Assembly (NCBI GenBank): GCA_963082975.1
Contig: OY720345.1
Location: forward strand, 15,588,491-15,652,490
Length of the DNA stretch: 64,000 nt
Direction: 5' to 3'
Source: Labia minor
Lineage: Eukaryota; Arthropoda; Insecta; Dermaptera; Spongiphoridae
The stretch's first letter is position 1. Each line of letters starts with the position of its first letter. This document shows, piece after piece, positions 1 through 64,000 of this stretch. The notes under the pieces are model-generated. The model saw only the letters and a list, made by a program, of their open reading frames with translations, did not search any database and was not told the origin of the DNA. The position numbers and the translations under genes were made by a program.

Positions 1-299
1 TTAGACAACACCGAGGGGGTTGAATTATTTTATCATCATTTATGATAAATCGAGGGTTGATTTATAAAACATCTCCTAATCTTCACTAGGAATTTTTTTT
101 TTTTTTCTTAAACAAATAAAAATAATTTATTTTTTTTTTAATTAATTAATATATTATATATGTAGTGATTAGATTGTTTTTTCACACTTACAAAGACCTA
201 CAAACATTGTAAGAAAGGTACCTTATATATTTTCTTCGTACCAATAGAAATCTCAGAGGTGTTAGTGAATTTTCAATTATTTGGCCTCAGTAGGCAAAT

Positions 300-385
300 T
301 CCTAAACCGTACCTTTCATAAGCCTATCCATCTCTCCCATTTCTTTCATCTCTACTTTTATATTGTCTGACCACTCCGTCCTTGA
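300..385 (-). mobile_element. Decayed LINE reverse-transcriptase C-terminal fragment
   Basis: The minus strand reads RSRTEWSDNI..EMKEMGEMDRLM, which lines up with the RWVDN..REMGEVRDW stretch at the end of the LINE copy at 35.1 kb. It is a short, old, 5'- and 3'-truncated piece; nothing else of the element is visible around it. Assignment rests on this short match only. Confidence 0.35.
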
Positions 386-951
386 TCTATTTATTGTATA
401 ATTTTAATTAATATTTATGAATAAAATTATATAATAATCATCATCAAAAGAGAGAGAGAGATGTTAATTTATCATTTACTAAATATTTCTCTTGCCTCTA
501 ATGAAAGTATTCCTGTTTATTTGAATATTGAATCAATAAATTTAAATAAATATATCATATATATAGATCATCCAAATATAAATTGATTTCATTTAATATT
601 TTAATATAATATATATATTTATATAATTAAATTTGTTAAATTATTTACACTTACAGTGTTAAACTCAAGTTAACAAAAACATTTTAATAATTATAGATAA
701 ATAAAATATATGATGATAGAAGTAAAACTATTAATTTATTTAAATATATATATTATATATATATTATTAAAATATATATATATATGCATATAATGCACTT
801 GTTAATAAAGAACCGTCTATAAATTTAAAAGGCTACTAAATCTTAGAATTAAAATTAATATAGATTTTCTATTTCTGATTTCGAAAATATAATATTACCT
901 AAATAACTATTTTAATTTTTTATTTAAAACATATTTTTTGCAAATGTATAC

Positions 952-984
<33 letters not shown>

Positions 985-1268
985 TATATAAATTTACTAT
1001 ATAATTAAAAATGAATATATAAATATTAATGAAAATAATGAAATTGAAAACGGGACATCAATTTCTTTTTAATTTGCCACTTGAAAGATTTTTTCACTTT
1101 TTAAAAAAAACAAAAAAAAAAAATCACAAAGAGGATAATTATTTTAAGTTAAAATTAAATTAAATATAATATATATTTAGCAGTCGTACTCTGAATTTAT
1201 GAGGTGATTAACTTTTAACAATTTTGTTTCAAATCTATAAAAATGTTAGAACAATTATTTTCTATTTT
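386..1268. other. AT-rich spacer without recognisable gene
   Basis: Very AT-rich DNA with a GA run near 450, (TA)n near 955-980 and oligo-A/T tracts. No coding frame or RNA gene is supported. Confidence 0.6.
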
Positions 1269-1270
1269 TA

Positions 1271-1513
1271 AGGGAATTTTGTAAATAAAATCACATATTG
1301 ATAATTTTTATTGTAAATTTATTAAAAAAATACAAAAAATACACAACGGTTCGATTGCAGAAGTAGCAAAAAAATAGTAAAAAGAAAATAAGAAAAAAAT
1401 AGCAAAAATTGCTACTTCTGCAATCGAAACGTTGTGTATTTTTTGTATTTTTTTTTTTTTGAATAAATTTACAATAAAAAATATCAATATGTGTTTTATT
1501 TACAAAATTCCCT
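1271..1513. mobile_element. Tc1/mariner-type MITE, long hairpin, TA target duplication
   Basis: An almost perfect inverted repeat: each arm is about 100 bp, starting AGGGAATTTTGTAAATAAAA and ending in its complement, with a short A-rich loop near 1370-1410. The dinucleotide TA lies directly outside both ends (1269-1270 and 1514-1515), as expected for Tc1/mariner-class insertion. It has no coding capacity. The arms match closely, so the copy is either young or kept by its palindromic nature. A transcript would fold into one long double strand. Confidence 0.8.
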
Positions 1514-1939
1514 TATAAATAAAAACAACTACCAAAGCTTTAATAATTTAATTATTTTCTATATCTTTCACATTTTTTTGTTTTAATTTTTCGATTGATC
1601 CAGTTAAAATGCAATTTTGATAAAATAAATTCCTATAAAGGTGTTCTTTGTTTTATTTATTTAAAATTTATTATTAGTATTTATCTAATATTATATTATC
1701 TAATTAATTATAGTAATATCCAATAGTATTATTTATCTATTTATATATAAATATATTCAATCAGATTTGAGAAAACAATAAATAGGTAATTGAATAGAAA
1801 AGAGATTAGTCTACAGTCTATAGAATAATTAATTCTATAATATTTATATAATTATATAAATATTTGTGTTATATTTTAGTAATTCAATATATTATAGAAT
1901 ATTTTTAGTATATATATTATTTTTTTTTATATTGTAGAG

Positions 1940-2199
1940 CAGGGGTGTCTAAACTGCGGCCCAAAACTCTTTGAGATGTGGCCCAAACGCAAATTATGAA
2001 AATATTTAAATTTTTTCAATATGGTTCTAAAAAAAAATAGGTAAAATGATTTTGGGATTGGACTTTTAAATATTTCTGACTTTTTTAAATCTTGCAATAT
2101 GGGTCTAAAAAAATAAAGGTAAAATGATATTTATGTGCGGCCCAGTATATTTTTTTTTTGCATTGTGGTCCACGAATGGTCATAGTTTAGACATCCCTG
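1940..2199. mobile_element. hAT-type MITE with 8-bp target duplication
   Basis: Terminal inverted repeats CAGGGGTGTCTAAACT and AGTTTAGACATCCCTG bound the copy. Flanks TTGTAGAG (1932-1939) and TTGAAGAG (2200-2207) agree at seven of eight bases, a slightly decayed hAT-size target duplication. The interior holds two diverged copies of a module with TATGGTTCTAAAAAA and GGTAAAATGATTTTGGGAT that recurs, inverted, in the MITE at 5.7 kb. No coding capacity. Confidence 0.85.
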
Positions 2200-2394
2200 T
2201 TGAAGAGCTTATTAAAAATTTTTATTATAGGTAAAATTCAGATATAATAATAATTTGAAATTATAAACAATATTTTTTTTATTGTACCATAGAAGAATTA
2301 ATTTGGTTACAATATGTTTAGAATTCATATCACGATTTAATGTCGAGTGATAAATTAAATAAACTCCTAGGGATTGTCTTTTATTTATTTATTT

Positions 2395-2401
<7 letters not shown>

Positions 2402-2434
<33 letters not shown>
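2402..2434. repeat. (TA)n microsatellite
   Basis: About 16 uninterrupted TA units. Confidence 0.9.
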
Positions 2435-2437
<3 letters not shown>

Positions 2438-2749
2438 GGAAAGGAAAGTTTTATTCATTCATATGGCACCGTGAAATGATCAGTAATCGCAAAACGGCAG
2501 GCATAACCCAACCTTCCCTTCCATCAAACAGGCATCACATTTTGGATTTAGTTGAGATTTAGTTAGGATCAGGGGAGGATTTAAGGGGAGTGGCTGACAA
2601 AGAAAAACGAATTATCCGTTCTTTTAAGGGGGGCGTAGACAATTCAAACGACCAAGATATATTGTTTAGGGAAAAAAAACACTTAGTAAAAGTTTGGATC
2701 AATTTTAGGAGAAAAACAAAATTGTTGTCAATTTATCTTAAAACAAAAA

Positions 2750-3292
2750 TATCTGGAGTGTCTCCAATCGATTATCTCGCAATTTTGAATTGGATTAATT
2801 AACATATATTATATCTAAATTAAATTTAATTAATTCAATTATAAATGAAAATTAATAAATAATATTTATTAAACCAGCGCGTGTTTGGCTCTTTGTTGAT
2901 GGCACCAAGTCACGTGCTGGGGTGTGATTTGCAGTGTTAAAAAATTAATTCTGGTACTTTCAGCGATTCAATCAAGTTGAAATTCTATATATAGCAGTTT
3001 TATACAATTTTTAATCATGTGAAAAACTAACAAACATTTATCTTTATTTTTAAGGTCAGTTTAGGGGGGGAAAAATGAAAACGTGGTAGGTAATGGTCCT
3101 CTTCCGAATGAGTTACATTTCTCATAAGTTGATAAAAAAAACTACGACTATTGAATAATACTCGTGTGCTAAATCTTGTCTACACATACACACTTACACA
3201 CAGACATTTTCTCAACCTTAGTGACTCAGGGACCTTCAAAACGTATAAAAACATCAAAATCACGACATTGAAAATTTTCTAGCGAGATAGTA
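2750..3292 (+). repeat. Dispersed repeat family A, copy 1
   Basis: This stretch recurs at 12.4 kb (same strand), at 21.8-22.6 kb and at 63.9 kb (both reversed). Shared landmarks are GGAGTGTCTCC at one end, a GC-richer block GCGCGTGTTTGGCTC..GTTGATGG with CACGTG, then CTATATATAGCAG, AACCGGAAGAGGG-like text, a (CA)n tract and ACCTTCAAAACGTATAAAAA. No terminal inverted repeats or tRNA head are apparent and no long frame, so the class is unknown. It may be a non-autonomous element or a LINE 3' region. Confidence 0.7.
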
Positions 3293-3497
3293 AAAAGTCC
3301 TAGAATATATTTAATTTTTTAAATCAATAAATAATTTATATTCCGTTTCATTATTTAATCAATGAAAACCTTTGGACCAATAAAGATATTTTTATATCTA
3401 TTGTAAAGAATAAAAAAATACCAAATTTACATACTTGTTTCGTAACTATGGCGCTAATTGGATATTAAAGGATTATAGACTCATATTAGTTTGATCT

Positions 3498-3533
<36 letters not shown>

Positions 3534-3579
3534 TACATCATTTAAGAAATTTCATTAAATATTATGAATTTACAGGCTT

Positions 3580-3710
3580 AAATTGTGGGGGAGTATGTTA
3601 TTTCCATTTCAGTGTTTTTTATTTATCCACTGGTTTATTAGTAAACGCCTAAGGGTTGTGGACGGAAGCCTGATCATTTTTTCTTCCTTAAAAGGAATAT
3701 TTTTCAAATT
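3580..3710 (+). mobile_element. Possible Copia-type LTR fossil (polypurine tract and LTR start)
   Basis: A purine tract GTGGGGGAGTA is followed at once by TGTTA, the usual junction of internal region and 3' LTR in Ty1/Copia elements. The same junction, better preserved, is seen reversed at 39.05 kb. Only this short part is recognised, the far end is not defined, and no internal genes are present. Old and broken. Confidence 0.3.
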
Positions 3711-4079
3711 TAAAAAAAAAAATTACGAGTTTTTTCGATAATAAAATAAATTAAAATATTTATGTAAACAACGAAGAAAAATAAAAAAATTGGTTTAGAA
3801 AATCCTCTTTGATCTACATTTAAAATTTAATTTTTTATAAACATTTACATTTAGGTAGGTAATAGTTTTTTTCTTTTATAAATTTTTTTAAATAAATCAA
3901 TGATTTATTTAAATTTTTTTTTTATATAGAAAAATTGTTCAGTTTTTATTTGATTTATAAATTTAATCAATTTTGATTTGTTTTAGTTTTCAATATGAGT
4001 AGGTATATATTATATTAAATATATATGAAATTTTATATTAGTGTGTTCAACAAAATATGATTATATATGATCGTGTGAT

Positions 4080-4590
4080 TGCTAATACACACACACACAC
4101 ACACATTTTAAAAAATTATAATATAATATAAATTCCATAATATTTTAACACGTTCCCGCCGGCATATACCACCGGTGGCTCATGCCGCCACATAAAATAA
4201 ATAGACAAATTATCGAGCCGGTGGTATGTATTTTTAACACCCACACACACACACACACACATTTTAAAAAATTATATTATAAAGTTTTGTTAAAATCACA
4301 AAGCTTTTCCATAATATTTTATCACGTTCCCGCCGGCATGTACCACCGGTGGCTCATACCGCCACATAAAATAAATAGACAAATTATCGAGCCGGTGGTA
4401 TGTATTTTTAACACCCACACACACACACACACACATTTTAAAAAATTATATTATAAAGTTTTGTTAAAATCACAAAGCTTTTCCATAATATTTTATCACG
4501 TTCCCGCCGGCATGTACCACCGGTGGCTCATACCGCCACATAAAATAAATAAACAAATTATGGAGCCGGTGGTATGTATTTTTATATTGT
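4080..4590. repeat. Tandem 174-bp repeat, nearly three units, each with a CA tract
   Basis: CGTTCCCGCCGGCAT begins at 4151, 4325 and 4499, giving an exact 174-bp period; the first unit is more diverged and a partial unit precedes it. Each unit contains a GC-rich core with CACCGGTGG and, about 50 bp on, its partial complement GAGCCGGTGGTATG, so the core can fold, and then a (CA)8-9 microsatellite. Because 174 is divisible by three, a frame stays open through the array; it is not a gene. A single core copy lies at 8.26 kb. Confidence 0.9.
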
Positions 4591-5692
4591 AGTATTTAGA
4601 GATTGTGGAAATTCAAATTTGTAGAATTATAAATTAAATAAAACGTTTTATTTTTTTAAGAAGATAATTTCTTTATTCTGATATGATATGATAATTGTGA
4701 AAATATATATGAAATTGGTTGAACTGACCGATGATAATAATTATAATAATAATACAAATCAGATAAAATTGAAAATTCTTTATTAACTGTGGAACTTACT
4801 AGCAAGCAAAACGACCAGCCACCTTTTTTCTTAATTATTAATTCTTTCACGTTTTATGAAATAAGAAACTTTTCTGATTAGAGATAGGTATACTATATCA
4901 ATCATTCTTTAAACCATTCATTTATTCTAAATATATATATATATATATATATTATAGTATATATATTGTACAATCTATACAAAATGATTATTTTAATAAG
5001 AAATGTAGTGTTAGAAGGTAAAAAGGATTCTATTGATGTCAAATAGGCTAAAAAAGAAAAAAAAGTATCAATATTTATTAAAAAAAAAAAAAAAATTGAA
5101 ATGAGAAAAACAAAAGCAAGGTTATGCAATACACCTTGGCCAAGGGAGTGAAATGGCAAAAAACGAACTTTGCAACGGAACTCAAATCAAAAAACAAAAA
5201 AAAACAAAAAAAAAACATTGTAAACGCAACTAAAAAACATTCAATCCTTTTTAAAGGAAAAGTAGAGAGACAAGGCTTCATTTTTAGCTTTGAAGGCTGA
5301 AAAATACCGGCTTTTTTTTATTTCGATTTCACCTTCAATGCAAATATTGAAATATTTTCTTTTTAAAATAAGTATACTATTTTATTTATTTTTAAAAAAT
5401 CATAATAATTCCTCTTTCCATAATGATTACCAGAGTATATATACTTGTAAATATAAAAAAAATACCTTAATAATGATAATAATGAATTGGTTTAAAGAGC
5501 TTGGTTCCAAAAAAGGTTACGGACCTAAAAAATTAGTCGTTCAATATCAAACATCTGTTCACTAAATAAAAGATAAGTATTTAGAAAATATAAATTATTC
5601 TCAAATATTTACAAATTGTTACTTACATTTTTTTTTTATTAATATATATATATTTTATATTTTATAATTTTAACATTACACTAAGGTTTATA
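4591..5692. other. AT-rich spacer
   Basis: Oligo-A/T tracts, (TA)n at about 4930-4950, no supported gene. The open frames here are low-complexity. Confidence 0.55.
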
Positions 5693-5700
5693 GGCTATAT

Positions 5701-6068
5701 CAGTGATTCTCAACCTTTTTTTTTTACCGTGGCACACTTTTAACGGTTTAAAAATTTGACGGCACATAAAGAAGTGCAAAAGTTTACCATATTGAAAAAA
5801 AGTTACGGTTTACCTTTGTTTTTAGAACCATATTGAAAGTCGGAAATGTTTAAGAGCCTAGTCCCAAAAACGTTTTACCTTTTTTTAGAACCATATTGAA
5901 AAAAATTTAGAAAAAAAAGTCGGAAATGTTTAAGAGCCTAGTCCCAAAAACGGTTTACCTATTTTTTTTTTAGAACCAAATTAAAAAAATTTATAATAAA
6001 AGTTGGAAATGTTTAAGAGCCTCTTTACATTTGTAATAATTTGGCGGCACAGTGGTTGAGAATCACTG
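5701..6068. mobile_element. hAT-type MITE with perfect 8-bp target duplication
   Basis: Termini CAGTGATTCTCAACC and GGTTGAGAATCACTG are inverted repeats. GGCTATAT flanks both sides (5693-5700 and 6069-6076), a perfect 8-bp hAT target duplication, so insertion is fairly recent. The interior has three direct copies (about 70-85 bp apart) of a module with AGAACCATATTGAAA and GGAAATGTTTAAGAGCCTAG. The same module, reversed and diverged, is in the 1.9-kb MITE. No coding capacity. Confidence 0.92.
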
Positions 6069-6076
6069 GGCTATAT

Positions 6077-6905
6077 ATTGAAAGAAGTTATTATTTGAGT
6101 AGGAGAGTTGTTTTAAACAAAGCCAATGAGGCGTGTACTCTTTTAAGTTGAAATTGAGCTATATAGCTATTGGAAGTTTACATAATATCCAATGTTGGAA
6201 AATCAGTCAACCACGTTAATCTAGCAACTAATATAAAATATAAAAATAGTCAAATAATAATAATAAATAGATTAGAGTTAAATTGTGATTTCATGATTTT
6301 TTCTTTCTTTTGAAAGTGAATTTGAAAAAATAATCTAATGAATGGGAAAATAATATAAAATAAAATTTAGAAGCATTTTAGGATTTTGTTGAATGGTGCC
6401 TTAGGATAGGGACAGTAGAAGGAATGTGGTTCCTCTAGCCAAAAACTTTCGACTTTAAAATTTATATCAAACTTTATTGTATTATTATTATTAGATAAAT
6501 AATAATCCATAAAATAAAATTTTAGAGATTGTTTTTATTTGTGAAATGTTCAAATTTGAGCCCTCAAATTGTTTTTTTTTTTTAATATAAATTATCAAAA
6601 TAAATTTTAAAAAAAATTCCCGTGTTTTTTTTTCTATTGTTTTGTAAATTATTGCGTGATTTGGATTTTTAATGGTTGCTGAGTCCACCTTGGAGACAAC
6701 TTACAGTTAGGCGTGAATCTAACTTTAAAAAACTGAACCAAGATTGAAATTAATTTTTGAAAAAAAAACTTGCTTATCTATTTTATTTTTTTATTTCATA
6801 TATACCATTAAATTTTAACTCCATATATAGGCAAATTATTATTATTAGGTAAAACACAAAAGTGAATTATATTTTTCTACACATTTTATGTAATTATACG
6901 TGTAT
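6077..6905. other. AT-rich spacer
   Basis: No gene or named repeat is supported. A moderately GC-richer patch near 6380-6450 has no recognisable coding signal. Confidence 0.5.
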
Positions 6906-6910
6906 ATATT

Positions 6911-7330
6911 ACTTATCTTATCTTATTATACTAGCAAATATTGTATATATATATTAATTTTTGAAATATTAAACCGTTGGAAGGATTTTTTTGAAATTCA
7001 CATCATTTGATAATATTTATGAAGAAAATTTCATCTGTAATGGTTTAAGCTTCGGGAAAAATCATCTTTGTTAGATTTTCTTAATTTAAAATATGAAATT
7101 TAAATGATGTCAGCAACTACGTCAGATCGAGCTCTTCCTTAAATACAAAATATTATAAATATAAATCAAATCAAATTACGAAATATATATCATGTTATAT
7201 CCATAGGCCATACTTTTCTGTCTTTCAGAGCATTAATACGTACTTTTAAGGGGTGTATGTTTTATGACTAAGTTTTTTAATTTATGTTCTTTTAAATTAT
7301 TTAAACGGCGGCTCGGTGAACCAGGTACTA
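6911..7330 (-). repeat. Inverted repeat pair, left copy
   Basis: This stretch is the reverse complement of 10099-10630, at clearly diverged but continuous similarity: shared blocks include GTACCTGGTT, AAAAGAACATAAATT, AGTCATAAAACATACA, AGAAAAGTATGGCCT and AATTTCGTAATTTGAT-like text, ending near GATAAGATAA. It lacks about 110 bp present near the start of the right copy. Class unknown. Confidence 0.7.
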
Positions 7331-7460
7331 TATATATATATATATATACCCTCAGCTATATAGTATTAAATAATTATTAAAGGAATCTAGGTGAATATAT
7401 CCAAATACCTAGATAATATTATAATATTTGAATTTATTCTATTTTTTTTATTCTAGAATA

Positions 7461-7497
<37 letters not shown>

Positions 7498-8258
7498 GAT
7501 TTATATCTTATAGAATATAATTTCAAAAATATATATAAAAAAGTAGATATCTATTTAAAATATGATATAACAATAGACACATATAAGTTTAAAAATAAAA
7601 TAATTATCATTTTCTTAATTACTTTTAATTGAAAAAAATAGTGAAATTATTTAAAAATAAAAATAAAAATCAAATTTATTAAGCTATAAAGAGAAATAAA
7701 TTGATTCAGAAGCCAGATTAATAAACATAAAAAAGAGATAATCATCTTTGTGAACAGAATATATGAAAAAAAAAAAAAAATATTTTTAATAAAATAAATT
7801 TGTTATTTATGTGTAATATTATCATTGCAAAATAATAATAATAATAATGAATGAATGAATGAGATAATTTACTAAAATCAAGTGAAGAACAATGAAAAAA
7901 GTTAATTAATAGGATACGTAAAGTTAATTGCGCACAATCATTTTTAAACATTTTTTTCATTTTGAAAATATTAAAATAATCCATTAATAAAGAGAAAAAC
8001 ATCTTTATGAATAATTTACTTCGGAAGTGAAAATTGAATATTTCTTAGATAGGTTAAGATACAGAAGTTTTCATTTCAAGGAGTGAGCAATTATTCATGC
8101 ATTAGGATAAAATTAACCATGTATTCCATGTAATTTTTTCTGACATGTATATATATATATATATATTTATATTATAATTAATGTAAATAAAAAATCCTAA
8201 TTTTTCTCTGATTTTTGAATATGTAAGTGACTCCAGAAATCAATTAAACAAAACAAAA
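7331..8258. other. AT-rich spacer between the inverted pair
   Basis: Contains (TA)n at 7331-7349 and 7466-7493, ATAA and GAAT short repeats near 7840-7860. No gene is supported. Confidence 0.5.
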
Positions 8259-8259
8259 A

Positions 8260-8338
8260 CGTTCCCGACGGCATGTACCACCGGTGGCTCAAGTCGCCAC
8301 ATAAAATAAATAGACAAATTATGGAGCAGGCGGGAACG
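8260..8338. mobile_element. Solitary core copy of the 174-bp repeat, bounded by inverted termini
   Basis: CGTTCCCG at the left and CGGGAACG at the right are perfect inverted ends 79 bp apart. The interior (GGCATGTACCACCGGTGG, then CCACATAAAATAAATAGAC) is the same as the core of the tandem array at 4.1-4.6 kb. Here the CA tract is absent. This suggests the core is a tiny mobile or palindromic element and that the array grew from it. Confidence 0.6.
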
Positions 8339-8979
8339 TGTTAAAACAATACGTTCCCTGCCTAAAATATCTTAATAAAACTTTTAATTTAATTAATACA
8401 ATAAATTATATATATATATATATATATAGTATATATAAAAGTGTAACCCCAGTGATAAAATGTTGTCCATTTGAATTAGAACATAAATGTTTTTTAGACC
8501 TCACCAAATTCATTCAAATTCAAAATATAATATTTAATGTGATGAAACATAAATAAATAAATTAATTAATTAATTAATCTGTAAATATGAGCTAAATTTT
8601 CTTGAATCAATAAAATTTTCTTGGATCAATAAAATAAATATTATATATTTGTTAATTCATAATAAAAAATAAATTTTTAAAGGGGATTTTAACCATAGAA
8701 GTCCCATATTTTGTCAAATTCATTTTAAATGTTTTTTTCATAATTAATTAGTTTATTATATTATTCAAATAGGTACCAGAAATAATACATAAGAAACAAT
8801 ATAATAGTCTAGCAATAGTTGAAGTGTCTTATTGAAAAAGAAATTAATAAATATTGGGCAAATTTTGCTCTTTACGCCTTGCTTGTTGAATATTCTTTTT
8901 ATTTTATTATACCATTATCATAGAATAAAAATTTTCATTTTTTAGAAAACATATTTACTTTAATTATAATATAAATATA

Positions 8980-9180
8980 AGGCGCCAACAGGGTGAGAGT
9001 TAGCATAGCTGGATCACATTCTGGGATCAAAATTGGGAAAGCTACTTGATAGCGGCTCCGATCAAGAAAATCAAGGTAAAGGTTGTTAGGACCCGTTCTA
9101 CTGATCATAGGACATCTAATTGATATAATTGACTTGATAGGCGTTGTCCTTGCGTAGGACGTACAAAAGACAGATATAAT
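8980..9180 (+). mobile_element. SINE-like repeat, 5'-truncated copy
   Basis: The body shares TAGCGG, CCGATC.AGAAAATCAAG, TAAAGGT and GTACAAAAG with the fuller copy at 19.1-19.4 kb, in the same order. It ends in a simple TATAA repeat tail. The tRNA-like head seen at 19.1 kb is missing or unrecognisable here. Confidence 0.6.
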
Positions 9181-10098
9181 ATAATATAATATAAATTAAA
9201 AAATATTATTTCATATTAATTTCTAAATTTAAGTAATCGTTATTTTTTTACAAATGATAATTTTTAGAATAATCCTTAAAACTAATATTATATATTTGAT
9301 TTTTTACTTATTAAATATTTAAGTTACGGCTTGGAGTATCATTTTAATATATCATATAATTTAATTTAATTCTATTTAAAGGGTTTATTCAACTGAAAAA
9401 ATATAATAAGAAATAAATGAGTGTGTTTTGATTTTTTTCCATCATAAACTTAATTACTTTTAAGAAAATAATTTTATGTATGTATAGATCTATAAATTAA
9501 TATGTTTAAATATAAGATTAGATATATTAATATAATAATATGAGAGTAATGAAATTTCTCAAAGTATACTTATTTATTTAATAAAAAAATTTATGAAAAA
9601 TAAATGTATTCTAATTAAAATATAAATGTACCTACTGCAAATAAAAGTTTTTTTTTCAACATAATTAGAATACTATATAATATAAATATTATTTATATGG
9701 TAAAAAATATGAATTCTTTCCAACATCATTTATTGAATTGAATTTTGTTGTTTTATTTTTTTTTTTTTATTTAATTATTACATAAAAGAGAAAGGATATG
9801 TAGAAGATTAATTGATGAAATCTTAAGCTTTTTTTTTATTCGATCAATTAATATAAACAATAATATTTTTAAAATCAATTTTATTTTTTTGGTTCTTTGA
9901 ATTGTTATTGTTTTTGTTCATTTAACAGTACTTTGTTGTTTTGTATTTTTTTCTTTTTGACTTGCCTAAATTATTTTAAAATTGTTGGTGAAAAGTAGAG
10001 AGAGAGTTTCCGTTGTAGAATGTTATTATAATCCAATGAAGATTTAAAGAAAAAACAATCGCTTATTACATTGATACTAATAATAATAATAATAATAA
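9181..10098. other. AT-rich spacer
   Basis: Homopolymer tracts only; nothing with a coding or RNA signal. Confidence 0.5.
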
Positions 10099-10630
10099 GT
10101 ACCTAGTTAACCGAATCGCGGTTTGGTACTTTAAAAAAATTATTCCTTATGAACAGTGAATATTTAAGATTAAGATTATTATTTAAAATAAATAAATGAC
10201 AAAATATAGGAAACAATTTCAAATAATTTAAAAGAACATAAATTTTTAAAAAAAAATAGTCATAAAACATACAGCCCTTAAACGTAACTATTAATGCACT
10301 GAAAGATAGAAAAGTATGGCCTGTGGATATAATATAATATATATTTCGTAATTTGATTACAAAATATTATTAAAATAAATATTTTTAATTTTATTTTATT
10401 TTGTATTTAAGGAAGCGCTTTCCGGCGTAGCCTGGAGTCTTTTTTATTATTAAAATTGCTATTTTAAATTAAGAAAAAACTAACAAAGAGGCTGAAACCA
10501 ATACAGATCGACTTTTCTTTATAAATATTATCTATGGTGTGAATTTCAAAATAACCCTTCGAATGATTTAATATTTCAAAAATTCAAATATATTTATATA
10601 ATCTTTACTAGTTTAATATGATAAGATAAA
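10099..10630 (+). repeat. Inverted repeat pair, right copy
   Basis: Fuller copy of the repeat at 6.9-7.3 kb, in opposite orientation, starting GTACCTAGTTAACCG and ending about GATAAGATAAATAAG. It has an extra AT-rich block of about 110 bp after GGTTTGGTAC. No frame of note. Confidence 0.7.
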
Positions 10631-12382
10631 TAAGAAATTAAAGAGTAGCTATGAAATTATTATTGATTATGAAAGAGAAGAGATTAAAATTTTAAAATTT
10701 ATAGAAACATGTACAAGGAACCGTCCTTGGAAAATAATAAATAAATAACTACGGGGCAACAAAAGTAGAAAGGTGAAAAGATTTAGAAAATTATAGGTAT
10801 TCTTTCTAGAGGTATATTTGTTTTAAAATCGATATTAAGAAATCTTGATTTATATGGAAAAAAAAAATAAAAAATAAGTTATTTACCTGTATTTATTTAT
10901 TTATTTGTTGATAAGAAATCTATTTAAATTGAAAAGTGAATGTTAATCAAAGGAGTTCTATAAAAATAATAATAACAAATATATCAAAGAAAAATAGGAC
11001 AATTTTTAAAAAATCAAATTTTTAAGATCAAGATTTTATTAAAAAAGGATTTCCAAATAGTTTATCGTAAATAGATAAAATTATATATATAATAATAATA
11101 TTTGAGTATTATTTATAATATAAATAAATTTCCACCAATTGTAATAAATTAAATAAAAAAAAATGTGTAATCTTTAAAAATGATCGAATGAAACAAAATA
11201 ATCATCAAGAATTGTTTTTTTTTCAATTTTTTAATTACCAAATGTAATAATCCCTCCAAAAACAGTACTGTTGTAATCAAAGTTGATCCTATTTCAATAC
11301 ATATTACGATATAATAAGAAAAAGAAACGGATTTATTTATTTTAATGAAAAGTATAGTTTTTTTTTTCTTAATAATAAAATAGAAAATATTTTTCTTAGT
11401 CTTTTAATTTTATTTTATATACAACATTTATATTAAAAAAATTTGTAGAATAACATGTTGGCCAGTTGATATTTCAACATTACAAAAGACACACACCCAC
11501 GAATGAAAAAGTGAGAGAATAACAGTTGAAAATTTCAAAATTTTCAATCAGCTATTCATAGATATAATAGTTTTTTTAAACCGATAATTTTTTTTTAATG
11601 AAAATGCTTCTATGTATTGTATATTTTATATTTAAATTATTTATTAAATACAAAATAATTTTGTATCATATATGGAATACTTTCAGATAAGTGTAGAAAT
11701 TTGGATTTATTTTTTTAAAAATTTTTTATTCAAAAAATACAAATAAAAATATCTGATTTTTGGTTTTATAAATATTATAATACAATTTTGATGTTAATGA
11801 AAATACTAGAAACATAAAAAAATATTAATCAACAGATGGATAAAATATATGAAAAAAGTTCGTAAAAGTTATTAAATTTCGTTTACACTAATTACAAAAA
11901 TAAAAAATTTAAAGAAAAATATAAATATAAACCATTAAAAATTAATTAAAATAATAATAATAATAATTACTAATATAATTTAATATAAGTTTAGTTTAGA
12001 TTATATTATAATAGGCTGGACATGGGAAAAGAATTTAAAAAAAATATATTCTAGAATAAAAATTTAAATTAAATTAATTGATTCTTTAAAGAGAATATCG
12101 ATAACTTAATATATAAAATAGTGTTCTATAATTTACATAACGAAGTTAGAATATATATCATTTTTTAGCATAATTTCTTATCAAAAAGTAAACCGATACT
12201 ATTCGGTCCATATATAAAAATATTATATATGGTCCATATATACAAAAAAAAAATCTTTGTATTATTACTATGGTAACAGACAACATGGTATTAATAATTA
12301 ATTTTATATATTTGTACTTTTTTTAATAGATATTTATTAACAAATTTTATTGAAAATATTCTACCTAGATAATTAAAAAATT
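10631..12382. other. AT-rich desert
   Basis: Long run without GC-rich islands, splice-flanked frames or recognised repeats; a short inverted AAAATTTTC-type hairpin lies near 11530. Confidence 0.5.
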
Positions 12383-12771
12383 GTCAACATTCAATCAAGC
12401 TGAAATTCTATATATAGCAGTTTTATACAATTTTTAATCATGAGAAAAATTATCAAATATATATATCTTTATTTTTGCGGTCAATTTAGAGGAAAAAAAA
12501 TGAAAACGTGATAGGTAATGACCCTCTTCCGGTTGAGCTACAATTCTCAAAAGTTGAAAGAAAACTACAAATTTTGAATAATGCCCATGTACCAAATTTC
12601 ATGATTCTATCTCAAACCGCTTTTGAGTAATCTTGTCTACATACACACACACACACACACAAACAAACATTTTTCTCAACCTTAGTGAAAATGATTCAGG
12701 AACCTTCAAAACGTATAAAAACATCAAAATCTCAACAACGAAAATTCTCGTGATCTGGCGAGATAGTAATT
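12383..12771 (+). repeat. Dispersed repeat family A, copy 2 (partial)
   Basis: Begins at ATTCAATCAAGCTGAAATTC and runs through CTATATATAGCAG, CCGGTTGAGCTAC, a (CA)n tract at about 12645-12662 and ACCTTCAAAACGTATAAAAA. It lacks the GGAGTGTCTCC and CACGTG part present in copies 1 and 3. Confidence 0.75.
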
Positions 12772-13450
12772 TAGAAAATTATTTTTTTTTTGTTAAGAAC
12801 TTTATAGAATTCAAATTATTAAGTGTTTTTCAATTTAAAATTAAAACAAAAATTACAAAAATAAATTATAATTTTGTAAATTTACAAAATAATAGAAAAA
12901 AACCTATTATAATTGATCTTAGATTTAATAAATGTGAGTAAATATCTAATTTTCAATGTTTTCAAGTCACAAATTTACTTTTACAAATTTCATTTCATTT
13001 GGATTGAATTTTTTTCACAAAATACATCAATATAAGTTTTTGTTAGATTCAGAATTTGTCTCTTTCACACAATGGCAATATTAAAAATTATATTAAAAAA
13101 ATTTATAATATAAAAATATTAAATAAAATAATTTCAACTTAATTATAAAAACTAATATAATGTGGAGTATACTGAAGTATTAAATTATTATCTATTGTTT
13201 AGAGAGAGTTACTTTTTAAAATAATCGAGTATATTCTCATCAAGGTTGTCGTTGTTTTGATAAATAAATAAAAACGAATCAAGATTTCAATTAATAATTT
13301 TTGTTCATTATTCAATTTTAGTTATTTACAGAAAGAAGATAAAATCAACAAAAATATATTACAGGTTTTTTTTATATGTAAATGATTACAAAAAAAAAGT
13401 CTTAGATATGTAGTGAAATGAAATTTGAAAAATTAAATGAAGAATTTAGT
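12772..13450. other. AT-rich spacer
   Basis: No supported gene; the open frame entering from the repeat at 12.6 kb is low-complexity and repeat-derived. Confidence 0.5.
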
Positions 13451-13692
13451 GTTGTTCATAATTAGAAAAAAAAAAAAATAAAGTTAAAAAAATAAAGAAA
13501 AATATTTATTCATTTCAATTCAAATTGTAAATTTAAGTATTAATATAATTTAAATAATAAAAATTCTATTAGTGTGTGTTGTTCATAATTAAAAAAAAAA
13601 TTAAATTAAAAAAAATAAAGAAAAATATTTATTCATTTCAATTCAAATTGTAAATTTAAGTGTTAATATAATTTAAATAATAAAAATTCTAT
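13451..13692. repeat. Tandem duplication, 127-bp unit, two copies
   Basis: GTTGTTCATAATTA recurs at 13451 and 13578, followed each time by the same A-rich text, TTCATTTCAATTCAAATTG and ATAATAAAAATTCTAT. Few differences separate the two copies, so the duplication is young. Confidence 0.85.
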
Positions 13693-14554
13693 CTTTATAT
13701 AATTTAATCACAATTTTGATAATTTATCATTTCTTTTAAATTATTATGATTAAACATAAATAGTCACTCATATGCTGTTTGTATTTTTTTTTTTTTGATA
13801 CAAGATGTTAATAAAATAAATATATAATTAAACGTATTAAATAAATAAATATTTAAAAAATAATCTAATAATTATTTATTTATAAAAATGTTTTTGTTCG
13901 TGTTAATTATACAAATTTGTTTATTTTAACACCGAAAAAACTAAATTGATGATGGGCGAGAATATTGAGAAATTTTAGTGCAAATTTCTTAAGACCTTTG
14001 AATTGGAAAAAATACCTTTTCTAAAATGGTGTGTGAGTGTTTGAGTGTGAGTGTGTGTCCCCATCAATATATAAAAGACAAAATAACAGGGTTGTATCTC
14101 CATTAAATAGGCATTCAAGTATAAATGATAGTAAAAATTAAAAATGATTAAAAATTATATCAATTGGCTAAAGAAAGGGTTAATTTTATATATATAATAT
14201 TAATATTATTTTTATTATTAAATTCTAAAATATTATAAAAATAAATAAATAAAGTACGTTGGTCGAAAATTTTATAAAAAAAAAAAATTTGTTTAATAAG
14301 CATTTAGTCTGTACTATATAAATTTTTTTTTTTTTTTAACATCAGAAATTAATATAATTCTAAATTTTTTATATTTTTAATGAAAAAATTGTATTAATAT
14401 AACAATTAATTAAATACCTGAATATGAATTATAAAATCTTGATTAATTATTAGTATAGAAAATAACTTTGGTTATGATCCGACGGGTGTTTGTTGGTAAG
14501 TGAATATTGTTGAGTATTGTTCTAGTATTAAGAGATTATTTCAAATGAAATTCA

Positions 14555-14587
<33 letters not shown>

Positions 14588-15910
14588 AATTTTAATATAA
14601 ATTTAACCCGATCTATCTTACACAACAAATTAAAGAAATTTATTATTACAAATAAATAATAAATATTTATCAAAAGAATTTAAAGATATAATTTAAATCG
14701 TATCATATTCTTGGATCTAGTTACAAATCTATTTTGTTTTTAAAATATGTGATATATATTTAAAATTAAATATTAAATTAAAGATATTTTATATCTATAA
14801 AATGAATATATATATAATTTTAATTTAAAATCATTTTTCTTATAATAAGAAAAGAAAAGAAATAAAAAGTGAAAAATTTAAATAATATTAATATTAATTA
14901 CATTTATAATAGTTTATTTTAAAAATTCAAAATTTCTTTAAGGGGGTAAAGCGACGGAAAACAAATTATAGTTATTATATATTAAAAAATAAAATAATAT
15001 AATTTAAATATTATCTAAAAAATAATTACAAAAATGAGTTTCAATTTGAACCAATGATTAATTAATTTATCACCATTCCTGGTTAAAAAAACTATTTTTA
15101 GATTTAGAGAAGTATAATTTAAATCCATCTATAATACATATATGTTCTTTCTTATTTCTGAATGTAATTAAATATAAAAAAAGAACAAATTTCTTAGTTT
15201 TTATTAAACTAATTTTTTAATTATTCTAATTAATAATAAATATATTTTGGAAGATTTGGAAATAAAATTTTAAATTTTAATTTAAAATTGACCATTGATA
15301 GTGAAAAATTAAAAATAATTAATAAAATCTTGAAATCAATTCGTTTTTGTTTTAAATTAATATTGTATTTGATATATAATCATAAAAAAAAGATCACTTA
15401 CTAAGAATATTACTTCTACGTTAAATGGGAAAATAAATGTTATGTTTGTGTTTTCAAATTTATATTCAAATGATAATACTAGTTAAATAGAAATTAATTT
15501 TAATTTTTCATGAATTAATTTTGAAACAAAATTGCAATTTTTTATTTTTATTTTTTACTTATTTATTTAATTCTTTGTGATTTATTTATATTTTATATAA
15601 TTGCCATTCTACATTTTTTTTTTATTATTATTATTCTCGAGAAGATTTGTTTTCTTTGATCTATATATCTACTTAATTTATATTTTCTGATACACTGATT
15701 CAATCTTATTTCCATTAAATATATTAGATGTAAGATGTCTACTCACAATCAGATTCATTAATTCTGAAGAGAAAAAGATAAAAAAAAAAATGATGTCTAT
15801 GATACCAAAGCAAAGAAAATATATAAGAGTTCGTTTTATAATTTGGATATAATTAATTTAATATTTATTGAATTTTTTAAAAAAGGGAGGAGTGAAATGA
15901 AATATTAATA
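13693..15910. other. AT-rich desert
   Basis: A GTGTGAGTGTTTGAGTGTGA tract at about 14030-14060, (TA)n at 14556-14582; nothing gene-like. Confidence 0.5.
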
Positions 15911-15912
15911 AA

Positions 15913-16010
15913 GAAATATTTACTCTCTCTAATAATAATTATTAATAATATTCTTTGTTTATAGAAATATTTACTCTCTATAATAATAATTATTAATATT
16001 CTTTGTTTAT
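15913..16010. repeat. Tandem duplication, 51-bp unit, two copies
   Basis: GAAATATTTACTCTCT and the following AATAATAATTATTAAT..TTCTTTGTTTAT occur twice in a row with small length changes. Confidence 0.8.
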
Positions 16011-16077
16011 ATATTTAAATATATACATAACAATGAAATATATATTATTTGAATTATTATTATTATTATAATATTAC

Positions 16078-16129
16078 GAAGTTAGTTACAAATAAATTGT
16101 CAAAATTAATTTAATTTATAACTAACTTC
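16078..16129. repeat. Short imperfect inverted repeat (hairpin)
   Basis: GAAGTTAGTTACAAAT and its near complement ATTTATAACTAACTTC face each other across about 15 bp. Could be a small MITE end pair or a chance hairpin. Confidence 0.5.
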
Positions 16130-16469
16130 ATTATTTTTTTTTTAAATTAATTATTTTAATTATTTTAACTTATTACGACGATTTGAATAAAAGTTAATAA
16201 TTTTATATTCTTAGGTTTTTATGCCGCCGGCAGCATATATGATGGCTAGTTTCATTACTATATTTATTAATTATATAATTAATATGGAGTAAATAAGTGA
16301 TTTCAAAGATAAAGAGATAATCTTTCAACGAATGAATTTTTGAGGAGAAATAAAAATAAAAACATGCTTTTGAATTTTATTTTGGATTTATTCCATGCAA
16401 TTCTTTGGTCGAATATGAAAATTCGGGCATGGATAAATTTAAAAAAAAAAATAAAATAATGAATTAGAA

Positions 16470-17560
16470 CCATTTCGGTTATGATAAAGTGTTGACGAGG
16501 ATGGTGGTTGAAATGGAGATGAGATATTTATTAAGGTGGGGAGTTTTCGATGAGGGGGAAGGGGAGGTTTGTGCAAATGATATTGGGGGGGGGGGGGTTT
16601 GAGTCTGACTTACCAGAATAGCCACCATCGGAGTGATAATTCCAGTGTTGGGAATCCAGAACGAAACAATCAAATCAATCCACCAGGGTTGAAGGACCAA
16701 ACTGACGGACGGCTACTCAGTTTGCTTGCCAATCACTTGAGAAGAAACCAACCACCTGTTTACACTCAACTTGTACACCGCAAACGCGCGTCACTCACAG
16801 TCTACTCGATCCGACCCATAGACAAACCAAATGGGAGATTTTTTTTTTTTTTGTTTTAATAGATCTCTCTATCTCTATATATTTATTTAATTATTTATTC
16901 TATGAAAATAATTTTTTTTATTTTTTTCTAGAATAAATAACTAAATAAATATATATGTAGGCAAACAGTCATCAATGGATATTAATAGTTGGAGAGAGAA
17001 AAAAAAAGTTTTTTTTTTTTGCAAAGAATATATATATTTTGATGAATTGGTAGGGGGGGTGAAACACTCACTCTCACGCGCGCGCACACTCACACACACA
17101 CACACACAAACGTCGTGGGGGTTGCGATTTGCTCAGTGTGTGGAATGGGATCCGGAATATCGTGTTCACGTGCTGTTGCCTCGAGTGGTTACAAGTCGAC
17201 TAAACAGGGTTTTGTTGATCTTCCCTGGCACAGTGGAAGAGAGTGGGGGTAATGGGCGTGGCCATATGCCTGCTCCGCCTGCTTACCCTCTCTCGACTAT
17301 CGATTGGGGACAGTCTCGCGTTATCATTGGCTCCCGACCAGTTCATGTTCCACCAATCCTGGAACGGGTTAGACAGGACTCTAGGGAATTTTTCGTTTCT
17401 CGTTTTCTTTTTTTTTCCCCTCTCTGTCTCTCTATTCTTTTTTTATACCTCGCTCTCACTCGCTCCCTACCAAATCCAAGTTTACGCCTACTACTCGATT
17501 GCTTTGACGGATGCTGCCATCTCGTGATTATTAGCGTTTATTATTAAAATACCACCCCAA
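16470..17560. promoter_or_regulatory. GC- and CpG-rich island, candidate promoter region
   Basis: Within an AT-rich desert this kilobase is strongly GC-richer and rich in CG dinucleotides (for example CGCGCGCAC at about 17076, GCGCGTCACTC at 16785). It includes an inverted CCAAT-like ATTGGCTCC at about 17326, CACGTG at about 17167, GGGCGTGGC at about 17254, a 13-G run at 16585 and a (CA)n tract near 17090. Such composition fits an active promoter with 5' untranslated sequence rather than a protein exon. No homologous protein is recognised on either strand. Confidence 0.4.
16614..16850 (-). other. Candidate first exon on minus strand
   Basis: On the minus strand a GC-richer segment ends in the strong splice donor CTATTCTG|GTAAGT at 16614/16613. 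Fifteen bases upstream is an ATG (16626-16628) in the context CTCCGATGG, giving M-V-A-I-L before the donor. This would be a first exon with mostly untranslated sequence, its next exon somewhere in the desert to the left. No downstream exon was recognised, so this is inference from one splice site and the island. Confidence 0.25.
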
Positions 17561-19137
17561 TGGTATAATTAAATTAGCGCCAAATTTTTAAGTTTTTTTT
17601 TATTTCTTTTATTTAGTATAATAATCAGAAATTGTTTTTGGAATTAATAATTATTTTCATTTCAAAAATAATTCAATAAATATAAGTTTTAATAATTATT
17701 TTTTTTAAGTTTTTTCTGAAAGAAAATTAATTAATGTGGATGAAAAATATTTTTAAAACTGAAAAGCAAACAAAAAATACTGAACTTAAAGTTGAACAGG
17801 GAAATTGAACCTCAAAAAATTTCAATAAATTAATACCATAGTGACAATGAATAACTCAATACCAATTATATAAATATAAAAAAAAAATTTATAAAATAAC
17901 CTTTTTCTCATGGACTAAAAAGAATAAAATAATTTTTCCTTAAACCTGAAAAAGTTTATAGATGAATTGTTTCATATACAACGAAAAACGTTGGGTGCAT
18001 TTACGCTTAGTTTCGATTCGTAATTAAAATAAAATAAAAATAAATAAAAAATTAAATTTTCCTGCATAAACGAATAAACTAAATGAATTTTTTTTTAATA
18101 AAATATAATAATTATTACCTAAAATCAATTCAATTAAAAAATTGAAAAAAAGGAGAAAATTAAAAATTGGAAAAATTAAAGATTAAATTTGAAAATAATA
18201 ACAATTCTTATTAATATTTTTCTTTTTTTTTATTTCAAATATAATATTTAAAACTATATTCTCTTTAAAAATGTAAAAAAAAAATTAATTTTCTTGATTA
18301 GCCCATACAATTTAGGTGAGGATAATAATAATAATACCCAGCAATTTAAATTTTGTTTTTTAAAAAAAAAAAAGTAAAAAATTGATTAATTTACTAAAGG
18401 ACATACTTTAAAGCTTTTGGCCTTCTTAAGAACTTTTTATTAATTTTAAGATAAGAGTAATTTTCCCTTCTTGATAATTTTAAAAAAATAATTATAATTT
18501 CAAAACATATATTCAACTAATATTATTATTTATTTTTAAAATCAGAAACACATACCCATTTTCACGTCTTTACGATAAAAGAAACCATACAGTGAAGAGA
18601 TTAAGGAGTTTAGACAAGGGGACGATTTTTCTTTTATAGCGACTGAATTGAAAAAAAGGGGCGTTAGAATTTGAAGTAGATCTTATTAAAAGCTTGATTC
18701 TTCGATCTATTATCATTTAAAATCTAAATCTAAACTTTTAATACCTTCAAATATTATTTAATAACTATTTAATAATCAATATTTTTTTTTTAAATAATCT
18801 TAAATAATTTAATGAAATATAAGTAGAATATATATTATTATTACATAATATATTATTTCATAATTTCACCAATGATATATTAATAATTATTTTGTATTAA
18901 ATAATTTAAAATACAAATTTATTATAAAACAAAATATGAAAATAACTATTATATATTTTTAATAATAAGTAATTGAATATTGAATGATAAGATAATATAT
19001 ACAAGTTTTACATTAATTTCACTTCATACTTAAAAACATACCCAAATATTAAAAAAATTGAACAAAAGAAAACAAACAATTTCAAATTAACAAATAAATA
19101 TATCTAAATTATATGCTATGTATAATTATTTAAAAAC
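17561..19137. other. AT-rich desert
   Basis: No gene or defined repeat is supported. Confidence 0.5.
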
Positions 19138-19440
19138 AGCATACAGGTTGCGATGCAACCAACACACTTGACTCTCAACCTGGTGATTCCGGGCTCAAGT
19201 CCCAGGCCTGACAAGATAATTTTTCTCTATAGGGTCTATAGGAACGAGGTGCACCCAGTCTACGTAATCAAGATTACGAAGTTACTGGGAATAAAATGTA
19301 GCGGTTTCCGATCCAGAAAATCAAGATAAAGGTGGAGATGATTTGTTGTACTAGTCATACAACACCACTACCCTGCTTAAGTGGCAACCGATTTGATAGA
19401 AATAGTCCTTCTTTCATAGAATGTACAAAAGGGTTTATTT
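19138..19440 (+). mobile_element. tRNA-derived SINE-like element
   Basis: The 5' 70 bp resemble a tRNA head: GATGCAACCAACACAC, then CTCTCAACCTGG in the anticodon region and GGGCTCAAGTCCC, close to the Pol III B box GGTTCGANTCC. An unrelated body follows, with GAACGAGGTGCACCCAG, TAGCGGTTTCCGATC and AGAATGTACAAAAGG, shared in part with the copy at 9.0 kb. It ends in a T-rich tail. Tail-end target duplications were not resolved. Confidence 0.65.
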
Positions 19441-20959
19441 AGTTTATTCATTTTAGTTTAATTAAGTCACTTGGTATTTCAATTGCAATTCTGAAGAGAT
19501 CAAACAAATTGTAATTCTGAAATATGATATTTTTAATAATTTATAGATTTTTGTATATAAATATATGATAAACCGATAACACATACGATTGTATTTTTAT
19601 TATTACTTTATTTATTTTCCTTATAAGTATGTTTTTTTTACAAAGGATTGTAGCTAATAAAAATTACAAGGGCAGTGATCTCTATAAATAAATGTTATAT
19701 ATTTTAAATCTTTTACTTTTAATTTTTTTAATATTATATATTTTTTTTAATATATATTTTATATAGGTATTTTATTAATATTTTTAAAATCGGTTCTTAC
19801 TTTTGTCATCTGATACTTAATCTTTAATTTATACTAAAATATTGACAATTTATTTGAATTCATATTTTATAAAAATTGTTTTCATATTAATTAATAATAT
19901 TTTTCATCCTTAAAATATAACCATGAGACTTGATTCATCCATTCATAGTTGAAATAAATTAAGTATGGTGTGTTTTAAAACCATAAATAAAAATAAAAAT
20001 AAAAATAATTTATCAAATAAATAGATGTCAAAAAATTCATAAAACATTAAAAGAGAAAAGATTGATTTACAGAAGTAGCAACACAAAAAAATAACAAAAT
20101 TTGAGTTTAAAACGAAAATTAATCATATAATTGAAAAAATGGGGGGGGGGCAGGGTTTTAATAAAAAATAATGGGGAAAGAATTGCAGAAGACTGCTAAC
20201 AAACGTTTTGAAATTTTTGAAATAGGTCTTAAATTTCTGAAATATTTTAAGTGCCTAGTTCTATTATCTATTGGCTATTTACATATTATAAAAAAAAATA
20301 TTTAATTGTATGTTTTTATATTTTCTTTTAATGATATGAGTTTCTATAAAAGAAATAATTATTAAAAGCATACATCATTATAAGGAATTTATAAATACTT
20401 ATATAAAAATAAAAAGAAAAAAACATTTATATTTCATGCTTTAAAAGTATATTATTAATTTGCCAAATTTTGAGAATTATTTTATATTTTAATAAGTAAA
20501 AAATCGAAGAATACACAAAACGTGACTGACTTTTTCAGTTGTCAAAAACAAACTACTAATCTTAAATGACTGATAATGTCAACATATGAGAAACATATGT
20601 GTACCAACAAAACAAAAAATAATAAATAAATTCGATAATCGAAAATTCACAGCCCGCGAAAATTCAAAATTCACCCTTTTCTTTTAAACAGATCTCGTAT
20701 ATATATAAATATATATAAGTACTCATTTTATCATTTTAAATTTATTTTTCTATAAAACCATTTATTGAAGATTCTTTGTTTTTTTGTTTTTTAGTAAAAG
20801 AAAATTTTTAAATTTTAATAAAAATGATGATAATAAAAGATTTTCAATTTTTGGGAAAGGTACCATTGTATTTCTACAAATTTTTAAATCAAGAAGTTAA
20901 AAAAAAATGCAAATAATACGAAAATTAAAAAAACGATTCTGATGACCCCCTTCTAACTT
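19441..20959. other. AT-rich spacer
   Basis: Includes a run of ten G at 20141-20150. No gene is supported. Confidence 0.5.
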
Positions 20960-20967
20960 ATTGTACT

Positions 20968-21233
20968 CAGTGGTGTATTGGGAGGGGAACCCCGGGGAAC
21001 GACGTTCCCTTACCTTTTTTCAGAACCGGAACGCTTTGCAGTACTTTTTCATGTCCCGACAACTCCCACTTAAATCTACTGTTAGAATTTCTGTTTTTGT
21101 GTTCGACAATATTTTGTATAGTAAGAATAAGAAAAAATAAAAACTAATATGGAAAAAAATAGTTTGCTGAAAATAGGACTTTTTTGCTCCCACAATGCGT
21201 TCCCTTACTTCTTATTTTACCAATACATCACTG
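20968..21233. mobile_element. hAT-type MITE with perfect 8-bp target duplication
   Basis: Termini CAGTGGTGTATTGG and CCAATACATCACTG are inverted repeats with one mismatch. ATTGTACT flanks both ends (20960-20967 and 21234-21241), a perfect hAT-size duplication. The interior has CGTTCCCTTAC near both ends, so the inverted similarity is longer than the outer 14 bp. Non-coding. Confidence 0.92.
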
Positions 21234-21241
21234 ATTGTACT

Positions 21242-21550
21242 TCTTCTGCTTCCTAGAACTTGTCCCTTGCAGGGTCTGCTCAAATTGTTTCAGCCTCATT
21301 TAAGGGTCCTGTCCATCTGTGATGCGAACTCGAACTCGGGTTCTATCGCTAGTCTGACGGCAGAGTGGGAGGGGATATGTAAGGATTTTTTGAATATGGA
21401 ATTGATGGGATTTGGTGACTTACGTGAGGAGGGTTTTTCCTTGAAGTGAACATATCTCTATCGAAGTCATAGAGAGTATCCACCCGCTATTCGTATTCTA
21501 ACCTATTATACATTTAAAGTTAGAAAAGTTGATTTGGGGGGGGGGGGGGG
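21242..21550 (+). other. GC-richer island with an unexplained open frame
   Basis: Composition jumps relative to the surroundings. After TCCCTTGCAG, a good 3' splice site, a frame runs GLLKLFQPHLRVLSICDANS.. to a stop at 21449 (about 60 residues). It could be a decayed transposon or a lone exon; no family is recognised. The stretch ends in a run of 15 G (21536-21550). The hAT MITE at 20968-21233 inserted just to its left. Confidence 0.3.
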
Positions 21551-21789
21551 AAGGTAAGGTAAGGGCTCAACAATTATTAGTTTTTAAATAAATATGTGAT
21601 AAAAACAATTGAATAAATTCCAAATATTATAAATAGATAAAAAATGGGATCAGATTAAATATGCAATAATAATCTAAAATTTGAAATGTCTACATAAGCG
21701 TTATAGGTAAAAATACCTATAAACTTTAAGTCACTTACAAAACTAGTTTTATTCAGAATTTTAATAAGAATCATTGTTTTTCTGATATC

Positions 21790-22615
21790 GCGTAAGAGAT
21801 AGTATTGCGGTCACGAAAATTTTCGATGTTGAGATTTTGATGTTTTTATACGTTTTGAAGGTTCCTGAATCATTTTCACTAAGGTTGAGAAAAATGTCTG
21901 TGTGTGTGTGTATGTGTGTGTGTATGTATGTATGTAGACAAGATTACGCAAAAACGGTTTGAGCTAGAATGATGAAATTTGGTACATGGGCATTATTCAA
22001 AATTCATAGTTTTCTATCAACTTTTGAGAAATGTAGCTCAACCGGAAGAGGGTCATTACTTACAACATTTTGATTTTTTCTCTCTAAAGTGACTGTAAAA
22101 ATAAAGATATATTTTGATAATTTTTCACATGATTGAAAATTGTATAAAACTGCTATATATAGAATTTCAGAAATTTAATATTCTTCTTCCCATAAATATG
22201 CACGAATATCGGATTTTTATTTTTATTTTTGAGAAATGTATCTCATTCGGAAGAATACTATTACCTAGAACGTTTTCATTTTTCCCCCTCAAAACTGACC
22301 ATAAAAATAAAGATATACGGTATGCTTGATAGTTTTTCACATAATCAAAAATTGTATAAAACTGCTATTTAGTATTTCAGCATGACTGAATTGGTGAAAG
22401 TGCCAGAATTAATTTTTTAACACTGCAAATCTCACGCGCCAACACGTGACGTGGTTCTATCAACAAAGAGCCAAACATGCACTGGTTTAATAAATATTAT
22501 TTATTAATTTTAATTTATAATTTATAATTAATTAAATTTAATTTAAATATAATATATTATGTTATTTAATCCAATTCAAATTGCGAGATAGTCGAATGGA
22601 GACACTCCAGCTTAT
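21790..22615 (-). repeat. Dispersed repeat family A, copy 3 (longest)
   Basis: Reverse-oriented relative to copies 1 and 2. It contains the CA tract (here GT, 21899-21935), the CCGGAAGAGGG block and both the CACGTG/GCGCC part and GGAGACACTCC at its far end. Internally it is duplicated: the block TTTTTCACAT..GAAAATTGTATAAAACTGCTAT occurs near 22122 and again near 22332, so it is a composite of two overlapping copies or carries an internal tandem duplication. Confidence 0.75.
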
Positions 22616-22831
22616 TTTTTTTTGTTTTAATAAAAATTTACTCATAAATAAAAAACTATTTTAAAAATTAAAATAAATATATAAACCTGGAAGATTTTTG
22701 TAATTTGTCAAAGATTTTTAATGTAGAAAATATGCCGATTATTTATATTAATATTATATATTATATGTCGATTATTTTGTGATAATTCATGTGTTACTGG
22801 TTGACAGGATAGTATTCTAAGCTAAGATTTA

Positions 22832-23179
22832 CGAGGGGTGTTCAAATTATTCTCGGTAACGGGGTAATTTAGCAGTGACGAAGGGATTTAAATTATTTCA
22901 GTTGGTAACGACACTCCCTGAGAACATAACCTCAAAATTTCATTTATTTATCATTAGTACTAATCTAATTATGGTTGGTGTAAGAAGACCAGAATGACTG
23001 ATGCGACAATGTTGAGAAAAATGTTTTGAAGAAATAAAGCATACACCTTACAGCCCAGACCTTGCCCCCAGTGATTACTTCTTGTTCCCCAACCTAAAAA
23101 AAATATCTTCGTGGAAAACGTTTTTCTGACGACGCATTTTCCTTCATACCTATACCGAGAATACTTTGAACACCCCTCG
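22832..23179 (+). mobile_element. Internally deleted mariner element with transposase remnant
   Basis: Termini CGAGGGGTGTTCAAATTATT and AATACTTTGAACACCCCTCG are inverted repeats, with TA outside each end (22830-22831, 23180-23181). At about 23040-23102 the plus strand encodes YSPDLAPSDYFLFPNLKK, the hallmark of mariner transposase around its second catalytic Asp (DD34D class). At 348 bp versus about 1.3 kb for a full element, most of the transposase gene is gone. A dead copy that could only be moved in trans. Confidence 0.9.
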
Positions 23180-23199
23180 TAAATGTGAAGGTTTAATTG

Positions 23200-23410
23200 A
23201 GCGTTTTCCAACCTGGGGGGCGCGAGACTGTTTTAAGGGGGGCGCGAATGTGTTTAGAACCAATTTTGTTTTCTAAAATCTATAGTAATCTATAACAGGA
23301 GTTGTCCAATTTTTTCAATATAGTTATTAAAAAAAAGTAAAATGTTTTTTGCGATAAGGCTTTTGAACATTTTCGATTTTTTTCAATTTTTTCCATATGG
23401 TTACTATATT
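23200..23410. mobile_element. Truncated hAT-type MITE pieces
   Basis: Two pieces abut. The first has the hAT-like start CGTTTTCCAACCTGGGGGG. The second, from 23296, starts CAGGAGTTGTCCAA, like the 1.9-kb MITE terminus, and runs into the shared module TTTTTTCAATATAGTTATTAAA..GTAAAATG. No matching right terminus or target duplication is seen. Confidence 0.55.
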
Positions 23411-26030
23411 ATGTGAGTATTTATGAAATTATTACAAATAATTTTTAAATAAATTGTTTGAATAGTAATTGTAATGATGATGATTTTCCATAATTATATT
23501 TATCATTAATTCTGTTTAAAAGGAGAAATTTATTCTTCCTACATTTTCCTGGGTATAGGTATGAGAGGTAATAGTGTTTTAATTTACAGAGATAATACTT
23601 AAAACTATGTTTACAACATATATTGTTAAAATAGGTTGTTTACATTGTTATAACTTCAATCACGTTCTTCTTTCCAATTCCTGAAGAAATATGAAATGTT
23701 CTTGAGAATTGTTATTCAGAAAATTGAAAATTCAGAAATTGTAATGATGACAAAAAATTATATAGTGGAAATAAAAAAAAAACATTAGAAATACAACTAT
23801 AATTAAAGATGGAGGCAAAAAATGTACAAAAATTGAATACAAAATCAAAAGAAAATTTATTTATTTTAATAGGAACAAAAATTAAATCATTTCAAATATG
23901 TTTAAGTGATCCGTTAATAGCAACCTTGCTTATATATATCAATTTAAGTTTGTTTTTTTAATAAAATGCGTAAATAAATAAAAATAGAGTTTATTTAATC
24001 GTATGTAATTTAGTATTGACTAAAATGTTTTTTTATCTCTAATAATGTTTTAATTGCAATAGAAATTTCGCTAAATAATAAATAACACAATAAAAAAAAA
24101 TATTCAAAGACAGATTCAACAAGTTTATTAATAATAATAATAATAATTATAATATACATTTAAAAGATCATATGGCAGACAATTATAAAAAGAATATTTC
24201 TTAATTATTATGTAATTATTTATATAATAATAAAAAAAATGTATATTGTAATATTAATAACAATATAATATATATAAAATCATAAATGGAATGATTCATA
24301 TTTGAGAGTTAATTAATATAATAATTTATATAAATTTATATAATATATACATTAAAAATATCAATAAATTATAAAAATTAAATTTATAATTTATTGTATT
24401 TGTCAACAAAATTTTAAATATAAACATGAAAGAAATAATTAACTGTAACTAATAATACAAAAATTATTTAAATGTTTTTTTCAGGTTGAAATTGGAATTT
24501 AAAATATAAACACTAAATATATATAATAATAATAATAATAATTAATAATAATATATTTGGGACTCTCTTTTTGTTATAGTTATTGATAAATATAGTTTAT
24601 TATATTATTTTAGATGTTTATATATAAATATAATAATGAATATAAAAAAATTAATTGCAAAATATATTGCATATAAATATGAAGAGGTGTGGGATAAAAT
24701 TACATTTATCATATAAGAAATAAAATCTAGATTTTTTTTTTATAAATTTAATGATAATAATTCAAATTATGTATCAAATATGCTTTAAAAAAATTAATGA
24801 TAAAGTTAATTTTATACTACACCAACTCATATATAATGTGGATTTTAAATGTTACATAAAATAAAATATTCATTAACATTTCAACATTTTTTTGTTTTGA
24901 AATATTTATCTTTTACAGGAATACATACATTATTATTATTATTTATAATGAAATTTTAGATTACATACATGTTATAAAATTTGAAATTAGTATAAATTAT
25001 TAAAATTTAAGAAATCAAGATCAAGATAAATACGAGATTTCATCTATTAAAAAAGGTAACCCGAAAAAAACATTTTTATTAATTTAGGAATAAAATAGCA
25101 CAAATGAAATACAATAGAAAATTTTTTTTTAGGATTCTTATTTATATAAATATAATAAATATATAACAAATTAATGTGTACTAGATTCTTTTTTCTTTTT
25201 ATCAAGCAAACGTAAAATATTTATTTAATTAGCATACTGTTCAAACATCATATTTTTTTATACAAATACAAGTGACTAGAAAATGGATTAGAAATTAATT
25301 TTAAAAGCCTATTTTTCTCTACAGGGCTTTTAATTCATTTTATATATATATATGTAGGTATTTAAGTAGTGAGTCTTATAATTTTTATTTTATCAGAAAT
25401 AATAAATTATTATCAATTTTAAAAATTAAATATTAAGTTTCTTCATATCTTTTAATACCTTTTTATTTAATATATTTCAATAAAATTATTGCTTAGGTCT
25501 TTTATTGATATTTTTTGTTTTTATATTTTTTAATATTTTAATTATAGAGAAGAGATTCATTTTAAAATAAATAATAAAACTTATTTGAAAAAGAATGATT
25601 AAAAAGGAGGCACTCGGTTTATACATTTAAATATAATACATATAGCGTTCAATAAATAACTACATTCTTTTTTTTAATATAAATACAAATGGTAAATTTT
25701 TAGTCTTTTTTTTGTAAATATATATTATATATGCATTTATTTATAAATAAAGATCTTTTAAAAATGATGGTTTAATATTATATATAAATATAAATTAGAG
25801 AGAAGTGTAGCATGAAAAAAGTTCAAATAGTGTATATTTAATATTAGTTTACTTTATGTTTTACCAATGCTCTCCTCCCATTTAATTTTTTTAATATATT
25901 TTAAAGAAAAATAAGCTGAATTTCTAAAACACTATTAGGAATTTAAATTTGTTTAAGTTGGTTTTATCATAATAACAAAAAACATGATATTATATAAAGA
26001 TTTTGTTAATAAATTAACAAATTTTAAACA
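23411..26030. other. AT-rich desert downstream of USP32
   Basis: No GC-richer island, splice-flanked frame or defined repeat. The right part may be USP32 3' untranslated region. Confidence 0.5.
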
Positions 26031-26031
26031 A

Positions 26032-26095
26032 AAAAAATAAATCAATATAATATATTTACATATATATATATATATATTATATTGATTTATTTTTT
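26032..26095. repeat. Perfect AT-only palindrome
   Basis: Arms of 24 bp (AAAAAATAAATCAATATAAT.. and its exact complement) flank a short TA-rich loop. It sits about 230 bp beyond the USP32 stop codon, possibly inside the 3' untranslated region. Could be a small MITE relic or a cruciform-prone site. Confidence 0.75.
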
Positions 26096-26323
26096 AAAAG
26101 TTAAAATGACAAAATAAAATTAATACAAGGCCAATATGGATCAAATAGAAAAAAGAAAAAATATAATTTCAATTAATAGTTATAAATAAGAAATTCTAAT
26201 AGGACTAAACTAGAAAATTATTTAATTTTGATTAAAATAGTTAAATTAAAAATAGTAATCAGTTAATCTTATTTCTGGGGGAAAAAATATAAAGAAACTA
26301 ACAGAATTGATAGTGATAAATTT

Positions 26324-37356
<11,033 letters not shown>

Positions 37357-37976
37357 GTTAGATTAAATGATAGAGTTTATAAAGAATTGTTTAATATATG
37401 TCTCCAATTATTATTTAATTGTATAATATATGGAAGTCATTATAATCTACATTGACCTGCTATTGAGCACCATTTGACCACATTTGACGTTATAATGAAG
37501 TTTAACACTTCTCATGTTAGCTTTCCATTGAGACAAGACATGTGATGTTAAAAGTACATCAAATTTCTAAAAAAAAAATTAAAGATAACATCATATACAA
37601 TAAAGATAATATCATATACAATTTTATATTATAAATAAAATTAAATATTAAATATAAAAATATATGATAAAATCAAATTCGAATATGCTTAAATCTCTCT
37701 TAATATATATATATATTTAACTTATAAAATGGTATTCCTGATTTTCCTGAATAAAATATTCAATTAATGAAGCATCTGCGACCTGTCTGTGATGCAAACT
37801 AAATTAAATAAATAAATTATAACCTCTTTAGAAAATATAAGTTATTTAAGTAATAAAAGAATAATGTAACACCTTATATTTAAGAAATATCTTTTTATAA
37901 CTCATTAAAACAATTATATTTTCAAAATATTTTAGATTTCATTTAATTTCCACTGATATTTATTTAAATTCTTAAT
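37357..37976. promoter_or_regulatory. Divergent intergenic region, likely shared promoter of USP32 and CD2BP2
   Basis: The two start codons face away from each other 620 bp apart, so both promoters must lie here or overlap the first exons. The middle has a repeated TTTGACCACATTTGACG at about 37471-37487, GC-richer than its surroundings. No TATA box can be told from the AT-rich background. Confidence 0.55.
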
Positions 37977-40130
37977 ATGATGGCTGAAGATATTGTTAAA
38001 AAACATTCTCTTGATTCTGATGAAGAGGATGAAGCTCAAGTGATAAAAGACAGGTTTATTAGTTTTCCTATATAGTTCAAATTGATATCTATCTATATCT
38101 ATATATATTATATTATATTAATATATTCATTTAAAATTTAGATATCAAGTACTTCGTGAAGCAGATATAGAAGGGCAGGAGGATGAAACAGATGCATCGA
38201 TATTAGCTGCAGGTGGGGAATCTTATATTACACCATTTAATCTTAAAGAAGAATTGGAGGAAGGTCATTTTGATACACAAGGCAATTATCATTGGAAAAA
38301 AGAACCTGAAATTCGTGATTCCTGGTTAGATAATATTGATTGGATGGAGGTATATTATTTTAATTTTTATAATCAAATTTAAATTAATAAACATAATTAA
38401 TTTATGTTTTTTAATAGTTATGTACTTTGTAATGTCACATTAAAACAAAAATCGGTTATTTTACAACAATTGTTATGACTATTAAATGTATAGCATCAAT
38501 TATTAAATATTCAGTGAAATGAATATATCCCATTGAGAAATTAAATAATATTTTTGTGTGATTTTTTTTTAACTGGATTCCCAAATAAAGCAAAACAAGA
38601 CAGATTTCTTTAATATTGTTTATATTATAACTAATGGCAATTTGACTGTCAGCCCTGAAAACAGTATAAAAATAATAAAAAAAAAATATGAATCTTTTTT
38701 TTATTATCAATATTATTATACTAATGGACCTATGATCTTTATCTATTTTTCATTCCATTTTCAATTCTGACTCTTTCCTAGTTTTTTCAGAATATTCTGA
38801 TTATCCTCTGTGGATCTTTTTACGTTCTTCAATCCACTTCATACCGGCTTTTTTTTACACGCCACTCTGGTAGGACCTTTCCTCACTCAATCTTCTCTTC
38901 TATTAGACCATAAAAATCGATTGAGATCTTAGATTTTGTTCTACGTTGTTTCTCCAGAGCTAACGATATTTTGGGTCTCTCAGATTCCGAATGATCGGTT
39001 GACGATTGCAGACGAGTGAATTGGTTCTTCTCATGGTTTTTTATTTGTTCTAACATACTCCCCCATGTGCAGGTTTATATTTTTATATATTTTTTAATAT
39101 AATTTATTATTTATTCTAGATTCGGAAAAACGAAAAAGGAAAAAATGAAGATCAATCAAGTGATGTTAGTAGTGAACTAGAAACACCATTTGATCCAACA
39201 ATTGTTTGTCAAAAAATGCTTAATTTAATGAAACCAAAAGAATCTGTTGCACAAGCGTTAAGACGATTGGGTAAGACATTTTTAAACTATCTATATATTA
39301 TTAGTTAAAAATAGATACAAATATGTCATTTGTAAAAATTCATTTAAAAAAAAAAACTGTTTAAATATTTTCAAATAATAAAAATACAAAACTATTATTC
39401 TTTTAAATAATTTTATTTATTTTTGTTTTCCTCATTTTAAGGGGGTAAAGGTAGTGTTTCTGCTTCACAACGATGGAAAAATAAACGTAAACATTCACAA
39501 AACAAGTCCTCTGAAGAGGAAGCAAATATTAAAGGAGATTTAGATAAAATGGTGGAATTAACTGGATTTGCAAATGAATTACTTACTAGATCAGGAAATA
39601 TGGATGTGTATCAACAAAAATATGAAGATTTACAATCAATTATTAATAAGGTTTTTATTTTGATTTCATTTTATTATTGTTAAAAACATTAAAAGGTCTA
39701 AAATTATTGCTTAAGGGAGGTTTAGTATCAACAAATTAAAAAAATTTATAAGAATATAAATATATATAAAAGCTAAATAGTAAACATTTATTTCTTTATT
39801 TTTTAGGCTAAGAAGAGACCATTGGCTAAAGCAGAATTAAATATGTATGATGATGATTTTGATGAGCAAGAAACAAAAAGATTGAAAGAATCAAAATTAG
39901 ATGAAACGGCAGCTACAACATCAAATGAAGAGAATAATGAAGTTCGTTGGTTTTATAAGTTAACAAATACAGACGATGCTGAGTTACACGGTCCGCATTC
40001 AAGTGAAGAAATGCAAAAATGGTCTACAGATGGGACATTTCCATCTGATAAGGGTGTATGGGTTCGAAAATCGGGTCAAGATGGGCCCTTTTATGCTAGC
40101 CGAAGAGTAGACTTTGAGCTCTATATTTAA
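37977..40130 (+). CDS. CD2BP2: CD2 antigen cytoplasmic tail-binding protein 2 homologue (U5 snRNP 52K, GYF domain)
   Basis: Spliceosome assembly factor of the U5 snRNP/tri-snRNP pathway in other eukaryotes (family knowledge). Exons 37977-38053, 38142-38349, 39120-39270, 39442-39650 and 39807-40130 join to 322 residues with conserved blocks KHSLDSDEED, ITPFNLKEELEEGHFD, GNYHW, IRDSWLDNIDW and ESVAQALRRLG, then a C-terminal GYF domain from about 261. Trp263, Met284 and Trp287 of the GYF signature are kept, but GPF reads GPH (277-279) and GYF reads GTF (291-293). Two in-frame ATGs start the gene; the first is used here. Intron 2 contains a Copia-type LTR. Divergent from USP32. Confidence 0.96.
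38471..39070 (-). mobile_element. Copia-type LTR with polypurine tract, in CD2BP2 intron 2
   Basis: On the minus strand a purine tract ATGGGGGAGTA is followed by TGTTAGAACAAATAAAAAAC, the start of an LTR that runs about 585 bp to a likely end CATAACA. Ty1/Copia family by this junction. Only a stub of internal sequence and one LTR remain; no genes. Antisense to the host gene. Target duplication is not evident, consistent with a truncated copy. Confidence 0.55.
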
Positions 40131-41040
40131 TCCCCTCCATCCTTCGACACATCCATTATATATATATATATATATATATATAATATGTATATATAATGCT
40201 TATAATAATATAAAAAAAAATAAAAACAATTGTTAACATATATAAATATTTTTTATATTTTATTTTCATTATTCTGAATTTTAATTCTAATTTCGATAGA
40301 AAACAATAAATTATTTAAAAAATATTATAATAATAAATACTATTAATTTTTAATATTTATTTCAATAAAAGTTAAAATGTAATTAAATAAAAACCAAAAT
40401 GAAATTGAAGTATATATCCAATAAAAAAATATTGTTAAATTGCATTTGATTTGTATTATTTTTATTTTATAATAAAAGTACAAATAATAATGAAAAAATA
40501 CTTATTTGTTTCTTTTAAAAATAATATCTAAGAGGAATAAGGAAAATAAATATATTTATTTAATTTAAAAATATAATATATAAAATAGAAAATTTTCTTT
40601 ATACCTGTAATTTTATTTGTTTAAATATTTCAATGTTTTTATTAATATAATTATTTATTTTATTTTAAATAAATAAATCTATTTGTCCCTGTCAACATAT
40701 TTAAGCATGATGATGTGATCAAGTTCCAATTTTTAGAAAATTGCTAAAATAAATATGACCCATAAAATAATGTAATATAACGAAGCGGGATATCCAAATG
40801 AAATAAAAGTGTTTCTTAAATAATCACTAAAATTTTATATTTTTAAATTTTGTTAAAATATAAAATTTACTTTATTTTTGAGTCTTTTTTTAAATCTTAT
40901 ATATTTTTATATGATTATTTTTCAATTTTGAATTTGACAATATATATATATATATATATTCTTTTTTTTTCTTTCATTAAATTTAAACTTTTCTTGAAAA
41001 TATAAGTATACTAAAAAATAAAAACAAAAGAATCTAAACA
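40131..41040. other. CD2BP2 3' flank, AT-rich
   Basis: (TA)n directly after the stop codon (40157-40182), AATAAA-like signals are frequent by composition and cannot be singled out. No gene is supported. Confidence 0.5.
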
Positions 41041-41690
41041 TTATAGATCCTTAACTCCCAACCTTAGCTCTTAAATTCAAGATCTATGAGATCACCTCAT
41101 CAAGAGAGGCGTCGCTATAACAATAATAAAATCATCCATAATCTAAATACGGATCACACTACTTGCATCAAGTCTAACTTAGAAATATCAAAACCAATTA
41201 ATATATGTAGAGAGGTAAGACAAGGATACTACTTCTTTAACATGATAATATAATGAACATAATAATCGAATAACTTGGTTTTAAATTGGGGATCAATGTT
41301 GATCAGTGGAATGCTATGCCAATTACTTTGTGTGAGTGACTTCCAACGTCTCATAGACAACATCTCAAATAACGTTACTCTGCTTAAATGCACTTAAATC
41401 TCCACTAACCAAATGCATGGACATTGCGAAGACATCTCTGAAGTGTAGTTTGAGCATTAATATGAGCCCAAAAAACAAGCTACAAGCTTTAACTAAGTGG
41501 GAGTACAAATTACTAGCAAACGTCACTTTAGGAAGGAAGTAAAATTTAAGAAGCAAAAGTTTTCGGATGCTTGCACAATCTGAAAGGAAGAAACCATTTG
41601 AAAAGAGATTCTTTCCCGACGATTAATAATTGAAAGAATAGATCAAAGAGAAAATGAAGGAGATTTTAATTAAGAAGAAACGTAAAAACA
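41040..41690 (+). mobile_element. Decayed LINE reverse-transcriptase fragment (R2/NeSL-like)
   Basis: The plus strand, in shifting frames, shows SNLEISKPINICREVRQG, which matches the conserved RT block ending in RGVRQG, then a GDQC..AMPI-like stretch where the AYADD catalytic block would be, then KCMDIAKTSLKC and SPKNKLQALTKWEYKLL. Multiple stops and shifts show long decay. The order and spacing suit an endonuclease-type LINE of the R2 broad group, different from the family at 35 and 62 kb. Confidence 0.5.
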
Positions 41691-43948
41691 CATTTACTTT
41701 AAATTTCAGAATAACCTTATAAAAAGCAATCGACTTTTATAAGTCATATAAACTATAATTAAACTTAAAAAATATACAACTTAATGCCAACTTGATATTT
41801 GGGATATATATATCTTCTATACTAAATAAATAATTTTTGAATAAATAATAATTAATTATTTAAAAATAATTTTTTGGATTTCAATTATATGAGTAATTTA
41901 GATATGAAAATACAAGTAATAGTGAAGAAAAAACTGGTTTGCATATTTACATATATCTACATTAAAATTAATTAGTAATATATTTCATGTAATGTCTCTC
42001 TGATTAAAAGGAATAAGCTGAACTGCATAATTGGATTGCGTTCAACTTGAAATAAAGAAACATTGTTCAATAGGAATAGACGTGATTTAAGGTCAAACAT
42101 AATGAAAAAAGAAGTTAAACGTGCATCCCTATTACATATGTGTTGATTAAATTACAAATAAAAATATATTTATATATATATATTATATTATATTTATATT
42201 TTTAATAACAATTTATAAATTATACAACAGATGTACATAATTTTACAATATATATAATGTAATATTTGAAGTAATTTTGAGATAATTTTTATAAATTCAA
42301 AAAAATATAATTTTTTTTGAATATTTAAAAATTATCTCAATAAGACCTCATTTATTAAATAAAATTATTTAGACAAATATTCATTTATGACAAAAATGTT
42401 TTTCTTACTAGTTCAAAATTCATGGGCTATAAAAAATCACAAAAAAAAATAAATGAAATATTTCATTATATACTATTAAGTATTTATGTTGATTATATAT
42501 ATCACTATAATATAAAAAACCTAAGATTTTCTAAAGATTTTATAAGTATTATTTTCTAAATATCAATTCTAAAATGATATTTAATAAAAATAATTAAAAA
42601 ATAAGATATTTTATTAAAATTAACAAATGCTAAATTTATTTAAAATTGTATTATATCAAAGTTTGGCTAGTTTAATTATATAATTTATAGATAGATGCAT
42701 GATATATATTACAATTATCTAAAATGTTGCTTTAAAATATAGTTTGTACATAGGTATTTATTTTAAAAATTGATTAACATTTATTTTTCTCAAAATTATT
42801 AAATCGTCAAAATTAAATAAAAAATATAAAATTTAGTGTAATATCAAAGTTACTTAAATACTTTTTGTTGGTATAAATAATTTATAAAAAAACAGTTATA
42901 AGAATTAGAAATTATTTTTATATCTCAAGTTATTTATTTTATATTTAGAATTAAATAAACAAAACTAAATTTATTATTATTATATATAATATTCATTTTT
43001 TAAGTTTTTTAAATTATGAAAAAAATAAATATTTTATATAGCCCATGAAATGAACTTGTTTTATAAAATCACATAGTGTGAATTAAATTTAAAAGCTGCG
43101 TGCTTATTTTTTCATATCACAGGCAAAAATTATTTAATAAATTCAATTTATTTTTTTAAGCATATACTTTCTTCCATTAATTTATCAATTAAACGAATAT
43201 TAATCTATAAATTATCACATTTATTTTTAAATTAAATTTTTTTTCATAAATAAAACAATCCTCAATACATACAATACAACCAGATATATTTAAATAAAGA
43301 AGAAAATGATAAGATTTATTTCCCAAGATTATTATTTTAACTTATGAAAAAGTTTGTGAACACCAAATAAAATCGGCTAATTAACGTAAAATTAAATTTA
43401 GAAATTAAGCTTATTAGCTAACAATCTGTGTCCAAATATAATCATAAGACCTTTTAGATTATCATTTCAAAATTTTATAAATGTTTAACAATAATTCATT
43501 AAAGAAAATGTGTAAAAAATAGACTTAAAATTAAAATAAAATTGAAAATAAACCCTATATGTTCTTTTCATTATATTTTCATAAAAAAGTTTAAAAAAAG
43601 ATTTACAATATAGAAAATATAATTTTGATAATTTTAATTAATTCTTTTTTTTTAATTTTATTAAAAAAAACTAATAAAACATAATTAAAAGACATTATTT
43701 GTATAAATTAATACCAAACTGAACATATATAAAGTTGATTAGCAAATTTTATTTTATATATATCTATATATATAATATAAAGCTTATAAATTCCTTAATC
43801 CCTATAAAAAAGATGAGCCCAGTGGAAATGTTTTGAAATGTATTTTTTAATTAAAACATTTGAAATTTAATCTATTTACTTTTAAATTTCTTAGGCATAT
43901 ATTTTTCAGTCTTTAAATTTATAATGTAAAATTTAAATTTGTTAATAT
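41691..43948. other. AT-rich desert, TMF1 3' flank
   Basis: No frame, repeat or RNA gene could be supported. Confidence 0.5.
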
Positions 43949-45013
43949 TTAATTAGGGGATTCTTTTTTTAATAGTTGGTCAATCTACAAATAAATTGAA
44001 TATTTATTTTATTTTAATTTAATCCATTTAATCTTTAAATAAATATATAAAAATACTAACCTGTGTTTTATACATTTCCTTTACATCCTGTAAATCGAGT
44101 TGTAATTCTTGTGTTTCTTCTACTTTTTCGCCATACATTTGTAATAATGCATTATATTTTGTTTGTAAATCATCATATTGACATTTTAATTTGTCAGAGT
44201 CATTTAATCTTGTTTCTTGGTCTTCTACTTTTGTAGTCAATTGTGATAATTCATTAGTAAGAATCGTTCTTTCATTATCTCTTCGTGATAATTCCCATTG
44301 AAGTTGTTGTACTTCTCCTATTATATATAAAAATATTTTAATCATTTCTTTTCTTAGTGAAAATAAATGATAATTAAAAAATAACTCAAAAATATTCTCT
44401 ACTACCTAATATCTAAAAAAATTTTCATGTAATAATATAATCAATATCAAATATATGTACTAGGGCAGCGGTGGGGGAACCGGGGTAAATTACCCCAAAT
44501 GGGGTAAAAATGAAACTTTTGTGTGTAAAAAGTATATATTTTTAATTTGCTATTTTATAAACCTCTTAGTATTTTTACAAATTAAATTTTTAGTTATTGT
44601 TTTCTTTTCAAAATTATCATGGGGGGGGCTATAATAGGAAAGATGCTAAAAAGAGGCGATTTCGTTTGTTTTTTTTTTGCTCTTCACCATGGGGTAATAT
44701 CAACTTACACAAAAATATTTTGGGGTAATGATTAAAAAAGTTCCCCTGCCGATGTATTAGGGAGTATTTAACTTAAATTATTCATTATTAAAATATGGTA
44801 TAAATAAGTTTTTTTTATAATAGAGTAATTATATTAATTAAATAAATACCGTCTCTTTGTTTAAGTTGGGATTGCAGTCCCTCTAAAAGTGTAGTTGTAT
44901 TGCCACCCCTTAAACTTTCATAAACATTCCCATATCTTCCAGATGTAGATGTACATTCAAACGCTTCATCCTGAAACTTTTATTAATAATATAGACATTA
45001 AATTTATTCCTTC

Positions 45014-45053
<40 letters not shown>

Positions 45054-48000
45054 AACACCTGAGGCCATATATTGCTAGCTATTGATTCAGATAAAGATGC
45101 CCTGCCAAAACTAAGTGTTGGTGATGATCTTGTTGATGCTGTATTTGAATGTCGTTCTGCTTTATCTGAACCTTCTCTATCTTTAAGTTGTTCCTTAAAT
45201 AACATAAAAAATATTTAATGTCAAAACTATATTATTATTTGCAATATTGCAGTTACATTTTTCGTAAACGTAAGTATTAGTTAAAACATTTTATAATATG
45301 TTATGTAAACTAAGATTAAACTTAAATAAACCTAATAAAAATAATTTTTAATTAAATAGTGCCTTTCGTTAATTCTATTAATTTCATATTATTTAATTAA
45401 TATTATTAATATTATATGGTAATTTATTTTACCTGTAATAATGAAGATTTACGTTTTTCTGCGTCTACTGCAGATCTTTCAATGGCTAATTGTTGTTCTA
45501 AAGTAACACTTTCTTTTTTAATTTGCTGGATATTTTCTTCAAAATGACTTCTCTCTACTTCTATATCTTTTAGTAATCTAAAAAAAAAGTATTATTATAT
45601 TATCAAATTAAAATTATATAATTAAAAATGAATTATACTCACTTATGATAATTTTTATTTAATTCATCATGATTAGTTTTTAATATAAACAATTCTTTTT
45701 TTAATAGTTCAGTCTCTTGTATTTGTGCTGAAATTTTAGTTTCAAGTGTTGTGTTTTGTGAACGAAGACTAAATACTTGCTCTCGAGATGATCTTTCTTG
45801 ATCAATTAATATTGACATTTTTGCTTGTGTGTCGGCTAAAAACAATTATATTACAAAGAATTTGTTATTAAAACTTCAAGATAGATAAAAATAATTAATA
45901 AATAAATATAAGGAATATAATTTAAGATTAAATATTTTTGGAGTGGTGAGTTGTTGTTTGACATATATTTATTTATTTCAATAATATTTATTAATTTACC
46001 TAATGTATTAGACAAATTACGTTCTTGTTTCTCCCAGGAGACCTTTTGTGCATTTGTTGTCGCTTGAAGTGATTCCAATTGTTTAATTAATGGCCGTGTT
46101 GCACTTGACACTGAATTAGCTAATTGTTCATTTCGTGTTTCTGCTTGTTCAATTCTTCTTAATAAATCACTACATTCTTTTTTTAAGTTTGTTTCCCGAC
46201 TTAAAAAATAACATAATAAATCAATTTAAATTCTAGAATATACTTATATATTTCACCCACATTCCTTTGTGATTTTAGTTCTTAAAAATAAAAAAATGTG
46301 ATAATAATGAATGAGTTCTTACGTTGAATGTTCTTCTTCTGCTTGTCGTAAATGTATTCTTAAATCTTCTAATTGGATATTAAGTATTTTTTTTTCTTCT
46401 TTGGCGTTATTTTTAGCAGTTTCTAAAGCTGCTAATAATTCTTGTTTGGCTGTTAATTCAGCAGTGTGCGTTGCTGATTGTAATTCTTTTTCTTTGGTAG
46501 CAATTTCTTTTCTTTTTTCAGTCAATTCCCTAGAAAAAAATCATTTGATTAATTATGAGTTGAAATACAAATTTTCAATTAAATTTACAATAATATAAAA
46601 GGTTAATTGGACATTATTTCTTCTAAACATCAACAATAAAAAAAAAGTTATAAAGAAAATTTTTATACCCATCCTCAAATCTTAGAAATATAGGAATAGA
46701 TAATTTTAAATATATTATAATTACTTTTCTTTAGTTTCTAAAGAATTTTTAAGAACTTCCATTTTTTTATTAGCTTCTTCCAATTGTTTATGATTTATTT
46801 TTAATTCTTTTTCAATTTTTTTATTTTTAGCGGTAAGTTGATGTACAGCTTCGATTTGTTTAAGTTCCACTTCTTCTTTAGCCGATAATGACCGTTTTAA
46901 TCTTTCAACTTCACGACTTAATTCTTCAACTTGTTCACTAAAAAAGAAAACATAAAAGAATATATATTTATTTATTATCCTAACATATTTTGACATATAT
47001 TTTACTTTTTTATTACAAGATAAACAACGTAATTGGAGATTAGTTAAAGGTGATAAATTAATTCAAAATATTCAAAATAAAAAAAAAAAATGAACACGAT
47101 ATTTATCTAAACGTAGTTACATATTCAAATGATGTGTATTTTTAAATAAATGAAATTAATGATTTTTAAAGAAAATTATTAACCTTTTATTTTTTATTAG
47201 ATTATCGTTATCTTTTTCTTTTGTCCGTAATTTTTTTATTATGGTTGAATGATGCAATTGTTGTTTAGATAATTTTTCACCTTCGTCACGTAATTCTTTA
47301 ATTATTTCATCTTTTTCTTTTATCAATGATTCCATTTCGCTTAAAGATAAACGAGATGCTGCCTCTGCTTTTGCATGCTAAAATAAATTAATATAATTAA
47401 AAAGATTAATAACAAGTAAGTCTTATTAGAATTTTTTTTATAAATAATTAGTACATCTAATTGTTTTCGCAATGTTTCTTTTTCTCGGATAGCTTGTTGA
47501 AATTTCTTTTCAAGTGATGAATATCGTTGTGTGAATTCTTCTGTAATTTGATTGATATCATGTGTTTCTGCTGCTCTTGAATGTAATGTCGTGTCTAATT
47601 GACTAAAAATTAAATAAATATATATATAATATATTATATTAAAACATCAGAAGGGTAGTTGCAAGATTATTATATTTTTAAAATAACTCTTAGTTAACTA
47701 ATACTGTAGGCGACAGTTGTGAATTTTGTTTTCAACTAGTATCTTTATTAGGAAATCATTAAAAATATTATAAATAAAGAATTCTTATCAGTATTTCATT
47801 AATATTTGTTTACTTGAAAATTGTGAAAAAAGAAGAAAATTATTTACCAAAATCGTGAAGGAGGGGGAGAAAAGGAGATTTGATAGAAAAACTGTTAATT
47901 CAAAAATTGGTTAGGAAGAGATAGGTATAATATAATTAGTTCAAGATGTTCAGGGCATTCAGGACAGACACATATATATATATACCTTTTTAATTCTGTA

Positions 48001-50782
48001 TTATTTTCTTGTAATTCAATATTTCTATGGCTTAATTCAATAAGTTTACTTTCTCTTGCTTCAAGAATTTCTGTCATTTCTCGGATTCTCTAAAATTTAA
48101 AAATTATGATGTAATAAATTAACCACATAGAAATATAAATTTAACAAAATTGTTATATTACTTTCATTAATTTTTCTACTTCTGAATGACTGTCATCAGA
48201 TCCACCACTAGAAGCTTCAGAAAGTTCTCTTTTATGACCTTAAAAATTATTAGAAAAAAATTATTCAAAGAAAAATATATCCCTTTATTCTCTCTTAAAT
48301 TAATAAAATTGTAATTTCTAATTATTACAATTATTATAATTTTTCTTTTAAACTATGAATCAATAGTAGATACAAATTCATTTATTTGTCAGTTTTATGC
48401 TTTAATTTAAAATAATATACATTAATTTTAATGTTAAAAAAAAATATATTAAATGTTGTAAATATTAACTATTTATAATATATGTATATCAAATATATAT
48501 TTTTACCTTTAAATTTAATAATTCCAACCTTTTCCAAAACATCAGAATTTGGTGAATCAGCCCTATCAACAGATAGTAATAATTTCCCTCTTCCGATACG
48601 TTGAAGTTTTGCAGGACTATGCCTCGATTGAGTACTTGAACTATCCCCATTGGGACTAAATTTAATTAAATAATTATTATTTCGATTTAATTTTTTATAT
48701 GTAATAAAATAAATATTAATCTTTATTTTACCTTGAGATGATTTCGATATCTGAGGAAGTGGTTGTTTCCAATTCATCTCCTGAAGTATGGCCACTAGTT
48801 TGTTCTGAACCTACTTTTACCATATCAGACCTGCTATTTAAACAAATATTTAATGGGTTTTAATTATAAATTTTTTTTCTATTAAAAAAAAATTATTTTT
48901 TCAAGTATATATACCTTTCAGAAGATATTGGTGAATGTTCTCTAGGAACTTCTGGAATTTCTGTTTTAGATTCATCACCGATAGCATCTGCTAAGAGAGT
49001 TTTAACATAATAGGATGTTGTTGTTGCTGTTGATGTGGTGGTGGTGGTGGGTTTCTTTTCATCATTTGTTTGTTCTCCTGATGTTATAATAGTATCATCA
49101 GAACTACTTTCCATTATAGTACCCTCACAACTACTATCTGTCGTTATTGGTTTTAATAATATATTCTCATCAAATTTATCTAAAATTTTATTATCTTTTT
49201 CATCTGATTTTTCTTGAATTTTAGAATTTTCATTTGGATTCAGACATAATTGTAGGGATGATCTATTATTATGTGTAAGTGCAGGTTCTTCTTTTAAACT
49301 AGATTTTAATGATTCTCCAAAGGTAGATTCTAAAAGGAGGGATTGTCTTGATTTAAAATCCGTTACATCAGCTGTTTTCATATTTGAAATATGATGAGGT
49401 GATTTGCATGGATCAAATGGTGTAGACATTTCCATAACTGTGTTTGTGTTTGTGGCGGTACTTTCAGAAGCTGAAGTGTAACTATCATCTGCCACACTCA
49501 TATCTTCTTCATCTTCATCCTCCCGAATGACTTCAACAGATTCAGGTGAGATTTTATCAACATTTTGATTATTTTTTATATTATGATCAATATCAGACAA
49601 TAAAATTGTATTTGGATTTATTGGCTCTATTGGAGAGATAAACGGGGAACATGAGACAGTTGTTGTACGTGAAGATCGCCCGCTAGATTCTTCTTGTAGC
49701 ACTTCAACAGAGCTTAATGTTTCAGATATTACTTCAACTGATTCCGGTGAACTTGCTATTGTGTTAGCTTTTAAATTCATTAAATGAGTTTCAGGACTCA
49801 TTGGAGATTCCGGTGAAGTAGTGAATCCACTTCCATGGCCAATCACTTCTACACTCTCGCTTGATTTTTTATCACTTTCAGATGAAATAACGGATAAACG
49901 ATTATTTTTGAAATTATTATAGGAAGTGGATTCACGTCTTCGTGTAATTTCAGATGAAATATATACATTTGTATCTGTATTTTCAATTTCATCTTCATTA
50001 CTGCTGAGTCGTGACCGGGTTTCCCCATCGCCATCTTCACTTTCTACTACAAGTTTACTTCGACTAAATCCTTCTTCCACTCCTAAATCACTGGATGTAT
50101 CACAAAGGGCAATCTCTTCATTTTCAGGTGAATGAAAATAATCTTGATCCCAACTTGATTTAGACTCTCCACTAATTTTGTAATTTTTACTTTTCTCTTG
50201 AGTTGTCATTGTAGATTGAAATAAAAGTGACTTTTTAGGTTGACTAGAAACAGGATCATGTTCCATATCTTTTATATCTAAAATAAAAAAAATAAATAAA
50301 TAATGAAAGCATATTTATATTGAATTTAATTTATAATATATTTTCATGATCCTTATTTATCTAATTATCTCTTATATTACACATAACATATTACTTTAAA
50401 TATTAATTTATACAAATTTAGATAATAATTAATTAATTTAAAAAAGACAATTACCTTCTGTTTTAGGATTATCAAAAAATGATCCGGTAAATGATCCCCA
50501 GAGGCTAGTTGTAAGTGGAGGTTTATTTATGCCGCCCGATGAACCAGCAGCATCCTTTTCCTCCTCATCCTCTTTTTCACTGGGCGTTTTCTTTAATTCA
50601 TTACTAGATTTAATACCCCAGGATGCAAAGAAATCAGCCTCCCCTGGTGTTGTAACTGGAGTAATTTGATTTTCACTTTGATCTTCATCTTTAATATCTA
50701 AAGCTTTATCAATTGTTTTTTGTGCTTCTTTTAAAGCTGACTTGGCAAGATTAGCAAAGCCAGTTGTGTCAAACCAACTCAT
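43949..50782 (-). CDS. TMF1: TATA element modulatory factor (golgin TMF1/ARA160)
   Basis: Coiled-coil golgin that tethers vesicles and binds Rab6 at the Golgi (family knowledge). Seventeen exons give 1322 residues (human 1093): 50455-50782, 48915-50277, 48732-48830, 48507-48655, 48162-48238, 47986-48089, 47455-47602, 47184-47377, 46725-46937, 46323-46529, 46000-46199, 45643-45835, 45433-45577, 45059-45193, 44850-44970, 44061-44317, 43949-43984. The N-terminus MSWFDTTGFANLAKSALKEA matches the family start; a long disordered acidic Ser-rich region (about 110-560) is followed by coiled coil (EGEKLSKQQLHHSTIIKKLR, SSATRPLIKQLESLQA) and the conserved C-terminal block ALLQMYGEKVEE..VKEMYKTQIDQLLKK. 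The last exon is only 12 codons. Exon 3 has a CAG/TAG tandem acceptor. Confidence 0.96.
44466..44754. mobile_element. hAT-type MITE in TMF1 intron 15
   Basis: Termini CAGCGGTGGGGGAAC and GTTCCCCTGCCGATG are inverted repeats with two mismatches. Flanks TACTAGGG (44458-44465) and TATTAGGG (44755-44762) agree at seven of eight. Subterminal GGGGTAAATTACCCC is palindromic and GGGGTAA recurs throughout. Non-coding. Confidence 0.9.
45017..45048. repeat. (TA)n microsatellite in TMF1 intron 14
   Basis: A run of TA units starting about ten bases beyond the exon 14 donor. Confidence 0.8.
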
Positions 50783-50945
50783 ATTAGTTTATACACCTAC
50801 AATTATTTAGAGAAAGGAAAAATATATTATCTATATTGATTTTTTTAAAATATTCAAATATAAATGAATTAAAAAATAATATATGTTTGGAAATAAAAAA
50901 CGGATGATCATTAGACGTTCTACTTACATTGGTATCAACCAAATG
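50783..50945 (-). other. TMF1 5' untranslated region with a probable leader intron
   Basis: On the minus strand ATACCAAT|GTAAGTAG (exon end 50928) is a strong donor, and TTGTAG|GTGTATAAAC (exon start 50796) a good acceptor 14 bases before the ATG. Together they suggest a non-coding first exon and an intron of 131 bp just upstream of the coding start. The transcription start is not visible. Confidence 0.5.
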
Positions 50946-51478
50946 AGAAAGAAAAAATAATAAATTAAAAATAATATAATGGAATTTTAATAAATGAATT
51001 ATTCATGGTTGGATATAAATTTGTATAATACCATTTTCAAGTAATAAAAGAAGAAATTCATTTTGTCATTTGATGTTTATTTTTCATATACGTCAAATTC
51101 TATCGACATTTTTTTCTCAATTGACATTAAGTTAGCTCTCTCATTATCTGTCTAAATTAGTCTTCAAATTATTTTATAACCCTTCTCCACAAATAAATGC
51201 ATTATAAAAAATTACACGTATCTTTCTTATTAATTAATGATATACATATAAGTATATATGATAGATAAATATACAAATATAAAAAAAAAATTAAAAATGA
51301 AAATAAATATAGTAGATAAAATAATTCAAGATTTAATAATAAAAAATAAATAAATATCTAGATGACAATTTAGATAAAGTTTTATTTATTATTTTTTAAA
51401 TATAGAATGATAATAGTTTTGTATATCATAGAAGAGAATCAAAATGAAAACCTATATTAAGAGAGTTTTCAAACGAAT

Positions 51479-51571
51479 GCCCCAGTGGCGCAATCGGTTA
51501 GCGCACGGTACTTATAAGACAGTATGTCGTGAGCAATGCCGGGGTTGTGAGTTCGAGCCTCACCTGGGGCA
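51479..51571 (+). tRNA. tRNA-Ile (anticodon UAU) with an intron
   Basis: Acceptor arms GCCCCAG (51479-51485) and CTGGGGC (51564-51570) pair, with discriminator A at 51571. The A box (GTGGCGCAATCGG) and B box (GTTCGAGCC) are intact. Anticodon stem CGGTA/TGCCG holds the loop CTTATAA with anticodon TAT at 51513-51515. A 19-nt intron, 51517-51535, sits at the usual place after base 37; nuclear tRNA-Ile(UAU) genes are characteristically split. A T5 run at 51574-51578 fits as Pol III terminator. Confidence 0.96.
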
Positions 51572-51579
51572 TATTTTTA

Positions 51580-52500
51580 AATAATTATTTTTAAATTTTC
51601 TAAAAATTTATTTTTATTTATATTATATATATTATTTTATCTGTCCTAAGAGAAATTTTTATTTGAAAACATCTTTTTATAATAAAAGAATAAAAATTAA
51701 CCAAATTATAAATTATCGATTTATAGATTGTGAAAAATCTTCAATTTGGATATTGTTTTGAAAAAATAATAAAACAAATAATATAAATATATATTTTAGT
51801 TTTTTATTTTAATAAAAAATAATTTAAGTTATAAATAATTAACTAGAAAAAAAATAGCAAATTTCATATATATCTATAAAATTACAATTTGTTACAAAGG
51901 GTTTAAATTACATCTGTCTATTTTATTTAATATGTTATTAATTATTCTATTTTTTATAATAGAAAAAAAAAATCTATAAAATGAAATGCGTTTCTAATAA
52001 TAATATCTAACATTCATATTAAATTATTGTTATGTTGTTTACGTTATTTATCATCTTTAAATTATATATAATCATTTCAAATTTATTTTAATTTTTTTAA
52101 TTAAGTCATTATAAATGATAGTATTTTCCGATTTTTTTTTTTTAAGAAAATTATTAGCAATATTTTTTAGTGATGGTGGAAAATATTAATAAAATATATA
52201 ATATGGCTAATATACATTTAGTTGCAATGAGTATACAAATCAAGGCATCCTAGATGGCTTTGCTTATTAAATGTAATAAGTAATTGTTTTTTTTAAATAA
52301 TTCGAAATAATTATTAGTAATATGAAATTTCCAATTGAGAATACGTATAGAAGGTTAATAAAACATAATAATATATACATATCCTCCTTTAAATAATGTA
52401 GCGATAAATATAGGCCAGTAAAAAATATTAACTTTGAGAGGAGAGTATTATAGAAAATAATTTGATTATTTCAATATCTCAATAAACCGATCAATTACCG
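51580..52500. other. AT-rich spacer
   Basis: No gene or repeat is supported. Confidence 0.5.
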
Positions 52501-52529
52501 TTATATTATCTTCCAACCATGCACGGTGG

Positions 52530-52621
52530 GTAAACGCCAGGGGAAGACGCTGTTGTCGGGAATCATTCGGTTGAGAAGGCGTATTGCCGTTGCCCGACAA
52601 CAACGCCACTCTGGCGTTTAC
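52530..52621. ncRNA. GC-rich 92-nt hairpin, candidate small RNA precursor or mini-element
   Basis: The arms 52530-52560 and 52593-52621 are complementary: GTAAACGCCAG pairs with CTGGCGTTTAC (11 bp) at the base and TGTTGTCGGG with CCCGACAACA (10 bp) next to the loop, separated by an imperfect internal part. The loop is 32 nt. Size and shape suit a pre-miRNA, and the GC content is far above the neighbourhood. It matches no miRNA that I recognise, and no target duplication is clear, so a tiny transposon or a conserved structural RNA remain possible. Confidence 0.4.
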
Positions 52622-52724
52622 TTTTGCGTCATTGTACATATTAGTCTACCCACTCACGGATCATTTACTTCAATTAGTTTTTTCATAAACAAACTTCTCA
52701 ATTATCTTATTTTAACCATTTGAG

Positions 52725-52855
52725 CCACGTTCCCATTTATCAAAATCTTCTCTTTTTTATTATTACTCTTTGGGGATGCAATTCCTCTTTATGCACTATC
52801 CGCCCTTGTGATCTTATTTATTTTCGGTCAAAAATGTTACAAAGAATTTTTTTTA
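52725..52855 (-). mobile_element. Old LINE fragment, same family as 35.1 kb
   Basis: GATGCAATTCCTC.TTATGCA.T.TCCGCC..T and the later TTATTTTCGGTC..AAAATG parallel GCATGCAATTCCTCGTTATG and onward at 35375-35440, with many differences. A short, strongly decayed relative. Confidence 0.4.
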
Positions 52856-54785
52856 ATAAATTGATGTTAAATTTAAATTTTATTATGACGATTGACTAAT
52901 TTAATTAGTTTTAAACCTATTATTTCGCTATATGTACTATGTCTATAATTTATATATCTGTGATCTGTGATAGTTATAAGACCCAGTCTTGTTATAACAA
53001 ATTAATTCATTGAACCTTTGGTCGGTTTTAACAATGTTGGAAAAATGCAACAATTTATCAGTAACTTCGAGGATTTTATCATGTTAAGATGAAAATAAAA
53101 TGTGCATAAGAGCTAATAAATTAAATTAAATTTATTGTGAAAATTAAAAATTAAATGAGAAAGGTCTTGAATAATAATCAAATTATTCTTAATAACAAAT
53201 TACAGAATTTGCTATGTTACTATTTTTCGAATTATCAAAAATGTCTATAAAATATAAAAAAATTTATATTTATTTTTAAATTGTAAAAAATTCGAAATAA
53301 TTAAATTCGATGATTTAGTACCTGAAATAAATTTTAGAAAAAGAGTGAAGTTGGCGTGATATTTTGTTCGCAAAAATGTATATATATATATATATATAGT
53401 TTAAAAATGAATTTAAGAATATACCTAAAATGATTAATATTTATAAGATTAAAAAATATATTTATCAGAGGATGCCAGAAAGTAATAATTCACTATTCTA
53501 TGAATTCATATATATCAATTCCAAAATTATATTCTTTACTACTTCTCCTCTCTAGTAATTTCACAATCATCTGTTTATTTAATTTTCTTATTCGTTTTCA
53601 AATTGAATATTATGTTAAGGCAAAACTAACCAATTATACAAATAAATCATAATATTGTAATCTAGTTAAATAATTGATTTTAATCAAATTGATATTATTT
53701 GAGACTAGTCAATTATGCAGTCAATCGAGATTCAATTCCACCCATCAGAAGAAATTGGGAAAAATTTTTTTCTTTAAAATGAAAATTAACGAAAAAAATG
53801 TTATATTTATTAAAATTTAGATATAAAAAATATATGAGAAAATAGGAAATGATTGAAGTAGTTCAGGATAGGAACGGGTATAACATTGGAGAAATCAGGT
53901 TTCCTTCACTAGTGCAATATAGATAAATAAGACCATATTAGTAAAAAAAAATATGCATATTAAAAAAGCGAATACTTTAGCAAAGGTTGAGAAATACGCG
54001 AAATCCGAAAAGAAAACCACTTCTAAATAAATTATTTATTATAATAATCATATTATTACAAATTAAGTCCATATATATATATATATTGTATTATATTATA
54101 TAAAATATTTTTTTCCTAAGAATCGTTGAAAATTAAGAAAATTCATGCATAGATGATGTTTACTATCAGTAGAAATAAATTTATAAAATTAATATAGATA
54201 TTAAAAATTACATAATTCAAATTATTATTAAGATTTTTTTGAATTTTTTTAATTAATTAAAAGCAAAGTGCAAAAAAACAAACAAACAATATTACTAGAT
54301 AATATGAAATTTAAATTCTATAAAACATTGGTGTATATATATTTTATATATTAATTTAAAAAAAAATTCTAAGGAAAATTAAAAAATATAACTAATTATA
54401 AAATTAAATTTGTTTTATTCTCGTATAAAATATAAAAAAAAACAATTTTGTCTTAAAAGCAAAAAAAATAAACCAAAAAATACTCAAAATTATATAATGA
54501 ATTACATTAGGAATTTTTTTTTCTTTTTCTTTTAATCTTAAAAGAATGTGAATTTTTTTATATAATACAATTTTTATATTAAATATACTTAATATTAATA
54601 TTTGACTCTTTAATTGGCAAAAAATCAGTTCTTTTTTATTTTTTTGTTATAAAAACAAACATAAAAATTATTTGTATTAGATACACAGCCTTTAAAAAAT
54701 TAAATTCTTTTTTACTTATTGTAATAAATACAAATAGAAATAAAGGAAAATTTAAATGTATATATAGTAAGTATATATATAATTT
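52856..54785. other. AT-rich desert, TVP23 3' flank
   Basis: No gene or defined repeat is supported. Confidence 0.5.
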
Positions 54786-58136
<3,351 letters not shown>

Positions 58137-58840
58137 TTTTAAATTTAATAATATCCAATTATTATTATTTTTATTTATGAATCAATCATTTAAGATATTT
58201 TAGTTATTTTTTAAATATTAAAAAGAATATATTGATACAAATTTTATGTTGAGGTTATAAAATTAATACTTGTGAAACGTCAGTTGATTTGCCAATTGTA
58301 AACGTCATCAGACGTTTTAAGGATAGAAAGAATCCAGCAGCAAAATATATTATGAAAAAAATCATGTGGATAATGCTGACATCTTTGATTATTTATGGTA
58401 TTATGTTATCAATAGCGCCAATTACAAATATAAATTAAAAAGTTGACAATTTATAATAAAATATGTATTTATTCTAAATAAAATAAAAATATTTTGTTTC
58501 TAAGATTAATTATTTTAATTTAAGAAATCTTAAAATTATACTAGATGATTAAAGAAATTAAGTTTTAGTAGCCATAGATTGAAAAAAATATATATTGTGG
58601 TTTATCTTTATGAAAATGATTTATACAGAGTTATATTTTAATTTGAAATTTACTTTCTATCTTAGGTTTTTATATAACAAATGTGGTCAAAATTTTAAGT
58701 GTTTATGTTCTGTAATTTAGCTCTCCCGTTGAAAAAAACTGACCCCTCAACTATACAATTAGATTTAAAATAATAAGTGAGCAAAATTGTTTATGGACTC
58801 AAACTTATCTAATCTTATTTTGTAATAATAAAGGAATATT
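58137..58840. other. TVP23 upstream region
   Basis: Should contain the TVP23 promoter; no distinct motif or other gene is seen in this AT-rich stretch. Confidence 0.4.
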
Positions 58841-58849
58841 TAATTGTAT

Positions 58850-59159
58850 TAAGATCTAAGAATTTTTTTTAAATTTACATTTGCAAGGACCAATCCAAAT
58901 TTTAATAATGAACCCTAAACAGAGTTTTTTTTTGGTTAGTTTGCAAGTGAGGTGGTGTTTCCATGTTTCCTGAGACCAAAGAACAGTCCAAAAAGTGGTT
59001 CGTTTATATTTTGAAAATCTCTCAAATTCTTTTTGATTTAAACGAACGCCAAACACGAAGGAATGACCTGTGTCTGTTCTTCCAAGTGATGCTACTAACT
59101 GAAAATAACTTCAATACGCACCAATAATGCCTTCTCTCTGACTTTTCAAACCCACCTCG
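58850..59159 (-). mobile_element. Probable mariner-type element end, truncated
   Basis: The right end, read on the minus strand, is CGAGGTGGGTTTGAAAAGT directly inside a TA (59160-59161), close to the terminus of the mariner at 22.8 kb (CGAGGGGTGTTCAAA). The 300 bp behind it are GC-richer than the background and resemble an untranslated leader, with no transposase motifs. The other end is not found. Confidence 0.4.
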
Positions 59160-59574
59160 TATATAAGTATATATTATACTTACAAGTTTTCGAGAACAAG
59201 AATTTAATCTGTTAATTACCAATATTTTATTTTTATAATTGTAAAAATCAATTAAAAATATTGTATAATTGGTTTATAATACACTTAAGTTTTTAGTCTG
59301 TAGTGAAAATCAGCCTAAAAGGGTTTAATAAAAAAAAAGAATATTATTATTTATTTATTTAATATTTTTTAAAATATATCAAGCGACCGTTCATCATAGC
59401 AGGTAATAAAATATAAAAAATGATAAATGTAAATTTCTAAAAACAAAAAAAATATTGCATTTATCTAAGATATTTTTTTTATAAATTTCCAAAATTGTTA
59501 TGATTTATTTTTTAAGTAAATTTCTTAAAGTATGTGTAGAATATCCATAATTCTCTAATGTTAAAGTCTCCGTG

Positions 59575-59760
59575 AATAATTAGAAAGGCTGAGAGACGCG
59601 TGATTAATTGCTTCTGCTGCGAAGGTGTCTTCGCCTCGAGGAGTGCCACCCTGCATCGCAAGTCCCCTCTAGAGTACTACACTTAATATATGACCTGTCT
59701 TCCACTCACACTACAATTTTATTCGAGTTTGCAAAGTAGAGCTCGATGATTTTTATCTTT
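59575..59760. other. GC-rich island of unknown role
   Basis: A 120-bp core (about 59590-59710) is far GC-richer than its AT desert. It holds a perfect 6-bp hairpin GCGAAG-GTGT-CTTCGC at 59619-59634. On the minus strand a frame starts MQGGTPRGEDTFAAEAI and ends about 35 codons on; on the plus strand another frame is open too. Neither matches a family that I know. Candidate for a small exon, a structural RNA or a conserved regulatory element, about 1.4 kb upstream of TVP23. Confidence 0.3.
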
Positions 59761-59898
59761 CTTATTTAAATTTTGTAAAAAAAGTAAAGAAAAAAAAAAA
59801 TAAATTTCCATATTTAAATGACTAATTTTTGTTTAATATTTTAAATGTCATCGTAAGAATTTATAATCCTCTTCTTATTAATCACTTTGATGAAAATA

Positions 59899-59901
<3 letters not shown>

Positions 59902-59933
<32 letters not shown>
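59902..59933. repeat. (TA)n microsatellite
   Basis: About 16 TA units. Confidence 0.9.
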
Positions 59934-59936
<3 letters not shown>

Positions 59937-61130
59937 ATATTTCTTTGAATAAAGTCATTATTATATGTCTTCTAAATGAGGTATTTTGATTCCAGGATAA
60001 TAATACTATGTATCTGTATACTATGTACTGCACTAAATCAACAATTCAATTAAATAAATATTCTTAATTAAATCAAATTAAATGATTAAAAGAGATTAAG
60101 ATTCAACTTAATTAAAATTTTATTTTTTATTTGATATTCTTTGATATTCAATGATGATTGATTGATTAATCATTTTAATTTTGAATAAAGAACAAATCTA
60201 ATGAGTTTTCTCTAAAATGAGAGCTTTTTTTAGTTCAAAACTCACCTCATACAAGAATTAAAAAAAAATTCGTTTAGTCTTTTCCAAGACTAAATAGAAA
60301 AAAAATATAATTTTTCAAAAAATAAATTAATGTAATGTAAGTATATTAAAATTATTTTAACCAAAAAGAGAGAGTATTACAAATTAAATTTTCTTCACTG
60401 TTTTCTATTAATATTATATACTACTAGCTTCTCAGACCGCCTTCGCACCTAAACATGGGGCTCTGCCTCCTGTACCCCCGAAGCAATACCAATTATTTGC
60501 TTGAAAGTCTTATTGCAAAAGGTTTTAATTCATTTTAATTCAATCAGTATATTAAAACAGTTTTAATTCATTTTAATTCAATTAGTATATTAAGACATTT
60601 ATATCTTTTTGTGTTCTTATTTAAAATATAGTGAAAAGACCCCTCCACGATAGGGTTCAGTGTATATAGTTAACTTCTTTGTTGATCACTTTTGGCGTAA
60701 CATATTTTCTTTTTTCGACTTTTAAATTATTCTATACCATATATCATATTTTAATAATATTTTAATAATATTTTAATAATGAAAATAATGAAAATACGTT
60801 CTTTTATTGTATGAAAATTTCTGCATAGATGTCCTCAGAAAAATGAACATGGTTTAATAAACCAATGTTTAATTTATATCATCATAGGACATCATTAGTT
60901 AAAAAAAAATATTTAATAAAATTAAATAATTTGGGCTACCTTATAAATAGTATCAATTAAATAGAAATACTTTTTCTGATATTTCCAACGAATACAAAAT
61001 AACAAAATAAGTAAAGAAGAAATAAACAATTCTATAAAATATGTGTATAAAGAAAATAGCAATTCAATATCATCAACATTTTAGTTGAGAACCTAAACTT
61101 CATTTTAACTTATACAAATTTTTTAAAAAT
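59934..61130. other. AT-rich spacer with a short GC-richer patch
   Basis: At 60425-60482 lies TAGCTTCTCAGACCGCC..TTCGCACC, then GGGGCTCTGCCTCCTGTACC, which has the look of a mobile-element end, but no partner end or coding signal is present. TTTTAATTCATTTTAATTCA is duplicated around 60520-60590. Confidence 0.4.
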
Positions 61131-61139
61131 TTCTTGTTG

Positions 61140-61270
61140 TTGATTCCCATACCTACATAGATTTGTGTATCTATTTGTTCGGAACGTTGCTGATCTAACC
61201 ATCGTGCCTTTCTTTCTTTACCCAATCGAAATTATCTCGTTTGGATCTTCGTTTTCACTCATATTTGCAA
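61140..61270 (-). other. Short coding-like stretch, possibly a decayed exon
   Basis: On the minus strand ATGAGTGAAAACGAAGATCC opens a frame MSENEDPNEIISIG, with a donor-like GGGTAAAG at its end; an overlapping frame continues LGKERKARWLDQQRSEQID. The composition is GC-richer than the flanks. It may be a first exon or a fragment of a transposon-borne gene; no family is recognised. Confidence 0.2.
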
Positions 61271-62099
61271 ACTGCACAATTTTTCAAAATTAAAATATTA
61301 GTTTTAACTTATAAATTTAAATATAATAAAATATTACCAGCTTTGTTTTAAATAAGAAAATATGAATTAATTAATATTTAATTTAATTGAAATTAATTTA
61401 AAAGTAACAATCACAATATTAATATTGTTGTATAAAAGAAAATAATTATTTAATACATTCAATATAATTTGAATTTAATATTTTCATTTGTTTTTTATTT
61501 TTAATATGTCATGATGGCGTTGACAAATGAACACATAAATTTAATACTTGTTTAACCTATAAAAATATAGTTTTAATAAAAATTTAAATATAAAAATATT
61601 ACTAGGTTTGTTTGTTTTAGAAAAGATTAATCAATTAGGAGTAATATTTAATTGAATTGAAATTGATTTTACTTTTAATATGGTTAAATATTAGATATTA
61701 AAATAAAAATTTAAATATAAATTTAAATATAAACGAATGTGTTTTTTAATTGGTATGAAGAATGTTTTTAAGAGGAATTTAAGTCTCTACTTTTTTGAAT
61801 TCCATCCCACACTGATATGACACCCCATGAAAAGTAAGGCCATGTTATCAATCAAAAAATATCTGGTAAAAAAGCTTATTAAAGAAGTTCTCACCATCAG
61901 CATTAACTTTATCTAGGCATTTGAACACAGTTTTATTGGCCTCAAGCTCAGATATTTAATTTAAACATAGTTTTCAAGTTATCAAATATTCCTTTACTAA
62001 CAAGAAAGGCAAGGAATACTACTATCTCTTGACTATTAATAAGTTTTCTATTTGATAGATATTCTGGTGTGCTAGTATAATTTTAATTTCAATCTCTTA
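61271..62099. other. AT-rich spacer
   Basis: No supported gene. The part 61790-62050 is a little GC-richer without clear content. Confidence 0.4.
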
Positions 62100-62142
62100 A
62101 TCTATCTATCTATCTCTGTGGCTCTACGGAACTTGAAAGTTC
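62100..62142 (-). mobile_element. LINE 3' terminus (about 30 bp) with ATAG tail
   Basis: Read on the minus strand: AAGAACTTTCAAGTTCCGTA, then GAGCCACAGA and an (ATAG)n tail. This is the last bit of the LINE family at 35.1 kb. It sits directly beside the displaced USP32 segment. Confidence 0.85.
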
Positions 62143-62496
62143 TTCAGATGCTCTGAAAAGCCATCGGGCCAAAGTGCCACATTCTGTAGGGTGATTTGAA
62201 AGCCAAACGCTAAATTCATCAATAGTGGGACCTCCTCTTGACTCAGTCTAAAAATTTGAATGAAAATTTAATTAGAATTTTTATAATGTGATCAATCTAA
62301 CCATATAATTAAATATATAAAAATATTCATAATAGATATATATAATCTTTTAAATTCTAACTCTAAACATTAATTTAAACATTAATTTAAATATACTAGA
62401 ATTTATATTTTTAATACATTTGTTCTTTTTAAAAATATATAGAGTATTCAAAATTATATTTAATAAAAATAGATGAAATTTAATAAAAAATGAATA
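62143..62496 (-). pseudogene. Displaced copy of USP32 exon 5 part plus intron 4 part
   Basis: These 354 bp equal 34319-34672 in the USP32 gene with the same length and about four substitutions, all in the intronic part; the 103 exonic bases are identical. It keeps the exon 5 acceptor and unspliced intron 4 sequence, so it derives from DNA or unspliced RNA. It is in the same orientation as USP32 and lies between two LINE 3' ends. It cannot code for a functional product by itself. Confidence 0.95.
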
Positions 62497-62840
62497 TCTA
62501 TCTCTGTGGCTCTACGGAACTCGAAAGTTCTTGGCTGCAGCAACCACACTTCTCCAAGTATACCTATTCTGAGCCACAACCCTCCAATCCCTACCCTCTC
62601 CCATCTCTCATCACGTCTCTTTCTACATTATCCACCTACCGACGTCCTTGTCCTTCCAAGCGGGCGTTTCCCACTCGGTCTCCCCACCAATATATTTTTC
62701 GCCATTCTTTCCTCTCCCATTCTAGCCACGTGCCCTGCCCATCGCAGCTTTCTCGATTTTATAATTCTAACTATACCTGGAGATGCATAGAGGTGATGCA
62801 ATTCCTTGTTATGCAGTCTCCGCCATTCCCCGGTGTACTC
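62497..62840 (-). mobile_element. LINE 3' fragment, same family as 35.1 kb
   Basis: Minus strand carries the LINE C-terminal region in broken frames (homologous to 35085-35415), with the 3' end GTTCCGTAGAGCCACAGAGA and an ATAG tail at 62497-62503. 5'-truncated at about 62840 at GCCATTCCCCGGTG. Younger or better kept than the 52.7-kb fragment. Confidence 0.85.
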
Positions 62841-63540
62841 ATAAATCTCTTAAGGGATTATATTATATATATAATCTTATTTAATTATTTAAATGATTCT
62901 TCCAATAATTCCTATAAAAAAATATACCGCCACTTACATTTGAAGAATTTTAAGAAATAAAATTATATGCTCGATTACAATAGGATTTATAAAAAAATAA
63001 ATTAATAATATACTATCAATCATATTTTAGTCTGAAATACACACATAAATAAATAGTCTGTATAGTATAGAACACATTAAAAAAAAAAAAAATTAATTAA
63101 TAGTTTGTTTTTTTTTAATATTTTTAAAAAATGAAATTATATTGTCGTACATTTTTTAATAAAATTTATTTATTTATTTATTTTGTTTATTTTATCATCC
63201 TTCTCTTCTTCTATTCTCACCACCCACCCTTTGAAGTATTTAATTAAAAAAAAAATTAAATTTAAAATAATCATTATTTTTTCTCTCTCTCGAACTTTGG
63301 GTCGTAAAATTAAAATTTAATTAGAATTTTAAAATTAAGTTTTTTCGTTTTTTTCGTTTCTTTTATTTTTTCAACTTTTTTCTAGTCATTCTTCTATTTA
63401 ATTGATATTAAATATTCTTTTAATGTTATATACAACATCTCGCAACTTAATAGAATATGAACAATTTCAATATATTTTTCTATAGACTGGGTTCAATGCC
63501 ACAAGAGTGAAGAAATATATATGTATAGAATATATATATA
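62841..63540. other. AT-rich spacer
   Basis: A TTTATTTATTTATTTATTTT run at about 63165-63185 and a pyrimidine-rich patch near 63200-63230; nothing gene-like. Confidence 0.5.
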
Positions 63541-63543
63541 TTT

Positions 63544-63591
63544 TTATTCAGCCGCTGCATCGCGCTCATCTTGGTAGAGGTCAGGTTCAGG
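63544..63591 (-). CDS. Candidate terminal coding exon of a gene entering from the right
   Basis: On the minus strand TTTTATAG (acceptor) is followed by a GC-rich 48-bp frame PEPDLYQDERDAAAE and a TAA stop, which overlaps an AATAAA signal. Composition and the abrupt fall to AT-rich DNA after the stop look like a real last exon with the rest of the gene beyond position 64000. The 15 residues are too few to name the protein. Confidence 0.4.
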   Translation of the reverse strand, partial: PEPDLYQDERDAAAE

Positions 63592-63867
63592 CTATAAAAT
63601 GCCCCACGTCAAGCGTAGGTGATTTTTTTCCCTCATAAAAGTTCAACTCTATTACAAATATCTATGCCGAAACTTTCTCTCACCATTTCCGTCAATATTC
63701 TAATTAAAAAAAATAATAAAATATAAAAATGAGTAGAGTTCATTATATACATATTCATATAAATAGTTTTTTTTTATAATTATTATTTTAAAAGATAATT
63801 ATAGGAGGAGGAAGAGAGGGAGAGAGCATTCATCCCCTCTTTGTAGGGTTTTATTGTTTTTTACTAT

Positions 63868-64000
63868 CTGCCAAAGATAGTATTGCGATCACGAAAATTT
63901 TCAATGTCGAGATTTTGATGTTTTTATACGTTGTGAAGGTCCCTGAGTCATTTTCACTAAGGCTGAGGAAAAATGTCTGTGTAGAAAAGATTACGCAAAA
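63868..64000 (-). repeat. Dispersed repeat family A, copy 4, cut by the window edge
   Basis: Starts at GATAGTATTGCGATCACGAA and runs through GAGATTTTGATGTTTTTATA and GTTGAGGAAAAATGTC-like text to ATTACGCAAAA, parallel to copy 3 at 21.79-21.96 kb. The GT tract is nearly absent here. Confidence 0.8.

Follow-up and report, generated by a model that had tools for sequence, protein, structure and literature searches.

Structure of the composite locus

How did an intron-bearing piece of a gene come to lie between two 3' ends of one LINE family? The question is raised by a locus of Labia minor, located near the end of the 64,000-nucleotide stretch of contig OY720345.1 that was analysed here (hereafter, the window). 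The initial annotation explained it by a LINE reverse transcriptase jumping between RNA templates.

The LINE-gene-LINE arrangement of this locus was confirmed (Table 1). The LINE and the gene both have their sense on the minus strand. In that direction, the composite begins with a target repeat and the inner LINE, running from 62842 to 62495 and ending with the 3' terminus GAGATAGATA. It continues with the intron and exon piece (62496 to 62143) and the last 38 nt of a LINE. The outer LINE end (62144 to 62101) has an AGAT tail, the longer of the two, and the other target repeat closes the composite. As had been proposed, 3' ends of one LINE family are found in the same orientation on both sides of the gene piece, and all three parts are in their sense direction, with the intron retained. 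Of the 39 other listed copies, 32 align with the segment 62495-62842 over its full 348 bases, and the 5' end of the inner LINE was therefore placed at 62842.

Table 1. Positions in the window of the parts of the composite and of related segments
Feature	Position	Strand	Remarks
Left copy of target duplication, 10 bp, AATCTCTTAA	62091..62100	.	exact repeat, abuts the tail
Outer LINE 3' end, (ATCT)n tail and LINE	62101..62144	-	tail from 62101
Outer LINE piece, 38 bp	62107-62144	-	direct repeat of 62495-62532, 37/38 identical
USP32-like gene copy, 354 bp: first 105 nt of exon and last 249 nt of preceding intron	62143..62496	- (gene sense)	
Inner LINE 3' end, 5'-truncated	62495..62842	-	has two 1-bp insertions and an in-frame stop when compared with the 35.1-kb copy
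Right copy of target duplication, 10 bp, AATCTCTTAA	62844..62853	.	exact repeat
Source segment within the USP32-like gene	34319..34672	-	
Older copy of the LINE family, located upstream of the source segment in the USP32-like gene	35072..35924	-	

The gene piece and its source

The identity of about 99% previously estimated for the gene piece was borne out by alignment: 62143-62496 and 34319-34672 match without gaps over 354 bp at 98.87% identity, and all four mismatches fall within the intron part. In the source, the splice acceptor AG, as read from the sequence, has its last base at 34424, and the first base of the donor is at 34779; therefore, the copy consists of the beginning of an exon and the end of the preceding intron. 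The source gene, which we take to be USP32, has a UCH match and sub-threshold EF-hand Pfam matches in its other exons, and the frame of the copied exon gave no match in PDB at E values up to 1. The source is located 28 kb from the copy; the two share a chromosome and have the same orientation along it.

When the gene segment and the LINE were searched for in the 604-Mb genome of the same species, the 41 listed matches comprised the composite, the source and 39 LINE copies. Because 40 of 6,407 candidates were scored, weaker copies of the gene segment may have been missed. Identity ends at both limits of the 354 bp, and we therefore rejected a segmental duplication that had involved a longer tract. 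An assembly error or haplotype artefact, in favour of which nothing was found, is regarded as very improbable, given 4 differences between copy and source and the position of the locus inside a 95-Mb contig.

Neither edge of the gene piece carries poly(A), and it contains no spliced junction. The claim that its template was RNA was accordingly not borne out, the intron being kept and nothing being spliced; retention of the intron and the missing poly(A) neither prove nor exclude a pre-mRNA.

A single target site for both LINE ends

A joint target duplication had been suggested as a check on the origin of the composite, and it was detected: AATCTCTTAA, a direct repeat of 10 bp without mismatches, occurs on both sides of the structure as a whole, adjoining the outer tail on one side and lying 1-2 bp from the 5' end of the inner LINE on the other. 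By the same rule, repeats of at least 10 bp were found for 125 of 199,626 random pairs of window positions (6.3e-4). No such repeat was found at the inner LINE's own tail, where the best match is 5 bp.

The length of the duplication is supported as typical of the family. Apart from the inner LINE, 27 copies whose match to it breaks off early were examined, and eight of them have repeats of 7-16 bp, one of which is badly placed (a count made without a shuffle control). In a looser scan of 78 loci, repeats of at least 10 bp were found downstream in 19 and upstream, which served as the control, in 6. The same scan gave an 11-bp AT-rich match 289 bp past the inner LINE; it lies off the boundary and was taken as chance.

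Since the AATCTCTTAA repeat is single and shared, the inner and outer LINE ends have one target site. This means that either the parts arrived together or the insert entered the LINE later, a joint duplication being expected also if an older LINE subsequently received the insert.

Junctions between the LINE and the gene piece

The overlaps at the two junctions, previously given as 2-6 bp, are in fact 2 bp each (TT and TA). This is the level expected by chance, as 24% of random joins have an overlap of at least 2 bp. The inner LINE begins in its ATCT tail, like most of the printed copies of the family.

The point of departure from the LINE, 38 nt from its 3' end, lies at the site GCTGCAGCC and reads GCC*A in the LINE sense, a motif that fits 2 of the 345 positions of the inner LINE. 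It should be mentioned that this match was noticed post hoc, that the motif comes from a different LINE and that the ambiguous 2 bp have to be given to the LINE; at the second junction GCC*A does not fit. The outer 38-bp piece differs from the inner LINE at one position, a T at a CpG that is rare in the family (2 of 38 copies), and it contains no variant by which descent from the inner LINE could be recognized or dismissed.

The LINE family and the age of the inner LINE

The inner LINE departs from the majority sequence of 46 other copies by 11 substitutions over 339 positions and by two one-base insertions; the first stands in a column that is empty in all 46 copies, the second in a column where one copy alone has a base, and a different one. 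Its terminal branch (0.027) is ordinary within this sample, and its reading frame is disrupted by the insertions and one stop. The 46 copies are a non-random sample, because they were picked for resembling the inner LINE or for an exact match to a 32-base motif. Equal age of the inner LINE and the gene copy was evaluated with correction for base composition: P was 0.017-0.029 when the source intron was also allowed to mutate and 0.12-0.16 when all differences were charged to the copy alone. These divergences suggest that the inner LINE predates the gene copy, which has diverged by 1.1%.

Relatives of the inner LINE were also searched for in the 604-Mb genome, the best 40 of 5,673 candidates being scored. 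No listed copy exceeds 93% (blast) or 94.8% (gap-free) identity to it, and thus none of them can be recognized as a surviving template of the inner LINE. Within the 46 copies and those of the window, no pair is more than 97.6% identical. One family copy has a terminal branch of 0.0078, and this branch length leaves room for recent activity of the family.

The LINE at 35.1 kb had been proposed as a possible guide of a DNA-level exchange. Its segment 35072-35411 and the inner LINE share only about 87% identity; therefore it is not a recent copy of the latter, and a recent exchange guided by it was rejected as the origin of the inner LINE. In the same element, the segment 35745-35924 matches RVT_1 with E 1.3e-4, below the cut-off of Pfam. 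The family may belong to the RTE clade, which is marked by an RTE-type reverse transcriptase and a short repeat tail; an ATCT tail is observed here beside this sub-threshold match. The two LINE copies of the window differ at 10, 11 and 16 sites in the three codon positions (P 0.43), which gives no significant signal of codon-position bias.

No relatives of the LINE were found in viral contigs. Of 118 pattern matches in genome contigs, one proved to be a relative, and it lies in a Rickettsiales MAG: positions 1501-1629 of contig JAITUS010000078.1 encode a relative of the LINE protein, with 53% identity over 43 residues. This is probably host contamination.

Template jumping or copying of DNA

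The initial annotation assigned all three parts to a single recent event. This does not agree well with an inner LINE that looks older than the gene copy, with the lack of a close genomic source for it among the listed copies and with a gene located 28 kb away. Other elements of the template-jump reading held up, namely the joint duplication, the sense concordance of the parts, the chance-level junctions and the start in the tail; the RNA template and the single recent event found no such support.

We tentatively prefer the reading in which jumping of the LINE reverse transcriptase produced both the gene piece and the 38-nt outer LINE end, and consider it not quite an even possibility. According to it, target-primed synthesis would begin at the tail of the LINE RNA, the enzyme would leave this template after 38 nt, and 354 nt of USP32 RNA with the intron still present would be copied next. 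The last step can be imagined in two forms. In the double-jump form, the enzyme would move back onto LINE RNA, at the 3' tail of another molecule; such a double jump in one event is, in our opinion, rather doubtful. In the single-jump form, the two-part product would be inserted into the tail of an older LINE. The identity of the parts, their order and orientation, the direct repeats and the start of the inner LINE in its tail are observed, and from them we infer the RNA template, the enzyme and the number of events.

The single-jump form implies two independent insertions, an old LINE followed by a LINE-USP32 chimera in its tail. It accounts for the older inner LINE and needs one jump only; besides, bipartite chimeras exceed tripartite ones 33 to 1 in Magnaporthe, according to the available part of the report (PMC2104539). 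On the other hand, LINE ends do not appear to attract further copies in the same orientation: a second LINE 3' end within 1.5 kb was found at 7 of 73 loci, on the same strand in two cases and on the opposite strand in five (the numbers are small, and a control with the reversed motif gave one match). Because same-strand ends are not in excess, targeting of the element to its own tail is unsupported. Any separate target repeat of the second insertion would be masked by the ATCT repeat. Two insertions are quite unlikely, and they are already counted within the chance given above to jumping. The same comparison led us to reject nearby same-strand LINE ends as something unusual in themselves, in view of the 7 loci with a second end and the single control match.

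With RNA as the template, a nascent transcript near the target site would be suggested by the intron that was kept and by a source only 28 kb away. It can be hypothesized that the LINE complex captured such an unspliced transcript from a gene 28 kb off along the chromosome and went back to LINE RNA afterwards; we consider this unlikely. If true, a target site can acquire sequence from RNA present in the chromatin around it, and if this is general, chimeras of LINE and intron-bearing host sequences are to be expected close to their source genes.

The distance of 28 kb in a 604-Mb genome is expected of local DNA copying, unlike a random choice of RNA. For RNA it would be natural only if nascent transcripts were preferred, or if analysis of a single window shows only local pairs. 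Templated insertion of DNA is to be weighed as a rival. It would start from an older LINE with its 10-bp repeat, in which a break or a stalled fork occurred at the 3' end. The free end would switch to USP32 using the TT overlap, copy 354 bp and return to the LINE tail using the TA overlap. A return 38 bp behind the point of departure would leave the 38-bp direct repeat on both sides, and reverse transcriptase would be unneeded. Copying of the neighbouring gene during DNA repair fits the data almost as well as template jumping, and we give it an appreciable chance, short of an even one.

The position of the source, on the same chromosome and in the same orientation, is natural for template switching in repair or replication, and an inner LINE that appears older than the gene copy, an insert lying between direct repeats with 37 of 38 positions identical, the 2-bp overlaps and the retained intron all agree with a DNA event. 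Another copy of the family (L081) also has non-LINE DNA within it. Such an event would nevertheless require several coincidences, which we argue from general considerations and did not compute: that the return point fell within a tail of 10-16 bp, that the gene and the LINE agree in sense (a one-in-two coincidence) and that a LINE of the same family was hit, which should be rare. To sum the two sides, the tail start, the sense concordance and the family-typical repeat favour the LINE enzyme, while the proximity of the source, the age of the inner LINE and the 38-bp flanking repeat favour a later DNA event. All other explanations together have a low probability. The chances assigned here to jumping, DNA insertion, artefact and the remaining explanations are our judgement and were not computed.

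Comparison with published systems

Template jumping is known for the R2 enzyme, as stated in the available part of the report (PMC8857657). For the MGL LINE of Magnaporthe, the text available to us described in 2007 tripartite chimeric retroelements that arise by a double template switch and have one flanking repeat; it also reports mouse cases of a double jump with a flanking repeat, and in the Magnaporthe chimeras it describes the switch motif GCC*A and no homology between the templates (PMC2104539). The composite resembles these elements in having three fused copies within one flanking direct repeat (14 bp in Magnaporthe and 10 bp here), in junction homology that does not exceed chance and in GCC*A at one junction. 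Unlike the Magnaporthe element, which joins three different RNAs, it consists of a LINE, an intron-bearing gene piece and again a LINE of the same family, with the source 28 kb off.

Mammalian LINE-1 chimeras with mRNA and small RNA have been catalogued and, as far as the accessible sections of the catalogue describe them, share with our locus a LINE 3' end fused to host sequence in sense. Their mRNA parts are mostly first exons, with splice sites at many exon-LINE junctions, whereas here an exon together with intron sequence lies between two LINE 3' ends (PMC13174262).

Human templated insertions derived from genes are also known, the templated sequence insertion polymorphisms of class 1 and class 2 (PMC5110952; comparison limited to the portions of the report at hand). 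In common with them, the insert described here is templated from elsewhere in the genome, and class 2 shows microhomology; the published insertions come from distant regions, whereas our source is 28 kb away and the site of insertion is a LINE end. Class 1 is characterized in these portions by a target duplication of at least 5 bp and a poly(A) tract with its signal, whereas the gene piece is flanked by a 38-bp repeat and has no poly(A). For class 2, they give the absence of target duplication together with microhomology, microdeletion or added bases, and here chance-level 2-bp overlaps and the 38-bp flanking repeat are found.

Among titles and openings of abstracts, mostly from outside the subscription literature, we found no report of an intron-bearing gene piece between copies of the same LINE. 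If template jumping produced the composite, the locus adds one more animal example of a double jump within a flanking repeat, unusual in the return to the same LINE family and in the carriage of an intron, and it makes it possible to ask whether LINE chimeras that contain introns tend to lie close to the genes they derive from. If the composite arose by DNA repair, it is a warning that a two-step LINE-gene-LINE structure with an outer target repeat can pass for a template jump.

Other composite LINE copies and repeats

Several other LINE copies with an unusual structure were revealed in the genome. Locus L110 (1233-1552, minus strand) departs from the LINE about 50 nt from its 3' end and rejoins it about 250 nt further, approximately 300 nt from the end; a 15-bp direct repeat lies outside. 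The structure of this copy would agree with template jumping but could also be due to a later deletion. In L081, the non-LINE DNA occupies about 258 bp (approximately 1573-1830), has a GT-rich end and lies inside a LINE whose parts overlap by about 10 bp. Locus L039 (1055-1547, minus strand) consists of LINE, about 170 bp of non-LINE sequence and LINE again in the same orientation. The LINE parts differ in divergence, with values of about 91% to the L118 reference and about 83% to the inner LINE.

The window itself contains a 174-bp tandem repeat at 4133-4584 (2.6 copies, 98% alike), with a 69-bp relative at 8259-8327. A dispersed repeat is located at 2741-3279, 12389-12755, 21797-22623 and 63875-63982, its copies being about 79-97% alike and present in both orientations.
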